A DNA stretch of 64,000 nt from a virus. Location of the stretch: the IMG/VR virus record IMGVR_UViG_3300035701_000008, positions 49,587 to 113,586 of that record; one strand, given 5' to 3'. Below are positions 1 to 64,000 of the stretch, piece after piece (within the stretch, counting starts at the first letter, position 1; the number at the start of each line of letters is the position of its first letter). A program made the translations under genes and the position numbers. The notes beneath the pieces are model-generated. The model searched no databases. It had not been told where the DNA came from and worked only from the letters and a program-made list of their open reading frames with translations.

Positions 1-440
1 TATTTAGTTAATAAATGGTTACGTCTTTTATTCACCTCTTCATATCTATACATATCATTTTCTACATTGCTATGTTCAAGAAGGGACAATAATACGATAT
101 TTTCTTCATCTAAACAAGCTTCTGGATATTTTTCTTTTGGAAGAATATGATGGAAGTATGTAGACATAGCTTCACTACCAAGATAAACATCACTCACTTC
201 TGACCTATGTGGTCTTTTGTTCCATACAGATAGAAAGAACTGCCTCATTTCCAAAAACTTACTAGGAGATTTGTCCAGTTTTTTCGATAATAAACTGGAC
301 TTTTGTATGGTTTTCCCACCACTAATCCCCTTTTTAGAGGTTAATGATGGGTTTACCCTACTTTGTTGCAATACTTTTCTAGGTTTATGCTGAAAGCAAT
401 ATTCTCCATCAGAATTCTTTCCACATGTTTTACACTTCAT
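1..440 (-). CDS. NinG-like HNH endonuclease, 3' end cut by window edge
   Basis: Reading leftward from ATG at 440, 146 residues are visible before the window edge. The N-terminus has a small zinc motif (CKTCGKNSDGEYCFQH, residues 3-18). A basic middle follows, then YFHHILPKEKYPE (95-107) and NIVLL (114-118). That last combination is the signature of phage NinG/Rap-like HNH-fold proteins, in which HH is the catalytic pair. Such proteins act on branched DNA in recombination; this role is inferred. The expected final zinc pair of the HNH fold would lie at or beyond the edge and cannot be checked. The ATG overlaps the TAA of the upstream gene (TAATG), so translation is probably coupled. Confidence 0.6.
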   Translation of the reverse strand, partial: MKCKTCGKNSDGEYCFQHKPRKVLQQSRVNPSLTSKKGISGGKTIQKSSLLSKKLDKSPSKFLEMRQFFLSVWNKRPHRSEVSDVYLGSEAMSTYFHHILPKEKYPEACLDEENIVLLSLLEHSNVENDMYRYEEVNKRRNHLLTK

Positions 441-769
441 TACTTATCTGTAAAGTTTTTATTTAAATCATGTGATGATGGTCTTGGACCTAGTGGATCT
501 GTAAAGCTACGATCAAATGGTTGTACACTAGATATAGGAATCTTACATTCAATTGGACCACCAAATGGAAAACTATTATATGGTGGTGTACAATCACAAC
601 TCTTATTCCATGGAGCATTTATCTTTTTACATCTAGGACATTCCCAAGCAAGTGAAGTTTCTTTAGGACATGTGCACATTTTTGGTGGTATTGTACTGTT
701 CCAACTAAATGGCATAATTTTATATCCTTGGCACTTAGTGCACATCTGAGGATGATCAAAACTAAGCAT
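440..769 (-). CDS. Zinc-finger protein with RanBP2-like knuckle
   Basis: 109 residues, rich in Cys, Pro and Trp. An N-terminal CTKC pair and a later CTC are followed by WECPRCKKINAPWNKSCDC. This resembles the RanBP2-type finger (W-x-C-x2-C-x3-N-x6-C-x2-C), except that the last pair is C-x-C instead of C-x2-C. Zinc binding is therefore likely but a standard RanBP2 fold is not assured. The C-terminal third is Pro/Ser rich and probably disordered. It overlaps the upstream MazG-like gene by 8 nt and its stop overlaps the next start. I do not recognise a function; a nucleic-acid- or protein-binding adaptor is possible. Confidence 0.6.
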   Translation of the reverse strand: MLSFDHPQMCTKCQGYKIMPFSWNSTIPPKMCTCPKETSLAWECPRCKKINAPWNKSCDCTPPYNSFPFGGPIECKIPISSVQPFDRSFTDPLGPRPSSHDLNKNFTDK

Positions 770-1070
770 TGTCTTTCACAAATTGACCGTTAATCATAAC
801 TCCTGTACGTTTAGCAATTACATTGTATGCACTATCTAAACATTCTGTCAAGCTCACTCCTTGCATTTCTGCTTGTATAATGATTGTAACTAGTATATCA
901 CCTAGAGCATCTACTATCTCTTCATCATCACCCATAGCAATAGCAACCATAAGTTCTGTACATTCTTCCATGGTCTTACCAGCTTGTGCTATTGGTGTTC
1001 CTTTTAGAAAGATTCCTTTCTGTTCTGCCCAAGCTATAACAAGAGCTTCTAATTCATTGTAACTTTTCAT
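762..1070 (-). CDS. MazG-type nucleotide pyrophosphohydrolase
   Basis: 102 residues, the size of a single all-alpha NTP-PPase (MazG) domain. The metal-binding signature is clear: EECTEL (residues 35-40), then EEIVDALGDILV (50-61), giving the ExxE...ExxD pattern that binds Mg. Family members hydrolyse (d)NTPs to (d)NMP and pyrophosphate. In phages they are thought to clean the nucleotide pool or lower host (p)ppGpp signalling; which applies here is unknown. It sits two genes downstream of another possible helical PPase-like protein and in the same unit as the recombinase. Confidence 0.8.
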   Translation of the reverse strand: MKSYNELEALVIAWAEQKGIFLKGTPIAQAGKTMEECTELMVAIAMGDDEEIVDALGDILVTIIIQAEMQGVSLTECLDSAYNVIAKRTGVMINGQFVKDNA

Positions 1071-1071
1071 A

Positions 1072-1266
1072 TTATTTTTTATTAATTATATTATTAAGCC
1101 TTTCAAACATATCTAAATTATCATTTAAAATAGGTTTAACTTCTTCTATTTCTACAGCATTTTTAATATGTTCTCTAACTTTTACTTTAGCTTGAGTTAT
1201 ATTTTCAGCTTCTACCTTATACTTAAAAGTATTATTTTTAAGTTTACAATTAAAGTTATATATCAT
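1072..1266 (-). CDS. Small hypothetical protein
   Basis: 64 residues, Lys/Asn/Glu rich. The first half looks like a short beta unit (MIYNFNCKLKN...FKYKVEAEN) followed by a helix (TQAKVKVREHIKNAV). Not recognised. It is tightly packed between the MazG-type gene and another small gene, so it is expressed with the recombinase unit. Confidence 0.55.
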   Translation of the reverse strand: MIYNFNCKLKNNTFKYKVEAENITQAKVKVREHIKNAVEIEEVKPILNDNLDMFERLNNIINKK

Positions 1267-1269
1267 AAT

Positions 1270-1458
1270 TTATTTTTCTAATTCTATTATACATCTTTTT
1301 AAATAATTAGCCATGTCTAAACATTCTTCATATGAATGTTGTAACCAATCTTTAAGATCTAAATCAGTTCTTTCAAGTGTAGTATTATATTTCTTAATAC
1401 CCACTTGAGATCTCTGTAATAGATCAGCTCTTACTGCTTCAACTATTTTATCTTCCAT
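1270..1458 (-). CDS. Small helical protein, possibly MazG-like
   Basis: 62 residues. The pattern RSQVGIKKYNTTLER, then LKDWLQHSYEECLDMANYLKR, recurs in many small phage proteins of the all-alpha pyrophosphohydrolase type, where an EE...D helix follows a 'KYG-TL' strand. Only one helical hairpin is present, so it would have to act as an oligomer or may not be catalytic. Its ATG overlaps the recA-like stop (TAATG, position 1458). The assignment rests on recall of the pattern, not on a search. Confidence 0.5.
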   Translation of the reverse strand: MEDKIVEAVRADLLQRSQVGIKKYNTTLERTDLDLKDWLQHSYEECLDMANYLKRCIIELEK

Positions 1459-2531
1459 TATATTTCATCAAATAAGTTAGTTGGTTCTGGAACTACTGCA
1501 TCTTCTTCTACTTCCACTTCTTCTATAGGAAGATCAGTTTGATTGATTGCATTTACAATCTTTTCTTTTAACTCATCATAGAACTCTGGATTATCAAGTA
1601 CAAGCTGTTTGAATTCTTCAAGATCATACTTAGTTCCATCTACAGTCATAGTTTTACCATACTTACGTCCTAGTTCAAACTCATTAAGAAGACTCATCAT
1701 CTCATCTAGTTTGTCTATACCTAAACCATACACTATTTCAAACTCTGATTTTCTATATGGAGGAGACATTTTGTTCTTGATAGCTTTTAGCTTAGTGATA
1801 TTACCATAAGTTACATCACCATCTTTAGCTAAACTTCTACTCACCTCAATACGAACATCACTATAGAACTTAAGAGCATGTCCTCCTTGTGTTGTTGTAG
1901 GATTTCCAAACATAACACCAATCTTCTCTCTATACTGACTAATCACTATTACACATACATTATGCTGTGATAGAGCCCCTTTTAGCTTTGGATAAGCATT
2001 ACTGTTCAATAAAGCTTTTCTACCTATTGTACTATCCCCTACATCACCATCAAGCATCTTCTTAGGAATGAGCGATGAATCACTATCTATGATTACAAGA
2101 TCAATCTCTCCTGTATTAATCATTTCCATAGCAATGTTAAATCCTTCCTCACCACAAGATGGTTGAGAGATTAACATTTTAGTAGTGTCTACACCTAACT
2201 TCTTGAAATAGGATTTATCAACAGCGTGCTCACCATCTATATATAGAACAGTTCCACCTTTCTTTTGACATTCAGCTGCAGCATGTCCACATATTGTAGA
2301 TTTACCTGTGCCCTCCCAGCCCATAAGTTCATAGAGTTTCCCCTTTACAAATCCTCCTACACCAAGAGTGATATGATCAAACCCAATACTTCCTGTACTG
2401 ATTACATCATAATCTCCTCCTGCTTTAGAATCTAATGCTAATATTGAACCAACACCATAAGTCTTGTTCAATTTGTCCATTGCTTCTTGAAACTTGCTAT
2501 TAGTTTCTTTTGCCACTGCTTTCTTTGCCAT
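1458..2531 (-). CDS. RecA/UvsX-like recombinase
   Basis: 357 residues, about the length of bacterial RecA. Walker A is GWEGTGKST (71-79). The conserved EHAVD (101-105) supplies the catalytic Glu, and Walker B is DLVIIDSDSS (144-153). The next stretch (LDGDVGDSTIGRKALL) and VIVISQYREKIGVMFGNP match the RecA L1/L2 DNA-binding region, and the C-terminus is acidic (EEVEVEEDAV). It should form filaments on ssDNA and drive strand exchange for phage recombination and recombination-dependent replication. It has its own promoter 22 nt upstream and is the first gene of the leftmost unit. Confidence 0.93.
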   Translation of the reverse strand: MAKKAVAKETNSKFQEAMDKLNKTYGVGSILALDSKAGGDYDVISTGSIGFDHITLGVGGFVKGKLYELMGWEGTGKSTICGHAAAECQKKGGTVLYIDGEHAVDKSYFKKLGVDTTKMLISQPSCGEEGFNIAMEMINTGEIDLVIIDSDSSLIPKKMLDGDVGDSTIGRKALLNSNAYPKLKGALSQHNVCVIVISQYREKIGVMFGNPTTTQGGHALKFYSDVRIEVSRSLAKDGDVTYGNITKLKAIKNKMSPPYRKSEFEIVYGLGIDKLDEMMSLLNEFELGRKYGKTMTVDGTKYDLEEFKQLVLDNPEFYDELKEKIVNAINQTDLPIEEVEVEEDAVVPEPTNLFDEI

Positions 2532-2552
2532 TATTTAATTGTTTTAATTGTT

Positions 2553-2583
2553 TAAAGATACTAAATTTTTGTTTAATTGTCAA
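2553..2583 (-). promoter_or_regulatory. Bacteroidota-type promoter for the recombinase unit
   Basis: Reading the minus strand: TTG (start of TTGACA), a 20-nt spacer, then TATCTTTA, 22 nt before the recA-like ATG. This matches the Bacteroidota sigma consensus (TTTG / TAnnTTTG, spacer 19-21), with A for G at the last position. A near-identical arrangement occurs at 16,823-16,853. A 12-base inverted repeat nearby (TGTCAAGTTTATG... / ...CATAAACTTGACA) overlaps the -33 element and could be an operator. Confidence 0.7.
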
Positions 2584-2704
2584 GTTTTATGTGTCATAAA
2601 CTTGACAAAATGTTGTCTAATTGTGTATTATATAACACTTTATACTTATTGTTGGTGAATAACACTTATGTTCTGTTTGTTTTGGTGAAAAACACTTTGA
2701 GGGT

Positions 2705-2730
2705 AAAAAAGCCCCAGATTTCTCTAGGGC
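2705..2730 (-). terminator. Intrinsic terminator
   Basis: On the minus strand GCCCTAGA-GAAA-TCTGGGGC followed by six Ts. It ends the upstream unit (2765-7946) before the recombinase promoter. Confidence 0.8.
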
Positions 2731-2764
2731 CTTCCCAACAATTAAAAAACAGAAACAGAACTCT

Positions 2765-2941
2765 TTACTCACTTGTTCTAAGTGTTGTATTTCCTTTCTC
2801 ACGTTTATCAAATGGACAATGTCTACAATTATTATTACAACATTGTTTCTTTGTCTTTAATAGATACTCTTTAGTGAAATGGACTCTTCCATCTTCTAAA
2901 TAATAATCTACATGTTCTACAAAATCTTTTCCATCACTCAT
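2765..2941 (-). CDS. DUF5522-like small zinc protein
   Basis: 58 residues. The pattern YYLEDGRVHFTKEYLL followed by CCNNNCRHCPF matches DUF5522, a small Cys-rich family common in Bacteroidota genomes with consensus 'CCGNGCRHCPY'. Four Cys plus His make a plausible metal site. Its start overlaps the upstream stop by 8 nt, and it is the last gene before the terminator at 2705-2730. The function of the family is unknown. Its presence supports a Bacteroidota host. Confidence 0.7.
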   Translation of the reverse strand: MSDGKDFVEHVDYYLEDGRVHFTKEYLLKTKKQCCNNNCRHCPFDKREKGNTTLRTSE

Positions 2942-3218
2942 CTCTATTCATTTTAGATTCATAAATGTAATATGTAATAATAGTTGGTTTAGCTCTAGAT
3001 TTTTCTATAGCTTTTTCATAGAACAATTCAACCATTCCTTTTCTTTCTCTAAGTTTGTCTACTTGAAAACTACTATATAAACCAAGTTTATTACCATTTG
3101 TTTTAACTTTTTTTATTTTTGAATTTGTTAATTTACTTCTTGCAGCTTCTTTAGTTATATTAAACATTTCTGCAATTTGTTCAACAGTGTAAAAAGTGTC
3201 TTTTTCAAATTTTGCCAT
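2934..3218 (-). CDS. Small helix-turn-helix DNA-binding protein
   Basis: 94 residues. Residues 9-40 (TFYTVEQIAEMF, then NITKEAARSKL) form a MerR/excisionase-like winged-helix start, and the KLGLYSSFQVDKLRERKG segment would be the wing and second helix. The basic mid-section fits DNA binding. It probably regulates phage promoters; the target is unknown. It overlaps its neighbours on both sides (14 nt and 8 nt). Confidence 0.6.
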   Translation of the reverse strand: MAKFEKDTFYTVEQIAEMFNITKEAARSKLTNSKIKKVKTNGNKLGLYSSFQVDKLRERKGMVELFYEKAIEKSRAKPTIITYYIYESKMNRDE

Positions 3219-3444
3219 TATTATACTGTTTTATAAGTTCTCTTTCATCCTCAAATGCATATCTGTATTTGACATCTTTGTATTCTTCCATTATAAAAGG
3301 ATTCTGTAGCTTTCTCCAGAAGTTCTTATCATCTTTTGTTTCTACAGCAAGAATGATGTGACTATCGTTATATCCACAAACATATCCTTTATATTTTGGA
3401 TGTACAACTAACATGTTTTTAAACTGGTTGAATACTTTTTCCAT
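3205..3444 (-). CDS. Hypothetical protein
   Basis: 79 residues. GYVCGYNDSHIILAVET suggests a small beta-barrel-like domain, followed by a charged helix. Not recognised. It overlaps the next gene by 14 nt and the preceding one by 26 nt, in the compressed layout of this arm. Confidence 0.5.
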   Translation of the reverse strand: MEKVFNQFKNMLVVHPKYKGYVCGYNDSHIILAVETKDDKNFWRKLQNPFIMEEYKDVKYRYAFEDERELIKQYNNGKI

Positions 3445-3757
3445 CTTTGTCTAAGTTAAGACTAGCAAGTCTATTTTCTAATTCATATTCCACCTTTAGA
3501 ATGAAGTTGATTTTCTCTTCAAGCTCTTGATCAATAATCCTACCTACAAAAGGCATTAAGTCATAAAGATTTGTATACACTCTAGCCATTCCATATTTGG
3601 TTTTTATTTGACTAAATTGAAATCCTGGAATCTTTATAAGATCATTGAATATCTGATCTACATATGCAAGTACAGAAGGTTCATGAATGTCCATTCCATA
3701 ATGGTCTTCTTCAATATACTGTTTATACTTCTCGTTAAATTCTTCTGTTGTTCTCAT
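3419..3757 (-). CDS. Hypothetical protein
   Basis: I choose ATG at 3757 (MRTTEEFNEKYKQYIEE...), giving 112 residues. A longer frame begins with TTG at 3781, but that lies inside a promoter -7 element and a dyad, so it would be at or upstream of the RNA start. The protein is mostly helical by composition (EELEEKINFILKVEYELENRLASL). No known domain recognised. Confidence 0.6.
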   Translation of the reverse strand: MRTTEEFNEKYKQYIEEDHYGMDIHEPSVLAYVDQIFNDLIKIPGFQFSQIKTKYGMARVYTNLYDLMPFVGRIIDQELEEKINFILKVEYELENRLASLNLDKDGKSIQPV

Positions 3758-3772
3758 GTTTTTTAAATTATA

Positions 3773-3797
3773 GGGAGACAAATATACATCATCTCCC
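3773..3797. promoter_or_regulatory. Dyad overlapping a minus-strand promoter
   Basis: GGGAGA (3773-3778) and TCTCCC (3792-3797) are perfect 6-bp inverted arms around the minus-strand -7 element TATATTTG (3779-3786). The start codon at 3757 lies 22 nt downstream. This has the geometry of a repressor site on a promoter. No good -33 TTTG is seen, which would fit an activated or weak promoter. Confidence 0.5.
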
Positions 3798-3806
3798 TGA
3801 TTATTC

Positions 3807-4100
3807 CTAATTAATTTTCATCCATTTACCATTCCACACTGATTTTTCATCAAGTATCCATTCTCCTTTACATCCTCTAAGATTAACTGGAAAAGGTCTT
3901 AATCTTTCAGCTGTAGTTCTAGACCATCCATAGTTACCATCACTTATATATAGGCCATCATCTTCTTGTTTAGCAATAGCTCTACCATGTAAGTACATAG
4001 TTATTACACCATCATTGAATCTAACTTCTGTATTTCTACATTTGAATCTTTTTCTGGCATTAAATGCATCATGTGCATCACTCGTTATCTGTCTCATCAA
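3807..4100 (-). CDS. DUF8033-like crAss-phage protein
   Basis: 97 residues. The pattern ITSDAHDAFNARKRFKCRNTEV, then MYLHGRAIAK, then GWSRTTAERL resembles a conserved small domain of crAss-like phages (DUF8033 as I recall it; consensus 'ITSNAHNAF..NTEV...LHGN.IA...T.TTKERLN'). The function is unknown. The start lies within the previous gene (23-nt overlap). MMR at the start leaves two candidate Met codons. Confidence 0.55.
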   Translation of the reverse strand: MMRQITSDAHDAFNARKRFKCRNTEVRFNDGVITMYLHGRAIAKQEDDGLYISDGNYGWSRTTAERLRPFPVNLRGCKGEWILDEKSVWNGKWMKIN

Positions 4101-4512
4101 TAAGTTCTTTAGGTGTTAATTTATTTTCTAACATTTCAAATGCAGCTTCTACAGCAAATAGCTCTGCTTCTTTTCTTGTAGAATATGGAGTAGATGGTGT
4201 ATCATCTAAACTTTCTAATGTATCTATTCCTATTAAAAATTTCATTTTAGGAACATGAGGTTCTATTACAGAATGTATAGGAACAATATGTACATATAAT
4301 CCATTCTCATCAAATACATCTAATAACATTCTAGGATTAACATCAATCAATGTTCCTATCTTATCATCATCTACACCTTGCTCAAGCATAAAATCTTTAA
4401 ATTCACTTGGCACTGATTCATCTTTAAATGAGTTAATCATTTCTTTTAGAAACCAATCTTTAACCACCTTTCCTGCTAGTGGATACTTCTCTATTAATTC
4501 AAGTCCTTTCAT
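4078..4512 (-). CDS. Hypothetical protein
   Basis: 144 residues, acidic (net negative C-terminus ELIDETDNE). Contains PSTPYSTRKEAELFAVEAAFEMLENK near the C-terminus, a helix often seen in small phage proteins. No known family recognised. ATGA overlap with the upstream 68-residue gene. Confidence 0.55.
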   Translation of the reverse strand: MKGLELIEKYPLAGKVVKDWFLKEMINSFKDESVPSEFKDFMLEQGVDDDKIGTLIDVNPRMLLDVFDENGLYVHIVPIHSVIEPHVPKMKFLIGIDTLESLDDTPSTPYSTRKEAELFAVEAAFEMLENKLTPKELIDETDNE

Positions 4513-4715
4513 GAGTTTACTTCTTTAAGTTTTACTAATTCTTTATGTTTATTCATCCACCAATCTCTCTCATAATCAAATTCATTAAGAGCATCTGTAT
4601 TCTTAGCAGCATTATATCTAATATCATACAATGCAGATATTACATCTGTAACTGCTGCCATTCTATCATCACCAAATTCAGCTACTAGCTTTTGGTATAT
4701 TTCTTCGTTATACAT
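4509..4715 (-). CDS. Hypothetical helical protein
   Basis: 68 residues, predicted all-helical (IYQKLVAEFGDDRMAAVTDVISALYDIRYN...). Not recognised. It overlaps the upstream gene by 8 nt and the downstream one through ATGA. Confidence 0.5.
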   Translation of the reverse strand: MYNEEIYQKLVAEFGDDRMAAVTDVISALYDIRYNAAKNTDALNEFDYERDWWMNKHKELVKLKEVNS

Positions 4716-5271
4716 TTTCTTTTATTTTATCAATTTGTAATATTTCATTTGATTCATCGAATCCTTCCCACACCTCAAAATCATCACCAATAGTTATCTT
4801 AAGATCTATTCCAAGCTTTTCTTCCCAGAATTCTATAAGATCTTCTGATTTCTTGAAGATTCTGTATTGCAAAGATATCTCATCTTTGTTCAATCCATTC
4901 TTAACAATCTTAATCACCTTTGGAAACATCTTTTGAAAGTCTTCAGATGTCTTAGAATATTTACCCTGTTTGATTAGTTGAAAATCATTCTTAAATCTTT
5001 CATTAAGCTGATACACCACTACAACAAATCCATCTTCATAATCATAGTCTTCTATAATAGTTTTAGTTCTTTCGTATTCACTATCAAGAAACTCTCTAAA
5101 CTTATCAAGATCTTTAGGTTTGAATAATAGATAAATCGATCCTGCATATTGATCTTCTCTTCTATCATCCTTAATATATGCATTGATAAATCCATTAGCT
5201 CTAAGAGCATCTTTAGGCACCTTAATAGTGGGCACCATAAAGATACTAGTTAAATTCTTTCTAATCTCCAT
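4708..5271 (-). CDS. Conserved-looking hypothetical protein
   Basis: 187 residues, alternating strands and helices, acidic C-terminal half. SIYLLFKPKDLDKFREFLDSEY and DGFVVVVYQLNERFKNDFQLIKQGKYS look like well-packed globular core segments. Directly downstream of the PD-(D/E)XK nuclease gene, with a 3-nt gap. A partner role is possible but is only inferred from adjacency. Confidence 0.55.
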   Translation of the reverse strand: MEIRKNLTSIFMVPTIKVPKDALRANGFINAYIKDDRREDQYAGSIYLLFKPKDLDKFREFLDSEYERTKTIIEDYDYEDGFVVVVYQLNERFKNDFQLIKQGKYSKTSEDFQKMFPKVIKIVKNGLNKDEISLQYRIFKKSEDLIEFWEEKLGIDLKITIGDDFEVWEGFDESNEILQIDKIKENV

Positions 5272-5274
5272 AGG

Positions 5275-6327
5275 TTATCCCTTAATGTTTACAATTCCAT
5301 TAGATAAATAGTTTTTGTGGCTAATATTCCACGTGTTTGTTTCTCTACACCAAGTAAGAGCAGCAATTAATTCTTGTACACCAGGATAAGTTCTTCCTTT
5401 GTGTACAAATCCTTCATATGCATCATTCATATCAGATGTATCAAGAGTGTAAATTAATGGCTGATAATAGTTAGTGCTGTCACATACAATGAATTGTAAG
5501 AAATTCACTGTATATCCATAATATTCACTCTCTGGATCATTTGCTATGTGTAACATTGCATGATAATATAAGTACGCTTGGATGTACGCTCTCCTGTACA
5601 AGTAATATTCTTCATAGAAGTTTTCTACACTCCATGTACATTTAAGATCGTATGGTTGGATTGTTCTTTCTTTGTGATCAATCACCACTTTATCAAGCAT
5701 ACTCTTAAACTTATGGCCATCTATTGTATATCCCTCCACTTGCATCTGATCTTTGACTTCATATCTAGAGCTGTTTAGAAGATTAACAATTGGTGCTGTT
5801 GTAGTGTTGATTCTAAGTTGTTCTACAATCTTCTCAGCAATAGATATCTCTGTAGTGTTAACCACTGTCAGATTCTTAGTTCTCACCTGTCTTATTTCAT
5901 TGTAATATATCTCAGCATCACTTCCTACAAACTTAGTTATTACAGCTTCATATTTGATTTTGAATCCAGAATCTCTATATGCAGCTTCTAACAATTCATT
6001 CATAGGTGTTACCACTACACCAGATTCATCTGTAGCATCTCTTGTATGTCTATACAATGCTTCAACAAAATCTAACATAAGTCCTGTTGGTGTAGAAGCA
6101 CAAGATGACATATAGAACTTCTCATCAAATAAATGAGGTTCCATAAGTAGGGTTTCAACTATTCTACCCATATTAGCCGCAGCATTATCTTTATCTTCCA
6201 CCTTCTCTCCAAGGAAGTATTTCTTGTAATACTTCTTTCTATCTTGTGAGAAATCTTTTAATGAACTAGAGCTGTCCATTGTCACTGCTCTGTATTGAGC
6301 TTCTGTTTTTGTTGTTCCTGTTATCAT
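5275..6327 (-). CDS. PD-(D/E)XK-superfamily nuclease (RecE/Cas4-like)
   Basis: 350 residues. N-terminal LKDFSQDRKKYYKKYFLGE and AANMGRIVETLLMEP (around 49-63) match the front of RecE/exonuclease VIII-type enzymes. The catalytic strand is KSMLDKVVIDHKERTIQPYDLKCT: Asp in LDK, then DLK in place of the usual ExK. C-terminal YRRAYIQAYLYYHAM matches the QxxxY helix. It probably resects dsDNA for the phage recombinase; the D-x-K variant is within the superfamily's known range. Confidence 0.75.
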   Translation of the reverse strand: MITGTTKTEAQYRAVTMDSSSSLKDFSQDRKKYYKKYFLGEKVEDKDNAAANMGRIVETLLMEPHLFDEKFYMSSCASTPTGLMLDFVEALYRHTRDATDESGVVVTPMNELLEAAYRDSGFKIKYEAVITKFVGSDAEIYYNEIRQVRTKNLTVVNTTEISIAEKIVEQLRINTTTAPIVNLLNSSRYEVKDQMQVEGYTIDGHKFKSMLDKVVIDHKERTIQPYDLKCTWSVENFYEEYYLYRRAYIQAYLYYHAMLHIANDPESEYYGYTVNFLQFIVCDSTNYYQPLIYTLDTSDMNDAYEGFVHKGRTYPGVQELIAALTWCRETNTWNISHKNYLSNGIVNIKG

Positions 6328-6329
6328 AA

Positions 6330-6497
6330 TTATTTGTATATTAATATTGCACTGTATAGTGATAAAGATCCTTTTGGATCTTCTGTAGCTACTAAAGACA
6401 TTGATAATACTGTTTTAACTATTTTATCGTCTATTAGTTTTTGTAACTCTCTATTTATTACAAATAGATGTTCGTTTTCCCATGTCCATGTATTCAT
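6330..6497 (-). CDS. Small hypothetical protein
   Basis: 55 residues. WENEHLFVINRELQKLIDDKIVKTVLSMSLVATED is an amphipathic helix pair. It starts in an ATGA overlap with the upstream gene and ends 2 nt before the nuclease start, so spacing strongly supports it. Not recognised. Confidence 0.6.
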   Translation of the reverse strand: MNTWTWENEHLFVINRELQKLIDDKIVKTVLSMSLVATEDPKGSLSLYSAILIYK

Positions 6498-6724
6498 AAT
6501 GTTTGTTTAAATGCTTCTATAATTTGTGGGTAAAGAGCTCTTACCTCCCTTGGTACTCTAGCAAAAAACCATCTCACCTCTAGTTCATATTCTTCTCCTC
6601 CACTAGATAATCCTTGTGGATGTATTAACCAGAAATAATGGTATTTACCTTCATGCTCTACATGTCCTTCATGCCACACCTCATTGAATGATGGTGTTTT
6701 GTTAATTGTAATTGCGTTAGTCAT
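6494..6724 (-). CDS. Small hypothetical protein
   Basis: 76 residues, rich in aromatic residues and His (WHEGHVEHEGKYHYFWLIHP), then WFFARVPREVRALYPQIIEAFKQ. Compact beta plus helix. Not recognised. Overlaps the upstream DUF7695-like gene by 8 nt. Confidence 0.55.
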   Translation of the reverse strand: MTNAITINKTPSFNEVWHEGHVEHEGKYHYFWLIHPQGLSSGGEEYELEVRWFFARVPREVRALYPQIIEAFKQTL

Positions 6725-7130
6725 TTGTTGTTATTTTATTTACGAAACGATATAATAATTCAGTTAACATAATATCTTCCATCCATGGAGCAATATTACC
6801 TTTCATAGCCTTAATAATATTATTAAGGTGATCATTTGACATATCAGCTATAGATTTATATGATAACTCTTGTTTACCATCTTTACCTCTATTGCCCCAA
6901 TGTGCAGCACTTCTATTGATCTGATGATCTTCTGATAGATATACAGTAGGACTAAGATCAACTAAATCTAGATCTTTACCTCCATAGCGTTGATAATTTG
7001 TTCCACCATCTACCATTGTAACATTCTCACAACTACAAGTTTTATAATCATGTCCATGATAGGAAGTTAACACTTCTCCGCATTCTTTACATTGCACTCT
7101 ATTGAGTATTATTTGTTCTAGTCCATTCAT
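6717..7130 (-). CDS. DUF7695-like zinc-ribbon protein
   Basis: 137 residues. CKECGEVLTSYHGHDYKTC (14-32) followed by ENVTMVDGGTNYQRYGG is the consensus of a small domain common in phages and bacteria (DUF7695 as recalled), with a four-Cys/His metal site. The C-terminal part (SIADMSNDHLNNIIKAM...MLTELLYR) is a helical 'MxNxHLxNI' unit frequently fused to it. Molecular role unknown. Confidence 0.6.
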   Translation of the reverse strand: MNGLEQIILNRVQCKECGEVLTSYHGHDYKTCSCENVTMVDGGTNYQRYGGKDLDLVDLSPTVYLSEDHQINRSAAHWGNRGKDGKQELSYKSIADMSNDHLNNIIKAMKGNIAPWMEDIMLTELLYRFVNKITTND

Positions 7131-7137
7131 AATTTAA

Positions 7138-7560
7138 TTATCTATCACATTCAACAAATGATTCTGGGTACTCTTTTAATGCTTCTAGATATCTTTCTAT
7201 CCAAGGTATAAAATGTTTATACATTCCCCAACCATTTGGGCTATTAAACTTTTCATAATGTTCTGGTCTAGCTTTCATATCTTCTAATCCTTTTTCTATA
7301 ATAGAAATTATTTCATTTGCTTTTACAGGATTAGCTTCTTCATACTTATACTCAGCATCATAATCATCTTCAGGAATATTATATCCTTCTTTTAATCTAT
7401 GTGGTCTCCATAGAGCCTCATATATACCTGCTTCATCAGCCATATCTCCAAGATTATGTGTAATGTTTGCACTATACACTTCTTCTCTTCTTGGTTCAAA
7501 TATTACACCACCATCATAACTGACATGGTAATCTCTATATAATGTTACGTCTAAACTCAT
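7138..7560 (-). CDS. Conserved phage protein of unknown function
   Basis: 140 residues. NITHNLGDMADEAGIYEALWRP followed by a helical middle and NGWGMYKHFIPWIERYLEALKEYPES is a widespread small phage protein pattern; a biochemical role has not, to my knowledge, been shown. It is ATGA-coupled to the HNH gene upstream. The family's wide spread across phages suggests a general replication or DNA-related function, which is inference. Confidence 0.6.
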   Translation of the reverse strand: MSLDVTLYRDYHVSYDGGVIFEPRREEVYSANITHNLGDMADEAGIYEALWRPHRLKEGYNIPEDDYDAEYKYEEANPVKANEIISIIEKGLEDMKARPEHYEKFNSPNGWGMYKHFIPWIERYLEALKEYPESFVECDR

Positions 7561-7946
7561 ATTGTTTTCTTTTTAGATTGTTTTTCTTTAAGCGTTTTCT
7601 TATCATGACATGTAGTACATAATACCTGTAGGTTATCTTGTTCACAGAACAGTCTCTCCACAAATAGTGGTAGGTCTTGTGCACAATTCAATGAACCTGC
7701 AGGTATAATGTGATCTACATTAATATTCTTTTCAGTAGTCCAAGTTTTGCACTTCTTACATTGGTATTCGTACTTTTGTCTTTTACTAGGTCCTTTGTAA
7801 TCTCTACGTGCATTTAACTTACACACTGATATAGGCTTCCACCATCTGCTCTTTTGTCTCAAAGCACTTCTTATGAAGCTCCAGAAGGCTGCCTCACTCA
7901 TTGTTCCACTACATCTTGTCTTTGGGACTAACACTCTCTTTGCCAT
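7557..7946 (-). CDS. HNH endonuclease
   Basis: 129 residues. The HNH core is in order: zinc Cys pair (CKKCKT, 62-67), VDHIIPAG catalytic His-containing strand, then DNLQVLCTTCHDKKT with Asn, second Cys pair and final His. The N-terminal SEAAFWSFIRSALRQKSRWW is typical of phage HNH proteins that nick DNA or work with terminases; some are homing enzymes. It is the first gene after the 7966-7992 operator/promoter. Confidence 0.85.
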   Translation of the reverse strand: MAKRVLVPKTRCSGTMSEAAFWSFIRSALRQKSRWWKPISVCKLNARRDYKGPSKRQKYEYQCKKCKTWTTEKNINVDHIIPAGSLNCAQDLPLFVERLFCEQDNLQVLCTTCHDKKTLKEKQSKKKTI

Positions 7947-7965
7947 ATTGTTATAATTAAGTTAT

Positions 7966-7992
7966 GTCGCAAATATAGGAAATACTTGCGAC
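7966..7992. promoter_or_regulatory. Operator-like inverted repeat over a promoter
   Basis: Perfect 7-bp arms GTCGCAA (7966-7972) and TTGCGAC (7986-7992) with further partial symmetry inside. The minus-strand -7 element TATATTTG (7970-7977) lies inside the dyad, 24 nt upstream of the HNH gene ATG. A TTTG lies only 14 nt from it, short of the usual 19-21. A protein bound here would block transcription of the HNH-led unit. Confidence 0.6.
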
Positions 7993-8009
7993 AAAACTAT
8001 AATTATTTA

Positions 8010-9533
8010 CTATTTAATCGTAACTATACGATTAACAATTTTAGCTTTCATCTCGCTAAGAGTGTTAACAATAGAGTTGATTTCTGAAGCTGATATAGCT
8101 GGCATATTGAATTCATACTTTGTAGACTCAGTAGCAAATCCTTCTTTAGCTTTCTCTGCAAGAGATTCTAATTCACGAATAGCATATTCTTCATCCAATT
8201 GTAAGAAATCAAAGCTTCTATCATTCATAATCTGATCTGCTTCAGCAACAGTGGTAAGCATGAATGGAAGATATTCCCAACATCTACCTTTCTCTCTACC
8301 AATACCTACCACTTTCATAGGATTGTGAAGAGTCATAACAGTGGTATCACCACAAAGAACATAAGGAGCTGTATAACCTGCAAAGTGAAGACCTGCTGTA
8401 GCACAATCTTGTGTACTCCAGTTACAATCTTCTTTAGGCATAGCTACAACTTGTCCTATACGGATATCAAATGTTCTAGACCAGTTGTCAGTAAATCTAT
8501 TTTCTTCTCTATTAGGAAGATCTAGATATAATTCTGTCAACCCACCAATCTTTTGACCATGGTCTACATAAACAGTTTCTGTGTACTCATATTCTTCCAC
8601 TTCTCCTGTTCCATTACAATGTCCACAATCATGAGTATCTCCATCAAAATCTTCCCAATAACCATCACCATCACACTCTGGACATCTTGTGTCAGTGAAT
8701 GTTTTATCTTCTTCTAATTTATCATCATGTACAAGTTTGTACTCTCCATCCTCTAAGAATATAGTGTATTGATCTGGATTCTTCTTCCATACAGCTTTCA
8801 CCTTGTTGTAAGCATTACTTACAAAATGTACAAGCTCAGGAGATCCATGTAATGTAACAACATTTCTAAGAGCTACAAAGAATCCTTGTTTAGTGATTTT
8901 GAACTTATTTTCTGTTAAGAATCTGTATAGTTCATTAGCCACTTCAGCTCTTGGATTAAGACAACACCACATGAAGAAGTTCTTATGTGCCATGAAATCA
9001 TCATCTTCGTTAAGAGCTTGTTCAAAAGTTCTGTGATCAGCAAATTCATTTCCCACTCTATTCACTATCTCAATGAATTTCTCTACAAGTAATTGAGGCA
9101 TACTTCTAGATGTTCCTTTTAGATAAACACTATTACCCTCTACAGTGAAATCATCAATGTCTGCAAGTAATTGAATTCCTTTGTGAAGAGCTTTGATTCT
9201 CTCTGCTTCAGCTTTGACTCTCTCTACATCTTCTACAACATCTTTACATCCTACAATAGCATGTATTTCATAAATAGTCTTTGCTTTTTGAACAGCAAAA
9301 TAATCATCTTCTGTAGCACCAGGCTTACTGAAAATAGTTCCATCTGCTAACACTACAGTGAGTGTATCATTTACTAATTTAATAGCAAAATACGGTTTAG
9401 CATGACATTGTTGTTCTACAGGAACATCTTGTTCCATTAAGCTTTCTAGCTTGTTAGCTACCACTGTAGCAATTGCACTCTCTGCTGTTTCTTTGAACCA
9501 GTCTAACGATAAAAATTTGTTTGTACTCATCAT
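8010..9533 (-). CDS. RIIB-like protein with DnaJ-type zinc repeats
   Basis: 507 residues. The middle (HKNFFMWCCLNPRAEVANELYRFL, then FKITKQGFFVALRNV) and the C-terminal region (WSTQDCATAGLHFAGY, then VVGIGREKGRCWEYLPF) match the layout of phage RIIB proteins ('L..NPs...LyrFL..k..It.dG..va...V', 'CS.GLHvg.y'). Between them lies CPECDGDGYW...DCGHCNGTGEVEEYE, two CxxCxGxG-type repeats as in DnaJ, suggesting an inserted zinc module. It lies directly downstream of rIIA, as in T4. RII proteins affect membrane integrity and superinfection in T4; the role in crAss-like phages is unknown. Confidence 0.7.
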   Translation of the reverse strand: MMSTNKFLSLDWFKETAESAIATVVANKLESLMEQDVPVEQQCHAKPYFAIKLVNDTLTVVLADGTIFSKPGATEDDYFAVQKAKTIYEIHAIVGCKDVVEDVERVKAEAERIKALHKGIQLLADIDDFTVEGNSVYLKGTSRSMPQLLVEKFIEIVNRVGNEFADHRTFEQALNEDDDFMAHKNFFMWCCLNPRAEVANELYRFLTENKFKITKQGFFVALRNVVTLHGSPELVHFVSNAYNKVKAVWKKNPDQYTIFLEDGEYKLVHDDKLEEDKTFTDTRCPECDGDGYWEDFDGDTHDCGHCNGTGEVEEYEYTETVYVDHGQKIGGLTELYLDLPNREENRFTDNWSRTFDIRIGQVVAMPKEDCNWSTQDCATAGLHFAGYTAPYVLCGDTTVMTLHNPMKVVGIGREKGRCWEYLPFMLTTVAEADQIMNDRSFDFLQLDEEYAIRELESLAEKAKEGFATESTKYEFNMPAISASEINSIVNTLSEMKAKIVNRIVTIK

Positions 9534-9557
9534 ATTTATTAATTAATTGTTACTTGT

Positions 9558-9582
9558 TAAATAAGGGGACATTTCTGTCCCC
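9558..9582 (-). terminator. Hairpin/attenuator between rIIA and rIIB
   Basis: On the minus strand GGGGACA-GAAA-TGTCCCC, then TTATTTAA. Stable 7-bp GC stem with GNRA-like loop but weak T tract, so partial termination is more likely than complete. Confidence 0.6.
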
Positions 9583-9590
9583 ATGTTAAA

Positions 9591-11885
9591 TTATGCTAAT
9601 TGGTCTATTGTTTCTTCTGTAAGCACTTCATCATTGATTTTGATGTTATAATGCTTTAAATCCACTCTGTGTTTGTAATACTTGAATAAATCAGTCATTA
9701 CATTAATCATTGGATCACCTTCATGGTAATAGCCCATTGATCTACATAAAGGATTTAAGAATTTAAGCTTATCTATAATATCTAACATCTCTAAATACTC
9801 TGGATATATAGCTGGATCAAATAACTTATTCTCATAAGCCACTTCTAACATTGCTTTTCTTATATCATCATTTGTTTGTATAAAATTCTTAGTTCTATAC
9901 TCAGCTAATCTTTCTAGTTTATTATAAAGATCTATAGAGGTATGTTTGATTAATGTTCTTTTCTCAAATATATATCTATAATTAACCATCAGATCATTGA
10001 TTAGTCCAGATGTTACGATTCTTTTAAATGGTGTTGTTTTCCCTTCCATAAATTTGTCATAGGATATTAAATTGTGTATATCTAATTGCTCTACAATCTT
10101 TAGTTCTCTATCAGAAAATGTAATCACTTCCATCTTCTGTTTTTGCATAATTCCATAGAGAGCATCAAGTTTTGGTGCATCTTCATGTCTACCATACACT
10201 TTTAATCCTTTATGTCTATGAAGTTCTTCTAACTTGTATAATTGTGAGTCAAATTTACAATTTTTACCACTGTATCGCATTAAATCAACACCTTTTTTAC
10301 AAACAATCTCTCCTTGAAGCTTTAGTCTTTTAGCAACACCTAATGCAGATTTAGTTATCTTTGCTTTTTTCTTGCTATCAACAAACTCTTGAGGAATATC
10401 ATATTCATCAAGATTGATGAAGTTTGATTCAACCATAGACATAATGTGTTGATACTCTTTAATAGCATCTCTCCATTTAGATCTTGGAAGTTTAGCAAGA
10501 TTCAATAAATGATAATATGTTTTAAGATTAAACTTAGAAGCCACTCCTAATTCCATAGGTTTGCCTCTCTTAACAAGAAAGTTGTAATCACTCTCTACAC
10601 ATGTAGCTCTTAAGTAATCCTTTTTGATTTGAGGAATTCTATCATTAAACACCCACACCTTACAACTTCCATTACATATAGATTCTAAATTATATCCCCA
10701 TACATAATGTTTATCTGCATCAGCCATTCTTTTATATCTCAATGAATATCTAGTAGGAAATGCATCTTGCAACATGTTTTGTTTGTGTTGCTTATACAAA
10801 GAAGGAAAGTTCAAAATCTTAACTCCTTCCAATACTGGAACAGTAGGTTTCACTGTGGCATATCTAATAAACTGATCAATGCTACGTTTGTTACCATCAG
10901 CCATTTCAATCATATGTCCATTCTTCTCAAGATAGTTAATCATAGACTTAATATCATCACCATTGTTTACAGATTTGTTGTAAAATTCAACATACCAATT
11001 ACCCACTTCACTAAGTTTACTCATGATGATTTTCTTAGCTTCTTGTGTATATCTCAATGATTCTCTGTTTGGTGTTGGATAGAGTCCATCACTCAATGAA
11101 AATCTAAGACCTACAGGAAAATCAATTCTATCAATACCAAGCTTCTCAAAATCTAAAGGATAGTACACATTGTCTAAACAGATGTGTAAATATGGATCTG
11201 TAGATAGTTCAGAGAACTGAAAGTGTTCATGTCTACTAATAATAAAATCATTAACAATACTTCTATCATCTGGTACATCAAAATACACACTCTCGAAATA
11301 ACAAAGTTGTTCTTTGATTTTCTTCTTGAACTGCCAAAGATCATTGTATTTAACAGGAATAATGATTTTTACACCATTAGCTTCTTCTGTCTCTTTTTCA
11401 TATAAAAGATCAATAGTGTTAGCATCTTCTCCTTCATACATCATATACTTACGTTCCATTCCATCTTTTCTACATACAAAATAAAACGAAGAAGAATAAG
11501 CTAATGGTGCCTTAAATCCGAGTCCCATCATACCTAACTCATTGTTACTCAACCGTTTAGTAGATTTACCATACTTACTAATAATGTTTCTTACATCATC
11601 TGCATCTAAGCCTATACCAAAATCTTCTACACAAAACTCATAATTGTTATATGAAGCAGCTTTTAGTGAAACTACAATTGGTGTATCAACACCAGCTCTT
11701 CTATGGCTATCTAGTGCATTACTTGCACATTCTCTGATAGCAGAGCCTATATCATCAGAATATAAATTCTTACTTAACATCTGCATCAATATCTGTGCAG
11801 AATCTAAGTCTAGTGACATTCCAATTGATTCTTGTGATTGTCCTTCTTCTAGGACATTTGCTTCTGTCTGTTTTTCTAATATCAT
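9591..11885 (-). CDS. RIIA-like GHKL ATPase
   Basis: 764 residues. The N-terminus is a GHKL ATP-binding fold: motif N IRECASNALDSH (50-61) with Mg-binding Asn56, then motif G1 VEDFGIGLD, and G2 MMGLGFKAPLAYS. The rest is a long alpha/beta region without a motif I recognise. Phage RIIA proteins have this N-terminal GHKL domain. It is paired with the RIIB-like gene downstream, separated by a hairpin. It may act at the membrane in exclusion or lysis timing; this is by analogy with T4. Confidence 0.8.
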   Translation of the reverse strand: MILEKQTEANVLEEGQSQESIGMSLDLDSAQILMQMLSKNLYSDDIGSAIRECASNALDSHRRAGVDTPIVVSLKAASYNNYEFCVEDFGIGLDADDVRNIISKYGKSTKRLSNNELGMMGLGFKAPLAYSSSFYFVCRKDGMERKYMMYEGEDANTIDLLYEKETEEANGVKIIIPVKYNDLWQFKKKIKEQLCYFESVYFDVPDDRSIVNDFIISRHEHFQFSELSTDPYLHICLDNVYYPLDFEKLGIDRIDFPVGLRFSLSDGLYPTPNRESLRYTQEAKKIIMSKLSEVGNWYVEFYNKSVNNGDDIKSMINYLEKNGHMIEMADGNKRSIDQFIRYATVKPTVPVLEGVKILNFPSLYKQHKQNMLQDAFPTRYSLRYKRMADADKHYVWGYNLESICNGSCKVWVFNDRIPQIKKDYLRATCVESDYNFLVKRGKPMELGVASKFNLKTYYHLLNLAKLPRSKWRDAIKEYQHIMSMVESNFINLDEYDIPQEFVDSKKKAKITKSALGVAKRLKLQGEIVCKKGVDLMRYSGKNCKFDSQLYKLEELHRHKGLKVYGRHEDAPKLDALYGIMQKQKMEVITFSDRELKIVEQLDIHNLISYDKFMEGKTTPFKRIVTSGLINDLMVNYRYIFEKRTLIKHTSIDLYNKLERLAEYRTKNFIQTNDDIRKAMLEVAYENKLFDPAIYPEYLEMLDIIDKLKFLNPLCRSMGYYHEGDPMINVMTDLFKYYKHRVDLKHYNIKINDEVLTEETIDQLA

Positions 11886-11895
11886 TTCTCTAGTT

Positions 11896-12231
11896 TTAAA
11901 TTATTTCTGTTCTCTTTACTAACCAAATCTGTCTACCACTAAGATCTACTGACACTCTAAGATTATGATCTTCAGGTGTAGGTATCCATGTTTTATACAC
12001 TCTATTGTGAACTTTTCCTGCACCATCAGTATAAGAATGTGTTACCACTTGATTTTGTCTTGTTGTACATCTAAAGTTTGCAAGCAATGGTTGTTTTGTT
12101 TTCCAATGCATTTTAGTTTTACTCATTGTTGGTGGTGTTAACACCCTTAAATACTTGAAATAAGACTGACAAGATATCATTATCTCATCACCTACTTGTA
12201 CATCTTCCACTTTAATTAATACGTTTTCCAT
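11896..12231 (-). CDS. Hypothetical beta-rich protein
   Basis: ATG at 12231 gives 111 residues (MENVLIKVEDVQVGDEIMIS...); eight further codons upstream would reach into the upstream gene's end and are less likely. The opening 'VEDVQVGDEIMIS' resembles Hint/beta-strand modules or small SH3-like domains, and the C-terminus GRQIWLVKRTEII is strand-like. Not recognised. It lies 10 nt before rIIA. Confidence 0.55.
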   Translation of the reverse strand: MENVLIKVEDVQVGDEIMISCQSYFKYLRVLTPPTMSKTKMHWKTKQPLLANFRCTTRQNQVVTHSYTDGAGKVHNRVYKTWIPTPEDHNLRVSVDLSGRQIWLVKRTEII

Positions 12232-12241
12232 AATTTTAATT

Positions 12242-12961
12242 TTAAAAGGGCACATCTACAGGCAACCATTGCACTGTGAACCCATTGGTTTCTTCTAATA
12301 ACACATCTACTTTACTAAATACACCTTCTGTATCCCATTCGCTATTCTTATAAGCTGCAGATGCTGGATGACTAAGTTCAAACACATGAGCAAATATGCC
12401 TGTGTATTTTTTATACTTAGCTGCATCTTTGCCTAAGAATATAATTGGAACACCTAAGTGATTTATAATTTCCTCAAACAGATATTTGATAAATGGTTCC
12501 CATATTTCTAAATGAGAACCTGCTTTATTAATCTCTGTTGTTAGAGCTGCATTTAACATTAACACCCCTTGATCTGCTAAATAACTTACGTCTGGAGCTG
12601 GTGTGTAGTTTAGATTTAATCCATTATAGAATTCTTTCTCCAAACCTCCATAAAACTGTTCTAGTGTAGGTTGTAATTTACCTGTAATAGAACAACCCAT
12701 AAGTAATCCATCTGCAACTGGTGCATCGTTCTTAAGAGTGTGGTATGGACATAGTCCTACCATCACTGCTTTAATATCATCTAGTGGTGTTTCCAAGAAA
12801 CATCTCCAAACATGCATAGATAGAGGAGCAACTCTTTTACCTCTCTTACTCTCTGCTTTTAGATATGCATATATCTTATCACATTCTTCACTCTCGATGA
12901 ATGGTCTCATCCTAGATCTCCAAGATGGATGAAACTGATGTTTAAAGTTTTCCCAATTCAT
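12242..12961 (-). CDS. Uracil-DNA glycosylase homologue with altered catalytic motif
   Basis: 239 residues, the usual family 1 UDG size. Overall pattern is UDG: AVMVGLCPYHT (65-75) in place of GQDPYH, ADGLLMGCS, GVLMLNAALT (132-141) with the conserved Asn137, and ELSHPASAAY (195-204) with catalytic-loop His198. The water-activating Asp of motif A (D64 in E. coli) is Cys here, read directly as TGT. It may therefore be slow, altered in specificity or a non-catalytic DNA binder. It lies among replication genes and is ATGA-coupled to the small gene upstream. Confidence 0.8.
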   Translation of the reverse strand: MNWENFKHQFHPSWRSRMRPFIESEECDKIYAYLKAESKRGKRVAPLSMHVWRCFLETPLDDIKAVMVGLCPYHTLKNDAPVADGLLMGCSITGKLQPTLEQFYGGLEKEFYNGLNLNYTPAPDVSYLADQGVLMLNAALTTEINKAGSHLEIWEPFIKYLFEEIINHLGVPIIFLGKDAAKYKKYTGIFAHVFELSHPASAAYKNSEWDTEGVFSKVDVLLEETNGFTVQWLPVDVPF

Positions 12962-13119
12962 AATGATAATGATATTTTTCTATGAAAGAATTTAGTTAAT
13001 ATTCCTTCTAGGTTTTCTACACTTATACATTCTATTTCATCTCTTCCAGCCATAAGCCATTCAATGTTCTCTTTAATCTGTTCTTCGAGTATTTCTAACT
13101 CATCATCTGTTACTCTCAT
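12958..13119 (-). CDS. Small helical protein
   Basis: 53 residues (MRVTDDELEILEEQIKEN...), acidic helix followed by a short basic tail. It is linked by ATGA overlaps to both neighbours (start at 13119, stop over the UDG start at 12961), which supports it as a real gene. Not recognised. Confidence 0.6.
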   Translation of the reverse strand: MRVTDDELEILEEQIKENIEWLMAGRDEIECISVENLEGILTKFFHRKISLSL

Positions 13120-13379
13120 AATCCTTGTTCTTTTTTATAGATTTCTAATAGCTCTTTTGTTGTTATCCATTTTCCTGAATCAAAATGATACCATTTATTT
13201 TTACCTTCATGATAGCCTAATCTATTTTCTGTTTTATTCATCCACTCTGCAAATCCAATAGCAAATTCATCTGCTATCAATACACATCTTATAGCTCTAT
13301 CAAGACAATCTTCTTGTCCTAACTTCCATTGAACATTTGGATAGAATAATTGAATCAGTTTGTTTTCTTTTGTTGTCAT
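13116..13379 (-). CDS. Hypothetical protein
   Basis: 87 residues. WKLGQEDCLDRAIRCVLIADEFAIGFAEWM is a helical unit common in small phage proteins of Bacteroidota; YHFDSGKWITTKELLEIYKKEQ ends the protein. Function unknown. Confidence 0.55.
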   Translation of the reverse strand: MTTKENKLIQLFYPNVQWKLGQEDCLDRAIRCVLIADEFAIGFAEWMNKTENRLGYHEGKNKWYHFDSGKWITTKELLEIYKKEQGL

Positions 13380-13382
13380 AGT

Positions 13383-13781
13383 TTAATATTCTAAAATTCC
13401 TGAATCTCTAATAGCTTCATAAAGCTCTTTCTTCTGTGGAGGAAATAACACTGTAGCATCAATCAGAGCTTCTAAATATCTCTTTCTAGTTGATATGTCT
13501 AATATGTTATTCACCTTAAGTGCACTATCTATTCTATTTGATAGTTCTGTTATCACTGTAGCTCCTCTTTTGAAATGTTCTGCATCTTCCTCATCTCTCA
13601 CTTCAATAAGTTTACCTACATATCCTTCAATGTGTGGAATAGTTTGTTTAAGAGACTGTTTAGCTCTATGTGTAAACAAATTATTCTCATTCATTGTTTC
13701 GAATCTCTCCAATAATGCAACAGAGAGGGATAAGCTCTCTATCACTATATCATTTAGTTCATCTGATGTTAATTTACTCAT
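13383..13781 (-). CDS. Hypothetical helical protein
   Basis: 132 residues, predicted nearly all alpha with several heptad-like stretches (LSLSVALLERFETMNENN; IEGYVGKLIEVRDEEDAEHF). No family recognised. Promoter not obvious; 65 nt separate it from the upstream small gene. Confidence 0.55.
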   Translation of the reverse strand: MSKLTSDELNDIVIESLSLSVALLERFETMNENNLFTHRAKQSLKQTIPHIEGYVGKLIEVRDEEDAEHFKRGATVITELSNRIDSALKVNNILDISTRKRYLEALIDATVLFPPQKKELYEAIRDSGILEY

Positions 13782-13846
13782 ATTTCTTATTTTTTATCTG
13801 TATTAGCATTTTTGTTGGGTTTACAGCTGTTTTTATTCTCTGTATT

Positions 13847-14008
13847 TTAAAATTCTCTTCCAAATATAAGTATTCCATTAGCATCTTTACGAACTGCAAA
13901 ATGAAAATTTAAAAATGGAATACGCAATAAAATTTGTCCGTATTCAAAACTTATACTTAATCCAATTTGTCTTTTAAAATAAACTGAAAATCTATATTCT
14001 CCTCCCAT
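13847..14008 (-). CDS. Small beta-strand protein
   Basis: 53 residues, starting MGGEYRFSVYFKRQIGLSISFEYG and ending ILIFGREF. Mostly alternating hydrophobic strands, basic, no predicted signal. Preceded by GGAG-rich sequence within the start. It follows the previous small gene by 3 nt. Not recognised. Confidence 0.55.
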   Translation of the reverse strand: MGGEYRFSVYFKRQIGLSISFEYGQILLRIPFLNFHFAVRKDANGILIFGREF

Positions 14009-14011
14009 AAC

Positions 14012-14164
14012 TTATTTATTTAAAGTTGTTACATTCACTACATTCACTTCTTTCTTCTTTCTAATCTTATCAAATGCTTTCCAATCAACACTAAATGTTC
14101 TTCCGTATTTATCAGTTAGTTTACCGTTATTCATTTGAATATTAGATGGGTTTCTTACTCTCAT
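14012..14164 (-). CDS. Small basic protein
   Basis: 50 residues, Lys/Arg/Asn rich (MRVRNPSNIQMNNGKLTDKYG, then FDKIRKKKEVNVVNV). Its ATG overlaps the primase stop (ATGA). Likely nucleic-acid or partner binding by composition only. Confidence 0.55.
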   Translation of the reverse strand: MRVRNPSNIQMNNGKLTDKYGRTFSVDWKAFDKIRKKKEVNVVNVTTLNK

Positions 14165-15165
14165 ATTATATCTCTTTTAGTTAAATATTCTTCTATAACT
14201 TTTAATCCATGTGCTTTAGCAAGGTCACTCCAGTCTTTAATTCCTTCTTCTAGATATATCTTTGGTACATTACAATACTCAAACCCAAACTTATCAGTTA
14301 TAAGCTGAGAATTCTTTACACCAGTCTCATCACTATCAAAGCTCAATATCTGTCTGTCTGAGTTCTCTTTTAGATATTCAATGTTCTCTTCAGAGAAACA
14401 TCCCATACCCTCATTCTGAACTGCACAACAACATGGATAGATCTTTTTCATCACCATGTAATCCTTCTTACTCTTATTGATGAAAGCAACATCACAATTT
14501 GTGATATCATCTAGTCCATCCATCATAGTGATAGGTACATTATTAGGCATCCACTTATTCTTCTTATCTGCATATGGTCTGTAGATTTTCCAATGTCCTT
14601 CATATAGATAACCAAATCTCAATTCAGAGTCCTTTATAGGAAACTTTTGTTTATTTAGATATACAGTGTCTATTGAATACACATTGTTAGCTCTAAGATC
14701 ATCTATGTCCTGATAATACATATTCCAATATGCTAGTTCTTCATTAGTAAACTTTCTTGTCTTCACTTGAATGAAAAACTCACGTTTAGATGTAGCAGTT
14801 GGTTGTGCATAATCAGAAACAATCCTCTCATAGTTTTTTGTAGAGGATGCAGATATAATCCCAAGATCAAAATCTCTATCAATCATCAACATTGCTTCAC
14901 GCAATGATATATTGAAAAGCATCATGACAAAATCAAAACATCCACCTTTCTTACTAGAATCTCCAAAATCACAATATTTCAATGATCCTGCTCTATATCC
15001 TATAATGAATGAAGGATTCTTTTCATTTCTAAAGGGTGAATAAGTAACTACATTTATTTTCCAATTCTGATGTGGCATATAAAACTTATAAATATCATAT
15101 TCAGATATTTTATTCAATATGCTATCAGGTGTCAAGTTGATTCTTTTTTTCCCTTGTATACTCAT
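14161..15165 (-). CDS. DnaG-type primase with TOPRIM domain
   Basis: Start taken at ATG 15165 (MSIQGKKRINLTPDS...), 334 residues; the longer frame would start inside the terminator. N-terminal YSPFRNEKNPSF, YCDFGDSSKKGGCFDFVM and ISLREAM follow the DnaG zinc-domain layout, but the CHC2 zinc cysteines are absent. TOPRIM: FINKSKKDYMVM (where the usual first acidic residue is missing) and SFDSDETGVK (DxD). It should make RNA primers with the DnaB-type helicase encoded nearby. Confidence 0.8.
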   Translation of the reverse strand: MSIQGKKRINLTPDSILNKISEYDIYKFYMPHQNWKINVVTYSPFRNEKNPSFIIGYRAGSLKYCDFGDSSKKGGCFDFVMMLFNISLREAMLMIDRDFDLGIISASSTKNYERIVSDYAQPTATSKREFFIQVKTRKFTNEELAYWNMYYQDIDDLRANNVYSIDTVYLNKQKFPIKDSELRFGYLYEGHWKIYRPYADKKNKWMPNNVPITMMDGLDDITNCDVAFINKSKKDYMVMKKIYPCCCAVQNEGMGCFSEENIEYLKENSDRQILSFDSDETGVKNSQLITDKFGFEYCNVPKIYLEEGIKDWSDLAKAHGLKVIEEYLTKRDII

Positions 15166-15177
15166 AGCTTTAAATAT

Positions 15178-15206
15178 AAAAAGCCTCATCAAATTAATGA
15201 TGAGGC
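15178..15206 (-). terminator. Intrinsic terminator between ssb-like and primase genes
   Basis: On the minus strand GCCTCATC-8 nt-GATGAGGC followed by TTTTTAT. Eight perfect pairs. It should lower primase expression relative to the SSB-like protein just upstream; the primase start follows 13 nt later. Confidence 0.85.
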
Positions 15207-15227
15207 TTCTTACAGAATTAACAATTA

Positions 15228-16097
15228 TTAATAATCATCCCCATCATCAGAAATAAATGCATCAGAAGCAACTAAGTTATCATCTGCATTATAATCCTGA
15301 AGATCTTTAAATGTATAATAGTCTTTACAACCATATTCACCTATAACATTCACTACGAATTTCTCGTGTGCTTTCAAATCTTTAGGTTTCTTGTTTTTAA
15401 GAGAGTCTTGTGTTTTTCTGTTTCCATAATCAACAAGTCTAAATTGTTTCAAAGCATAACCACCCAAGAAGGCTTTGTTATATATTCCTTGATATTCTTT
15501 AGATTCTCCATCTCTTTCTTTAACAATCACTGTTGCTAAAGCTACAACAGATTTAGCCCATTCTCCACCAACTTGATCTCTAAGGTCTTTTACATTACCT
15601 CTCATCAACTTCTTCCATTCTAATTGTAGAACAGTGTCTGCATCACGATAATCAAGATCAGCTAACCATGTTCTCATGAAGTTGTAAAGATCTTCTTCTC
15701 CTGTATATGCCACTCTGAAATCTCTTCCTTTAGTAAACCATTCAGCAAGATTATTTTCATCATCTGCCCAAGAACACATACCAATAGAATTGATATATTG
15801 TTTCTTAGTACCATCTTTGTTCTCTCTTTCCTTATCTTCTAAGAAAAAGCTCACTTTAAACTTGTCTTCTTGATTAACTCTCTGTAACCAAAAATCAACA
15901 CGTAGATAGCTATTACCATCTTTAGTCTCACCTAAATACTCAGCAGCTTTGCTGTCTTCTTTAAGCTCCATACCAAGCTTGTCTTTAAACTCTTCTAGTG
16001 TTGGATTAATTGCAATCACGTTAGCCTCGAAGAGGCCTACTTTCTTTCCAAAGTCTCCACTTCCTGTGTTTTCTCTCTTTTTTCCTCCGATGTTCAT
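15228..16097 (-). CDS. Putative single-stranded DNA-binding protein
   Basis: 289 residues. The central region (SYLRVDFWLQRVNQEDKFKVSFFL, KQYINSIGMCSWADDEN, KGRDFRVAYTGEEDLYNF) fits an OB-fold-like SSB conserved in crAss-like phages. The C-terminus ends in SDAFISDDGDDY, the acidic tail expected for SSBs that recruit partners. Position between the Sak4-like ATPase and the primase, and a terminator directly after it, fit a highly expressed replication protein. No direct motif proves ssDNA binding. Confidence 0.6.
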   Translation of the reverse strand: MNIGGKKRENTGSGDFGKKVGLFEANVIAINPTLEEFKDKLGMELKEDSKAAEYLGETKDGNSYLRVDFWLQRVNQEDKFKVSFFLEDKERENKDGTKKQYINSIGMCSWADDENNLAEWFTKGRDFRVAYTGEEDLYNFMRTWLADLDYRDADTVLQLEWKKLMRGNVKDLRDQVGGEWAKSVVALATVIVKERDGESKEYQGIYNKAFLGGYALKQFRLVDYGNRKTQDSLKNKKPKDLKAHEKFVVNVIGEYGCKDYYTFKDLQDYNADDNLVASDAFISDDGDDY

Positions 16098-16115
16098 AAT
16101 TTTAATTTATTTAGT

Positions 16116-16787
16116 TTATTTATAATAATTTGTTAAGTTGTCTACTACCAATTGTAAATTGTTTGGTATTTTGGTTTCTGCGAACATTCCATCAGGACTT
16201 TTAGCTGGTATTTTTCTATAACGATTAGTTACAAGTTGATAGTTAGCTGTTCCATCTTTGTTCTCTTCTACAAGTGTGTATAAACACACAGTTAACAGTC
16301 CTTCTAATAACACTTGATTGTCAATTAGCTTACCTGCTGTCTTAATTTTATATCCTATAACATCTTGTCCATCCATCACTTCTTCTGGATGTGTAAGATA
16401 GAATACAGTGATATCTTCTCTTAGTTGTCTAGCTGTTCTAAATAGATCCACCATGTCTTTAGCCATAACACTAAATTTAGTAAATCCTACCTCTGTAGCT
16501 TTTGCCACCATATTGAATCCCATAATGTAATTAGAGTCTTCAATGATGATGTTCTTGATGTGAGGAGCTTTGTCTGAAATAGTTTTTAATAATCTACTGA
16601 TTTCATTTGCATCTTCAATTTCCTTGTAATTTTTGTTTTCAGCATTGTAAAGTTTTTCAGATCCTTTGAAAGGAAGCTCTTTCTTTGCAACATTAATAAT
16701 GTACGTTTCTTCTGGATTTAGATGTTTGATGCTGGTTGATTTACCAGTTCCCGTAGCACCTACAATCCCTACTAGCTTTGAACTCAT
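16116..16787 (-). CDS. Sak4-like RecA-fold ATPase
   Basis: 223 residues. Walker A GATGTGKS (10-17) at the very N-terminus, Walker B IKNIIIEDSNY near 80, then VFYLTHPEE as the sensor strand. This compact layout is that of AAA_24/Sak4 phage ATPases that pair with SSB in single-strand annealing; the SSB-like gene is directly downstream. It is first in the unit, behind the promoter at 16,823. Confidence 0.75.
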   Translation of the reverse strand: MSSKLVGIVGATGTGKSTSIKHLNPEETYIINVAKKELPFKGSEKLYNAENKNYKEIEDANEISRLLKTISDKAPHIKNIIIEDSNYIMGFNMVAKATEVGFTKFSVMAKDMVDLFRTARQLREDITVFYLTHPEEVMDGQDVIGYKIKTAGKLIDNQVLLEGLLTVCLYTLVEENKDGTANYQLVTNRYRKIPAKSPDGMFAETKIPNNLQLVVDNLTNYYK

Positions 16788-16822
16788 AGTTTTTAATTTA
16801 TTTAGTTATTTAATTTATTCTA

Positions 16823-16853
16823 TAAAGATACGAAATAATCTTTTTGATTACAA
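16823..16853 (-). promoter_or_regulatory. Bacteroidota-type promoter for the Sak4/SSB/primase unit
   Basis: Minus strand: TTG (16,851-16,853), exactly 20 nt spacer, TATCTTTA (16,823-16,830), ATG 36 nt downstream. Lies just inside the 3' end of the SF2 helicase gene. Confidence 0.75.
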
Positions 16854-17921
16854 GTATTTTATTTTGTTTTTATTAATACTCTCTAAGCTTTTTTTGAGCC
16901 AATTCTGTTGGAATGTTTCATTACTAACAAAAATATGTATGTTAGAATGTTCTGTATCATCTAATAATGATCTACCTATCATTTGTTCAAGGTTTTCTCC
17001 ATTACTATTAATGGCTGTAATAAGAATATTAGAAAGATTAGGAAATGTAACACCTGCAGATGCTTTCTTAATAAGACAAAGTTTATTTATATCACCATCT
17101 TGAAATGATTTTAATACAGAGTCATCTTTACTTTTACTATTAAACATGGGAAGTTTGTATTTCTCTCCTGTTTTCTCACTAGAACTAAACAATATGAATC
17201 TTTCATTAGGATTAGACTTTATCCAATTACTAACTGCATTAAATAAAGAATCTGTAGAATTGATAAATCTCATTCTTTCCAGAGCAGCAAACATTTTTTG
17301 TTGTCCATTAGTATTAATAATTCTATTACCAAGTCTATTACATTCTTTCTTTTCTGTAGATTTCCATTTTTTAGTTTTACCATATTCTACAATAGAAGAA
17401 GAATCTAAATCATACTGATGAACAAATATACTAAAATCACTAACAATACCATCTTCAATTGCTTGTTCCGTACTATAATTAACAATCATTTTCATTCCTG
17501 AATATAATTTTATATTAGAAAGAGTTTCTTGATTGTATGTACCAGAAGCAAATATTACATGTTTATTATTTTTAGCTATTTCTCCTGCTATTGGTAATTG
17601 ATTCTCTTCTCCAAGCAAATGAGCTTCATCAAATATATAATATGATGCTTTTACACTCTTCATTTTTTCTAAAGACATAAATGTAGAGAATATAAACTCT
17701 GGATGATAATCAATCAATTCACATTCCTTTTCCCAAGAATTTTTGATATCTATATTGGGATAGGCTAAGAATATTAACGGGGCATCTTCTAAAGAATGTT
17801 TTCTAATAGATTCTAAAATCATTCTTGTTTTTCCACTTCTAACAGAAGATAATACAATTCCTTTACAATTAGCATTTACAATTGTATTTATTATTCCTTT
17901 TTGTATTTCATCTTTTGTCAT
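16848..17921 (-). CDS. SF2 DNA helicase (UvsW/DEAH-like)
   Basis: 357 residues, a minimal two-domain SF2 helicase. Motif I SSVRSGKT (25-32), motif Ia FLAYP, DEAH box FDEAHLL (97-103), motif III FASGTY, and in domain 2 RFILFSSSEKTG and QMIGRSLL for motif VI. The second Arg of the usual QxxGRxxR is replaced by Leu. It probably remodels branched DNA like T4 UvsW. The gene spans the promoter for the next unit. Confidence 0.8.
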   Translation of the reverse strand: MTKDEIQKGIINTIVNANCKGIVLSSVRSGKTRMILESIRKHSLEDAPLIFLAYPNIDIKNSWEKECELIDYHPEFIFSTFMSLEKMKSVKASYYIFDEAHLLGEENQLPIAGEIAKNNKHVIFASGTYNQETLSNIKLYSGMKMIVNYSTEQAIEDGIVSDFSIFVHQYDLDSSSIVEYGKTKKWKSTEKKECNRLGNRIINTNGQQKMFAALERMRFINSTDSLFNAVSNWIKSNPNERFILFSSSEKTGEKYKLPMFNSKSKDDSVLKSFQDGDINKLCLIKKASAGVTFPNLSNILITAINSNGENLEQMIGRSLLDDTEHSNIHIFVSNETFQQNWLKKSLESINKNKIKYL

Positions 17922-17935
17922 TATATTTTAATTTG

Positions 17936-19000
17936 TTATCTTAAAAACCAACTTTTATTAACAACTGATTCATAATCTGCATCAGTCATATCTTTTTTCC
18001 TATTTAATTCCTTGAACATTCCTATTTGGCCAAAGAAACCAAGACCAATTCTTACATCATCTTCTCCATAGCTATTCTTGATTAGTCTTAAGCTTCTGAA
18101 ATACTTAGCACCATATTGATCTTTTAGTTTATCTAGGTCATATCCACTAGGATCTGCCACTTTATATCTCATAGGATCAAATAAGGCCATTACAACATCA
18201 GCATCATTCTGTGTGCTAGAGCTATCTGCAAAATCTTCTAGTTGAGGTTCAACATCACCATTCTTTATCCTAGATGGATTAGAAATACTTCTGTTAAACT
18301 GAGAGACCACTACAGGACTATATCCATAGAAATCTCTAGCATATCTGAGTTCATCAGACATCTTATCAATAGCATCTTTCTTTGTAGGTTGAGCTGTTGT
18401 TGTTTTTAGAAGACCAATGTGATCTACAACCACCATAGTGATTTGTGTTGGATCATTAGGAACATATATTTTGTTCCATTGGTCCATTTGTTCTATAGAT
18501 CCATTATCAAGAGCATAAGCTTTTAGTTCTTTAGCTATACCTACAGGATTCTCTGGACCATCTATGATGGTAACTATTTCACTAAGCTGATCTACATAAT
18601 CTTTATAATATAAGAAAAGATCATGTTCATCTTTAGTCATCTTTTCATTCCAACCAAGAAGCTTACCTACAGGAATAATGATTCCCTGGTCTAGAAATAT
18701 TTTACGAGATACCCATTTAGCCATCTTGTATGTTCTACTTCTCTCCATAGATCTATACCACACCTTCACTTTAATCCCTGAAGCAATTCCTTCTTTAGAA
18801 AGAGCCCAATCAACAGGATTAAGAACAAAAGCATCATCAATAAAGCTTGTCTTACCTGAACCAGTGTTACCACCTATCAAATAATACATACCCTTACGAA
18901 TACCTACATATCTAGTCAAGCGATCAAAGCCCATTGGTATCCCTCTATTGAAGTCACCTAGACCTTTCTCAACTTCTGCATTTAATAGTTCAAAACTCAT
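17936..19000 (-). CDS. DnaB-like replicative helicase
   Basis: ATG at 19,000 (MSFELLNAEVEKGLG...) gives 354 residues; an upstream extension would overlap a small gene. It is the RecA-like DnaB core without the full N-terminal domain: GGNTGSGKTS Walker A (43-52), VKVWYRSMERSRTYK, Walker B MVVVDHIGLLK, then SPVVVSQFNRSI and RLIKNSYGEDD. It should unwind the fork with the primase encoded downstream. ATGA overlap with the 41-residue gene upstream. Confidence 0.85.
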   Translation of the reverse strand: MSFELLNAEVEKGLGDFNRGIPMGFDRLTRYVGIRKGMYYLIGGNTGSGKTSFIDDAFVLNPVDWALSKEGIASGIKVKVWYRSMERSRTYKMAKWVSRKIFLDQGIIIPVGKLLGWNEKMTKDEHDLFLYYKDYVDQLSEIVTIIDGPENPVGIAKELKAYALDNGSIEQMDQWNKIYVPNDPTQITMVVVDHIGLLKTTTAQPTKKDAIDKMSDELRYARDFYGYSPVVVSQFNRSISNPSRIKNGDVEPQLEDFADSSSTQNDADVVMALFDPMRYKVADPSGYDLDKLKDQYGAKYFRSLRLIKNSYGEDDVRIGLGFFGQIGMFKELNRKKDMTDADYESVVNKSWFLR

Positions 19001-19122
19001 AGTTTTACTATTTTCCAGCCATACTTTGACCAATTTTTTAAATAAGCTCCATACGAACAATACGAAGTTTTATTCAATCTTCTCTCGTAGATTGTAATAA
19101 TATCATTTTCTTTTGCTGTCAT
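18997..19122 (-). CDS. Small basic protein
   Basis: 41 residues (MTAKENDIITIYERRLNKTS..., ending GWKIVKL). ATGA overlaps at both ends link it to its neighbours, which argues for translation. Not recognised. Confidence 0.55.
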   Translation of the reverse strand: MTAKENDIITIYERRLNKTSYCSYGAYLKNWSKYGWKIVKL

Positions 19123-19316
19123 AATTTTTCTATTTCATTTTTAACTTCTTGCCAAAATGGTTTCATCACTTCGTAACAGTTTTCTGATATTTCTTTTACC
19201 GCTATTAAAGCAAATTCTTTAGATATTTCATAGCCTACATGCCATAAAAGACTATCTTCTATTGGAACTTCTCTAAATTTAAGTATAAGTTCCTCTGCTT
19301 TTTGTTTACTATTCAT
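19119..19316 (-). CDS. Small conserved-type phage protein
   Basis: 65 residues, helical: KAEELILKFREVPIEDSLLW, then VGYEISKEFALIAVKEI. This 'KAxELxxKF...AKExALIAVdEI' pattern is common in phages and prophages of Bacteroidota. Function unknown. Confidence 0.6.
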   Translation of the reverse strand: MNSKQKAEELILKFREVPIEDSLLWHVGYEISKEFALIAVKEISENCYEVMKPFWQEVKNEIEKL

Positions 19317-19319
19317 AAT

Positions 19320-19949
19320 CTATATATCTGTACCTCCTGTTGGTTTTTGTGGTGCTACATTCACTGTAGATCCATCATTAATTAATTCAATATAAGCTTC
19401 GAAAGCTCTTTGGTTTAGATAGGTGACACTGTTTTGCATGAATGTCATTCTATTACTATTGGTATCAACAGAACTTTCTTTCTTCTGCAAGAGTTCATAT
19501 TCAAGAGCAGATATGAGCTGTTGAGCTGTATATTCTCCTTCTAAAAGGATTTTATCAAACTTAAGTCTACATTCATCCTTACCCTTTCTAATAGCTCTGG
19601 TACCTTTAAATGTTTTACCCTTATACTCAAATCCATCAGTGCCTGGATAGTTCTTCCACCATTCTTCAAAATCTGTTGTGGCAGGCTTTCTCTTTATTAG
19701 TTTTCCTGTGCTTTTAGCATTCATGAATTCTAACAAATCTTTGCCTAATGTTGTGAGCTTTTCATCATTATTGGTTATCAATGCTTTTCTTATCAAAGAC
19801 TGATAGACAGAACTAATTCTCATACTTCCCTCACATAGTGGAGAAACATCATATTGTTCTTCTATCAGCTTTAATAAGAATATTACATCTAAATTATAAC
19901 CTCTCTTGATGAGCTCTTCGAACTGTTCTGGTGTTACTGTTAGCTTCAT
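19320..19949 (-). CDS. Possible helicase loader / replication initiation protein
   Basis: 209 residues, ends in TAG. Two parts: an N-terminal winged-helix-like domain (LDVIFLLKLIEEQ...ISSVYQSLIRKALIT...LTTLGKDLLEF), then FEEWWKNYP...KGTRAIRKGKDECRLKFDKIL...YLNQRAFEAYIE. The 'W..YP...K.....W/LNQ..wE' layout occurs in DnaD/DnaT-type and phage helicase-loader proteins. Position upstream of the DnaB-type helicase fits. No catalytic motif, so this is inference. Confidence 0.5.
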   Translation of the reverse strand: MKLTVTPEQFEELIKRGYNLDVIFLLKLIEEQYDVSPLCEGSMRISSVYQSLIRKALITNNDEKLTTLGKDLLEFMNAKSTGKLIKRKPATTDFEEWWKNYPGTDGFEYKGKTFKGTRAIRKGKDECRLKFDKILLEGEYTAQQLISALEYELLQKKESSVDTNSNRMTFMQNSVTYLNQRAFEAYIELINDGSTVNVAPQKPTGGTDI

Positions 19950-20106
19950 CTGTTGTTATTGGTTTTACTATTTTAATAATTGCAGGAAGTCTATTCTTAG
20001 CTTCTTGCTTCTCTTCCCATTCATGCCATGAGTTAACAATATCTCGTTCTCTTTCCATAGCATAAATATGATCGTTGGGATATTCCCAGTCTTCATACCA
20101 ATTCAT
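19894..20106 (-). CDS. Small hypothetical protein
   Basis: 70 residues, Trp/Glu rich N-terminus (MNWYEDWEYPNDHIYAMERERD). It overlaps the next gene by 56 nt in another frame, longer than usual here; either its last part or the loader's first codons may be mis-called. TAATG coupling at 20,106 supports the start. Confidence 0.45.
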   Translation of the reverse strand: MNWYEDWEYPNDHIYAMERERDIVNSWHEWEEKQEAKNRLPAIIKIVKPITTDEANSNTRTVRRAHQERL

Positions 20107-20348
20107 TATGAAACAGTTTTTCTAGGTCTTCCAACAGGTCTTTTCTCAATATTTGCATATTCAGAAAGAGTTAGTTTTTTCTTTCTTTTAGGTTTTTGTT
20201 TAGTAAAAGAAGTGTATGTCACCTTTCTAGCTTCATGTTTTGGTTTAACTTCTTCTTCCTCTTTATTTTCATGTGCACTCTTAGCTGCAACATACAGCAT
20301 TACAAGTGATATAATGAAAATAGATCCAATAGCGATGTATAAATTCAT
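20106..20348 (-). CDS. Membrane-anchored protein with AT-hook-like tail
   Basis: 80 residues. N-terminal membrane segment (YIAIGSIFIISLVMLYVAA, 4-22), then a highly charged linker and a basic C-terminus ending KRPVGRPRKTVS. GRP flanked by basic residues is an AT-hook core, which binds the minor groove of AT-rich DNA. Together this suggests an inner-membrane protein that tethers DNA. It is encoded between replication genes. Confidence 0.6.
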   Translation of the reverse strand: MNLYIAIGSIFIISLVMLYVAAKSAHENKEEEEVKPKHEARKVTYTSFTKQKPKRKKKLTLSEYANIEKRPVGRPRKTVS

Positions 20349-20353
20349 AATTT

Positions 20354-20611
20354 CTAAGATTTAATTCTTAAACCGAACTGTAAATCAAACCATCCAAATG
20401 TTTCTTCAGCTCTTGATTTGTTAAATTTAAATATTTTCTTTAATAGAGGCATAGCATATGCTTTAAATTCCTCATGTTGTTTTTGAGTCATGGTCCAATT
20501 GAAGTACCACATGTCATCATCTAGTGTGTCCACTAGTCTTTTACCTACCATATCAAGTTGATACTCGATGAGGTGTCTGGTAATGTTAGCTCTGTTCACT
20601 TTAGCTTTCAT
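20354..20611 (-). CDS. Hypothetical protein next to the DNA polymerase
   Basis: 85 residues, TAG stop, start in the polymerase stop region (coordinates touch at 20,611). ITRHLIEYQLDMVGKRLVD and QHEEFKAYAMPLLKKIFKFNKSRAEETFGWFDLQFGLR; helical, basic. Not recognised; coupling suggests a polymerase-related role. Confidence 0.55.
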   Translation of the reverse strand: MKAKVNRANITRHLIEYQLDMVGKRLVDTLDDDMWYFNWTMTQKQHEEFKAYAMPLLKKIFKFNKSRAEETFGWFDLQFGLRIKS

Positions 20612-22578
20612 TAGAATAAATTTAATTGATTAGGTATAAACACTGTTTTAATTCTTTTTCCTTCAGTCTGAATCTTCAAGACTAATCTATTAGCTTTCTC
20701 AATGTAATAATCATAATTTACATTATCAGTGCTACTGTTCTTAGGTAGAAAGTTACAAACTTTACACACCCATTCACCAGCTTCTATCTGACTGATTGCT
20801 GCAGCTCTGGTTTGACATTCTGGATTTTTGATTTTGAATATCTTGTCTCCTTCATTAGATACATAATACCGTATGAGTTTATCATACACTGTTTTCTTAC
20901 CAGTTGATCTATTAGTTCCTTCATAATGGAAACTTCTTGTAGCTTTTTGTCTTAAGCAAAAATCGTACAGATTAGTATGATTTCTGATAGTCTCATCAAC
21001 AGGTACACCATCAACAAAATAACGCTCAAGAGCAATAGGAACAATCCTCGCACTCTTGTTTTTATGTAACTCAAAATCTGTGAGGAAATCACCTTTCTTT
21101 TTAATTTCTCCATTGGTCATAATTGCTAAATAATCATTGACAGTACTAAATATAATCTTTGAGTAGTCTGTTCTCTCCAATTCATATTGTGTAATGTCAC
21201 ACCACCATGCATTGATTTCATGCATCAAGGGAATCATGTCTTTTTTAATCCTGATAGTTACACCATCTGTATTTGCAGAGATCACATGTATGCCATTCAA
21301 TTCATATCTTTCAATAAGCATCATTAAGCTAAGTTCACCTGTAATTGTAGTGAACATAGTTAATTGCCTATCATATATCCATGATTGCATATCAGATGAT
21401 TTACCATATACAGAGTTAACTGCAAGTTTAAGAGCACCAACAATTCCTTTAATCTTCTTATCTTTCTTTGCAAGAGGTTTAAGCTCCAATCTTTTCTCAA
21501 ACATCTGTTTGTATCCCCTAAGGAATTCTTTGCCTAAATGAGCAGGAAACTTACCATTATTGATGATGATGGCAGGATAGTAAGAACTGACATCCCAATC
21601 TATTATCTCGTACTCTTCATCAGCTTCAAACACCTTAGGTGTATTCTCTGTATGAAGACCACCTTTCATAAAAGAATACACATTTCCATAGAAATCTATA
21701 TGCTCTTTGAAATCATCTTGCAGACCAAGCTGCATTTTATTAATTTTCTTTAAGAACTCTTTAAGTTGAGGTGTTTGGAACATTACATATTTAGCAATGC
21801 AATTCTTTACATCAATGCTTTTTCTGAAATATCCTTTCTTAGGAAGTTCTCTGTATGTAATTCCTTTCTCTGAACAATAATACTTCTTAATCATTTCATC
21901 CCCTATCTTAGAGTCTGAATAGTTCATACAAGGGATACCAAATTCAGCTTCAATATCTTGTCTCAGCTCTATTTGATTATTCCCTTTATACAGTGGATGA
22001 TCTGTATCACCCATAGTTATCTTGTAGAATTCATAAGTTGCATCTACATCATTATAACAATAGTCAATGGTCATTTCCACTTCTTCTTTTGTCATATTAG
22101 TTTTGGTATGATGTATAGGCATTTCTTCTATATTCTCAAGATCCATTTCAAACTCTAGTCTCTTCAGACTCACCATTCGATTTTTATTGTTGTAATGATG
22201 AATAGTAAAAAGATCTAATTGCTTAAGAGATAATTCATGCTCTCTGTATTCAGGAAATACATCATAGTTAGCATCATGAATAACATCTGCAGCTTTCTGT
22301 GCTATTTTTGCACATATTTCTAAGTTAGTTAGTTCATGCCAATTGTCATGATTTCTAAAGATCCACTCAACAACTTGACTATCAAAGCGTAGATTATTAT
22401 ACCCCACCCAATAAGCATCAGAATTGTCTTCTGTATATCTAACAAAAGCATCAAGTTGATTCTTCCATTTAGACACTTGAAAGCTCTTACCAGCTTTACC
22501 AGGTACCATACATACAACTAAGAATAGTTCTTGCATGGTTTCTATGTCGTAACATATAATAGGCTCACATGTTTTCAT
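20611..22578 (-). CDS. Family B DNA polymerase with 3'-5' exonuclease
   Basis: 655 residues, short for PolB. Exo I YDIETM (10-15), Exo II GYNNLRFDSQ (59-68), Exo III DYCYNDVDATYEFY (172-185). Polymerase motif A DWDVSSYYPAIIINN (327-341), motif B KLAVNSVYGK (384-393), motif C SANTDGVTI (434-442), with NTD in place of the commoner DTD. All catalytic acids are present, so replication and proofreading are expected. Some crAss-like phage groups use PolB and others PolA; this one is of the PolB kind. Confidence 0.92.
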   Translation of the reverse strand: MKTCEPIICYDIETMQELFLVVCMVPGKAGKSFQVSKWKNQLDAFVRYTEDNSDAYWVGYNNLRFDSQVVEWIFRNHDNWHELTNLEICAKIAQKAADVIHDANYDVFPEYREHELSLKQLDLFTIHHYNNKNRMVSLKRLEFEMDLENIEEMPIHHTKTNMTKEEVEMTIDYCYNDVDATYEFYKITMGDTDHPLYKGNNQIELRQDIEAEFGIPCMNYSDSKIGDEMIKKYYCSEKGITYRELPKKGYFRKSIDVKNCIAKYVMFQTPQLKEFLKKINKMQLGLQDDFKEHIDFYGNVYSFMKGGLHTENTPKVFEADEEYEIIDWDVSSYYPAIIINNGKFPAHLGKEFLRGYKQMFEKRLELKPLAKKDKKIKGIVGALKLAVNSVYGKSSDMQSWIYDRQLTMFTTITGELSLMMLIERYELNGIHVISANTDGVTIRIKKDMIPLMHEINAWWCDITQYELERTDYSKIIFSTVNDYLAIMTNGEIKKKGDFLTDFELHKNKSARIVPIALERYFVDGVPVDETIRNHTNLYDFCLRQKATRSFHYEGTNRSTGKKTVYDKLIRYYVSNEGDKIFKIKNPECQTRAAAISQIEAGEWVCKVCNFLPKNSSTDNVNYDYYIEKANRLVLKIQTEGKRIKTVFIPNQLNLF

Positions 22579-22583
22579 AGTTT

Positions 22584-22916
22584 TTAAACTTTTTTAATAA
22601 ACTCAATAACTTTTTCACACATTTTAGATGCAGAATAATCTCTATGTTCTGTTATTTCTGAATAAAGAAAATCTAATATTCGATCTTGTTCTGATCTAAT
22701 TCCTTGATTGAGTACATCAATTGATGATGTTGAAAGTGCATTAAGAAGGATCTTTTCCATATGATTACTTTTTTTTTCTTCCCATTTAGCACCATCTATA
22801 AAATGTTCTTCACATTCTTTTAATACAATTTCCCAATCATCTCCTTCAAAGTCATCATATGGATAACTTTCAATTGCATATTCTTTAGCAACTTTTTCAA
22901 TTGTTTTTTGTCTCAT
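22584..22916 (-). CDS. Hypothetical acidic protein
   Basis: 110 residues. Contains YAIESYPYDDFEGDDWEI and CEEHFIDGAKWEEKK, a pattern seen in small phage proteins of Bacteroidota ('FxxGAxW'). TAATG overlap with the upstream membrane protein. Function unknown. Confidence 0.55.
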   Translation of the reverse strand: MRQKTIEKVAKEYAIESYPYDDFEGDDWEIVLKECEEHFIDGAKWEEKKSNHMEKILLNALSTSSIDVLNQGIRSEQDRILDFLYSEITEHRDYSASKMCEKVIEFIKKV

Positions 22917-23113
22917 TATTTATTTGTTTTTTTTTTATGTTCTTTCCAATCTAATATAAATCCTATTGCTACAATGATATTCATACCAAATGAGGCTATG
23001 ATTTCTGTTATGTCTTCATAGATGTTAATAGATAGGTGGATATGTCCTACAACCCAAAAGGGCATAGCAAGATTATTCGATATCCACCTAACTAAATAAT
23101 TTATAAACTTCAT
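22916..23113 (-). CDS. Small membrane protein
   Basis: ATG at 23,113 (MKFINYLVRWISNN...), 65 residues; TTG at 23,122 is inside the promoter. One or two membrane segments (around FGMNIIVAIGFILDW) and a basic tail (KEHKKKTNK) expected in the cytoplasm. The promoter -7 element ends 6 nt before the ATG, so the mRNA may be almost leaderless. Not recognised. Confidence 0.55.
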   Translation of the reverse strand: MKFINYLVRWISNNLAMPFWVVGHIHLSINIYEDITEIIASFGMNIIVAIGFILDWKEHKKKTNK

Positions 23114-23119
23114 AGTTTG

Positions 23120-23149
23120 CAAAGATAATTAAAAATATTATTCTTGCAA
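23120..23149 (-). promoter_or_regulatory. Strong Bacteroidota-type promoter
   Basis: Minus strand: TTG (23,147-23,149), 19-nt spacer, TATCTTTG (23,120-23,127), a full match to TAnnTTTG. It would drive the membrane protein, the DNA polymerase and following genes. Confidence 0.8.
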
Positions 23150-23157
23150 TAACAAAA

Positions 23158-23625
23158 TTAGTTATTGTAATAATATCTTACATGGTCTGGATATATCACC
23201 ACTCTGCTTGGTGTTCCAGTGAATGATATAGATGATACAGGCACCTCAATACCTATTTCTGCAGGTTGTTGTGGTGCTTCATCCCATATTTTTGAGAATT
23301 CTTCCACTGTTAGTTCTTCTTTACCAACAATTTCTTCACATATATCTTTAAGAACAACTTCTTCTTTTTCATTAAGAGTCCATTCTAATGGAAGTTGTGA
23401 AGCCATAGTTGGTTTTAATCTTGGTTTATAAGTTCTTCTTTTTGGACCATTATAACCATTCTTAATCTTTCTTGTCATTTTAGAAATCTTCCAAATTTTT
23501 GCATAAATCCCTGCAATAGGTCTATTCCATTGTTTAGATAAATCATCTGCAATAATAGAAAGAGGAATTCCTTTTCTGATGTGTTGTTTAATCTCACTAA
23601 TTTCTTTTGTTGTGTACAGTTTCAT
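23158..23625 (-). CDS. Putative HTH DNA-binding protein
   Basis: 155 residues. N-terminal helices (TTKEISEIKQHIRKGIPLSI, IADDLSKQWNRPIAGIYAKI) form an HTH similar to SANT/Myb- or sigma-type readers of DNA. A basic linker follows (KNGYNGPKRRTYKPRLK), then a mostly acidic helical part and a strand end. Probably a phage regulator; target unknown. Confidence 0.55.
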   Translation of the reverse strand: MKLYTTKEISEIKQHIRKGIPLSIIADDLSKQWNRPIAGIYAKIWKISKMTRKIKNGYNGPKRRTYKPRLKPTMASQLPLEWTLNEKEEVVLKDICEEIVGKEELTVEEFSKIWDEAPQQPAEIGIEVPVSSISFTGTPSRVVIYPDHVRYYYNN

Positions 23626-23650
23626 AATTTTAAAATTTAATTGTTTATAT

Positions 23651-24076
23651 TTATTCTTGTTCTAATTCATCATCAATAAGAGATAGCACTATTCTACCAT
23701 CATATGTAACTATTGTAAATTCATCATCATCATCGTCTTTTATTTCAATATCAACATAACCATCAAGTTCTCTTAATATGTAATTGATATCATCCAATGT
23801 GATGTCTCTAAGTTCATCTGATTCAGGTCCATCATCCCACCAAGCTATTTCATCATGTTCAGCAAGCACATCATCATCTTCATCAATGATTGCTAACCTC
23901 ACAGGAGCTCCATGTTTAGACATAAATGCATCAGAGTCTTCTGGTATCTCTTCAAGCTCAAAGAGCTCTATATAAGGCTCTATTACACCAACAGATATTC
24001 TGTTAATAAAAAGCATACCTTCCTCTAATTCAAGAGGAAGATAGCTTGTAAATGATATTTCAGCTGGATACCACAT
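23651..24076 (-). CDS. Hypothetical very acidic protein
   Basis: 141 residues with long Asp/Glu runs (IDEDDDVLAEHDE, IEIKDDDDDEF). Could be a DNA mimic by composition, but such composition is not specific. TAATG coupling to upstream gene. Not recognised. Confidence 0.5.
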   Translation of the reverse strand: MWYPAEISFTSYLPLELEEGMLFINRISVGVIEPYIELFELEEIPEDSDAFMSKHGAPVRLAIIDEDDDVLAEHDEIAWWDDGPESDELRDITLDDINYILRELDGYVDIEIKDDDDDEFTIVTYDGRIVLSLIDDELEQE

Positions 24077-24432
24077 TAGAATAGTTTTCTAGGTGCTGGT
24101 TCACATATTTGGTATGTAGAGTTAGAGCTAGATAGTCTTAATAGAATATGAAGATGTTCAGCTTCTAGATAGTCTAGTTTAGTTTTTTCTATTAAACCAA
24201 TAATTTCTATACCATTACCTGTGTCCACTAATTGCATAGCAATAGCTTTCTTCATTTTATCATCCCATCCATCATCATCACTAAAATATAATGTATGAAC
24301 TGTTGCATTTGGTGCAGCACTGAGTTTGTGATAATCATATTCATGAACATTATTAATGTAGATTTCTTCTCTGTATAACACCTCACTTGTGTTATCAATC
24401 ATTTCTTGTATTGATTTTGCTAGTTTTCCCAT
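24076..24432 (-). CDS. Hypothetical protein
   Basis: 118 residues, mixed alpha/beta (TVHTLYFSDDDGWDDKMKKAI; GIEIIGLIEKTKLDYLEAEHL). No known domain. The two neighbouring acidic genes may form one functional set; this is inference from spacing. Confidence 0.5.
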   Translation of the reverse strand: MGKLAKSIQEMIDNTSEVLYREEIYINNVHEYDYHKLSAAPNATVHTLYFSDDDGWDDKMKKAIAMQLVDTGNGIEIIGLIEKTKLDYLEAEHLHILLRLSSSNSTYQICEPAPRKLF

Positions 24433-24433
24433 A

Positions 24434-24556
24434 TTAGTTATTGTTTACAGGTTTAGGTGTACATACATGACCATCACTCCATTTGATTCCTGGAGGTGGT
24501 GTTGTTTCTGGTGAGCTGTATTTACAACCACACTCACTACATATAAATTTATTCAT
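24434..24556 (-). CDS. Rubredoxin-knuckle-like microprotein
   Basis: 40 residues: MNKFICSECGCKYSS, then TPPPGIKWSDGHVCTP. The CxxCG knuckle and a downstream PPG.K/W...C resemble half of a rubredoxin-like zinc site; with only three or four Cys ligands it could bind one metal or dimerise. Overlaps the upstream gene by 8 nt and ends 2 nt before the next start. Confidence 0.55.
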   Translation of the reverse strand: MNKFICSECGCKYSSPETTPPPGIKWSDGHVCTPKPVNNN

Positions 24557-24857
24557 CAGATGATTTGTTTACAAGGTTTAACGCTTTTTGATGTCCTTCT
24601 ACAGCATCTTCATAAGATGTGTATCTATCCATATATTGATCATGTTCTCCACCAAATATCATAGTTTCCCATAATAGAGGAATATTATTATCTCTTGGCC
24701 AAGCATGATCTAATCCAAGAAACACTGTTGATATAAATACATCACCAACATTATCTTGTTTAACCACTCTTTTTTCTTGATTCTCTTCTAACCAATCACC
24801 ACAATCAACAACAGGTGATTGTACAGGTTTGTTGTTCTCGTCTAATATATACCACAT
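24549..24857 (-). CDS. Conserved-type phage protein
   Basis: 102 residues. VFISTVFLGLDHAWPRDNNIPLLWETMIFGGEHDQYMDRYTSYEDAVEGHQKAL contains the pattern 'STVFLGLDH....PLLWETMIFGG....RY.S...A..GH', seen in many phages infecting diverse bacteria. Function unknown to me. Confidence 0.65.
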   Translation of the reverse strand: MWYILDENNKPVQSPVVDCGDWLEENQEKRVVKQDNVGDVFISTVFLGLDHAWPRDNNIPLLWETMIFGGEHDQYMDRYTSYEDAVEGHQKALNLVNKSSDE

Positions 24858-24859
24858 AA

Positions 24860-25165
24860 TTATTGAAATAAACTTGCAGGTGCTCCTACGTTATACATTA
24901 ACATTAAATAAAATCTTATACAATGGACATTTATATCATCAGCTCTGCTGTATGATTCACTTAAATTGTTATCCACTATAGCTTGAGCAAAATGCCCACC
25001 TGGACAACCTACATCCCATTTAGTGCATAATACACTAGTTCCAATATCAATAATGTGTTCTTTTTCAAGCAACATTAATGCTTGTGGAATATACTTATTT
25101 GCATTTTTGTTGAAATAGTCAGAAACCAATGTTCTGACTATTTTTTGTTGTTCTTCTGGATTCAT
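24860..25165 (-). CDS. Hypothetical protein
   Basis: 101 residues; CPGGHFAQAIVDNNLSESYSRADDINVHCIRFYLMLMYNV resembles helical adaptor proteins. No domain named. 31 nt after the next gene upstream. Confidence 0.55.
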   Translation of the reverse strand: MNPEEQQKIVRTLVSDYFNKNANKYIPQALMLLEKEHIIDIGTSVLCTKWDVGCPGGHFAQAIVDNNLSESYSRADDINVHCIRFYLMLMYNVGAPASLFQ

Positions 25166-25196
25166 ATTTGTTTTGTTAAATTTTTATATTTTATGA

Positions 25197-25430
25197 TTAA
25201 TAGCCTGCAAGTTTAGATATTGCACCTTCTTGATTCAATAAGAATACAAGATTACTTTCTTCTTTTGGTGTGAGAGACTTAATAGCAGACATAAGTGATA
25301 TTCTACTATATGTAACATCTTCTCCATACACATTTGTAACATTATCTGCTATTTCTAGCAGCTCTGATACATTAAAATTGTTTACAGGATCACCATTGTT
25401 GTCCTGCCATTTTCCGTTGATAATTTGCAT
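25197..25430 (-). CDS. Small hypothetical protein
   Basis: Start taken at ATG 25,430 (MQIINGKWQDNNGDPVNNFN...), 77 residues. The longer frame to 25,502 would overlap the lipoprotein gene by 58 nt. Contains VSELLEIADNVTNVYGED and a C-terminal helix (LTPKEESNLVFLLNQEG). Not recognised. Confidence 0.6.
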   Translation of the reverse strand: MQIINGKWQDNNGDPVNNFNVSELLEIADNVTNVYGEDVTYSRISLMSAIKSLTPKEESNLVFLLNQEGAISKLAGY

Positions 25431-25444
25431 GTTTTCTTTATTTT

Positions 25445-25558
25445 TTAGTCTATACTTGAATAATATTTCCTTCTGTATTGTGAACTCTTGCACGTTGTGC
25501 AACTGCTCACTAAAATTGATAATATTAATATTACCAATAGAGTTTTGTTTTTCTTCAT
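25445..25558 (-). CDS. Predicted tiny lipoprotein
   Basis: 37 residues. Basic N-terminus MKKNK, hydrophobic stretch TLLVILILSILVS, then a lipobox LVSSC with Cys20, followed by a short basic tail (TTCKSSQYRRKYYSSID). After lipid attachment and signal-peptide cleavage only 18 residues remain. In phages such proteins are usually superinfection-exclusion or lysis-timing factors at the envelope; which applies here is unknown. It fits exactly between two neighbours (2 and 14 nt gaps). Confidence 0.7.
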   Translation of the reverse strand: MKKNKTLLVILILSILVSSCTTCKSSQYRRKYYSSID

Positions 25559-25559
25559 T

Positions 25560-25832
25560 TTATTTGTTTTTAAATAGTTGTAAAGTTTCTTTTAATAAAT
25601 CTAATTGTTCAATATTAGTATTACCAAATTTATATTGCTGAATAATAGTTTGTGTAAAGTTCAATACTTCTTCCTCACTATAACCTTGTTGTTCCTTTTC
25701 TAATTCTTTGACTTGTTCAAGAATATTATTTCTTTTAACCCAATAGTTTGCTCTATTAATTAACATAGAATCAAATTCTATGTCTAAATTAAGTAATTGT
25801 TCTGATAACCATTCTACTGCTGTTTGTTTCAT
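25560..25832 (-). CDS. Small helical phage protein
   Basis: ATG at 25,832 (MKQTAVEWLSEQLL...), 90 residues, a start pattern very common in small phage proteins of Bacteroidota. Its C-terminal part (QQGYSEEEVLNFTQT...FKNK) has the same 'YSEEEVLN' and 'FKNK' end as the next gene upstream, pointing to duplication of this part. Function unknown. Confidence 0.65.
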   Translation of the reverse strand: MKQTAVEWLSEQLLNLDIEFDSMLINRANYWVKRNNILEQVKELEKEQQGYSEEEVLNFTQTIIQQYKFGNTNIEQLDLLKETLQLFKNK

Positions 25833-25833
25833 T

Positions 25834-26127
25834 TTATTTGTTTTTAAATTGTTCAAACCATTTTTTAGCTTGTGTTACACTTCCATCACAATCAGCTATT
25901 ATATTTAACACTTCTTCCTCACTATAACTTCTTTCTTGTTGAGCTAACCAATAACCATCAATAAAACATTTTTTATACATCCATTTATTTTCAGAGTATG
26001 GTGCTATGTTTTCTTGAATATAATTTTCAGCAACTTCTTCAAGAGTTGTTTCTTGTTTAGATACTAAAGCAGTACTACCTCTTGTAACAGGGTTGTTTTG
26101 GTCTATTTGTTTAATTGTTTCTTTCAT
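25834..26127 (-). CDS. Small helical phage protein, paralogous C-terminus
   Basis: 97 residues. TTLEEVAENYIQENI and SENKWMYKKCFIDGYWLAQQERSYSEEEVLN fit a family of small phage proteins of Bacteroidota; the C-terminus is shared with the downstream gene. It is preceded by the operator-like cluster at 26,130-26,205. Confidence 0.6.
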   Translation of the reverse strand: MKETIKQIDQNNPVTRGSTALVSKQETTLEEVAENYIQENIAPYSENKWMYKKCFIDGYWLAQQERSYSEEEVLNIIADCDGSVTQAKKWFEQFKNK

Positions 26128-26129
26128 AT

Positions 26130-26205
26130 TATAATGTGATTTTATAGTTAAATTGTCAGGATAAACCTGATATATAGTATATAAATGATACTATAATGTG
26201 ATTTA
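26130..26205. promoter_or_regulatory. Regulatory repeat cluster upstream of a small-gene unit
   Basis: Two direct copies of TATAATGTGATTT (26,130 and 26,192) flank the inverted repeat TCAGG-ATAAA-CCTGA (26,156-26,170). This lies in the 120 bp between the start at 26,127 and the terminator of the upstream gene. It resembles a set of protein-binding sites; no clear -33/-7 pair is seen. Confidence 0.45.
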
Positions 26206-26206
26206 T

Positions 26207-26237
26207 AAAAGAATAAGGGCTCCACAACAGAGCCCTT
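26207..26237 (-). terminator. Intrinsic terminator
   Basis: Minus strand AAGGGCTC-7 nt-GAGCCCTT followed by ATTCTTTTAT; eight-base-pair stem. Ends the 48-residue gene at 26,250. Confidence 0.8.
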
Positions 26238-26249
26238 CAATTCCCCTCC

Positions 26250-26396
26250 TTAATAACCCAACTGTTGTAGTTGGTCTATATTGGCTTCTACAATATACAC
26301 ACTTTGTGCTATTGTACATGTAAATGCAATTGACATTGCAAATGCTAATTTTCTGAAATGCCAGAAATCTACTGGACTTAAACTGATTGTTTTCAT
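26250..26396 (-). CDS. Small protein with hydrophobic centre
   Basis: 48 residues: MKTISLSPVDFWHFRKLAFAM, then SIAFTCTIAQSVYIVEANID and QLQQLGY. A basic N-terminus and a moderately hydrophobic centre could be a weak membrane segment or signal peptide. It stands alone between two terminators, directly downstream of the tmRNA unit, so it has its own expression control. Not recognised. Confidence 0.6.
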   Translation of the reverse strand: MKTISLSPVDFWHFRKLAFAMSIAFTCTIAQSVYIVEANIDQLQQLGY

Positions 26397-26424
26397 TGTT
26401 ATTTAGTTATTAAGGAATTACAAA

Positions 26425-26452
26425 ATAAAAAAGCCTCTAGGCAAGTAGAGGC
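26425..26452 (-). terminator. Intrinsic terminator of the tmRNA unit
   Basis: Minus strand GCCTCTA-6 nt-TAGAGGC followed by TTTTTTATTTT. Ends the non-coding unit that starts at the promoter at 27,230-27,261. Confidence 0.85.
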
Positions 26453-26681
26453 TTTAGTCGAGAGTTTATTCATTGCAACTCACAAGTGTTCCCTATCCAC
26501 AGAGACCATAGATTACAAGTTTAATGTGGATGTAATACCACGATTATTGAGATTGGCACTAGTAAAACCCAAACCATAAAGTACTCAACTCCTTCTCTGC
26601 GTGGAAAGGACTTAACATTCATGAGAAGCCAAATTTCTCTAATGTCTGTTGCTGTACATATTTGACATCAAGCAACTGCTG
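26453..26681 (-). ncRNA. Structured 3' trailer of the tmRNA transcript, unknown class
   Basis: 229 nt with no credible reading frame between the tmRNA 3' end and the terminator. On the minus strand a long stem is visible: GACATT and AGAGAA pair with TTCTC and AATGTT, and the trailer ends with a GAGTT/AACTC hairpin just before the terminator. It may be only a processed trailer or a separate small RNA. I do not recognise a known family. Confidence 0.4.
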
Positions 26682-27003
26682 TGGAGGTGGGGAGAGTCGA
26701 ACTCCCGTCCAAACTACTTTCATTAATACAATTTATACAGCTTATGGGGTCAAGCTCAGCTCAACGATTCCACCACTCTGTTTAATCTTACTACAGAGAA
26801 GAATAATTAATTTAGGCTGCTACAGCAACTTCTTCTCTAATTAAAGAGAATACTCTGTTCATGTTAGCTACTACTTGTGCGTTATCTCCTAGAGACACTA
26901 CACGACTTGTGTTTTTGCCATTTAATCTATTCACCTTAGTTTACAGTTATCTCTCTGGCTGATTGTACTAACTATTGGTAACCTGTCAAATCCAGTCACC
27001 CCC
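26682..27003 (-). ncRNA. ssrA: Transfer-messenger RNA (tmRNA)
   Basis: 322 nt. 5' end (minus strand) GGGGGTGACTGGATTTGACA is the tmRNA signature; the 3' end has GGACGGGAGTTCGACTCTCC (T arm) then CACCTCC and discriminator A. GGGGGTG pairs with CACCTCC and gives a G3-U70 wobble pair, the identity element for alanyl-tRNA synthetase. CCA is not encoded (ACAG follows). The inner part has an open tag frame ending in TAA (26,812-26,814). tmRNA rescues stalled ribosomes with SmpB and tags nascent proteins; SmpB would come from the host. Some phages carry tmRNA, but it is uncommon. Confidence 0.93.
26812..26889 (-). other. Tag-peptide reading frame inside the tmRNA
   Basis: If translation resumes at GGA (26,887-26,889) the tag is 25 residues: it begins GDNAQVVANM, continues NRVFSL, and ends IREEVAVAA. 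The GGA start is inferred from the 'GEN-' type of Bacteroidota tags and the upstream TAGTGTCTCTA. The frame stays open further upstream, as far as GGC in AATGGC, so an even longer tag is possible. Usual tags are about 8-20 residues and end ALAA. The final AA needed for ClpXP-type recognition is present. Confidence 0.7.
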
Positions 27004-27229
27004 ATTATGTTTTGTATCACTCTAGTGAGTTTAAAACTGACTACACTGATATGAAACATAATATGCATAATATAGGTAAGTTCAATGATACGCAGCACAT
27101 ACATTGACTATTTAAACTGATGTGTGGCGCTTATAGTCCCCAGTGATTATACAAAATTATAACCAAGTCACTTACTGTCCTTCAAGAGAGTATCCTAATA
27201 ATACTCCAAGTTATAATTTAATATCTCTG
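27004..27229 (-). ncRNA. Structured 5' leader of the tmRNA transcript
   Basis: About 220 nt between the promoter and the mature tmRNA 5' end, without a credible gene. Its first 66 nt (27,154-27,219) form a domain closed by a perfect 10-bp stem, AAATTATAAC/GTTATAATTT, with an inner GAGTAT-TATTAGG-ATACTC hairpin. A leader this long is unusual for tmRNA. It must be cut by the host (RNase P or others) or have its own role. Confidence 0.45.
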
Positions 27230-27261
27230 CAAATATAATTTACAGGGATAAATAAAACAAA
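27230..27261 (-). promoter_or_regulatory. Bacteroidota-type promoter for the tmRNA unit
   Basis: Minus strand TTTG (27,258-27,261), 20-nt spacer, TATATTTG (27,230-27,237): a full consensus match, 12 nt after the VWA gene stop. An imperfect dyad CTGTAAAT/ATTTGCAG covers the -7 element. Confidence 0.8.
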
Positions 27262-27273
27262 CAAAACAATCAA

Positions 27274-28668
27274 TTATATTTTAATCTCTTGTTCACCTAC
27301 ACCTTCTGTATAGCTGTACACTCTGTCTTCACAAGTCACCTTAATCTGTTTACCACCTGTAGCAAGACATAAATCTCTCAATTCATCATTAAATTCTATC
27401 AATGATACAGCATTCACCTTATAAGGGAATTCATCTGTATTGATTCTATCTTGACCATCGTTCAAAATTAATATCTCTGGTTTCTCATGTGATAGGTCAA
27501 TATCAAGATTACATAATCTACCACTAGATATCTCATCAGAAATACGTTCAACCATAGCAGCAACAGCTGTTTCTCCACCATTAGGTTCATTAGAGAATGT
27601 TTGCCAAAATTTAATTACATCCTCTTTGTTCTTAATGTGTTGAAATTCTAATTGGTCTGGATCATGAACAAAATAACTAAAGAACACCTCAGCTTCTCCC
27701 TTCATTACATACCTGAATCTGTCTATTAATATAGCATTCACCCAAGTTTGTTTACTATCCTCCCACATAGAACCAGAGAAATCTAGAATGATGATGATCT
27801 TTTGAATCTGTTCTTTTCTATCAACTGGTACATTAACTGTCAAATCTTTAGTTAAGAACTTAGTTCTGAAGTTAGGGAACATCTTTTGATAAAGATCCAT
27901 CATATGCATTTGAGCATAGTCTCTCATAATCATCTTAGAATACTCATCAGAATTAGCCACTATCTTTTCAGATATTTCCTTTTCCACTTTGAACTCACTA
28001 CCAAACTTACCAACAAGAGACAAATGGTTCATAATCTCCATCTTTTTATCTCTACTTCTATCATTTAGTTCTAGTTGTTCATTGATGTCTGGATCAGCAT
28101 ATATTTTTCTGTCAAAATCTAATCCTTTCTTGAGATCTAGCTCATCATCTTCTTGTCTTTCACCATCTGAGTCTTCATTCTTACTTGCTAATTTCAAATA
28201 AATAGCAACAGCTTGTTCAAGAGGTGTAAATCCAGGAATGTATTGCCCATAGATAGAATCAATCAATGGTTTCTTTCTATCATATTGTGCTCTATCTTTA
28301 TCAGTGAGTGAATCAACATCTAGATATTTATCATCCAGATAATTAGGTTCTTCGATCATCTTGAAATAACATGCACGTGCTAACTCTTTGATCATATCAA
28401 TACTCTCTTGACTCTTGACATATCTAAGTTTCTTCTTTATCTCAGTGGATGTTGGTGTAATGTAATTAACTGGATCTTTAACAAATAAGTTGCTATCATC
28501 ATCCTCATCAACCTCTTTAATAAATGAATATGTAGACCAGCTATTTTTAGACCAACTACCACCACCATACTTACTCTTCCAACTTCCTACACTCTTTTTG
28601 GGAGTGTAGGTTGGAGTATAATAATCACCATAGTAATCATCATCAATGTTATCAAATAATGTTCTCAT
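27274..28668 (-). CDS. VWA-domain protein (MoxR partner)
   Basis: 464 residues. N-terminal 60 residues are Tyr/Ser/Gly rich and likely disordered. The middle is helical and charged. The C-terminal VWA domain has the MIDAS motif ILDFSGSMW (294-302), NGGETAVAA (Thr of MIDAS) and LNDGQDRI (Asp). Its start overlaps the stop of the MoxR-like ATPase gene (TAATG at 28,668). MoxR/VWA pairs act as chaperone-like complexes that remodel proteins or insert metals. They recur in crAss-like phages; the target is unknown. Confidence 0.8.
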   Translation of the reverse strand: MRTLFDNIDDDYYGDYYTPTYTPKKSVGSWKSKYGGGSWSKNSWSTYSFIKEVDEDDDSNLFVKDPVNYITPTSTEIKKKLRYVKSQESIDMIKELARACYFKMIEEPNYLDDKYLDVDSLTDKDRAQYDRKKPLIDSIYGQYIPGFTPLEQAVAIYLKLASKNEDSDGERQEDDELDLKKGLDFDRKIYADPDINEQLELNDRSRDKKMEIMNHLSLVGKFGSEFKVEKEISEKIVANSDEYSKMIMRDYAQMHMMDLYQKMFPNFRTKFLTKDLTVNVPVDRKEQIQKIIIILDFSGSMWEDSKQTWVNAILIDRFRYVMKGEAEVFFSYFVHDPDQLEFQHIKNKEDVIKFWQTFSNEPNGGETAVAAMVERISDEISSGRLCNLDIDLSHEKPEILILNDGQDRINTDEFPYKVNAVSLIEFNDELRDLCLATGGKQIKVTCEDRVYSYTEGVGEQEIKI

Positions 28669-29978
28669 TAGATAAATGCATTTATGGTTAGATTTTTATC
28701 AAATTTGGTTTTAGCTTGTGTAGCACTCTTAACTAATTGTGAATGTATGTGTGCTATATCATCACCTACAGTGAGGCCTTTGATGTCTGTAAGTTGTTTG
28801 TTAAGATCACCAATTGCATCTTTGTACATCTTCTCATCCTCTCTTGTTACCAATGGTAGGTGATTTAGTGTCTCAATACTATAAGTGATAGCTGCAGATA
28901 AGTCTCTAAACTTAATTGTAGCTTCGAACTTCTTAATCACTTCAGCAATCAATGCTGGTTTCTTAGCAAACTCTGCAATGAAACCTAATGAATCTGGACC
29001 ACATTGATCATACACTGAATAAGCTGTTACAGCTACACGTGGACTAATTGTAATACCATTCTTAGCATACTCTTGTAACAAGTATGGAATCACTGGATCT
29101 ACATTATCTACACCAAACTTACTTTCTAGTAATCTGTTATAGGATATTTCTGTGTAGTTATCCCATACAACATTCAATTCTAAAGGAAATCTCTCCATCA
29201 ATGCTTTTAATGACATATTCTTAGAGAATTCATCACGAGTTCTATTTGTACAACAAATGATGAACTTAGTAGCAATAGGAAATATCTGTGTACCATTTCT
29301 GAATACACCTGATGATAAAATATCCTTCAATTGCTCTAGAATAAAATCTGGTGCATCGAACAACTCTTCGAACACTACATATTCATGGTTCATGAAAGAA
29401 TTCTCTACAAGATATTCTATCTTACCTGTTTTCTCGAATGTTGGTATATCAAGACCACCAAACAATCTGTCTGTTGTCATACCTGTACCCATTGTAATAA
29501 TGTAAGGAGTGATTCCTTTAGATTGAAGAAAATCAAGTGTTATTTCTGATTTTCCATGACCCCCTGCGCCATATAAAACTACATTCTTACCTGTTTGAAA
29601 TCCTACATTAAGAATGTTAACTGTTTTGTCCATAAATACGAACTTCTCTGATACTGGATTTGCTTTTGCTGATCTCTTTGCTGTTGTTTTCATTTTTCTT
29701 TCTGTTATTAGGTTGTTGTTTAATTTAATTTGTTCTAAAATTTCTTCGATTATTATTTCTTCTTCTTTGAGAATACATTGTGATGGTCTAAATGTCCAAT
29801 CATTTATACGAAATTGTTGGTTAGATTCAATACTACTATTACATCCATCAGGAACATCTTGTCCCATGAAACGATCCATTTTATTGTAACTATTCCAATG
29901 TTTTGGTACATGAGCAATAGTATCCCAAAGACCATCTCTTTTGAATTCTTCCTCTGTCTTAAATCTATATTTACTCAT
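28668..29978 (-). CDS. MoxR-type AAA+ ATPase
   Basis: 436 residues. Walker A LYGAGGHGKSE (134-144), pore/helix-2 insertion region TMGTGMTTDRLFGGLD (161-176), Walker B YVVFEELFDAPD (199-210) and sensor 1 KFIICCTNRTRDEF, then Arg-finger-like MERFPLE. This is the MoxR/RavA layout. It should form a hexamer working on or through the VWA protein encoded just downstream. N-terminal ~100 residues are a separate domain with no recognised family. Confidence 0.85.
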   Translation of the reverse strand: MSKYRFKTEEEFKRDGLWDTIAHVPKHWNSYNKMDRFMGQDVPDGCNSSIESNQQFRINDWTFRPSQCILKEEEIIIEEILEQIKLNNNLITERKMKTTAKRSAKANPVSEKFVFMDKTVNILNVGFQTGKNVVLYGAGGHGKSEITLDFLQSKGITPYIITMGTGMTTDRLFGGLDIPTFEKTGKIEYLVENSFMNHEYVVFEELFDAPDFILEQLKDILSSGVFRNGTQIFPIATKFIICCTNRTRDEFSKNMSLKALMERFPLELNVVWDNYTEISYNRLLESKFGVDNVDPVIPYLLQEYAKNGITISPRVAVTAYSVYDQCGPDSLGFIAEFAKKPALIAEVIKKFEATIKFRDLSAAITYSIETLNHLPLVTREDEKMYKDAIGDLNKQLTDIKGLTVGDDIAHIHSQLVKSATQAKTKFDKNLTINAFI

Positions 29979-29988
29979 AGCTTTTATA

Positions 29989-30015
29989 TAAAAAGAGAGC
30001 CATTACAGCTCTCTT
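29989..30015 (-). terminator. Intrinsic terminator before the MoxR gene
   Basis: Minus strand AAGAGAGC-7 nt-GCTCTCTT then TTTATAT. It lies between the 145-residue gene and the MoxR ATPase start, so read-through or a separate promoter is needed downstream. Confidence 0.75.
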
Positions 30016-30020
30016 ATTAA

Positions 30021-30458
30021 TTAGTCTTCATCTTCTTCAATTCTTCTTCTGATGAATTCATCTAATGCATCTTTGATCTCTTTAGGAAGATCTTCTCCAT
30101 TGATAGTGGAAACATCATGACCCATAGATTTAATCTTATCTAATAGTTCACCAGCACCACCACCAATCTTAAGTTCTGCATATTGACGCATTGCATTTTC
30201 TTCCATTTCTTCTATCCTACTTTTAAGATAGAATCCTGCAAGGATAACCAATTGAGAATAACTATACTCATTCAATGCAGCTTCTACAAGCTTGCTTGTT
30301 TGACAGTCTAGTATTTTCTCATTCACTGTGTCCACTTTAAGATTAAAGATAATATCTTTGGTCTTATCGTTTAACTCATCTAAATAGGCTTGATTTACGC
30401 CTAAAGCTTTGTTGATCTTTGTTTCTTCGTGATCAAATGTAAAAATTGTTGCATTCAT
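30021..30458 (-). CDS. Hypothetical helical protein
   Basis: 145 residues. LVEAALNEYSYSQLVILAGFYLKSRIEEMEENAMRQYAEL is one long helix with a hydrophobic patch; the C-terminus is Asp/Glu/Arg rich (FIRRRIEEDED). It lies between a recurrent leader motif and a strong terminator, so it may be well expressed. Not recognised. Confidence 0.6.
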   Translation of the reverse strand: MNATIFTFDHEETKINKALGVNQAYLDELNDKTKDIIFNLKVDTVNEKILDCQTSKLVEAALNEYSYSQLVILAGFYLKSRIEEMEENAMRQYAELKIGGGAGELLDKIKSMGHDVSTINGEDLPKEIKDALDEFIRRRIEEDED

Positions 30459-30470
30459 GTTATTAAGGAT

Positions 30471-30626
30471 TTATTGTTCTATTGTTTGTCTTGTATTTAT
30501 TATCTTTTCTCTTATAATTCCTTTTCTGAAATTATATAACACTTCAATTATCAACCTTCTAGCTTTAATTGCTTTAAATCTATCTGTTGATCCTACCAAT
30601 GTACCTTTATACACCCTACGTCTCAT
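30471..30626 (-). CDS. Small very basic protein
   Basis: 51 residues (MRRRVYKGTLVGSTDRFKAIKARRL...). Net charge strongly positive, suggesting RNA or DNA binding. ATGA overlap with the upstream membrane protein supports it. Not recognised. Confidence 0.6.
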   Translation of the reverse strand: MRRRVYKGTLVGSTDRFKAIKARRLIIEVLYNFRKGIIREKIINTRQTIEQ

Positions 30627-30853
30627 ATCAATTTAATAACAGCTAGTATTATATCAATTACTATGATTGCAGAAAAACAAAATACAAGAATCCTATTTGT
30701 TTTAGACAAATGTTCATTATGTTTTTCTAGCAGTTCTACTCTTAGTTCTTTTAGACTAATAAGTCTATCAGATGTTTCTAAGCATCTCTGTTGAGCTTCT
30801 ATCAATTTTGTTAGTTGATCGAATGTTTCTTCAATTCCTCTTTGTTTTTGCAT
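30623..30853 (-). CDS. Coiled-coil, tail-anchored membrane protein
   Basis: 76 residues. Coiled coil up to about residue 52 (FDQLTKLIEAQQRCLETSD, LISLKELRVELLEK), then a C-terminal membrane segment (ILVFCFSAIIVIDIILAVI, 54-72). Shape resembles holin/antiholin or spanin-like small proteins, but no family is clear. It starts a cluster of three small membrane proteins (30,623-31,435). Confidence 0.6.
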   Translation of the reverse strand: MQKQRGIEETFDQLTKLIEAQQRCLETSDRLISLKELRVELLEKHNEHLSKTNRILVFCFSAIIVIDIILAVIKLI

Positions 30854-30864
30854 ATTATTTTATA

Positions 30865-31029
30865 TTAGTTTTTACTTATCATCATACCAATAAGAATTGG
30901 TAATACTAAAGGACTGAACACAAGACATACATAATGTCTAAACTCTAGATCATCTATATGCTTATAAGACTCAATAAAAATTCCTACCATAACTAAATAT
31001 GATAGGAATATATATAATGTGATTATCAT
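30865..31029 (-). CDS. Small two-segment membrane protein
   Basis: 54 residues: TLYIFLSYLVMVGIFIE and VFSPLVLPILIGMMI are two membrane spans linked by a charged loop (SYKHIDDLEFRHY). ATGA overlap with the upstream coiled-coil gene. Holin-like size and topology, not otherwise supported. Confidence 0.6.
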   Translation of the reverse strand: MIITLYIFLSYLVMVGIFIESYKHIDDLEFRHYVCLVFSPLVLPILIGMMISKN

Positions 31030-31217
31030 AATCCAATAAGATCATCAAAACAACTCTCTAACAAATCTGTTAGCTTTTGTCTCTCGTGTAACAATACATC
31101 TATTTGTTCTTCTATCTCATGGATGTTTGTGTCATCATGAGCATCTCTAAGGCTATCTAATGAATGTATTTCATTTTTGATAACTTGTAACCTCTGTTCA
31201 ATAATTTCTGTTTTCAT
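31026..31217 (-). CDS. Small coiled-coil protein
   Basis: 63 residues, one long acidic helix pair (EQRLQVIKNEIHSLDSLRDAH and EIEEQIDVLLHERQKLTDLLE). Could form an adaptor with the adjacent membrane proteins. Not recognised. Confidence 0.55.
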   Translation of the reverse strand: MKTEIIEQRLQVIKNEIHSLDSLRDAHDDTNIHEIEEQIDVLLHERQKLTDLLESCFDDLIGL

Positions 31218-31231
31218 TGTTATATTTGTTA

Positions 31232-31435
31232 TTAAGAATTAAAATTGTTATCAAGATCATTTCCAATTATAGCACTTGGTATCCAACCAAATGTCATCAT
31301 AAAGAATAACATTGCACCATGTGTCATGCATTGTTTGTACGTTACATCAGATAATAAATATCCAATAAGACCGAAAGACATCCATGTAAGGAGTAGTGAA
31401 GCTATTACAGCTAACATAATTTTTGTTGATTTCAT
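31232..31435 (-). CDS. Small two-segment membrane protein
   Basis: 67 residues. MLAVIASLLLTWMSFGLIGYLL and THGAMLFFMMTFGWIPSAII are membrane spans; the N-terminus is basic (MKSTK). Possible holin-like or exclusion protein; position among small membrane genes is the only hint. Preceded by a recurrent TCCTTAATAA leader motif. Confidence 0.6.
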   Translation of the reverse strand: MKSTKIMLAVIASLLLTWMSFGLIGYLLSDVTYKQCMTHGAMLFFMMTFGWIPSAIIGNDLDNNFNS

Positions 31436-31451
31436 AATTATTAAGGATTTG

Positions 31452-31661
31452 TTATTTTATATAAATACTACAATGACTGAATTCTTGTTCTTTTATAATC
31501 CAGTCAACATCTATTACTGAACAATTATGAATTACACCTTTATGTGTAACATCAAAATTGTTATCTCCTTTAACTGGAAGTGCAGGTAATAGTATTTCTA
31601 ATTGATCTATTTCAGGAAATTCACCTCCCATATCTATTAAGAAGCATTTGATTAAATTCAT
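31452..31661 (-). CDS. Hypothetical protein
   Basis: 69 residues, ILLPALPVKGDNNFDVTHKGVIHNCSVIDVDWII; short beta-type core. Preceded by the recurrent leader motif. Not recognised. Confidence 0.5.
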   Translation of the reverse strand: MNLIKCFLIDMGGEFPEIDQLEILLPALPVKGDNNFDVTHKGVIHNCSVIDVDWIIKEQEFSHCSIYIK

Positions 31662-31689
31662 TTTGTTTGTTATTAAGGAGTTTAATTAA

Positions 31690-32016
31690 TTATTGAACAA
31701 CATTAAAATGTATTCTTTTAGGAAATATCCCATCAAATACAAATTTAGTTACATTACATAACCACACAGGAGTAAATCCTAAATGATAAATGCATCCATT
31801 TGGTGGTGTTTGTATTATTCTTTTAAGAGTTTCAAATCCATCAGGACATTCTTTGTCTGTTGATAGATCTATTGACACTGTGTCACCATTGTTTGATAGA
31901 TGGTCTAATAATGTATCAGCACCACCAACCATTTGTAATTCTGCTTTTGTTCCTGTCCATTCTGGTAAATCTATATACCAATTGTTGTTTTCTTTGTTAA
32001 AACGGTAATTCTTCAT
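31690..32016 (-). CDS. DUF6717-like protein
   Basis: 108 residues. YRFNKENNNWYIDLPEWTGTKAELQMVGGADTLLDHLSN matches the pattern 'YRFYKE...WYIDLPEWxGSKAxLxMVAGADxLLD' (DUF6717 as recalled), found in bacteria and phages of Bacteroidota. The C-terminal half is strand-rich. Function unknown. Confidence 0.65.
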   Translation of the reverse strand: MKNYRFNKENNNWYIDLPEWTGTKAELQMVGGADTLLDHLSNNGDTVSIDLSTDKECPDGFETLKRIIQTPPNGCIYHLGFTPVWLCNVTKFVFDGIFPKRIHFNVVQ

Positions 32017-32200
32017 CTGTTTGTCTGTATTTATTATTTAATATTTCGTCTGCCATTTCTATAATCTCAAACTCTTGTTGTTGCACTGTATCCAAGAGTT
32101 CAAGACATAGATTGTATTGTCCTAGATAATATTCCCAATTGCTTGCATTATCTTTTAGATAGTTAAGCTCTTCTAGCTTTGATTGTAATATTTCTAACAT
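31997..32200 (-). CDS. Small helical protein, paralogue at 33,301
   Basis: 67 residues. KLEELNYLKDNASNWEYYLGQYNLCLELLD closely parallels KLKEIDNILLSDNILDYEYFLGQRDIVLELLS of the gene at 33,301-33,441. Function unknown; overlaps the downstream gene by 20 nt. Confidence 0.55.
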   Translation of the reverse strand: MLEILQSKLEELNYLKDNASNWEYYLGQYNLCLELLDTVQQQEFEIIEMADEILNNKYRQTDEELPF

Positions 32201-32643
32201 GATTGTGTATTTAATTCAGAGATTCTTCTCTGCCATATTTCTCTAAATCCTTCTATTTCATCAGATGTAAACCACATGCTGTCTGTATGTAATACATTCT
32301 TACCAACCCACCAAGAATAATGATAATGCTTGTTATACATATCACTAATCTCTTCATGTTTGTACATAGCAAGATCACTATTATGCATAGACCATTCATC
32401 AATATACCAATCTTCATCATCATGATAACTTTCATAATAATCATCATCATCATAATAATAAGTTTGTGGACTATATTGATCAAACACTGTTTCTTCAAGA
32501 ATGTAATAGTTATCTATACCATCATAGTTAATAAGATCATCTAAGAACTTATCAGCATCTTCTCTATTGAGAAACATCTTTCTATTGTGCGAAGCATAAT
32601 AATCATCTGTATAATGTCTCCAATGTGCTGTAAATATCTTCAT
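32194..32643 (-). CDS. Hypothetical Tyr/Asp-rich protein
   Basis: 149 residues with unusual composition: YYYDDDDYYESYHDDEDWYIDEW in the middle (Tyr/Asp/Trp) flanked by regular alpha/beta segments. HYSWWVGKNVLHTDSMWFTSDEIEGFREIW ends the protein. Acidic aromatic stretches can mimic DNA; this is speculation. Confidence 0.55.
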   Translation of the reverse strand: MKIFTAHWRHYTDDYYASHNRKMFLNREDADKFLDDLINYDGIDNYYILEETVFDQYSPQTYYYDDDDYYESYHDDEDWYIDEWSMHNSDLAMYKHEEISDMYNKHYHYSWWVGKNVLHTDSMWFTSDEIEGFREIWQRRISELNTQSC

Positions 32644-32653
32644 AATACGTTGT

Positions 32654-32767
32654 TTAAAAATGACTACCTAATGCAGCATCAATTTGATTATTAATATGTC
32701 TTTGTTCCCAAATGGTAAGCTCATCATATGCTTTACCATAATACCTCTGTGCAAATTCTTCTTCCAT
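32654..32767 (-). CDS. Small hypothetical protein
   Basis: 37 residues: MEEEFAQRYYGKAYDELTIW, then EQRHINNQIDAALGSHF. Clean spacing (10 nt) to the next start. Helical. Not recognised. Confidence 0.5.
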   Translation of the reverse strand: MEEEFAQRYYGKAYDELTIWEQRHINNQIDAALGSHF

Positions 32768-33053
32768 AATATATATGTATTTGATTTGTGTTTTACACCT
32801 AAAACTTTATTATCTCTGTATCACTATTGAAAAGTTGGATACTTGACCATAATTTGTATATATGGAAAGAAACTGGTGTCCTCAACATCTTGGAAGGTTA
32901 TTGAGTTTTTTATGAGAGCTTGATTTCCTCTCTTGTGTTATGTTAGCCTAACAGAACCTCTTTCTCCACACCTAATCCTTGGATTATACAGTGGCTGGTT
33001 GTTAACACAATGTAAATGTGAAAGAATATTCTCTACATTGTGTACTAGTATTA
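32768..33053 (-). other. Non-coding stretch with a 10-bp stem
   Basis: 286 bp without a credible gene. It contains the perfect 10-bp inverted repeat ACACAATGTA/TACATTGTGT (33,005-33,043, 19-nt loop) and a smaller GAGAG/CTCTC hairpin. It could encode a small RNA or be a long leader for the 37-residue gene. No clear promoter or terminator found. Confidence 0.4.
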
Positions 33054-33287
33054 TTAATCACACCAACTTCTAGAACAAGAAGGACATGATGTTATGTGTG
33101 AACCAGAAGACATTTTAAATGCATCATCCTCTCCATATCTATCAACTAACATTTCTCCTAGTGTTTCAAGTTTACCATATTTATCATCTCTAACCCAATT
33201 ATACATGTGATTACATGATTTATATGCGAATAGAGGAACTTTGTTGGTTTCACAATATATTCTCTGATTGTCGTAGTGTATATCCAT
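33054..33287 (-). CDS. Small zinc-ribbon-like protein
   Basis: 77 residues. C-terminal SHITSCPSCSRSWCD carries a CPxC pair plus another Cys, with earlier Cys12, Cys25 and His27 as possible ligands. Function unknown. Confidence 0.55.
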   Translation of the reverse strand: MDIHYDNQRIYCETNKVPLFAYKSCNHMYNWVRDDKYGKLETLGEMLVDRYGEDDAFKMSSGSHITSCPSCSRSWCD

Positions 33288-33300
33288 TGTTATAATGTAT

Positions 33301-33441
33301 TTAAAAAGAATTGTTATCTATATATGATAATAGTTCAAGAACAATATCTCGTTGTCCTAAGAAGTATTCATAATCTAGTATATTATCACTAAGTAATATA
33401 TTATCTATTTCTTTAAGCTTGTTATGTAACCATGTCTTCAT
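33301..33441 (-). CDS. Small helical protein, paralogue at 31,997
   Basis: ATG at 33,441 (MKTWLHNKLKEIDNILL...) gives 46 residues; the longer frame lacks sense as a protein. It shares the 'YEYFLGQ...LELL' unit with the gene at 31,997-32,200. Function unknown. Confidence 0.55.
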   Translation of the reverse strand: MKTWLHNKLKEIDNILLSDNILDYEYFLGQRDIVLELLSYIDNNSF

Positions 33442-33669
33442 GAATGCTATATTTATTGCTTTGTTTATTGTTATTTGTGTTTGTTCTTGATTGATGTTTA
33501 TGCTAATGAGGTGTACGCTACAACATATATATACACCCAAAAAGTTTTTTTCTCCCTCGTAAAAAGTTTTATTACATATATATATAGGTATAAACTTTTC
33601 CACTAGGAAGAAATAAACTTTTTTCCACTCCTATATATATAGGAAGGATGAATATAGATTTATATACGT
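33442..33669. repeat. AT-rich region with short repeats
   Basis: No gene supported. On the minus strand AGTGGAAAAAAGTTTAT and AGTGGAAAAGTTTAT occur as neighbouring direct copies, flanked by CCTATATATATAGG (33,630-33,643, a perfect palindrome) and another TATATATA run. Possibly a regulatory region for the small gene downstream. Confidence 0.4.
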
Positions 33670-33694
33670 AAAAAAAAAGGCTCGTTAGAGCCTT
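33670..33694 (-). terminator. Intrinsic terminator
   Basis: Minus strand AAGGCTC-4 nt-GAGCCTT followed by nine Ts. Directly after the first leftward gene, which is therefore probably expressed as a single-gene transcript. Confidence 0.85.
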
Positions 33695-33698
33695 TTCA

Positions 33699-34052
33699 TT
33701 AACCTAAATCATTGTATTCTTCTACTGAAGCTTTAGCTTCAGGCTTGAAGTTCTCAATAGTCATAGATTCAAGCGTAATTTCATTACGTTTCAATCCTAT
33801 TAACTTCTTAAATGTAATGTAACTTACCATAGCAAGTTTACCATCATCATTAGTATCAAGTTTTAAGCTTTCAATACCACCATCTTCTAAAGCAGTAAAG
33901 AAGCTTTCATCATTGCTGATAAATACTTTACCATCATAATTAAATCTACGATAGAATTGTCCTTCCATTTTTGTACCTGTTGCGTAAGGTAATAATCCAC
34001 TAATTGTTTGAATCCCTAAGATGTCTTTTGCATTCACTGTTTGAATAGCCAT
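33699..34052 (-). CDS. First leftward protein, unknown function
   Basis: 117 residues, TAA stop just before a terminator. ILGIQTISGLLPYATGTKMEG, KVFISNDESFFTALEDGG and SYITFKKLIGLKRNEITLE suggest a small alpha/beta protein. A single-gene transcript with a strong terminator right at the divergent region suggests high early expression. Not recognised. Confidence 0.65.
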   Translation of the reverse strand: MAIQTVNAKDILGIQTISGLLPYATGTKMEGQFYRRFNYDGKVFISNDESFFTALEDGGIESLKLDTNDDGKLAMVSYITFKKLIGLKRNEITLESMTIENFKPEAKASVEEYNDLG

Positions 34053-34379
34053 AATTTCTGTTTTTTAATTGTTTAATGGGGGAGCACCCCGCTCACCCAA
34101 ACATAGGTGGGGTAGTTGATTGGAAGTGGTCTCACATCCCACATACACAATGGGTTTCCAAATTTTGAAAAAAAATTTTAAAAAAGTTTTGGCTGGTATG
34201 TATTTTATGCATTACCTTTGGTGGGTGGGTGGGTATGTCTATATAAGTATATGTTATCTGTATACATCTATAGAGAAAGTTTTCATAATATAGCATAGGT
34301 ATTAAATATTTTATCTATATATGTATTTTATATATCTTTATTGTATATCTTTGTCATATGATTAGATAAAAACTACATT
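34053..34379. promoter_or_regulatory. Divergent intergenic region between the two arms
   Basis: 327 bp, no gene. Leftward: TATGTTTG -7 element (34,098-34,105) and a leader hairpin (GAGC-GGGGT-GCTC). Rightward: TATCTTTG (34,346-34,353), 27 nt before the ATG at 34,380. Good -33 TTTG boxes are missing on both sides. Between them: an A/T block (34,161-34,190) and GGTGGGTGGGTGGG (34,220-34,233), a likely G-quadruplex. This is the transcription divide and a candidate origin or control site. Confidence 0.65.
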
Positions 34380-34769
34380 ATGATTATACAAAAACTTAAA
34401 AGATCTATTGATACAGACATAGAATTAGCTGAGAAATATTATAGTTTATTATCAGCTGTTAACTCTCTTAAACTAACAGAGAGAGAAATACAACTCATAG
34501 CTTTTACATCTATTAAAGGGAATATTACATATGCTAATGTTAGAGAGGAGTTTTGTAATAAGTATAATAGTACATCTCCTTCTATTAACAACATTATATC
34601 AAAGCTTAAGAAGATAGGTATATTCATCAAGGAGAATGGTAAGGTGAAAGTTAATCCAATTATATCAATTGATTTCACAAAAGATTTAACGTTAGAAATA
34701 AAACTAGTACATGGAGAAACCACCATCAATGTCAGTAAAGGAGTGGATAATAAAAAGGATGTCAATTAA
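34380..34769 (+). CDS. Conserved crAss-phage protein, winged-helix-like
   Basis: 129 residues. LKLTEREIQLIAFTSIKGNI, then REEFCNKYNSTSPSINNIISKLKKIGIFIKENGKVKVNP forms a winged-helix reading unit with a beta wing, followed by a beta end. This pattern is often found at the start of the crAss late module. It probably binds DNA and may regulate the rightward unit. It overlaps the IHF-like gene by 59 nt. Confidence 0.65.
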   Translation: MIIQKLKRSIDTDIELAEKYYSLLSAVNSLKLTEREIQLIAFTSIKGNITYANVREEFCNKYNSTSPSINNIISKLKKIGIFIKENGKVKVNPIISIDFTKDLTLEIKLVHGETTINVSKGVDNKKDVN

Positions 34770-35100
34770 TATGGTGATATCTGAGAAGGTGATTGAGCAA
34801 GTGGTTAATCATCAGTTTGATTCTGCCAATGATGCTCTCACATCAAATGATACATTAGAGATATCTGGGTTTGGGAAGTTTTTGTTTAATAAGAAGAAAG
34901 CTCAGTTACATTATGAGAAGCTTCTTAAGATAAAGAAAGCTTATGAGAACATGTTAGAGGATCCATCTATTACAGATAAGAAAAGACATTCTACAGAGAT
35001 GAGAATGTTGACAGTGACAAATGATTTAAGAATATTAAAACCAAAAATAAATGAAGCTAACACAGATATACGAGGGATGGAAGAATCATCTTCTTCCTGA
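34711..35100 (+). CDS. IHF/HU-family DNA-binding protein
   Basis: 129 residues from ATG 34,711; ATG 34,729 (MSVKEWIIKRMS...) is an equally good start. SEKVIEQVVNHQFDSANDAL, then NDTLEISGFGKFLFNKKKA match the HU/IHF dimerisation helices and first beta strands; the usual long DNA-binding arm is replaced by a helical extension (LHYEKLLKIKKAYENML). IHF-like proteins of this type are known in crAss-like phages. May bend DNA for packaging or transcription. Confidence 0.75.
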   Translation: MEKPPSMSVKEWIIKRMSINMVISEKVIEQVVNHQFDSANDALTSNDTLEISGFGKFLFNKKKAQLHYEKLLKIKKAYENMLEDPSITDKKRHSTEMRMLTVTNDLRILKPKINEANTDIRGMEESSSS

Positions 35101-35323
35101 AGAGAGAACAAAAGCTTTCATTGAACATGTAAGCTCAGAAAGAATTAGTATATGTGAAGCATGTGATAAGCATTCTTCTAAACATTCTACAATAAGACCA
35201 GATGCACATTGTGTAGAATGTGGATGCACGCTTTCAGCTAAAACAAAATGTTTAACATGTGAATGCCCATTGAAGAAATGGTTAGCACAACCAATACCAA
35301 TAGAAGATGTTAAAACTACGTAA
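35051..35323 (+). CDS. Small zinc-ribbon protein
   Basis: 90 residues. ISICEACDKHSSKHSTIRPDAHCVECGCTLSAKTKCLTCECPLKKW: two CxxC pairs (C34/C37, C54/C57) plus CGC and CPL Cys, the layout of a small zinc-ribbon family frequent in phages of Bacteroidota, 'C..C.......C..CGC.L..K......CPL.KW'. Position between IHF-like and TerS/TerL genes is conserved in crAss-like phages as I recall. Overlaps its neighbours by 50 and 17 nt. Confidence 0.65.
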   Translation: MKLTQIYEGWKNHLLPEERTKAFIEHVSSERISICEACDKHSSKHSTIRPDAHCVECGCTLSAKTKCLTCECPLKKWLAQPIPIEDVKTT

Positions 35324-35591
35324 GATACCATTAGGACCATTCATTGAAATGCTTCAAGACCTATGGGAGAATGGGGCTGATTTTATTGATTTATCAGGTG
35401 AGCAAAGCAATGATAATGATCCATTAGCAAGAGACACAATACAGATAACAGTGAAGCCTGAATATTTATCTAATGAGGAGGAGGATGTAATAGAGCTTAT
35501 ACAAGAAGTGGAATTAGATTATTCTAATGATGATATACCAAGCACTATTAGAAAGACATTATCTGATGATGACATAAATGAATTAATATAA
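35307..35591 (+). CDS. Acidic hypothetical protein
   Basis: 94 residues, strongly acidic, with GPFIEMLQDLWENGADFIDL and a helical C-terminus. TAATG coupling to the next gene. Function unknown; small late-module protein. Confidence 0.6.
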   Translation: MLKLRKIPLGPFIEMLQDLWENGADFIDLSGEQSNDNDPLARDTIQITVKPEYLSNEEEDVIELIQEVELDYSNDDIPSTIRKTLSDDDINELI

Positions 35592-35860
35592 TGGCAAAAC
35601 CAAACTATTATCGTCAAATTATACAGACATTAGGAAGATTGTATAAAGCCCATCCCTTCTATAATATGGGACAACATATATCTACAGCAGTGGATGGTTC
35701 TGAGTTATGGGGAGTGTCAGATAAAGAACTATTTCTTTCCTTACAGAAATATGAAGCAAACCTAGAGATGGATGTCAATCATAATGAAGAAGAAATAGAA
35801 GCCATTATAAAAGATGGCATGAATTTGGAAAGAACATTATTTGAAGAGGAGGAAGATTAA
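35591..35860 (+). CDS. Conserved-looking small late protein
   Basis: 89 residues: YYRQIIQTLGRLYKAHPFYNMGQHISTAVD and LWGVSDKELFLSLQKYEANLEMD. This 'YNLGRHLATAxD.....W.sDKE...aL.kY' pattern recurs in crAss-like phages before TerL. Function unknown. Confidence 0.65.
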   Translation: MAKPNYYRQIIQTLGRLYKAHPFYNMGQHISTAVDGSELWGVSDKELFLSLQKYEANLEMDVNHNEEEIEAIIKDGMNLERTLFEEEED

Positions 35861-35886
35861 TAACACAATATAATACCAACTACATA

Positions 35887-36438
35887 ATGATAATTGTAAA
35901 TAAACTTTACAGAAAAAATTTCAATCAATACAATGTAGAAGATTGGAAGTATATATTCTCAATATATGCATTAAGAGATAGATACAACTTTACAGAAGAA
36001 GAATTTTTAGCTGCTGAATTAATAGATAAAGTTGAGATGATGAAAAAAATGGATGATAATCTTTTTGTAAAAGGAACCATCGATATTGATTCACTACATA
36101 AAAACGAATCAGTGTTTGCACCATGTCCAGAAGATGAAGGATGTAAAGTGATTCAAGATTTTTTAGAGGATGAAGATGTAAAAGATAAAAATCCATCTAA
36201 ATATGAGATACCAGCATGTGATCCAGAAAATAGTTGTGATGTAATACAAGATTTTTTAGAAGAAGATGGTATAGATAAATTTGCTATATTTCGTAATATT
36301 CAAAGTGACTACTATAGTGAGATTTATCAATGCCAAAATAGAATAGAAGAATGTAAAAAGAAAATCAGAGCAGAGATACAAGATATACAAGTGTATAGAC
36401 AAAAATTGGATGAAGCATTTAACCAATATATAGAATAA
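35887..36438 (+). CDS. Hypothetical protein with repeated Cys/acidic motif
   Basis: 183 residues. An internal repeat is visible: CPEDEGCKVIQDFLEDEDV and CDPENSCDVIQDFLEEDGI, about 40 residues apart. The C-terminus is a coiled coil (YQCQNRIEECKKKIRAEIQD). TAATG overlap with the next gene. Not recognised; a terminase- or portal-linked role is only positional. Confidence 0.55.
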   Translation: MIIVNKLYRKNFNQYNVEDWKYIFSIYALRDRYNFTEEEFLAAELIDKVEMMKKMDDNLFVKGTIDIDSLHKNESVFAPCPEDEGCKVIQDFLEDEDVKDKNPSKYEIPACDPENSCDVIQDFLEEDGIDKFAIFRNIQSDYYSEIYQCQNRIEECKKKIRAEIQDIQVYRQKLDEAFNQYIE

Positions 36439-36770
36439 TGGCAATAAAGAAAACTACATACATAAATACAGAACTTGATTGGGCTGAAGAACAATTATCA
36501 AGCTGGAAGCAATACGTTGATGCTAATCCCTTACATACATTAGAGGATAGAATCAAATGGAAGGAAACTAAAGCTGGTGGTGCTATGCCTATGGTGATAG
36601 CAAGCATTGAAGCTCAGGGTAAGTTTGTACAAGAGACAATGAAAAACTATCTAGCTCTCCTTGAACAAGTGGAAAAGCTTAGAGAGAAAGAAGAAGCAAA
36701 GGTGGTTCCTGTTAGAGGTGGTGCTGAGCTTGGATCTATGGCAGAAGATTTTTTAAAAGGTAGAAGATGA
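36438..36770 (+). CDS. Candidate small terminase subunit
   Basis: 110 residues directly upstream of TerL, overlapping it by 4 nt (ATGA). LDWAEEQLSSWKQYVDANPLHTLEDRIKW is helical, and QAKFVQETMKNYLALLEQVEKLREKEE-type residues form a coiled coil as in TerS oligomerisation domains. No DNA-binding HTH is clear. Assignment is by position, size and coiled coil. Confidence 0.5.
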   Translation: MAIKKTTYINTELDWAEEQLSSWKQYVDANPLHTLEDRIKWKETKAGGAMPMVIASIEAQGKFVQETMKNYLALLEQVEKLREKEEAKVVPVRGGAELGSMAEDFLKGRR

Positions 36771-38794
36771 TAGATGGTTTACAAAGTATTGACTACAAAG
36801 ACTGGTTCATTAACCAAAAGAGAGTTCCACAAAAAGATTCAGAGGAATATAGGGAGTTCTATGCTTTTCATAAACAACTATGTATTGATGGCTGTACAAT
36901 GGGAGGAGTTTATATCAATCCTTTTCTATATTGGCATTTAAACTTCTGGAATACAGAGGTGGATACAATAGATGAGAGAGGAAGGATTAATCAGAAATAT
37001 GCTAATCCATATCTACGTGATAACGAATGGATTATAACAAACGAAATAGATAGAGCACATATAGAAAAGAAAGGCCTAGTTATACTAGGCATTAGACGTT
37101 TAGCTAAGTCAGTAATTGAGAGCTCTTACATAGGTCATGGGGCAACGTTTGATGAAAACTCCCAGAACATTATTGCAGGATTGAATGCTCCCGATATAAA
37201 GCTTATTACAGATAAGATTGACAAAGGATTAAACTTCTTACCTGAAGCCTGGAGATGGCAGAGGGTAGAAGACAATTGGAAAAACCAAGTTACATTAGGG
37301 ATCAAGACAAAAGCAGGAGAGAGAATCCCCTTTTCTCAGATCCTTATTCGTAACTTAGATGGTGGTAACAATGAAGAAGCTATTGCAGGTACAAAACCTA
37401 GAAGGCTTATCATTGATGAGATAGGTAAGGGTAATTTTCTCAGAGGATTACAAGCTGCAACACCAGGTTTCACCACACCATTTGGATGGGGATGTAGCCC
37501 TATACTTACAGGTACAGGTGGAGATATGCAGAACTTCATGGATGCAAAAAGCTTAATGTTTGATGTACAGAATTTTAACTTCCTAGAATACAATAGTGTA
37601 AAGGATGATCAAAGAATCCATGGACTATTCATCTCCCATAAATATAGAATGGAAGCTAAAGAAGAATCTTCATTAGGAGCTTTTTTAGAACAACCAGCAG
37701 AATCAGAACTGCATAATGTAAAAATGCTAGTCTCTAATGAAGAGAAAGCAGATAAGATTACAAATGACAATCTTGAAAGATTAAAGAAAGCTGGTGATAG
37801 ACTAGCTTATTTAAAAGAGAAAATGTATTATCCACAAGAGGTGGATGATATATTCTTGAATGAAGATACAAACATATTTGATATAGAAGCATCTAAACGT
37901 CAGAAGACTAGACTATTAGCACAAGAAAGAACAGGTACACCTGTTATTTTATTTGATGATGGTGATGGTGTTAAACATGAGTTTACAGATAAACTTCCTA
38001 TATCAAACTTCCCACTTAAGAATAGTGATAACAAAGATGCTCCTGTAGTGATATATGAGTTTCCAGTTGAAAGTCCTCCATATGGATTATATGTAGCAGG
38101 TATTGACCCTTATAGACAGGGTAAGTCTGCTTATAGTTCGTCTTTAGGATCTGTGTATATATACAAACGTATGCACGCAATATCTGGAGAGAAGTATCAA
38201 GATATGTTTGTAGCTAGTTATTGTGCTAGACCAGACAAGAAAGAAACATGGGAAGAACAAGCTCGCTATCTAATTAAGTATTACAATGCTAGAGCACTAT
38301 GTGAGAATGATGAAATCTCTTTTATTGATTACATGATAGCTAAAGGAGATAGCCACTACCTTGAGAGACAACCAGATTGGTTAAAAGAAATAGTTCCAAA
38401 CACCACTGTTAGAAGAGACTTTGGAATACATAGATCTTCTGAGAAAATACGAGACTTCTTACATGGATGTCTTAAGAAATATACAGAAGAAGTTATACAT
38501 ACAGAGAAGGATGATAATGGAAACATTAAGTCTGAGATAAAGGGTATGGCTAAGATATTTGATCCTGTTCTACTTGAAGAAATGATTCAGTATAATGAAC
38601 AGGGTAACTTTGATAGAATTATTGCAGCAGAGCTTGCAATAGCTCTAGCAATGAAACTAGATCCCATTATGGGAAAAATAGGGGGAGAGCAAGATGTAAG
38701 AATACAATCAATGTTCAAGAAGAACAAAAAGAATAGACTGTTTACAGAAAGCAGAACAATGTTTAACACACCAAAAAATAAATTGTTTACATAA
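36767..38794 (+). CDS. terL: Terminase large subunit
   Basis: 675 residues. Walker A-type loop LGIRRLAKSV (107-116), Walker B RRLIIDEIGKG (212-222), then coupling motif LTGTGGD near 248. The C-terminal nuclease starts at VAGIDPYRQGKS (443-454) with its first metal Asp; CENDEISFIDY gives later acidic residues. It drives ATP-powered packaging into the prohead at the portal. Stop overlaps the portal start (TAATG). Confidence 0.92.
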   Translation: MIDGLQSIDYKDWFINQKRVPQKDSEEYREFYAFHKQLCIDGCTMGGVYINPFLYWHLNFWNTEVDTIDERGRINQKYANPYLRDNEWIITNEIDRAHIEKKGLVILGIRRLAKSVIESSYIGHGATFDENSQNIIAGLNAPDIKLITDKIDKGLNFLPEAWRWQRVEDNWKNQVTLGIKTKAGERIPFSQILIRNLDGGNNEEAIAGTKPRRLIIDEIGKGNFLRGLQAATPGFTTPFGWGCSPILTGTGGDMQNFMDAKSLMFDVQNFNFLEYNSVKDDQRIHGLFISHKYRMEAKEESSLGAFLEQPAESELHNVKMLVSNEEKADKITNDNLERLKKAGDRLAYLKEKMYYPQEVDDIFLNEDTNIFDIEASKRQKTRLLAQERTGTPVILFDDGDGVKHEFTDKLPISNFPLKNSDNKDAPVVIYEFPVESPPYGLYVAGIDPYRQGKSAYSSSLGSVYIYKRMHAISGEKYQDMFVASYCARPDKKETWEEQARYLIKYYNARALCENDEISFIDYMIAKGDSHYLERQPDWLKEIVPNTTVRRDFGIHRSSEKIRDFLHGCLKKYTEEVIHTEKDDNGNIKSEIKGMAKIFDPVLLEEMIQYNEQGNFDRIIAAELAIALAMKLDPIMGKIGGEQDVRIQSMFKKNKKNRLFTESRTMFNTPKNKLFT

Positions 38795-41379
38795 TGGCAA
38801 TAATTAGATATACAAAAGATGCTACCATCAGGTATGCATATTTAAACATCTTCCCTGATCAATTCAAAACTGAGAAAGAAAAGCAAGATGAGAGTTGGAT
38901 CAAGAATACAATGGATTATTTCTCAAACAAAGCATACGCTGAGTATATAAAGAATAGAGATACATTTGTTCCTAATTATGATCTTATGAAAGGAATCCTT
39001 CGTATGGAAGATTTCTATCAAGAACCAGAGGTGAGAAGCTTTACAGATGTTCTTACATCTGATCTTGAGCTTCCTGCTTATGTAAAAATGTATTCAATTA
39101 TCACCACTCCTGTAAATGAGTTAGTTGGAGAAATATCTAAAAGACCTGATACATTTAGAGTGAAAGCTTTTGATGATGATAGTAAATCAGAAGAACTTCA
39201 ATTTAAAACTGATACATTACAACAATATGTAATTAGTCAAGTTAAACAACAGCTTGCTCAAAAAGCAGCAATGGAAGGAGAAGAAATTGATGATGAGCAA
39301 TTACAACAAATGACAATGGAACAGGTTAAAGATGAGCTAGATAGCTATACATCTGTTGCAGAGAAATGGGCTAACCATATTCTTACATGTCAAAAAGCTG
39401 AGTTCAATCTTAAAGAAAAAAGTGAAGATGCATTTAGAGATATGTTAATATCTGCTAGACAGTTCTATCACATATATGAAGACAATAGCAAACTTGGATT
39501 TAACATTGAAGTGGCTAACCCAAAGAACACTTGGTTCCTCACTACACCAGATAGAAAATGGATTTCAGATCCAACAGGTAGAGCACAAGGAGCATATGCT
39601 GCTGGTACTGTACAAGTTATGGAACTTTCAGAAATTATTGAAAGCATACCAGATCTTACAAAAGAAGAGATAGACCACTTACGTAGTTCTTTGCAGGATT
39701 ATGGATTAATCAATGTACGTGAATCAAATCTTGGTAATCCAGATGCTGTTCCAGGACAAGACTCTGTAATGTATGATACATTTGATCCATTAGTTCTTCA
39801 GACAAGAATGATCATTGAATCAGAAATGAAAGAAAACAATGATGGGCTAAAAGACTTCTTAGGCTTAACTAATAATGTAAGCTCATTTGGATATAAGTAT
39901 GTAGTGGTAAGAACCTATTGGATATCTAAAAGAAAAATAGGTAAGTTAATCTTTATAGATGAGATGGGTAATGAGCAATCAATACTTGTTAGTGATGATT
40001 ACAAATCAGGAACTATACCTACACAACAATCATTAGAATGGGGATGGATTAACGAATGGTATCAAGGAACAAAGATTGGTCCAGACATCTATCATATAAA
40101 ACCATTCAAGTTATTAAATTATTGTCCTATTATAGGAACAACATATGAGGTGAAGAATACAGAAGCAAGAAGCTTAGTAGATCTTATGAAACCTTTTCAA
40201 GTGCTATACAATGTTTGTATGAACCAGCTTTACAAACTACTTGAGAAAGAAGTGGGTAAAGTGCAACTTATGTCATTAAGACATATTCCTATTCCTAAAG
40301 ATGGAGATGCACAAGATGCTCTTGATATATGGGAAATGGAAGCACGTAACAGAGGAGTGGTGTTTATTGATGACTCTCCTGAGAACATGAAGAGTCCTAG
40401 TTCATTTAATCAATTTACAGCTCTTGATCTTACACGTACACAGGAGATACAATCTAGATATACATTAGCTCAACAAGTTAAAGCTGAATGTTGGGAACTT
40501 GTAGGTATGTCTAAACAACGTATGGGATCTATTTCTGCCTCTGAAAGTGCAACAGGTACTAACACTGCTATGCAACAAAGTTATTCTCAAACAGAGCCTT
40601 TATTTGTTGCCCATGAATATGTTATGGGACAATTATATCAAGCTATCATAGATGCTGCTTTATATGTAGAATCATCCAAACCACAATCTACATTATCATA
40701 TATTACATCTGAAGGACAATCTGCATTTGTACAAGTGAATGGATCAGATCTCAAATTCAGAGATTTAAAAGTGTTCCTTACTAATAGACCAGAAGATACA
40801 CAGATGTTTAATGAACTTAGACAGCTTTCTCAAGCTATTATTCAAAATGGTGGCACACTTTATGATGTAATAGAATTGTATTCTACTAAGTCTCAAAGAG
40901 AACTTAAGAAAGTGTTCAAAGATCTTAGAGACAGACAAATTGCTCAACAAGAACAAGCTCAACAACTTGAACAACAAAAACTTCAACAGCAACAAGAAGC
41001 TCAACAAGCACAGTTACAACAAGCTATTCAAATGAAGCAAGCTGATCAAGCTCACGATGATTACCAAAAAGAACTTGATAGATTGTCTAAAAAAGAAATT
41101 GCAATCATTCAAGCTACAGGATTTGGTAAGGTGGAAAGTGAAGATGTTAATGATAATACCATCCCTGATGTATTAGAAGTTAGTAGACTAGCCAATGACC
41201 AAGATAAAGTTACAAAAGACTATGGCTTAAAGATGGCTGATATTCAATCTAAGAATAAACAAGCTAGTGATAAATTCTCTATAGAAAAAGAAAAATTACA
41301 AGTGGCTAGAGAGAATATGGCAAACGATCTTGCTGTTGCAAAAGAGAATGCTAAGGGCAGAAATAACAAAAAAGGTTAA
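38794..41379 (+). CDS. Portal protein
   Basis: 861 residues, typical of crAss-type portals. N-terminal half has the clip/wing features: WIKNTMDYFSNKAY, ITTPVNELVGEISKRPD, FLGLTNNVSSFGYKYVVV. The central crown-like part is VGMSKQRMGSISASESATGTNTAMQQSYSQTEPLF. The C-terminal ~160 residues are Gln-rich coiled coil (QQEQAQQLEQQKLQQQQEA), likely the internal barrel or a disordered tail. It is placed between TerL and the scaffold/capsid genes. Confidence 0.88.
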   Translation: MAIIRYTKDATIRYAYLNIFPDQFKTEKEKQDESWIKNTMDYFSNKAYAEYIKNRDTFVPNYDLMKGILRMEDFYQEPEVRSFTDVLTSDLELPAYVKMYSIITTPVNELVGEISKRPDTFRVKAFDDDSKSEELQFKTDTLQQYVISQVKQQLAQKAAMEGEEIDDEQLQQMTMEQVKDELDSYTSVAEKWANHILTCQKAEFNLKEKSEDAFRDMLISARQFYHIYEDNSKLGFNIEVANPKNTWFLTTPDRKWISDPTGRAQGAYAAGTVQVMELSEIIESIPDLTKEEIDHLRSSLQDYGLINVRESNLGNPDAVPGQDSVMYDTFDPLVLQTRMIIESEMKENNDGLKDFLGLTNNVSSFGYKYVVVRTYWISKRKIGKLIFIDEMGNEQSILVSDDYKSGTIPTQQSLEWGWINEWYQGTKIGPDIYHIKPFKLLNYCPIIGTTYEVKNTEARSLVDLMKPFQVLYNVCMNQLYKLLEKEVGKVQLMSLRHIPIPKDGDAQDALDIWEMEARNRGVVFIDDSPENMKSPSSFNQFTALDLTRTQEIQSRYTLAQQVKAECWELVGMSKQRMGSISASESATGTNTAMQQSYSQTEPLFVAHEYVMGQLYQAIIDAALYVESSKPQSTLSYITSEGQSAFVQVNGSDLKFRDLKVFLTNRPEDTQMFNELRQLSQAIIQNGGTLYDVIELYSTKSQRELKKVFKDLRDRQIAQQEQAQQLEQQKLQQQQEAQQAQLQQAIQMKQADQAHDDYQKELDRLSKKEIAIIQATGFGKVESEDVNDNTIPDVLEVSRLANDQDKVTKDYGLKMADIQSKNKQASDKFSIEKEKLQVARENMANDLAVAKENAKGRNNKKG

Positions 41380-41385
41380 AAAACT

Positions 41386-41403
41386 TCTCCTCGAAAGAGG
41401 AGA
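41386..41403. other. GAAA-loop hairpin after the portal gene
   Basis: TCTCCTC-GAAA-GAGGAGA, seven perfect pairs with a GNRA loop. On the plus strand no T run follows, so rather an mRNA stability or processing element than a terminator. Confidence 0.5.
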
Positions 41404-41521
41404 TAAAAATATTAATGCTATATTATCAAGAAAAACAGATCACATTGATACATAAGTCTTTGATATTAGAAACTCTTATTATACTTTTACAGAAATAAAC
41501 CAAACATAAATACAACTACAT

Positions 41522-42772
41522 ATGGCTGATAATTTAGATAACTTTAGTATCCAAGGTACTATGGAAATGGGAATGGGTAATCAAGAATTACTACAAGGGT
41601 TATTTGAACCTGAAACAGCATCATCTAATCCAGAAGATGTCACTCCAATTATTAAAGATGCTGATGCTCCTGATGCTCCTGCAGCACCAGAAGTAAAAAA
41701 AGGTAAGGATATTATTCCTCCTAAAAGCGTTGATGGTAAAACAGATGAAGAGAAAGCAGAAGGACAATCTATGATTGCTGATTTCTTAAGTGATGATGAT
41801 GATGATGAAGATGATGACAACACTCCTGCTCCAGCAAAACCTGCAAAAGCTCCAGAAGCTAATGCTGATGATGATGATGAACCACAAGGTACACAATTCA
41901 CTGCTCTTGCAAATGATCTTTATAAATTAGGTGTTTTCACATCTGATGATGAAGATGATCAAGAACCAGTAAACACTGCAGAAGAATTTTTAGAAAGATT
42001 TAATGAAGAAAAGAAAAAAGGTGCTAGTGAGATAGTACAAAACTTCATAGGACAATTTGGAGAAGACTATCAAGAAGCATTTGATGCCATATTTGTAAAA
42101 GGAGTTAATCCAAAAGATTACTTCACTACATATAACCAAGTAGTTGGATTTGCTGAGATGGATCTTGAAGATGAGGATAATCAAGTTAGAGTGATGAAAC
42201 AAGCTTTGACTAATCAAGGATTTGATCCAGAAGATGTAGAGACAGAAATTGAAAGATTAAAGAATTATGGTGATCTTGAAAATGTAGCTGCTAAACATCA
42301 CAAAGTGTTAGTTAAAAAAGAAGCTGCTAAGTTGCAAGACTTAGAAGCTAAATCTGAAGCTGATTTAAGACAAAAAGCTCAAGTCAGAAATCAATATATA
42401 AATAACGTGCAAACCATCTTAAATGATAAGGTGAAAGCAAAAGAGTTTGATGGTATTCCTATCAATCCAAAATTAGCAACAGAACTACAAGACTTCTTAT
42501 TAGTAGATAAATGGAAAACTCCTACAGGAGAAACCTTAACTGATTTTGATCGTGCTATTTTGGATCTTAAAAGACCAGAGAATCATGCACAGAAAGTTAA
42601 AATAGGACTTCTTTTAAAGATGTTAGAAAAAGATCCTACATTATCAACTATACAAAGAACAGGCGTTACAAAGAAATCTAACGAACTGTTTGGAGAAGTT
42701 GCAAGACAAGTAACAAAGGCTAAAACGCCTGGAGCTACAGGTGGTGCTAATTCAAAATCATGGTTCTTATAA
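41522..42772 (+). CDS. Putative scaffolding / head assembly protein
   Basis: 416 residues directly upstream of the major capsid gene. N-terminal 140 residues are low complexity, acidic and Ala/Pro rich (DFLSDDDDDEDDDNTP, PAPAKPAKAPEANADDDDE). The rest is helical coiled coil (KLQDLEAKSEADLRQKAQ...). Acidic, coiled-coil, capsid-linked proteins are typical scaffolds. The position supports it; there is no sequence proof. Confidence 0.6.
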   Translation: MADNLDNFSIQGTMEMGMGNQELLQGLFEPETASSNPEDVTPIIKDADAPDAPAAPEVKKGKDIIPPKSVDGKTDEEKAEGQSMIADFLSDDDDDEDDDNTPAPAKPAKAPEANADDDDEPQGTQFTALANDLYKLGVFTSDDEDDQEPVNTAEEFLERFNEEKKKGASEIVQNFIGQFGEDYQEAFDAIFVKGVNPKDYFTTYNQVVGFAEMDLEDEDNQVRVMKQALTNQGFDPEDVETEIERLKNYGDLENVAAKHHKVLVKKEAAKLQDLEAKSEADLRQKAQVRNQYINNVQTILNDKVKAKEFDGIPINPKLATELQDFLLVDKWKTPTGETLTDFDRAILDLKRPENHAQKVKIGLLLKMLEKDPTLSTIQRTGVTKKSNELFGEVARQVTKAKTPGATGGANSKSWFL

Positions 42773-42807
42773 CAAAATAAATAATTAATTAATCAAAACG
42801 AATAACA

Positions 42808-44370
42808 ATGGCAATTCAAACAATTCCTGGGTTAACTGGTTTTACTTATGCTCGTGTAGCGTCTATGGACAAACGTGCAGTAGGAAAACTAACAGACTCT
42901 AACCACTTAGAGAGTTTTCACTCTACTGAGCCTGCAGACTATGACAAGAAAATCATTTCTTTATATACACAGAGCTCGCTTTACAGTAATGACTTCTTAG
43001 ACATGATCAACAAAAGCACACCTTATTACATTGATAATAATAGTGATGCATGGAAATGGCAAATAGCAGTTCCTTACAAATTCCCAAAAATTATTGACAT
43101 TCCTGCTTCTACAGAAACTTTAATCAGTCAAAGTAAAACAGGTATTGATGGTCAAGAATTTCAATTAGTATTAGATACTAATGAGTTCTCTAAAAATGCT
43201 ATCATCTCTGTAGGTACACGTCAATATGGTCCACGTTTCTATGTGATCAAAGATCCAGTGCCTTGGAACATGGGATTCTTGTATACATTTACATTAGTAA
43301 CAGACAATCCTAAAGTAGATTTTGTTAATCCTGTATTCTTGCAATATGGTGTTGAACTAGAATTAGTTGATGCTGCTATTGGTGAATTTGATCAAGACTT
43401 ATTAGGTCTTCCAAGATTGGGTGAGCAAATCACAATGTTTGAATCATTAGGTTCTGCATATGGATATGAGCACAAAATCACAGAATGGGCTGATGACAAA
43501 ATGATGAGAGATGCTTCAGGTAAACCTCTTGACATTTTAGTGTATGCTCCACAAAGACGTAACCAATTACCACTTACACGTAATGATGTTAAATGGGAAC
43601 CGTTTATTGAATTCTGGATGCGTAAATCTATGATTGAATTGAAAGTTAAACGTATGATCTGGGCTAAACCAGGTACAGTTAAAACTAATGGTTCTAAACA
43701 AGAATTGAAACGTACATCTGCTGGTGTTTACCACAGAATGAGAAACAATGGTAACTTAGTACAATATAACAGAGGTGAATTCTCTGCTAACTTAATCCGT
43801 TCAGTATTTGGAGACTTGTTCTACAGAAGAGTGGATGTGAAAGACCGTTCAGTTAAAATGTATACTAATGAAGCTGGATTCGATGTATTCCAACAAGCTT
43901 TGAAAACAGATGCATTAAATTCAGGTCTTACATTCATGGCTGATTCTGGAAACAGATATTTGCAAGGTGAAGGACAACACATCACTTACAACTTTGCATT
44001 TGATGCAATGGTTACACGTGAGACTGGTAGAGTTGAATTGATTCACTTGAAAGAATTAGATTTACCACAATCAAACTTAGAGTTTGGACAAAACAAAAAA
44101 TCTACTCCAGTATTTATGGTGTTTGATGTTTCTCCAATGTCTGATGGTTCAATGGTAAATAACATTAGAGAAGTGAGAATGAAAGGTGCTCCTTCTATGA
44201 CATGGGGATATATTGATGGTACAAGACACCACTTAGGTTTTGCTAAATCTCAAGGAATGTCTTCTGCTAACAAATTCCCAGGATACGAAATCTGGATGAA
44301 AGACAGATGTGATGTATTTATTGAAGATTTGTCTAGAACTGTGTTGATCGAGGAAATCCCACAATTCTAA
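42808..44370 (+). CDS. Major capsid protein (HK97 fold, crAss type)
   Basis: 520 residues. The N-terminus MAIQTIPGLTGFTYARVASM, then LTDSNHLESFHSTEPADYDKKIISLYTQSSLY, and the conserved C-terminus (MSSANKFPGYEIWMKDRCDV, FIEDLSRTVLIEEIP) fit the crAss capsid family. It forms the icosahedral shell. Codon use is richer in C-ending and CGT codons than its neighbours, as expected for the most abundant product. A tRNA and structured RNA follow directly. Confidence 0.9.
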   Translation: MAIQTIPGLTGFTYARVASMDKRAVGKLTDSNHLESFHSTEPADYDKKIISLYTQSSLYSNDFLDMINKSTPYYIDNNSDAWKWQIAVPYKFPKIIDIPASTETLISQSKTGIDGQEFQLVLDTNEFSKNAIISVGTRQYGPRFYVIKDPVPWNMGFLYTFTLVTDNPKVDFVNPVFLQYGVELELVDAAIGEFDQDLLGLPRLGEQITMFESLGSAYGYEHKITEWADDKMMRDASGKPLDILVYAPQRRNQLPLTRNDVKWEPFIEFWMRKSMIELKVKRMIWAKPGTVKTNGSKQELKRTSAGVYHRMRNNGNLVQYNRGEFSANLIRSVFGDLFYRRVDVKDRSVKMYTNEAGFDVFQQALKTDALNSGLTFMADSGNRYLQGEGQHITYNFAFDAMVTRETGRVELIHLKELDLPQSNLEFGQNKKSTPVFMVFDVSPMSDGSMVNNIREVRMKGAPSMTWGYIDGTRHHLGFAKSQGMSSANKFPGYEIWMKDRCDVFIEDLSRTVLIEEIPQF

Positions 44371-44372
44371 TA

Positions 44373-44515
44373 ATAAAATTCCGAGAAGATTCCCCTCACC
44401 TCCTCTCCCTCCTAGAGGGGATGATTCTCAAACACTAGACTTCATGTCTGTGTATAGAGTGTTGAAATGGATAGTATCCAGGTTCAGGTTCCTTCGGTGG
44501 GACCACTCTACAAAT
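44373..44515 (+). ncRNA. Structured RNA between capsid gene and tRNA
   Basis: 143 nt. First a hairpin GAGAA...CCCCT / AGGGG...TTCTC (about 44,383-44,429). Then a three-way junction, 44,455-44,510: TAGAGT pairs with ACTCTA and closes two stems, TGGAT-AGT-ATCCA and GGTTCC-TTCGGT-GGGACC. An alternative stem AACACT/AGTGTT would exclude the junction. It ends five bases before the tRNA. No known family recognised. Confidence 0.5.
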
Positions 44516-44589
44516 CGTGTGGTAGAGCAGTTGGTTAGCTTGCAAGACTCATAATCTTGAGGTCGTTGGTTCGAGTCCAACCCACGCAA
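44516..44589 (+). tRNA. tRNA-Met (CAU), initiator-like
   Basis: 74 nt cloverleaf. Acceptor CGTGTGG/CCACGCA, D stem GAGC/GCTT, anticodon stem CAAGA/TCTTG with loop CTCATAA (anticodon CAT), T stem GTTGG/CCAAC with TTCGAGT loop, discriminator A, no encoded CCA. C1 faces A72, the unpaired first pair typical of bacterial initiator tRNA. The three G-C pairs (GGG/CCC) of initiator anticodon stems are missing. Ile-2 (lysidine) is a further option for a CAT anticodon. Confidence 0.9.
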
Positions 44590-44623
44590 CAAATTAAACC
44601 AAATTATTAAATTTAACTACATT

Positions 44624-45595
44624 ATGGGTAAAACAGGCAAAATTTCTACTATTAAGAGAGACTATTCAGAAAATTCTCAACAACAAACAATGGATAGTGG
44701 ACTATCACAAAAAGGAATGACAAGAATCCCTGGAACAGGTGTATTCAAATATCCTTATAAAGAATTGGATGGAAAGTACAGAACAGGCTTAGATGAGAAT
44801 GCTACGTACATTAAAAGAATCCAAGATCCTTTAGAAAAAGAATTAGAGATTGAAAGAGTAAAAAATCTTAGAGCAAAACTTGAGAATGAAATAGGAGATA
44901 TTGATTTAGGACCTCGTTCTAATTTTTGGAACTATGGACTATCAACTTCTACAGATGATCAAACACACGTTCAATCAGTTAAACTATTAGATGGTGATAA
45001 CTATTTTGATCTATCAAATGCTTTTCAAGAAATAGCTTTTTCATGGTTGAGAGTACATCCAACTATTGCTAGTTCATATCAAGCATGGGAAAGAGGTGAA
45101 TTTCCAGCAGATACACAATTCTATGTTGTAGATGATGAGATAGAAAATGCTGTAATCTACAAGAAAAAACAATTGATTAACAAAGCTATTGTTAAGTTTG
45201 ATTCTATGTCTCCTGAGAAGAAGAAAAAAGTTGCAAGACTTTTAGGTCTTCCAGTAACAGAAGAAACAAAAGAAGAAGTGGTTTACAACTTAGTAGATAA
45301 TGTATTGAAACAAACAGAATTCAAGAATGGTAAATATTCAGGATTGAGTCCAGTTGAAGTGTTCAATAGATTTGCAGATATGAAAGAAGCTTTACTCCAT
45401 ATAAAAGATTTAGTAAAACAAGCTGTAGCACATTCAGTATATAGAATCAAACCAAACGGTAAGGTTTATGAAGGTGAGTTTGAAATAGCTAAAGATGAAG
45501 ATGATTTAATTAAATTCCTTGCTGATGATGATAACCAAGATGAGTTATTAGTATTAGAAGGAAAATTAAAAACTAAAAAACTAGCTGCTATTTAG
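44624..45595 (+). CDS. Conserved crAss structural protein after the capsid
   Basis: 323 residues, TAG stop. NFWNYGLSTSTDDQTH and DLSNAFQEIAFSWLRVHPTIASSYQAWERGEFP look like well-folded segments; Lys-rich C-terminus. Its place after the MCP is that of head-completion or auxiliary capsid proteins in crAss-like phages. The N-terminal 70 residues may be disordered. No domain found. Confidence 0.65.
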   Translation: MGKTGKISTIKRDYSENSQQQTMDSGLSQKGMTRIPGTGVFKYPYKELDGKYRTGLDENATYIKRIQDPLEKELEIERVKNLRAKLENEIGDIDLGPRSNFWNYGLSTSTDDQTHVQSVKLLDGDNYFDLSNAFQEIAFSWLRVHPTIASSYQAWERGEFPADTQFYVVDDEIENAVIYKKKQLINKAIVKFDSMSPEKKKKVARLLGLPVTEETKEEVVYNLVDNVLKQTEFKNGKYSGLSPVEVFNRFADMKEALLHIKDLVKQAVAHSVYRIKPNGKVYEGEFEIAKDEDDLIKFLADDDNQDELLVLEGKLKTKKLAAI

Positions 45596-45622
45596 TAGCT
45601 AGTTTTAAAAATATAAAAGCAT

Positions 45623-45871
45623 ATGATAACGTATGTAGTTATTAATTCAGGAAATAAAGTAAGAAAATGTTTCTTAGATGATAAAAAAGTAAATATAAAA
45701 AATGTAACACCAGTGGCTACATTAAATGAAAAAACTAATAAAATTATCTGGCTTGATGAAACATTTAAGAATAAAGAAATTAATACTCCTGTAATTGCTA
45801 TTAATTTCAATAAAAAACTAACAATAGATGACCCAAAAGGTATTTTTTGTATAGGGCATTTAAATAAATAA
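45623..45871 (+). CDS. Small late protein
   Basis: 82 residues, beta-type (MITYVVINSGNKVRKCFLDDK, PVIAINFNKKLTIDDP). Position within the structural block suggests a minor virion or assembly factor. Not recognised. Confidence 0.6.
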   Translation: MITYVVINSGNKVRKCFLDDKKVNIKNVTPVATLNEKTNKIIWLDETFKNKEINTPVIAINFNKKLTIDDPKGIFCIGHLNK

Positions 45872-45877
45872 AAACAT

Positions 45878-46609
45878 ATGATACCAGTAGATAGTTTATT
45901 ATATAAGATCGATCAGAAACTAAATAAACTATCAACTAATGAGCACCAACAGATTCAATTAGAAGACAAAATCTTAGCTTTGAATGAGGCTCAGATAAAG
46001 TTGATAAAGCAAAAGATTGATGGTATTAGTACTTCTAGTCAATTAGGGCAAGATTCATTTAAGAAACGTTATGAAGACTTACAGAGTCTTATATTAGATT
46101 ATAATCATCAACCATTGCCACTAGTATTAGAAGATCTTAATTTAAATCAATGGTCTGCTAATGTTCATGATCTTACGCCACAATATATGTTCTATGTAGA
46201 TTCATATGTTTTAGCTGATAAAGGAAGATGTAAGGATAGAAGAATATGGATTAATAGAGATCTTGCAAAGCATGGTGATCTTCAGTTTATATTAAACAAC
46301 GATCATTACAAACCAAGCTTTGAATACCAAGAAACATTTAATGTTCTTGCTTCTGATAAAATCTCTATATTCACTGATGGGACGTTCACTCCTAATAATA
46401 TACAGATAATGTACATGAGATATCCAGTTTATATAAACAAAGTAGGATATATAATGTTAGATGGTCTTCCATCATTTGATCAAGATTGTGAACTTGAATT
46501 ATATTTAGAGGATGAATTGTTAGACTTAACAGTACAGAATCTAGCAATGTATACTGAGAATGCTGCTGCAGTACAAAGTGCACAGTTCAGAATACAAACA
46601 AACGAATAA
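45878..46609 (+). CDS. Conserved crAss tail-ring/connector-type protein
   Basis: 243 residues. N-terminal coiled coil (LLYKIDQKLNKLSTNEHQQI), then a central beta part (QYMFYVDSYVLADKGRCKDRRIWINRDLAKHGDL) and a helical end. Conserved in crAss-like phages between capsid and tail genes as I recall; thought to be part of the neck/ring stack. Function inferred from position. Confidence 0.6.
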   Translation: MIPVDSLLYKIDQKLNKLSTNEHQQIQLEDKILALNEAQIKLIKQKIDGISTSSQLGQDSFKKRYEDLQSLILDYNHQPLPLVLEDLNLNQWSANVHDLTPQYMFYVDSYVLADKGRCKDRRIWINRDLAKHGDLQFILNNDHYKPSFEYQETFNVLASDKISIFTDGTFTPNNIQIMYMRYPVYINKVGYIMLDGLPSFDQDCELELYLEDELLDLTVQNLAMYTENAAAVQSAQFRIQTNE

Positions 46610-46636
46610 ACTTTATTAACATTTAAATAAATTAAA

Positions 46637-47809
46637 ATGGCTGATTTTTCATTAACCACGCTCTTCGTGGTTCCAGTGGGGCAAACTGCACTCCCTAGCT
46701 CTGGCTCAACACAAAACTTGACTGCAGGACAAGTTGGTATTTTTAGAAACGATTATTCGTTAGCTACTGCTGCAAACATTGCTGCTGCTCCGTATTTCTA
46801 TGTAGCACAAGGTAGAGAAAATACTTATTTACAAGGCTCTAAAAGATCTGATAAGATTAAAGGATGTCCTTCTGGATCTGGTTGTAACTCAAATGTAACA
46901 GAATGGTACAAAGTATCAGGATGTCCAACTGCTGCTAATCAAATTACTGATGTAACTAATTTCACTGTACAATGTGGAGAAAGTATCACGTTAACTTTAC
47001 GTGCTCACTCTTCTTATATTGATACATTGTATTTTAATGGATTTACACGTTCAGTAACTATTCAAGCTCCATGTTGTGGTTGTTCAGAGAATCCATGTGA
47101 TGATGTATCTGATAATACAATCATCGAGTTATTAATTGCTAAATTAAGACAACAAGCTCCAGGTAACAACCCTGATAACATTAACTTCAACACATTCTTC
47201 ACATTTGAAAATGTAGGTGGAACAATTTTACGTATTACAGGAAAACCATTAACTAAATATGGTCAACCTTGTGATGTAGCTGCGTTCCCATTTGAATATG
47301 ACAGAATGTCTTTCAGAACTTTTGTATATGCTGGTCCAGCTACCACTGCTGACTTTATTGTTGCAGATGCTTGTAACTTGGTTGCTAACCCAATCATCAC
47401 TCAACGTGCTTCTTATGCTACAGGACAATCTGCAGAGATTGCTCAATTAGAGAAAAACTTCTACAGCTACCAAGCAGGTTACTTGAAACATTTATATAGA
47501 ATGGTTGGTTACAATGAGAACTTTGAGTCTTGGGTATCTACTGGTGTCACTTATGATACATACTATATCAAATTCAATGAGTACAACAAATCTGAATACC
47601 AATGGGGTGATTACATTATGGAAGATTCTACAGTGATTATTGCTGCTCCAAACTCTGTAACAAGTGGTATTTCTGCTGCAATCACTACTGTATTAGAAGC
47701 TGGTTTAGGAACTGTTGTTGATCAAGGTAGTCCTTGTATCACTACAACAACCACTACATCTACTGCTGCTCCATCTACTACTACCACTACTTCTACAAAC
47801 ATTCCTTAA
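46637..47809 (+). CDS. Virion protein with Thr-rich C-terminal tail
   Basis: 390 residues. LFVVPVGQTALPSSGSTQNLTAGQVGIFRNDY (N-terminus), two Cys-rich sections (CPSGSGCNSN; CCGCSENPCDD), and a beta-rich body. The protein is conserved in crAss-like phages and thought to be a head or tail-tube component. The last 27 residues are TTTTTTSTAAPSTTTTTSTNIP: a bare Thr tail without a following domain. Unusually high Cys for a capsid-type protein. Confidence 0.65.
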   Translation: MADFSLTTLFVVPVGQTALPSSGSTQNLTAGQVGIFRNDYSLATAANIAAAPYFYVAQGRENTYLQGSKRSDKIKGCPSGSGCNSNVTEWYKVSGCPTAANQITDVTNFTVQCGESITLTLRAHSSYIDTLYFNGFTRSVTIQAPCCGCSENPCDDVSDNTIIELLIAKLRQQAPGNNPDNINFNTFFTFENVGGTILRITGKPLTKYGQPCDVAAFPFEYDRMSFRTFVYAGPATTADFIVADACNLVANPIITQRASYATGQSAEIAQLEKNFYSYQAGYLKHLYRMVGYNENFESWVSTGVTYDTYYIKFNEYNKSEYQWGDYIMEDSTVIIAAPNSVTSGISAAITTVLEAGLGTVVDQGSPCITTTTTTSTAAPSTTTTTSTNIP

Positions 47810-47841
47810 TTAAGAACAAAGTAGAATATTATTAAATAACC

Positions 47842-47885
47842 TATGCCAGGGGAAAGAGGATATACACTCATATTCCTCTGGCATA
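47842..47885 (+). terminator. Strong hairpin, probable terminator/attenuator
   Basis: TATGCC...GGCATA closes an inner stem AGAGGATAT/ATATTCCTCT, followed by TTTATT. The stem is long and GC-containing, the T tract short. It lies 14 nt before the next ATG, so it could also shield that gene's start. Confidence 0.6.
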
Positions 47886-47899
47886 TTTATTAAAAAAAC

Positions 47900-48463
47900 A
47901 TGGCAAACTTACAATTAGATATATTAGTAGTTCCTACTTACAGTGTACTTACACTTGGTGTTACAGACGCATCTGTATATCCTACCAATCCTCCAGTGGT
48001 TTCAGCACCATCTATTGAGATTGAAATACCAGGATTTGGAACAAAGATATTACCATTTGTTCCTGATAAAGTCAATGTATTTACATCATCTACTTTGGGA
48101 ATCACAGATGCTGGTTGTAATCAACCACTTCCTGATGGAGTGTACAGATTAAAATATTCTGTTGCTCCTGCATATACAAACTATGTGGAGAAAACAATAT
48201 TACGTGTTGACAGGCTTCAAGAGAAGTTTGACAATGCTTTTCTTCAATTAAATATGATGGTGTGTGATATGGCCCTTAAAACGCAATCTAGCGTAACATT
48301 AAATACAATCAACTTCTTTATTCAAGGAGCTATTGCAGCAGCTAATAACTGTGCAGAATATGAATCAAACACATTATATGCTCAAGCAGATAATATGTTA
48401 AACAACTTTTTAAAATCAAACTGTGGTTGTTCTGGTAACAACTACCTAATAAACTTTTATTAA
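47900..48463 (+). CDS. Conserved crAss structural protein
   Basis: 187 residues. LQLDILVVPTYSVLTLGVTDAS, then PSIEIEIPGFGTKILPFVP, CNQPLPDGVYRLKYSVAPAYTNYVEKTILRVDRLQEKFD, and NTINFFIQGAIAAANNCAEY. This is a standard member of the crAss tail block. It appears to be an N-terminal beta domain plus a helical C-terminal domain. Likely an adaptor for tail fibres. Confidence 0.7.
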   Translation: MANLQLDILVVPTYSVLTLGVTDASVYPTNPPVVSAPSIEIEIPGFGTKILPFVPDKVNVFTSSTLGITDAGCNQPLPDGVYRLKYSVAPAYTNYVEKTILRVDRLQEKFDNAFLQLNMMVCDMALKTQSSVTLNTINFFIQGAIAAANNCAEYESNTLYAQADNMLNNFLKSNCGCSGNNYLINFY

Positions 48464-48465
48464 TT

Positions 48466-48561
48466 ATGGCACAATGTTCAAATTGTCAAGCTAATGTAGG
48501 GTGTGGATGTCAATTAAAAGATGGGCTATGTGCTCACTGCGCTTCTAAAGTAAATAAATAA
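48466..48561 (+). CDS. 31-residue zinc-binding late microprotein
   Basis: MAQCSNCQANVGCGCQLKDG followed by LCAHCASKVNK: six Cys in CxxC...CGC...CxxC order plus His, a compact zinc or Cys-cluster protein. A microprotein like this recurs in the same place in crAss-like phages as I recall. It lies 2 nt after the previous stop. Confidence 0.7.
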   Translation: MAQCSNCQANVGCGCQLKDGLCAHCASKVNK

Positions 48562-48575
48562 ATAAAATTTATATT

Positions 48576-49598
48576 ATGTTATCACCAAGACTAACCAATT
48601 GCCCAGAATGTGCTAACATTCCTTCCATCCTTAAAAAAATAGATTGTAAGTTAGCAGAACTTGGTAACAACTTGTACAACAATATTTCATATATGTTGAA
48701 CAAGCCTATACCTGCTGGTGATATTCTCCAATTGATAGCATATAGAAGAATACTAACTTATAAGTATTGTAATCCTGATTATGTACATGAATACTCTATA
48801 GCTATGATAGCTAGTAGAGTGATACGTCTTACATTAGGATGTGTTAGTAGATGTAATACACCAGAACCTTGCATAGAGGCTCCTTGTGATATTACTATTG
48901 TATTAAATCCAACAACTACAAATACAAGTACACTTCCTCCATCTACAACAACAACAACCACTAGTACAAGTTCTACTAGTACCACAACTAGTACCACTAC
49001 AACTATATATAATCCTTGTCCAAATTGTACACCACAAGATGTTTCAATTGGTTCTCAAGTATGGTCAAAATGTAATTTAGATGTAACAACTTATAGAAAT
49101 GGAGATGCTATACCAGAAGTGACTGATTTTACAACATGGGCTAGCTTAACCACAGGTGCTTGGTGTTATTACAATAACGACCCAGCAAATGGAGCTATTT
49201 ATGGTAAATTGTATAATTGGTATGCTGTTAATGATCCAAGAGGATTAGCTCCTACAGGTTATCATATACCTAATGATGCTGAATTTTTAACATTAGTTTC
49301 TTTTGCAGGAGGATCATCTGTTGCTGGAGGTCTTTTAAAAGAAACTGGTTTATGTCATTGGACAAATCCAAATACAGGTGCTAATAATTCTACTGGATGG
49401 ACAGCACTTCCAGGAGGTGTTCTTAGTATTCTTGGTGGAGGATTTTATACAATTAACGAACAAGGTTATTATTGGAGTTTAACTGATACTTCCTTAACAA
49501 ATGCTAATTTTTTGAGTTTTAGTTATTTTTTTACTACAGTTTATTTAAGTGATATTGTAAAAACAAATGGTTTCTCAGTTCGTTGTATTAAAGATTAA
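48576..49598 (+). CDS. Tail adaptor fused to FISUMP receptor-binding domain
   Basis: 340 residues. Residues 1-105 (MLSPRLTNCPECANIPSILKK, ...YNNISYMLNKPIPAGD...) match a stand-alone crAss structural protein as I recall it. Residues 112-146 are a Thr/Ser linker. Residues 150-340 are a FISUMP (Fib_succ_major) domain: QDVSIGSQVWSKCNLDV, then LTTGAWCYYNNDPANGAIYG, YNWYAVNDPRGLAPTGYHIP, and NGFSVRCIKD at the end. The fold is related to C-type lectins, so surface or glycan binding is likely. Confidence 0.75.
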   Translation: MLSPRLTNCPECANIPSILKKIDCKLAELGNNLYNNISYMLNKPIPAGDILQLIAYRRILTYKYCNPDYVHEYSIAMIASRVIRLTLGCVSRCNTPEPCIEAPCDITIVLNPTTTNTSTLPPSTTTTTTSTSSTSTTTSTTTTIYNPCPNCTPQDVSIGSQVWSKCNLDVTTYRNGDAIPEVTDFTTWASLTTGAWCYYNNDPANGAIYGKLYNWYAVNDPRGLAPTGYHIPNDAEFLTLVSFAGGSSVAGGLLKETGLCHWTNPNTGANNSTGWTALPGGVLSILGGGFYTINEQGYYWSLTDTSLTNANFLSFSYFFTTVYLSDIVKTNGFSVRCIKD

Positions 49599-49620
49599 TA
49601 ATAATAAATAATAAAATAAT

Positions 49621-50745
49621 ATGTCAACTTGCTCAAATTGCTATAACGGATGTACAGAGATTGTCTCTGACAGATGTGTTAAATATACAGGAATAGATGT
49701 TCCTGTTCTTGGAATACAAACTGGTGATTCTCTATCATTTGTAGAACAAGCTCTTATTACATTTCTTGTATCAACATTAGATGGTACAGGAATAAAGATT
49801 GATCTTGCACCTACAGTGGTATGTGAAGTTGTAAATAAATATCTTCCTACGTGTGGAGATCTTTCTATTGTAGATATATCAAAAGCTCTTATAGAAGCTG
49901 CTTGTGATCTTCAAGAACAAGTTGATGCTATTGTGGAAGAACTTGCTATATTAAATGGTGATTACACAATTGGATGTTTAACAGGAGTTACAGCATCTTC
50001 AGATACACACGCTATTGTACAAGCTGTTATTACTAAACTATGTCAAGTACAAGTTGATTTAGTAGCACTTGCTCTTGATCTTGATGTAAACTATGTGAGA
50101 TATGATGAACTCAATGCTTTAATTGCAGCTTATTTAGCTAGTACTGGTGGATCTTCAAAATATTATAACAGAATGGTTCCTTTCACTGTAGTAGAATACT
50201 ATGGTGTTATAACAGGTAATTTCGATGCTACAGGTGCAGGAATATCTACAGGTCCTTGGGAAAAGATATATTTATGTAATGGTCAAAATGGTACACCAGA
50301 TAAAAGAGGTAGAGTGGGAGTTGGTGCAACAGATGGATCTATGTTAGGATTAACATTACCACCTGAAACTAATCCAGGAGCTTCTCCATTCAATCCAACA
50401 TATTCAGCAGGAGGAACAGGAGGAACACTAAATCAAACAGCTCTTGGTGTTGGACAAATACCTTCTCACACACACACTAATACAGCTGCTTCTACAGCTG
50501 CTCCTCATAACCACAGAACAATAGCTAAAACTGGTGGAGCAGTACAACATAGTGCTTCAGATGCATTTTATTATGCAGGTAATACATGGAGTGATTCAGG
50601 AACAGTTAGTACAATTGATTCAGGAATTGAAGATACAGTTGTTACTATAAGCACTGCAGTAACAATTAATCCTTTTGGAGGTGGTGGTGCTCACACAAAT
50701 GTACAAGCAGGACTTGGTTGTTATTACATAATGTATATCCCTTAA
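49621..50745 (+). CDS. Tail-fibre protein with collar domain
   Basis: 374 residues. N-terminal part carries Cys-rich and helical segments (CSNCYNGCTEI; LIEAACDLQEQVDAIVEELA) for attachment and trimerisation. From about 215: GPWEKIYLCNGQNGTPDKRGRVGVG, IPSHTHT and AGLGCYYIMYIP make a phage tail-collar (Collar/MdpB-type) domain, in which HxH can bind iron. It should sit at the tail periphery and take part in host recognition. Confidence 0.8.
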   Translation: MSTCSNCYNGCTEIVSDRCVKYTGIDVPVLGIQTGDSLSFVEQALITFLVSTLDGTGIKIDLAPTVVCEVVNKYLPTCGDLSIVDISKALIEAACDLQEQVDAIVEELAILNGDYTIGCLTGVTASSDTHAIVQAVITKLCQVQVDLVALALDLDVNYVRYDELNALIAAYLASTGGSSKYYNRMVPFTVVEYYGVITGNFDATGAGISTGPWEKIYLCNGQNGTPDKRGRVGVGATDGSMLGLTLPPETNPGASPFNPTYSAGGTGGTLNQTALGVGQIPSHTHTNTAASTAAPHNHRTIAKTGGAVQHSASDAFYYAGNTWSDSGTVSTIDSGIEDTVVTISTAVTINPFGGGGAHTNVQAGLGCYYIMYIP

Positions 50746-50757
50746 TAAATCAATAAT

Positions 50758-51135
50758 ATGGCTTATCCTTTTTTACCAGTGAATCCTTGCTGTACAGACG
50801 TAGTTTTAAATAGTCCTTGTGGATGCAGTTCTACAACCACTAATTGTGGCTGTAACAATAATGCATGTACTACAACATTAAATGCATCTAGCACTATTGT
50901 TTATAATGGTCCTGTATTATCATGTATAATAGCTGAACCATGTGATACACTTAATGTAATATTACAAAAGATAGATGATATTATATGTAATCTTTTAAGT
51001 CAAATCAATACATTAAATGTTCAAGTTACAAACATCACTAATCAGGTAATAAATCTCAATAATGAAATAGTTGATATAACCACTATATTAAATGGATGTT
51101 GTACAACCACTACCACCACCACTACATCATTATAA
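50758..51135 (+). CDS. Cys-rich coiled-coil virion protein with Thr tail
   Basis: 125 residues. CCTDVVLNSPCGCSS, NCGCNNNAC, VYNGPVLSC and EPCDTLNVILQKIDDIICNLLSQI, then a long coiled coil and the end CCTTTTTTTTSL. The N-terminal part shares the 'PL.C....CD.LN.IL.K.D...C' unit with the next gene. It seems an attachment/trimerisation module whose Thr tail lacks a following head domain. Confidence 0.65.
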   Translation: MAYPFLPVNPCCTDVVLNSPCGCSSTTTNCGCNNNACTTTLNASSTIVYNGPVLSCIIAEPCDTLNVILQKIDDIICNLLSQINTLNVQVTNITNQVINLNNEIVDITTILNGCCTTTTTTTTSL

Positions 51136-51138
51136 ATT

Positions 51139-51474
51139 ATGTGTAATAACTCTGAAATAAATAATATAACAATAACAGGAACAAGTGCTGTCTCATATGA
51201 TAGCACTCCACTTCCTTGTACAAATATAAAAACTTGTGATGGGTTAAATACAATTCTTACTAAGTTAGATGATGTATTATGTTCTGCTATAGCTAATGTA
51301 GAAACACTTAAAGATAATGTAATAAACATCACTGAGGACTTAATGATTATAGGAGAAGAGATAATTAGTATTGATAATCAACTATTTACATGTTGTCCAA
51401 TATGTAATTTTACAGGAACTGCTAATCAAATTCTAGTATGCACATTTACTGGACAAGCTAATCAGCTTCCATAA
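51139..51474 (+). CDS. Cys-rich coiled-coil virion protein, paralogue of previous
   Basis: 111 residues. SYDSTPLPCTNIKTCDGLNTILTKLDDVLCSAI parallels residues 45-80 of the previous protein; then a coiled coil (NVINITEDLMIIGEEI) and a C-terminus with two copies of a C-x-FTG-x-ANQ unit (CNFTGTANQ, CTFTGQANQ). Duplicated gene with changed C-terminus; likely a tail-fibre adaptor. Confidence 0.65.
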   Translation: MCNNSEINNITITGTSAVSYDSTPLPCTNIKTCDGLNTILTKLDDVLCSAIANVETLKDNVINITEDLMIIGEEIISIDNQLFTCCPICNFTGTANQILVCTFTGQANQLP

Positions 51475-51501
51475 TAAAACCAATAATTAAATTTAAAACT
51501 A

Positions 51502-52248
51502 ATGACAGTATTAATAACATTAACAACAGCTGGAATTGATTCAGGTCCATTTGATCTATATTCAGATCTTGATGGTTATTTATCAGCATTTGCAACAGGA
51601 GTAACTAGATCAGCATTACTTGCTGGATATTCTTCTTCAGTGGTACCTGATTATACAACTACTATAAGAGTGGTTTCTGTAGGAGATTGTACAAACTTTA
51701 TTGATATATATTTATCTGGTACAGGTATAACCACAACAACAACAACCACTGTTGTAAATCCTTGTAATATTTATACAGTAGGTCAAGCAACGTTAGGTGG
51801 AATAATTGCTTACATTTTACAACCAGGAGATCCAGGATATGATGCAAATGTTTGTCATGGACTTGTTGCAACAGCTAATGACATTAACCTATCACCTTGG
51901 GGATGTGATGGTACATTAATTTTAGGAGCTAATGGAACAACAATAGGAACAGGAAGCTTAAACACTACTCAGATAGTAAGTGGATGTCCTACACCAGGTA
52001 TAGCAGCAGAGTATAGTATAAATTTAATTCAAGGTGGATATAATGATTGGTATCTCCCAAGTATTGGTGAATTAAATAAATTGTATTTAAATAGATTTCT
52101 TATTGGTGGGTTTAATTTAACTGCATCATATTGGAGTTCTAGTCAAAGCGGAAATTTCTTTGCAAAATCTAAAAACTTTAACAATTCACTTGCTCAAGAT
52201 ACAAGCAAAACTGTAACTCTTTATAGTCGTCCTATAAGATCTTTTTAA
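51502..52248 (+). CDS. Attachment module fused to Lcl_C (DUF1566) domain
   Basis: 248 residues. Residues 1-75 are the shared N-terminal unit (MTVLITLTTAGIDSGPFDLY..., ending VGDCTNFIDI). A Thr linker GITTTTTTTV follows. Residues 88-248 form an Lcl_C (DUF1566) domain: IGGIIAYILQPGDPGY-type start, GGYNDWYLPSIGELNKLYLN, ASYWSSSQ, and RPIRSF at the end. This C-type-lectin-like fold is used for glycan binding, and is a frequent target of diversity-generating retroelements. Confidence 0.75.
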   Translation: MTVLITLTTAGIDSGPFDLYSDLDGYLSAFATGVTRSALLAGYSSSVVPDYTTTIRVVSVGDCTNFIDIYLSGTGITTTTTTTVVNPCNIYTVGQATLGGIIAYILQPGDPGYDANVCHGLVATANDINLSPWGCDGTLILGANGTTIGTGSLNTTQIVSGCPTPGIAAEYSINLIQGGYNDWYLPSIGELNKLYLNRFLIGGFNLTASYWSSSQSGNFFAKSKNFNNSLAQDTSKTVTLYSRPIRSF

Positions 52249-52272
52249 TAATAAAAATATAATAAATAAATT

Positions 52273-52947
52273 ATGACAGCATTAATAACATTAGTTATAC
52301 CAGTTGGTGGGGATGCAGGTCCTTTCAACCTTTTTTCAGATGCAACTGGATATGCAACAGCATTTGAAACAAATGTGGCTGCATCACTTTTAACAGCTGG
52401 ATATACCACTTCTCTTGTTCCTAATGGAACAACTATAATTAGAGTGGTGTCTACAGGTGCATGTACAAATTTTATTAATATACCAGTTAATTTAATTCCA
52501 ACTACCACCACTACAAGTAGTAGTTCTACAAGTACATCAACTAGTACATCAACTAGTACTAGTACATCAACCAGTACTTCTACAAGCACTAGCACTAGCA
52601 CTTCTACAAGTACAAGCACTTCTACAAGCACTTCTACTAGTACAAGTTCTACTACCACCACATCTACAACTACTCCACCAATTACAACAACTACCACTAC
52701 ACATACAACTGCTCCTCCAGGACCTGTTACTATTAATTTAAGTAATGCTTCTAGTGGTTGTCCTGCTCCTGTAAGTAGTTATCCTATTGCAGTAACTTTA
52801 GATGGTTATCCTATTGTAGTTGGTTCTGTTTTATCTGGTGGATTACCTCCTGCTGGACTTTCTTATTATACAAGTCCTACTTTTGGACTTATCTTTGATG
52901 CATTTGGAGTAGTAACAACAATAATCAATTGTGGTCCTCCACCATGA
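52273..52947 (+). CDS. Attachment module, long Thr/Ser repeat and unknown C-terminal domain
   Basis: 224 residues. Residues 1-75 match the N-terminus of the previous protein (LITLVIPVGGDAGPFNLFSD... TTIIRVVSTGACTNFINI). Residues 76-147 are almost only Thr and Ser (about 30 TS-type pairs). Residues 150-224 (PGPVTINLSNASSGCPAPVS, LDGYPIVVGSVLSGGLPPAG) are a small beta-type domain of unknown family. A terminator follows. Confidence 0.7.
   Translation: MTALITLVIPVGGDAGPFNLFSDATGYATAFETNVAASLLTAGYTTSLVPNGTTIIRVVSTGACTNFINIPVNLIPTTTTTSSSSTSTSTSTSTSTSTSTSTSTSTSTSTSTSTSTSTSTSTSTSSTTTTSTTTPPITTTTTTHTTAPPGPVTINLSNASSGCPAPVSSYPIAVTLDGYPIVVGSVLSGGLPPAGLSYYTSPTFGLIFDAFGVVTTIINCGPPP
52499..52700 (+). repeat. 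Thr/Ser-coding hexanucleotide repeat tract
   Basis: Imperfect tandem units of six bases (AGTACA, ACTAGT, ACTTCT, AGCACT) encode Thr-Ser pairs over about 200 bp. Changes of unit number would keep the frame. Such tracts are prone to slippage or recombination. Confidence 0.75.
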
Positions 52948-52995
52948 TTTATATAACAAATAAAAAACTCTTGTTTTGTTGGTTTTACAAGGTTT

Positions 52996-53029
52996 CTCCC
53001 TAGGCATTTGTCTGGGGAGTTTTATTTTA
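52996..53029 (+). terminator. Intrinsic terminator after the fibre cassette
   Basis: CTCCC-TAGGCATTTGTCTG-GGGAG followed by TTTTATTTT. Ends the transcript of the 34-53 kb unit or its last part; a promoter follows directly. Confidence 0.8.
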
Positions 53030-53072
53030 TAACTAATTTAGTTATAATTAATTATATCTCTAACTAAAATTA

Positions 53073-53105
53073 TTTGGAATATATAAAAACTATTCTTTAT
53101 CTTTA
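53073..53105 (+). promoter_or_regulatory. Bacteroidota-type promoter for the distal tail unit
   Basis: TTTG (53,073-53,076), 21-nt spacer, TATCTTTA (53,098-53,105), then 28 nt to the ATG at 53,134. A 13-bp palindrome AACTA-ATT-TAGTT lies upstream (53,030-53,042). Confidence 0.7.
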
Positions 53106-53133
53106 CAATATTTTTTAACTAATATGAATAAAT

Positions 53134-54357
53134 ATGTCCGAAAATCAAAGTTTATTATACAGATTAGAAGAGTTATTGACGCAAAGAAGAAGTAAAAAGT
53201 TCTATGCAGAGAAGTTAGGAATAAGTGAATACGAAGTGAATGAGCTTCTTAAAGAGCTCAGAGAGAAAGATAATAACTCTCCAATAGAACTTAATAATTC
53301 TACAGGAGAAATTAGAAAAGTGAATGTTGAAAAAGGAACAATAGAAAGCACAATCATTAGTGCATTTGAACCTAAAGATGATCTTGAGTTAGCTAAGCTA
53401 CATAAGATAAACCTAGATAAATACGTCATTACCAACTATTGGTCTAAGATGTTACCAAGTGGAAGTTTTACTTCCTCAGTGTTTTCAAAAAGAAAACAAC
53501 CAAAAGATTACTCTCCAGAAGACTTTGCTAAGTTTTTAGAAAACTACACACCAAATAATATATCAATAACTAAAGAAGAAGTCAATGGTGATAAAGACCA
53601 TGTAGATGTAGAAATATCTCTATCTGATTTTCATTTAGCTAAAAGAACTGTAGATGGTGATAATAGTCCTGAAGCAAGAGCTTTGAGATATTATAATGTG
53701 GCTCAGTCTTTGATTAAAAAAGTATGGGTTAATTACAATATAGACACTGTCATTCTACCTATATCTAATGATTTTTTTCATACAGATAACTACCAAAACC
53801 AAACTACACAAGGCACACCACAAGATACCATAATGGAATATCATGCTGAGTATGAACTAGGATTTACTGTTCTTGTAGATACAATCAATATGTTAAGACA
53901 ATATGCTAAAGAAGTTACTGTTGTTCTTGTACAGGGTAATCATGATAGGACTAAATCTTTTTATTTAGCACATGCATTAGATGTATATTTCAGTGATGCT
54001 CCAGATGTAGATTTTATCAGAGAGCATAGTGTAATTAAAGCAAAGGTATTAGGTAATACATTTATTGGCTGGCATCATGGTAATTGTAAATTAGATGATC
54101 TTCCTTTATTATTTGCAACACATCCTCAATATAGTCATTTCTTTGGTAATGCAAAATACAGAGAAATACATACAGGAGATAAACATCACTACATGGCTAA
54201 AGAAGTGAAGGGTGTAAGAATACAACAAATGCCTAGTCTTTCAGGAACTGATAGATGGCATTATGATAATAATTTCGTACATTCAGTACGTGCAGCTCTT
54301 GCTTTAGTTTATGATGATAAACTTGGAAAGATCTGCGAATTTGAACATAGAATATAA
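53134..54357 (+). CDS. HTH plus calcineurin-like metallophosphoesterase
   Basis: 407 residues. N-terminal HTH (YAEKLGISEYEVNELLKELR, 24-43). Residues from about 158 are a metallophosphoesterase: SDFHLA (164-169, D and H), SNDFFHTD in place of the usual GDxxH, GNHDRT, GWHHG, and TGDKHHY in place of GHxH. The metal ligands are mostly present, with Asn/Asp variation. It may process nucleic-acid ends like SbcD/Mre11. Such a gene is often found in the crAss structural block; it may be virion-associated. Confidence 0.8.
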   Translation: MSENQSLLYRLEELLTQRRSKKFYAEKLGISEYEVNELLKELREKDNNSPIELNNSTGEIRKVNVEKGTIESTIISAFEPKDDLELAKLHKINLDKYVITNYWSKMLPSGSFTSSVFSKRKQPKDYSPEDFAKFLENYTPNNISITKEEVNGDKDHVDVEISLSDFHLAKRTVDGDNSPEARALRYYNVAQSLIKKVWVNYNIDTVILPISNDFFHTDNYQNQTTQGTPQDTIMEYHAEYELGFTVLVDTINMLRQYAKEVTVVLVQGNHDRTKSFYLAHALDVYFSDAPDVDFIREHSVIKAKVLGNTFIGWHHGNCKLDDLPLLFATHPQYSHFFGNAKYREIHTGDKHHYMAKEVKGVRIQQMPSLSGTDRWHYDNNFVHSVRAALALVYDDKLGKICEFEHRI

Positions 54358-54362
54358 ATAAC

Positions 54363-55091
54363 ATGGCAACATTAAGAAAATTAGTATCAGATGTTAGAAG
54401 TGTCCACAAGATACTTTCTACTGATTCACTTATAACAGATCGTGCAATTGCATCTGAGATAAGAAATAACTCTCTATTATTAATTAAGAGAGAAACCAAT
54501 CTAAGAAAGCTTTGGGCAACTGATACATTATTTACTACCATCCCTTGTTTAGAGATGATAGAAGTATCTATTTCTGAATGTTGTAACTATGTAGATGAAT
54601 GCAGCATTGCTAGAACTAGATTTAAACTTCCACGTATATCAGAAGGTAATTACCAATATGTAATACAAGGAGTTTATTCTATTAACGCTATGAGTGGTAA
54701 AGGAAAGAAGTTAAAAGAAATAACTATTAATAGATATTTAAACTTACTAAAACTTCCTGTAATCAAGAAAGAAGAATACTATTGGATATCTAATGATTAT
54801 TTATATGTAAACAATCCTTTGCTTAAAGCAATTAGATTTGTTGCATTCTTTGAAGAAGATGTACACAATGATATTATGTATCCTGAATGTGGATGTGGTT
54901 CACCAGAATATACAGATGAACAAATTTGTATAAATCCTTTAGACAAAGAGTTTCCTCTTCCTGGATATTTAGAACAACAAGTCCTTGAGCTAACATCAAA
55001 GAAACTATTATCTACTTATTTTAATATTAAGACAGATGTAAGTCAAGAAGGAATAGATGGACAAGCACCAAACTCAAAACCAACTAATTAA
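54363..55091 (+). CDS. Conserved crAss structural (ring-type) protein
   Basis: 242 residues. DVRSVHKILSTDSLITDRAI, ETNLRKLWATDTLFTTIPCLEM and KLPVIKKEEYYWISNDYLYVNNPLLKAIRF are conserved segments of crAss tail proteins as I recall. A central beta part and Cys-rich loops (CGCGS). Position within the ring/tail block. No catalytic motif. TAATG coupling to the next. Confidence 0.65.
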   Translation: MATLRKLVSDVRSVHKILSTDSLITDRAIASEIRNNSLLLIKRETNLRKLWATDTLFTTIPCLEMIEVSISECCNYVDECSIARTRFKLPRISEGNYQYVIQGVYSINAMSGKGKKLKEITINRYLNLLKLPVIKKEEYYWISNDYLYVNNPLLKAIRFVAFFEEDVHNDIMYPECGCGSPEYTDEQICINPLDKEFPLPGYLEQQVLELTSKKLLSTYFNIKTDVSQEGIDGQAPNSKPTN

Positions 55092-55570
55092 TGAGAACAA
55101 AGGTTGATTGGAGAAGCTCTAGCAAAGACAACTATAATCAGTTTTGCAAAAAACATCCATCTATAAAATTAACATTTGATGAGTGGAGGAATATATTATA
55201 CACCTTCAATGAATCTTTCAAAGAATATATTTTAGAGACAGGATATAAAGCAAAACTTCCTTATGGTTTTGGAGAGTTCTCAATCAACAAAAAGAAAAGA
55301 AGAAAACTAAAAAACAATGTAGATGGTAAAGAGTTTGTTAATCTTCCTATAGACTGGCAAAAGACTAGAGAGAAAGGAAAGGTAATTTATAATTTCAACT
55401 ATCACACAGAAGGATACTTTTTTGGTTGGATGTGGTTTAAACCCACAGCACGTTTTAAAAATTCTGACTTCTGGTATTTCAAACCTTCTAGACTTACATC
55501 AAGACTCCTATCACATTACTTAAAGACCAACGATAAGTATCAACATTTATACATCGAATGGAAAAAATAA
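55091..55570 (+). CDS. Conserved small tail/neck protein
   Basis: 159 residues, very basic (RRKLKNN, FKPSRLTSRLLSHYLKTND). YNQFCKKHPSIKLTFDEWRNILYTFNESFKEYILETGYKAKLPYGFGEFSINKKK has the look of a HU-like fold ('LPYGFGEF' strand turn). It could bind DNA in the neck or during assembly. Function unknown. Confidence 0.6.
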   Translation: MRTKVDWRSSSKDNYNQFCKKHPSIKLTFDEWRNILYTFNESFKEYILETGYKAKLPYGFGEFSINKKKRRKLKNNVDGKEFVNLPIDWQKTREKGKVIYNFNYHTEGYFFGWMWFKPTARFKNSDFWYFKPSRLTSRLLSHYLKTNDKYQHLYIEWKK

Positions 55571-55573
55571 ATT

Positions 55574-56548
55574 ATGAGTTACTATTATAAATATGCTTTT
55601 GTTAGCCCAGAACCTGTCTACTCAACTGTAAAAGAAGAATTAAAATCTTACTTTGATACAGGTGCAGTAGATGATCTTTTATTTCCTACCTATTTAGACA
55701 AAGCTCTAAAGAAGTTAGGAAGAACTACATATGTAATTACTGATGAAGTTTTGTTTATAGAAGACTTCCAAGCTAGACTTCCTGATAACTTTTATGCTGT
55801 TAGAGAAGCATGGATGACAACAGAAGTTGCTGGATATCCATATCAATCAGCTAATTCATTTTATTCACAAGCAGCTAGTGCTACCACTATACAAGTGGCT
55901 CCATTAACTATTGGAGGAACTCCTTGTAACAATCCTGGATGTCAAAACTCACAATGTGATGGTACATGTATGCCTGTGCTTGTACAAGCTGTATATAAGA
56001 CAAACAATAGCGTAGCTAGAGGATTTACTCATGACTACTTACTTAAGCCTGGAAACATCTCTGTAAGACAAAACTGTGGAGTGGAGTATACAAACAATTG
56101 GGAGATGTATCAAGAAGCTCCTCCTATTCATCAATTCACTCCTGGCTCTGCTAGTTATGATTCATTTGATATACGAGATAACAAGTTTGTAACTAATTTC
56201 AGAAATGGTGTTGTACATTTAATATTCTATGCTACAGAGTATGATGAAATAGGAAATCAATTGATTCCTGACAACTATCGTATTAGAGAGTATGTAGAAG
56301 CATTCATTAAGTTTAAAGTGTTTGAAATGCTTACTAACCAAACTAATGATGAAACTTTCAATCAGTTACAACAAAAGATGCTTTATCATAAACAAGCTTA
56401 TGAAGAAGCTTACATTATGGCTGAAATTGAAATGAAGAAACAAACTCCTTGGGAAAAACAAAGAAGGATCGTAAATGACCTTAAGAGATTTAATATGTAT
56501 GAACTTCCTAACAGAACTAATAGAGCTGGAAGAAGACGTAATAACTAA
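55574..56548 (+). CDS. Conserved crAss tail-ring protein
   Basis: 324 residues. LLFPTYLDKALKKLGRTTYVITDEVLFIEDFQARLPDNFYAVREAW (N-terminal), a Cys-rich loop (CNNPGCQNSQCDGTC, possible zinc site), then NKFVTNFRNGVVHLIFYATEYDEIGNQLIPDNYRIREYVEAFIKFKVFE. The latter resembles gp4-like/adaptor head-tail connectors. C-terminus helical and basic. Conserved next to the muzzle-type protein. Confidence 0.7.
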   Translation: MSYYYKYAFVSPEPVYSTVKEELKSYFDTGAVDDLLFPTYLDKALKKLGRTTYVITDEVLFIEDFQARLPDNFYAVREAWMTTEVAGYPYQSANSFYSQAASATTIQVAPLTIGGTPCNNPGCQNSQCDGTCMPVLVQAVYKTNNSVARGFTHDYLLKPGNISVRQNCGVEYTNNWEMYQEAPPIHQFTPGSASYDSFDIRDNKFVTNFRNGVVHLIFYATEYDEIGNQLIPDNYRIREYVEAFIKFKVFEMLTNQTNDETFNQLQQKMLYHKQAYEEAYIMAEIEMKKQTPWEKQRRIVNDLKRFNMYELPNRTNRAGRRRNN

Positions 56549-56553
56549 GCACT

Positions 56554-59500
56554 ATGGCTGATCAAGAGGATAAACAATCTGGAAATATTAAACAAGAATT
56601 CAATAGTGCAAACATTGGATTGAATATGGATCAAACTGTGAACCAGATTAAACCTGGTACACTAACCTATGCATTAAATGCTGCTTTAGAAAACTTTGAT
56701 TCAAGTTCTGTTAATTACCAAAATGAACAAGGTAATGAGTTATGTGTTACATTTCCTCAAGGGTATATATTAATTGGTACACATTTTATTAATGAAAAAA
56801 ACAAACATATATTCTATATAACTAATCCTGATATAAACAATAGTCAGATTGGATATATGGATAATAATGATTGTATCTATCGTACATTAGTAGAAGCACC
56901 TTGTCTTAACTTCAACATCAATCATCCTATACACAAAACAGTACATAAGATTACAAATTGTACTATAGAGATATATTGGACAGATGGTATTAATCCAAGA
57001 AGATATTTAGATCTTAATAATGTACCAAAACTATTACAAGTAGGTAGCACTCTTTGTGATCCTATATACACTGATGAATTAGATTGTAATCAACTTAAGT
57101 TACAACCAAACTTTAGTATTCCTCAAATCAATGTAACAGATATTACTACAGGAGGAGAACTTGTTGCTGGTACATATCAGTTTGCTGCTCAGTATTCTGA
57201 TGCATTAGGTAATCCATACACCTCTTATTATTCTGTTACCAATCCTACACCTATTGCAGACGTAGCTATAACCACAGTTAATTTTAATTACACTGTAGGA
57301 AAATCTATTGTTATTAATGTAACAGAACTAGATGTTACAGGTCAATATCAATATTTTAACTTAGCTGTGATTAAAACAGTTAATGGAATAACCTCTGTAG
57401 AATTAGTAGGAACATATTTTATTGAACAAGATAATGACCAAATTACTTACACAGGTCAAAACAAAACTCAGATACAGTTAACTATCAATGATATATTTGA
57501 AAAGTTTCCTTATTATGATATAGCCCAAGATGTTACATCTGTACAAGATATACTTGTATGGGATAACCTTACATCCATAAATAGAATTAACTATCAATAT
57601 ATTGCTTCTAATATAACTCTATTATGGGAAACATATAGAATCCCTGCCACTGAAAACTATGCTGATGAAATAAATGCTACAAACTTACGTGGGTATCTAC
57701 GTGATGAAGTGTATGCATTTGAAATTGTATTCTTATTGAAGAATGGAAAACAAACAGATGGTTTCCATATTCCTGGAAGAGTAAAAGGTTTTGTTGAAAA
57801 TACAAGTCCTAATATTCTTGACACTGATCCAGATTTTATTGGAGAACCAGAACCAGGAACAAACTATAGTCCTTATTGGAAAATATATAACACAGCTTCT
57901 GTAATAGGATCAGCAGTGGGAGATCCTATTGGAAATGCTACACCATATCAATATGGTCAATTTGCCTATTGGGAATCTACAGAAGAATATCCTTGTAATG
58001 CAGATGTATGGGGTGATCTAGCTGGACAACCAATTAGACATCATAAGTTCCCAGATATTCTTGTTAGTCCAGCATTTGAATCAAGATTGTTTACAACAGC
58101 TAGCTCATTAGTAATGGGTAATGATGCTGTATTTCCTATTGGTGTTAGAGTGGATAGTGACCAGATTAGAAGTCTTATTTCTTCTTCTCCATTAACTGTT
58201 GAACAAAGAGATGATATTGTTGGATACAAAATAGTAAGAGGAGACAGAGGAACAAACAAATCTATTGTAGCTAAAGGAATACTTAGAAATGTAGGAACCT
58301 ATGAAAGAGAAGGTCAAAACTATTACTTTCCAAATTACCCATATAATGATCTTAATAAAGATCCATTTATAAATAAAACAAACAATGCTTGGAAACAAAT
58401 ATGTGAACCATTTGTTATAAATGTTACAGAATTAGATAGCAATGGTGTTGTTAAAATAGAATACACTAGTTGCAACACTGATAAATTAACAACACAAGAA
58501 TTAAAAACACTAGGGCCTCATAATATTTGTGCTATATCAAAACCATTAGTTATATCAGGTAAAGCTACCTCTGCTTATGGTAATTATGAAATTTGGACAA
58601 TTGCTTCTGGTGGTACATTTATTCAAGCATGTGCTGGATGGAGAGCTCAATGGACTGATCAATTTGGACAAACACAAACAGAATGGGTAGAAGGATGGCC
58701 AACAAATTCTAGTTACACTATTAATGTAAAAGCTTCAGAACCAGGTTCACCACCTAATGTTTTTTGTGTAGAGTATTGCAATCACTGTGGTATAGAAATT
58801 CGCAAAATAGGTGAAGTGATTGCAGCAGATCAATGTAAAGATCCTACACCACAACCACCATTAGAAGAAACTAATGCTCATAGACAAATATTTAATTCTC
58901 CAGAAACTTCTTTTGGACAACCATTTTTAGGAAACGTTCTTAAATTAGAGAATGTAATGTTTGGTGGAGGAAAAGGACATTTTACTCAAGTGAAGAATAA
59001 TGCTAAATATAAACTTCTTACAAAGGAAGCTCAACAAGATGCATTAGCTAGTTCTTCAACAATAGGTAATATAACTAATCCATTTAATGCTACAGCAATG
59101 TTCACTGCATACCAAGCATATTTAACAATATATGTAAATGGTATTACAAGAAGAAACTATGCTCAATCATTTAACACTATAGCTGATTATAACTATTCAG
59201 AATCTATACCTAATGGTCAAGGAGTTAAACAAAGAAACTTAGGTATAAAAAGATATTTAATTCCTGGAGTTGAATCTGTAGGAGATACATTTCCTGTTAA
59301 TAACTATAGAAGAGAATCATCAGTTTATTTAAGAACTGATCTAACTAAACCAGTATTACCATTTCCAAGTAATAGTCCTAATATGATTGTTGCAGGAAGT
59401 CCTAAAGTTACAGATTATTCTAGATTTACTATTGGAGATACATCTGCATGTTCTTCTCCAGAGAAAGAACAAGACTTACGTGCAGTTTCATATTATGCAT

Positions 59501-61758
59501 CATTAAAAAATCAATTTGTAAATCAATGGGGACAAATATATTCTTATGAAACAATTGATACAGGATTCCAAAGAAACATTTATTCATCAGGAACATCAGT
59601 AGTTTTTGGTGGAGATACATTTATTTCTAGATTTACATTCAAGACTAAACTTCCTTTCTTTATAGATAATAGAGTGGGTGCTCCTGATGATAGCGATATA
59701 TTCTATGATGAAATAGGTAACATAGCTTATCCAGTGTATTGGCATTCTGCTAGATCTATATTGGAAGATTATTCATTAACTGTAGGAGGAGCAGCTACAT
59801 TAACAAACATCATATCATATAAAGCACATAATTTTGATTGCCCTAATAGTCAACTTCCTGCTCCTCCAGATACTAATCCTAATAGAACATACTATGATGG
59901 ATACTTCTATTTATTTGCATATGGTATTCCTAATTTCTATTGTGAGAGTTCTTACAATACAGATCTTAGACAAGCATTCAATAATAGAGAAGGAGATTTC
60001 TGGCCACATGTATCTACAGGTATTCCTGATGATTGGGTACAAGAAAGTTATGTATCTATAGCTAATGATAATACATATACATATAATGTAACATTCTCTA
60101 AACAGAATAAAGAAAATACATTTACACACCTTCCTCCAGATTGGACTAGTCAATTATGTTTTACATATTATCCATTTAGAGCAATCTATTCTGATTCACA
60201 AAATATAGATGCTGATAATAGAGTGAATAGTTGGTTAACATATAGAGCACTTTCATATTTTGATTTCCCTCAAAACTTTGGAAACTTAACATCATTAGAT
60301 GGTATACAGAATAAAGCTGTACTAGCTAGATTTGAGAATAAGACATTGATGTATAACAATCTCTTAACTATTGATACAAGTAATCCACAAGCTGCGTATG
60401 TAGGTAATCCAACATTGTTTAGAGGAGCTCCTCCAATAGACTTTGCTGAAACAGATCTTGGATATGTAGGAAGTCAGAATAAAATGTTATTAAAAATACC
60501 ACAAGGACAAATTACTGTTGATGCTAAGAGAGGTCAAGTGTTTCTTATACAAGGAACACAAGTGGAAGATTTATCAGCATTTGGTTCTGGAATGAATAGA
60601 TTCTTTACAGACCATTTAGCATTTGAAATTCTTAGATATTTTCCATCAAAACAAATTTTAGTTGATGGACAATTAATAACTATACCTGGAGTTAATACAG
60701 ATAATAATTTTACAGGTATTGGTTTACATGGTTTCTATGATAGTAAGTTTGATAGAGTTATTATATCAAAACTTGATTACATTCCTTTAGATAATAATAT
60801 TCAATATGATTCTGCAACTAGAGAGTTCTACATTGAAGAAACAATAAATGAGGTTGTATTTAAAACACAAGTGTATTTAACAGATCCAGAATATTTCTGT
60901 AATAAGTCTTGGACTCTATCATTCAATGTAAACACAAAAACTTGGGTGAGCTTTCATAGCTACATTCCTAATTTCTATATAGCAGAAAACAATTTCTTCT
61001 ATTCAGGGATTAATGGATGTTGTGATGATTTTGATTTAATTGCAGGAGAGATAGTTCCTACTCCTCCAACAACAACCACCACTAGTACACCAGCTCCTCC
61101 AACAACAAGTACTACCACTACAGCTAATACAAATTGTACATTAGTTGGAATAGGAAGAGTAACAGATTGTACATTAGTTGGAACAGGTGTAATTACAGTT
61201 CCCCCAGTTTGCACAAGACCTACTGGATTAAATTCATTTACATTGATTACAGGATATAATATAATATCTCCACCATCAACTGTTGTTTCAACAGGAAGTC
61301 AAATAGATGCTTGTAATGCAATTACATATGTAACAACAAATGCAGGCTTTACATATACATCAGTTATTGGAAGAGCTGCAAGTCTTATATTGTTGGAAAC
61401 AGTGTATGCAAACAATGGTACAACAGATTGTAGTGTAGTGCCTGATGGTTGGTATTTTACAGATGAAAGTGCAAATACAACAAGAGAGGTGTATCACATT
61501 GTATCAGGAGTGATCACTGATATAGTGGCATGTTTTACACCAACCACTACAACCACTACAACACTTCCTTGTACATTGTATAAAGCATCAAAAACTGCAG
61601 CTGGTATATCTACAATTAATTATGTAAATTGTGCAGGTGTTCCTACAATTACAGAAGTTGGAATTGTAGGAGGAGGATATTCAGAAGTAACATTTTGTGC
61701 ATCATGTTGTACATCAGTTCCACCAAGTGTAACATTAACTAATATAGGAGGATGCTAA
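56554..61758 (+). CDS. Giant muzzle-type tail protein with Thr linkers
   Basis: 1,734 residues. MADQEDKQSGNIKQEFNS then IGLNMDQTVNQIKPGTLTYALNAALENFD and WTDGINPRRYLDLNNVP are conserved at the N-terminus of the crAss muzzle (tail stabilisation) protein. The body is long beta structure with Cys pairs. Around 1,504-1,525 is a Thr/Pro linker, then CTLVGIGRVTDCTLVGTG repeat units, a further beta domain, another Thr run at about 1,662 and a Cys-rich end. The body probably forms the tail end; the appended C-terminal modules are likely surface exposed. Confidence 0.8.
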   Translation: MADQEDKQSGNIKQEFNSANIGLNMDQTVNQIKPGTLTYALNAALENFDSSSVNYQNEQGNELCVTFPQGYILIGTHFINEKNKHIFYITNPDINNSQIGYMDNNDCIYRTLVEAPCLNFNINHPIHKTVHKITNCTIEIYWTDGINPRRYLDLNNVPKLLQVGSTLCDPIYTDELDCNQLKLQPNFSIPQINVTDITTGGELVAGTYQFAAQYSDALGNPYTSYYSVTNPTPIADVAITTVNFNYTVGKSIVINVTELDVTGQYQYFNLAVIKTVNGITSVELVGTYFIEQDNDQITYTGQNKTQIQLTINDIFEKFPYYDIAQDVTSVQDILVWDNLTSINRINYQYIASNITLLWETYRIPATENYADEINATNLRGYLRDEVYAFEIVFLLKNGKQTDGFHIPGRVKGFVENTSPNILDTDPDFIGEPEPGTNYSPYWKIYNTASVIGSAVGDPIGNATPYQYGQFAYWESTEEYPCNADVWGDLAGQPIRHHKFPDILVSPAFESRLFTTASSLVMGNDAVFPIGVRVDSDQIRSLISSSPLTVEQRDDIVGYKIVRGDRGTNKSIVAKGILRNVGTYEREGQNYYFPNYPYNDLNKDPFINKTNNAWKQICEPFVINVTELDSNGVVKIEYTSCNTDKLTTQELKTLGPHNICAISKPLVISGKATSAYGNYEIWTIASGGTFIQACAGWRAQWTDQFGQTQTEWVEGWPTNSSYTINVKASEPGSPPNVFCVEYCNHCGIEIRKIGEVIAADQCKDPTPQPPLEETNAHRQIFNSPETSFGQPFLGNVLKLENVMFGGGKGHFTQVKNNAKYKLLTKEAQQDALASSSTIGNITNPFNATAMFTAYQAYLTIYVNGITRRNYAQSFNTIADYNYSESIPNGQGVKQRNLGIKRYLIPGVESVGDTFPVNNYRRESSVYLRTDLTKPVLPFPSNSPNMIVAGSPKVTDYSRFTIGDTSACSSPEKEQDLRAVSYYASLKNQFVNQWGQIYSYETIDTGFQRNIYSSGTSVVFGGDTFISRFTFKTKLPFFIDNRVGAPDDSDIFYDEIGNIAYPVYWHSARSILEDYSLTVGGAATLTNIISYKAHNFDCPNSQLPAPPDTNPNRTYYDGYFYLFAYGIPNFYCESSYNTDLRQAFNNREGDFWPHVSTGIPDDWVQESYVSIANDNTYTYNVTFSKQNKENTFTHLPPDWTSQLCFTYYPFRAIYSDSQNIDADNRVNSWLTYRALSYFDFPQNFGNLTSLDGIQNKAVLARFENKTLMYNNLLTIDTSNPQAAYVGNPTLFRGAPPIDFAETDLGYVGSQNKMLLKIPQGQITVDAKRGQVFLIQGTQVEDLSAFGSGMNRFFTDHLAFEILRYFPSKQILVDGQLITIPGVNTDNNFTGIGLHGFYDSKFDRVIISKLDYIPLDNNIQYDSATREFYIEETINEVVFKTQVYLTDPEYFCNKSWTLSFNVNTKTWVSFHSYIPNFYIAENNFFYSGINGCCDDFDLIAGEIVPTPPTTTTTSTPAPPTTSTTTTANTNCTLVGIGRVTDCTLVGTGVITVPPVCTRPTGLNSFTLITGYNIISPPSTVVSTGSQIDACNAITYVTTNAGFTYTSVIGRAASLILLETVYANNGTTDCSVVPDGWYFTDESANTTREVYHIVSGVITDIVACFTPTTTTTTTLPCTLYKASKTAAGISTINYVNCAGVPTITEVGIVGGGYSEVTFCASCCTSVPPSVTLTNIGGC

Positions 61759-61759
61759 T

Positions 61760-62626
61760 ATGTCAAAAACTATAACCATAAAATTAACAAAGGCTGGCCC
61801 TAAAGCAGGGCCATTCACCATCTCTGATCAATTTGGTAATATAATAGCAGAAGATGTTCTTAAAAAAACTCTTATTGCTGGCATTAGTTACATTGTAAAT
61901 AATAATGTAACAATTCTTGTAATAAAGTCTACAGGAAGTTGTAAGATAGAAAAGACAATAAGTCTTGCTCCTATAACAACAGAAGAATATGCTAACAGTA
62001 CTTTTTTAGAAATTATGACAGCATGTATATGGAGACATTTGACTAACATAAGTCTTTATAATACATTCTATGGAAACATAGAACCATATATTATTGAGTA
62101 TCCATTTGCGTATAAATATCAAGATGAAATCTTACAGAATGTAAAAGACTATACGAAAGCATATGAGTATATATCTATATCAGATGGTGTATTTAATGAT
62201 AATACAAGAATAGAAACAAACAATAAATATTTTAATAAGAGTATTCTATACAATGGACAACAGAGTTCAGGAGTGTTGAATCTTGTTGCTAAACCTCTTA
62301 ATGATATGCGTGCGTACATGCAATATCCAATATTCAATACAGATAGCAAAACAATTCTATATACCAAGAGTGATAACTTCTATCAGTATAATACATTCTT
62401 TGCTTTACAGAAAAGTTCTCAAGTTCCATTGTTTAATACAGGATGTGAAAGCTTATCTATTGATAAGGTGATTAACCAAAGCAATATGGATTATGGATCC
62501 AGAAGTTTCAAGAAAGCTACACTAAGAGCTAAAGAGCTCAAGATACGTCATATATTAGATGACAATTGTACAACTCATCTTGTCTCACAATTTATTATTG
62601 GAACAGCTCAAATATCATATAAATAA
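61760..62626 (+). CDS. Tail protein with divergent attachment module
   Basis: 288 residues. Residues 3-72 (ITIKLTKAGPKAGPFTISDQ... VLVIKSTGSCKIEKTI-type) align with the N-terminal unit of the proteins at 51,502 and 52,273, here without a Thr linker. The C-terminal 200 residues (FLEIMTACIWRHLTNISLYN, YIEYPFAYKYQDEILQNVKD) are a different alpha/beta domain, conserved in crAss-like phages as I recall. It is 1 nt from the muzzle stop and TAATG-coupled to the next gene. Confidence 0.65.
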   Translation: MSKTITIKLTKAGPKAGPFTISDQFGNIIAEDVLKKTLIAGISYIVNNNVTILVIKSTGSCKIEKTISLAPITTEEYANSTFLEIMTACIWRHLTNISLYNTFYGNIEPYIIEYPFAYKYQDEILQNVKDYTKAYEYISISDGVFNDNTRIETNNKYFNKSILYNGQQSSGVLNLVAKPLNDMRAYMQYPIFNTDSKTILYTKSDNFYQYNTFFALQKSSQVPLFNTGCESLSIDKVINQSNMDYGSRSFKKATLRAKELKIRHILDDNCTTHLVSQFIIGTAQISYK

Positions 62627-64000
62627 TGGCTAGTAAAGTAAAATGCACATGTGGATGGAGTTGGAACAAATCTGATTCCAGTAAGAAAGATATGTACATA
62701 TGTCATGAGTGTGGAAGAGACAATAGCAACAACATGAAGAATGGTGGTTGGTTAGACTCATATGCTGATGGTGGAACAATGCAAGAGCACCAAGAGAACT
62801 ATAATGATTCACAAGCTTCTGCTCCTGAAGGAATGGTGGGAGATGGATTCTCTAATGTAGGTAGAAACTATTCTCCTGCATGGGGAGGACAGTTTCAAGA
62901 AGGAGGAGAAATTCCTATGGCTCAAAATGGTAAAGCTACAAGAGCTGATAGTCTTGCTGTATATAATAATAGTAAAAAAGTAGAAAATTTTTATAAAATT
63001 AATAATTATAAAAAAGATAGAGAAGAGTTTAGTAATTGGAAAAAAGAAGACCCTCATTATATAAATGATGAAGTTTATAAAGATTACTTTAATAACAAAG
63101 GTAAAAAACTTAAATCAGGTGTTTTTGAATCTGATAAAGTTTTAAAATCAGAATATAGAAAAAATATAGATAAAAATAAGTATCTACAAAGAGAGCAGTC
63201 TAATTTTTGGTTAAATACTGATGCTCCTATGCAAAGTTTTGATAGAAGAATACGTCCTTTAGAAGGAAAAAAATACTTTCGAGGAGATGATGCTGTAGAA
63301 ATACCTACTTATAATAATATTGGTAATAAACCATTTGATTTACTTACAGATACTGAGAAAAAACAAAGAGTAGACAAATATGGTACTGATGGTGTCCCTA
63401 AAAGTTATTTAAATAAAAATAAACCTACTACAACTAAACAAACTACAAAACCTAAAAGTGGTTATGTTTTACAAGCTGATGGTACTAAATTTTATGATAA
63501 GTTTATTCCAGCAGGTAAGTATTTGGATTATAGAAATCATACTGGGGATGGTGCTCCTCCATATCAAAATGAACCACAAAAAAGAAAAACTATAAAAGGA
63601 ATAGAAAACAGTTTACAACCAATAGGAATACAAAATGATTTTAATATAGAAGCAGACATTCCACAAATAAGACAACACGTAAGACAACCAAAGTATTATG
63701 ATGTAGAAGATTATACACATGGTTCTACAAATTATAGTGGAACACAATCTAATTATAGAACATCTGACCTATCTACATTATCAGAACAAAGTCCTAACAA
63801 TACAAGAAAGATAACACCACGTTATCAAATAGGTGGATCTGTCTATCCAGTTAATTATGTTCCTCAAGCAGCCATGGGTGGTTCTATTCCAGGAGCTGTA
63901 GGATTTACATATGCTAGAACAGGATCTCCTAGTAAAGGACCACGTAGAAATCAAACTGATGTTACAGATGCTTCTGCAAAAAATGGTGATGTAATTGTAA
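62626..64000 (+). CDS. Large crAss virion protein with N-terminal zinc ribbon, cut by edge
   Basis: At least 458 residues; the 3' end is outside. CTCGWSWNKSDSSKKDMYICHECG (7-30) is a zinc ribbon, then NNMKNGGWLDSYADGG and repeated GG/NG-rich low-complexity segments (WGGQFQEGGEIPMAQNGK, RYQIGGSVYPVNYVPQAAMG). This is the start of a large, conserved crAss virion protein placed behind the muzzle, as I recall it; such proteins are thought to be cargo or virion-interior proteins. No enzyme motif is visible in the part present. Confidence 0.7.
   Translation, partial: MASKVKCTCGWSWNKSDSSKKDMYICHECGRDNSNNMKNGGWLDSYADGGTMQEHQENYNDSQASAPEGMVGDGFSNVGRNYSPAWGGQFQEGGEIPMAQNGKATRADSLAVYNNSKKVENFYKINNYKKDREEFSNWKKEDPHYINDEVYKDYFNNKGKKLKSGVFESDKVLKSEYRKNIDKNKYLQREQSNFWLNTDAPMQSFDRRIRPLEGKKYFRGDDAVEIPTYNNIGNKPFDLLTDTEKKQRVDKYGTDGVPKSYLNKNKPTTTKQTTKPKSGYVLQADGTKFYDKFIPAGKYLDYRNHTGDGAPPYQNEPQKRKTIKGIENSLQPIGIQNDFNIEADIPQIRQHVRQPKYYDVEDYTHGSTNYSGTQSNYRTSDLSTLSEQSPNNTRKITPRYQIGGSVYPVNYVPQAAMGGSIPGAVGFTYARTGSPSKGPRRNQTDVTDASAKNGDVIV

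What the first reader, a model, noticed from the sequence alone, without database searches (positions are those of the whole stretch)
51502..52947. Shared N-terminal attachment module joined by Thr-rich linkers to different C-terminal domains
The first 75 residues of the proteins at 51,502 and 52,273 are clearly related (GPF-L-SD, AGY-S-VP, TTIIRVVS-G-CTNFI), and the protein at 61,760 carries a more distant copy. After this come Thr or Thr/Ser linkers and entirely different heads: Lcl_C in one, an unknown beta domain in another. This looks like a modular receptor-binding cassette in which heads are swapped while the virion dock is kept.
Basis: partly seen in the sequence, partly recalled or inferred. 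Interest (0 to 1): 0.75.

Follow-up and report, generated by a model that had tools for sequence, protein, structure and literature searches.

The report
Swappable tail heads on fixed docks
In a widespread group of aquatic crAss-like phages, a few fixed tail proteins, one of them the split tail-tip 'muzzle', carry interchangeable small domains on threonine-rich tethers, and nearly identical phages can differ in which domain they carry, so the tail surface is remodelled by whole-domain exchange while the rest of the virion stays the same.

Summary
p51502, p52273 and p61760 share a ~70-residue N-terminal module (no shuffle reached the observed scores). In 233 loci there are 251 distinct module proteins. 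The module is always single and always N-terminal. It is followed by a Thr linker and head (94), nothing (34), a head without linker (11), or the C-terminal piece of the crassvirus muzzle (106).

p61760 is not a third head fibre: in this clade the muzzle is split into two genes, and p61760 is module plus muzzle C-terminus. The first muzzle half ends in a Thr linker and two well-folded heads.

Heads swap: pairs 93% identical on both flanks carry unrelated heads on the same module. A 99.5-99.7% identical relative of this genome has lost the head of p48576. One head pool is shared by several docks. Breakpoints cluster at linker and stop codon. No reverse transcriptase was found, so not a DGR.

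Docking and receptor binding remain inferred. All 208 modules compared share one invariant Cys. Modular RBPs are known; the shared head pool and split muzzle are a new variant.

The parts
51502..51711 (+). N-terminal module of p51502
   Evidence: profile match
51730..51750 (+). Thr linker of p51502 (7 Thr)
   Evidence: sequence
51757..52245 (+). head of p51502, Lcl_C / DUF1566-like (C-type-lectin-like, inferred)
   Evidence: Pfam Lcl_C E=5e-4 below cut-off; phrog_4245 E=1.3e-16; tblastn to Porphyromonas phage 'C-type lectin fold protein' E=8e-6
52273..52488 (+). N-terminal module of p52273
   Evidence: profile match
52501..52716 (+). Thr/Ser linker of p52273; the core run is 60, 64 and 68 residues in three near-identical genomes
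52717..52944 (+). head of p52273, no known family; found only in this lineage
61760..61972 (+). module fused to the muzzle C-terminal piece
62000..62623 (+). MuzC: separated C-terminal ~205 residues of the crassvirus muzzle
56554..61056 (+). MuzA: first part of the crassvirus muzzle (PF25731)
61057..61128 (+). Thr/Pro linker of MuzA (approximate ends)
   Evidence: sequence
61243..61533 (+). muzzle head 1 (alpha/beta; 86 distinct relatives, 84 of them on muzzles)
61570..61755 (+). muzzle head 2 (all-beta; 104 distinct relatives on muzzle, coil docks, module and a p48576-type dock)
48576..48905 (+). p48576-type dock
49041..49595 (+). Fib_succ_major head of p48576; absent in the 99.5-99.7% identical L005
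50758..51135 (+). coil-type dock ending in a bare Thr stub (headless here)
51139..51474 (+). second coil-type dock, no Thr tail here

Best explanation
A tail-display system in a clade of aquatic crAss-like phages. A few conserved proteins (the ~70-aa module, the split muzzle, p48576-type and coil-type proteins) act as fixed docks. Each dock can end in a flexible Thr/Ser tether that carries none, one or several small heads drawn from a common pool. Whole heads are gained, lost or replaced by exchange that enters at the repetitive Thr-codon linker and leaves at the end of the gene (shown by comparison of relatives). The module is an obligate N-terminal domain. One copy is permanently fused to the separated C-terminal piece of the muzzle, which places it on the tail tip, while 1-5 free copies per genome carry the swapped heads. 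Inferred, not shown: the free modules dock on or near the muzzle, perhaps on the muzzle-linked paralogue and perhaps through the invariant single cysteine, and the heads bind host surface glycans or other receptors before the muzzle opens.
For: Module always N-terminal and single, with many different C-termini. Clean head replacement between relatives with 93% identical flanks, and head loss between 99.5-99.7% identical genomes. Head and linker DNA fails to align 4-5 times more often than dock CDS. Breakpoints at linker and stop codon. Heads shared among docks. Heads predicted as well-folded independent domains. Muzzle split with the module on its second half in all 134 loci examined, module gene sometimes between the halves. 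MuzC-linked modules form one clade. All 17 near-complete genomes have at least two module copies. One invariant Cys in 208 of 208 modules. Genes lie among tail genes (rings 1 and 2, muzzle).
Against: No module-partner interface could be modelled and no virion data exist for this clade. Head folds have no significant match to known receptor-binding domains. The module fold has no significant solved neighbour. Loci are metagenomic and related to each other, so counts are not independent, and assembly chimeras cannot be excluded for any single pair. The loci were fetched with module or p61760 queries.
Confidence: 0.7

Rival explanations
1. The heads are not host-receptor binders but adhesion or decoration domains (binding mucus, algal or particle polysaccharide, or shielding the virion), so swapping changes where the phage sticks rather than which host it infects.
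For: Heads are small, several per virion protein, and frequently absent altogether (34 headless module proteins), which suggests that no single one is essential.
Against: They sit on tail genes including the muzzle, whose distal part is proposed to contact the cell surface (PMC10172136). Lcl_C-like domains are C-type-lectin-like and in other phages serve as receptor-binding domains (inference from named families).
Confidence: 0.2
2. The Thr-codon repeats are merely recombination- and slippage-prone, and the C-terminal domains are neutral passengers that come and go without function.
For: Linker length varies by slippage between near-identical genomes (60, 64, 68 residues); headless stubs are common.
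Against: Exchanges keep the frame and end at the stop codon; head families are conserved across docks and genomes and are predicted to fold with high confidence.
Confidence: 0.07
3. The variable heads are targets of a diversity-generating retroelement.
For: C-type-lectin-fold DGR targets are known in crAss-like phages (PMC7290462, PMC12386605).
Against: No reverse transcriptase in this genome (the record may be incomplete). The variation is whole-domain replacement and loss.
Confidence: 0.03

Closest known systems
Modular phage receptor-binding proteins with a conserved N-terminal anchor and exchanged C-terminal domains (e.g. Klebsiella Przondovirus tailspikes, PMC12692247; Ackermannviridae tail spikes, PMC8432352)
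   Same: Conserved N-terminal anchor, exchanged distal domain.
   Different: Here the heads are small (60-190 aa), joined by Thr/Ser tethers, shared among several unrelated docks including the tail-tip muzzle, and often missing; binding is not shown.
Crassvirus muzzle (PF25731; PhiCrAss001 gp44, PMC10172136)
   Same: p56554 is a muzzle by Pfam (E=4e-34); p61760 carries its C-terminus. The paper reports muzzle length variation by insertions, in the crass and IG2 domains.
   Different: Here the chain is split into two genes near the equivalent of gp44 residue 1234, outside those reported insertion regions, with a linker and heads on the first half and the module on the second.
DGR-diversified C-type-lectin tail proteins of crAss-like phages (PMC7290462, PMC12386605)
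   Same: Variable lectin-type domains on tail proteins of crAss-like phages.
   Different: No RT here; diversity comes from swapping whole domains, not from targeted mutation.
Virus NIOZ-UU157 (unclassified virus)
   Same: Holds a 287-aa p61760-like protein (54% identity) and a 939-aa protein whose predicted structure aligns with the module region at 1.6 A over 74 columns.
   Different: Its proteins are annotated only as uncharacterized.

Membership tests
Crassvirales (the genome) | Crassvirus major capsid, ring and muzzle proteins | tested here: met
   Crass_capsid E=9e-29, CrAss_Ring_1 E=3e-10, CrAss_Ring_2 E=1e-17; crAss_MUZ E=4e-34
Crassvirus muzzle | Single polypeptide comprising ring-joining, propeller, IG and crass domains | tested here: not met
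   Split into MuzA and module-MuzC; as a two-chain protein it aligns over nearly its whole length with the unsplit Lbo-JY46 muzzle
Modular receptor-binding proteins | Conserved N-terminal anchor with exchangeable distal domains | tested here: met
Modular receptor-binding proteins | Anchor attaches to the virion | not testable with these tools
   Only indirect: one copy is fused to the muzzle C-terminus
Modular receptor-binding proteins | Distal domain binds a host receptor | not testable with these tools
   No significant structural match to known binding domains
Lcl_C / DUF1566 (p51502 head) | Pfam PF07603 gathering score 34.9 | tested here: not met
   20.7 bits, E=5e-4; supported by similarity to an annotated DUF1566 C-type-lectin-fold phage protein
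Fib_succ_major (p48576 head) | Pfam PF09603 gathering score 33.9 | tested here: met
   140 bits, E=1.4e-40
DGR variable protein | Linked reverse transcriptase | tested here: not met
   No RVT_1 in G000

The most novel reading that the evidence does not exclude
A homotypic 'patch-panel' tail tip. The muzzle was split so that each of its six subunits presents a module at the split point, and the free module proteins plug onto these through module-module contacts, possibly sealed by a disulfide at the invariant cysteine. The phage could then mount an open-ended, exchangeable set of heads directly on the gatekeeper that triggers ejection.
Probability: 0.3. Interest if true: 0.85.

Novelty: new variant of a known kind. 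Interest (0 to 1): 0.66.

Why it matters
How crAss-like phages vary host recognition outside the DGR-bearing groups is little known. This gives a concrete, sequence-defined unit (dock, Thr tether, head) with natural near-isogenic pairs that differ in one head, which makes head function directly testable. It also shows that the muzzle, described as a single conserved gatekeeper chain, is a two-chain display platform in a large aquatic clade. The dock/linker/head grammar would help annotate hundreds of uncharacterized phage genes.

Tried and rejected
Module as an internal muzzle domain of unsplit relatives: the profile finds none in Fpv1 gp30 or the Lbo-JY46 muzzle. PDB sequence homologues of the module, p56554, p61760/MuzC and the p46637, p47900, p48576 and coil docks: none credible, so the docks could not be equated with crAss001 THA/THB. 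Foldseek of module and heads: no significant solved neighbour. Module in bacterial/archaeal genomes: none by a single-protein pattern scan. Module in named phages: none. DGR: no RT. Scan with the Lbo-JY46 muzzle C-terminus found no relatives, so the boundary between split and unsplit muzzles was not mapped. Programmed frameshift joining the muzzle halves: set aside, because the gap between the genes varies (-1 to 22 nt) and 21 loci have a whole module gene in between. My first guess that the p52273 head, a common head of other docks and muzzle head 1 were one family was not supported by iterated profiles. Literature: no paper on Thr linkers in crAss-like phages found in the held open-licence library.

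Full report
WHAT WAS CHECKED. The window is positions 49587-113586 of a 113,586-base virus record. It carries a crassvirus major capsid protein, ring 1, ring 2 and muzzle. The shared N-terminus of p51502 and p52273 is certain (score 197, z=32), and the more distant copy in p61760 is also significant (z=8-11; none of 2000 shuffles reaches the observed scores). A search of the own record finds three copies.

HOW WIDE IT IS. Scans of public viral contigs gave 233 usable loci, in which a profile finds 349 module ORFs, 251 distinct. Each protein has one module, always at its start; the few apparent upstream extensions are out-of-frame reads that end just before the module's own start codon. Distinct proteins fall into module+muzzle C-terminus 106, module+Thr linker+head 94, headless 34, head without linker 11, incomplete 6. 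All 17 large records searched hold 2-6 copies, each including a frame of the muzzle-linked size. The module was not found in named phages or, by a single-protein pattern scan, in a collection of one genome for each of 84,980 prokaryote species.

THE MUZZLE IS SPLIT. p61760 is not a fibre with a head. Its residues 88-286 match positions 1588-1781 of a 1783-position muzzle family, and the upstream gene p56554 matches the N-terminal part of the same family. Aligned with the unsplit muzzles of Flavobacterium phage Fpv1 and Leptolyngbya phage Lbo-JY46, p56554 leaves the alignment after '...WVSFHSYIPNFYIAENNFFYSGINGCC' and p61760 resumes it at 'CIWRHLTNISLYNTFYG', where the unsplit proteins run on with only about a dozen residues between. 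In crAss001 gp44 the equivalent point is 'EFYAFKDG|KMWEQFAG' near residue 1234 (weak match). By the published domain order this lies after the crass and IG2 region, so in the propeller or ring-joining part (PMC10172136; the exact domain is my inference). The first half ends in a Thr linker and heads; the second half begins with the module. The arrangement holds in all 134 loci with both ends visible: 113 with the two genes adjacent, 21 with one module gene lying between the halves. These loci were fetched with module or p61760 queries, so the absence of unsplit muzzles among them is partly by selection. MuzC-linked modules form a single clade (84, plus 3 members truncated by contig ends that are probably the same type; support 1.0), so the fusion most likely happened once and is not swapped.

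HEADS ARE SWAPPED. L027 and L021 are 93.2% identical over 4.3 kb up to the linker of the module gene and 93.2% identical again from the end of that gene, but the heads between do not align; L062/L080, L173/L169 and L215/L211 behave likewise (sequences). In the window's own lineage, L005 is 99.7% and 99.5% identical on either side of the p48576 linker and head, yet its p48576 is a headless stub (...NPTTTTTTTVV, stop), while the 95.6% identical L011 has a longer linker and a divergent head of the Fib_succ type (the type is my reading of the sequence). Across 1340 ordered pairs of related loci, 63% of head bases and 55% of linker bases fail to align, against 12% of dock CDS. Of 267 head events, 76% begin within 25 bp of a linker (background 42%) and 84% end within 60 bp of a stop codon (background 10%). 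These pairs are not independent, and 'head' was defined from the linker, so these two figures are partly circular.

ONE HEAD POOL, SEVERAL DOCKS. Strict clustering of linker-separated segments shows the commonest head on the muzzle (61), coil docks of the p50758/p51139 type (50), the module (13) and a p48576-type dock (1). Fib_succ_major heads sit on p48576-type docks (8), the muzzle (9) and coil docks (3), and other families are shared too. A ~140-aa head is shared by a module protein of L026, a muzzle of L205 and a third protein of L182. AlphaFold2 of the two muzzle heads of this window gives mean pLDDT 88 with only the Thr linker disordered, so the heads are predicted as independent domains. 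They have no significant solved neighbour.

THE MODULE. AlphaFold2 gives six strands and a short helix (block means pLDDT 68-90), while the MuzC part alone is not modelled (mostly below 50), as expected of a fragment that needs its partner, although the alignment was shallow. Solved neighbours are weak and mostly Ig/FN3-like; the nearest predicted viral neighbours are proteins of Virus NIOZ-UU157. All 208 modules compared share one cysteine, and 198 have no other. crAss001 virions use inter-chain disulfides at the fibre hubs (PMC10172136), so a covalent dock is plausible but untested.

MECHANISM AND LIMITS. Shown by sequence comparison: fixed docks, exchanged heads, exchange at linkers, shared head pool, split muzzle. 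Inferred: the module docks on the tail tip, the heads bind host surface structures, and recombination uses the Thr-codon repeats (mostly ACA, ACT, ACC). I could not model complexes, and I found no experiment on this clade. A DGR is excluded for this genome as far as the record goes. Modular receptor-binding proteins are long known, so I file this as a new variant: what is unusual is the head pool shared across several docks and the conversion of the muzzle into a two-chain display site.

Noticed in passing
window 26679-27003, - strand: A tmRNA gene in a crAss-like phage: Rfam RF00023, 83.8 bits against a gathering score of 47, E=5e-31, full model length; ARAGORN agrees.
   Followed up: partly
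window 44516-44590, + strand: A tRNA-Met (CAT) lies between the capsid gene and the next structural gene.
   Followed up: no
L083 1900-4662; L065 1374-4148: 920-924 aa proteins with the module at the N-terminus; the rest has only a weak Kelch-motif hit (E=0.004, below cut-off). The record of L083 holds six module copies.
   Followed up: partly
window 46637-47809: A highly conserved structural protein (73-80% identity across relatives) of unknown role that ends in a bare Thr-rich stub, as if another dock without a head.
   Followed up: partly
L085 (PP438436.1): A phage recorded from the cyanobacterium Leptolyngbya has an unsplit muzzle related to this clade, although crassviruses are described as infecting Bacteroidetes (PMC10136315).
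   Followed up: no
window 52501-52716: Linker length polymorphism: the core Thr/Ser run of p52273 is 60, 64 and 68 residues in window, L004 and L005, as expected from slippage of Ser-Thr codon repeats.
   Followed up: yes
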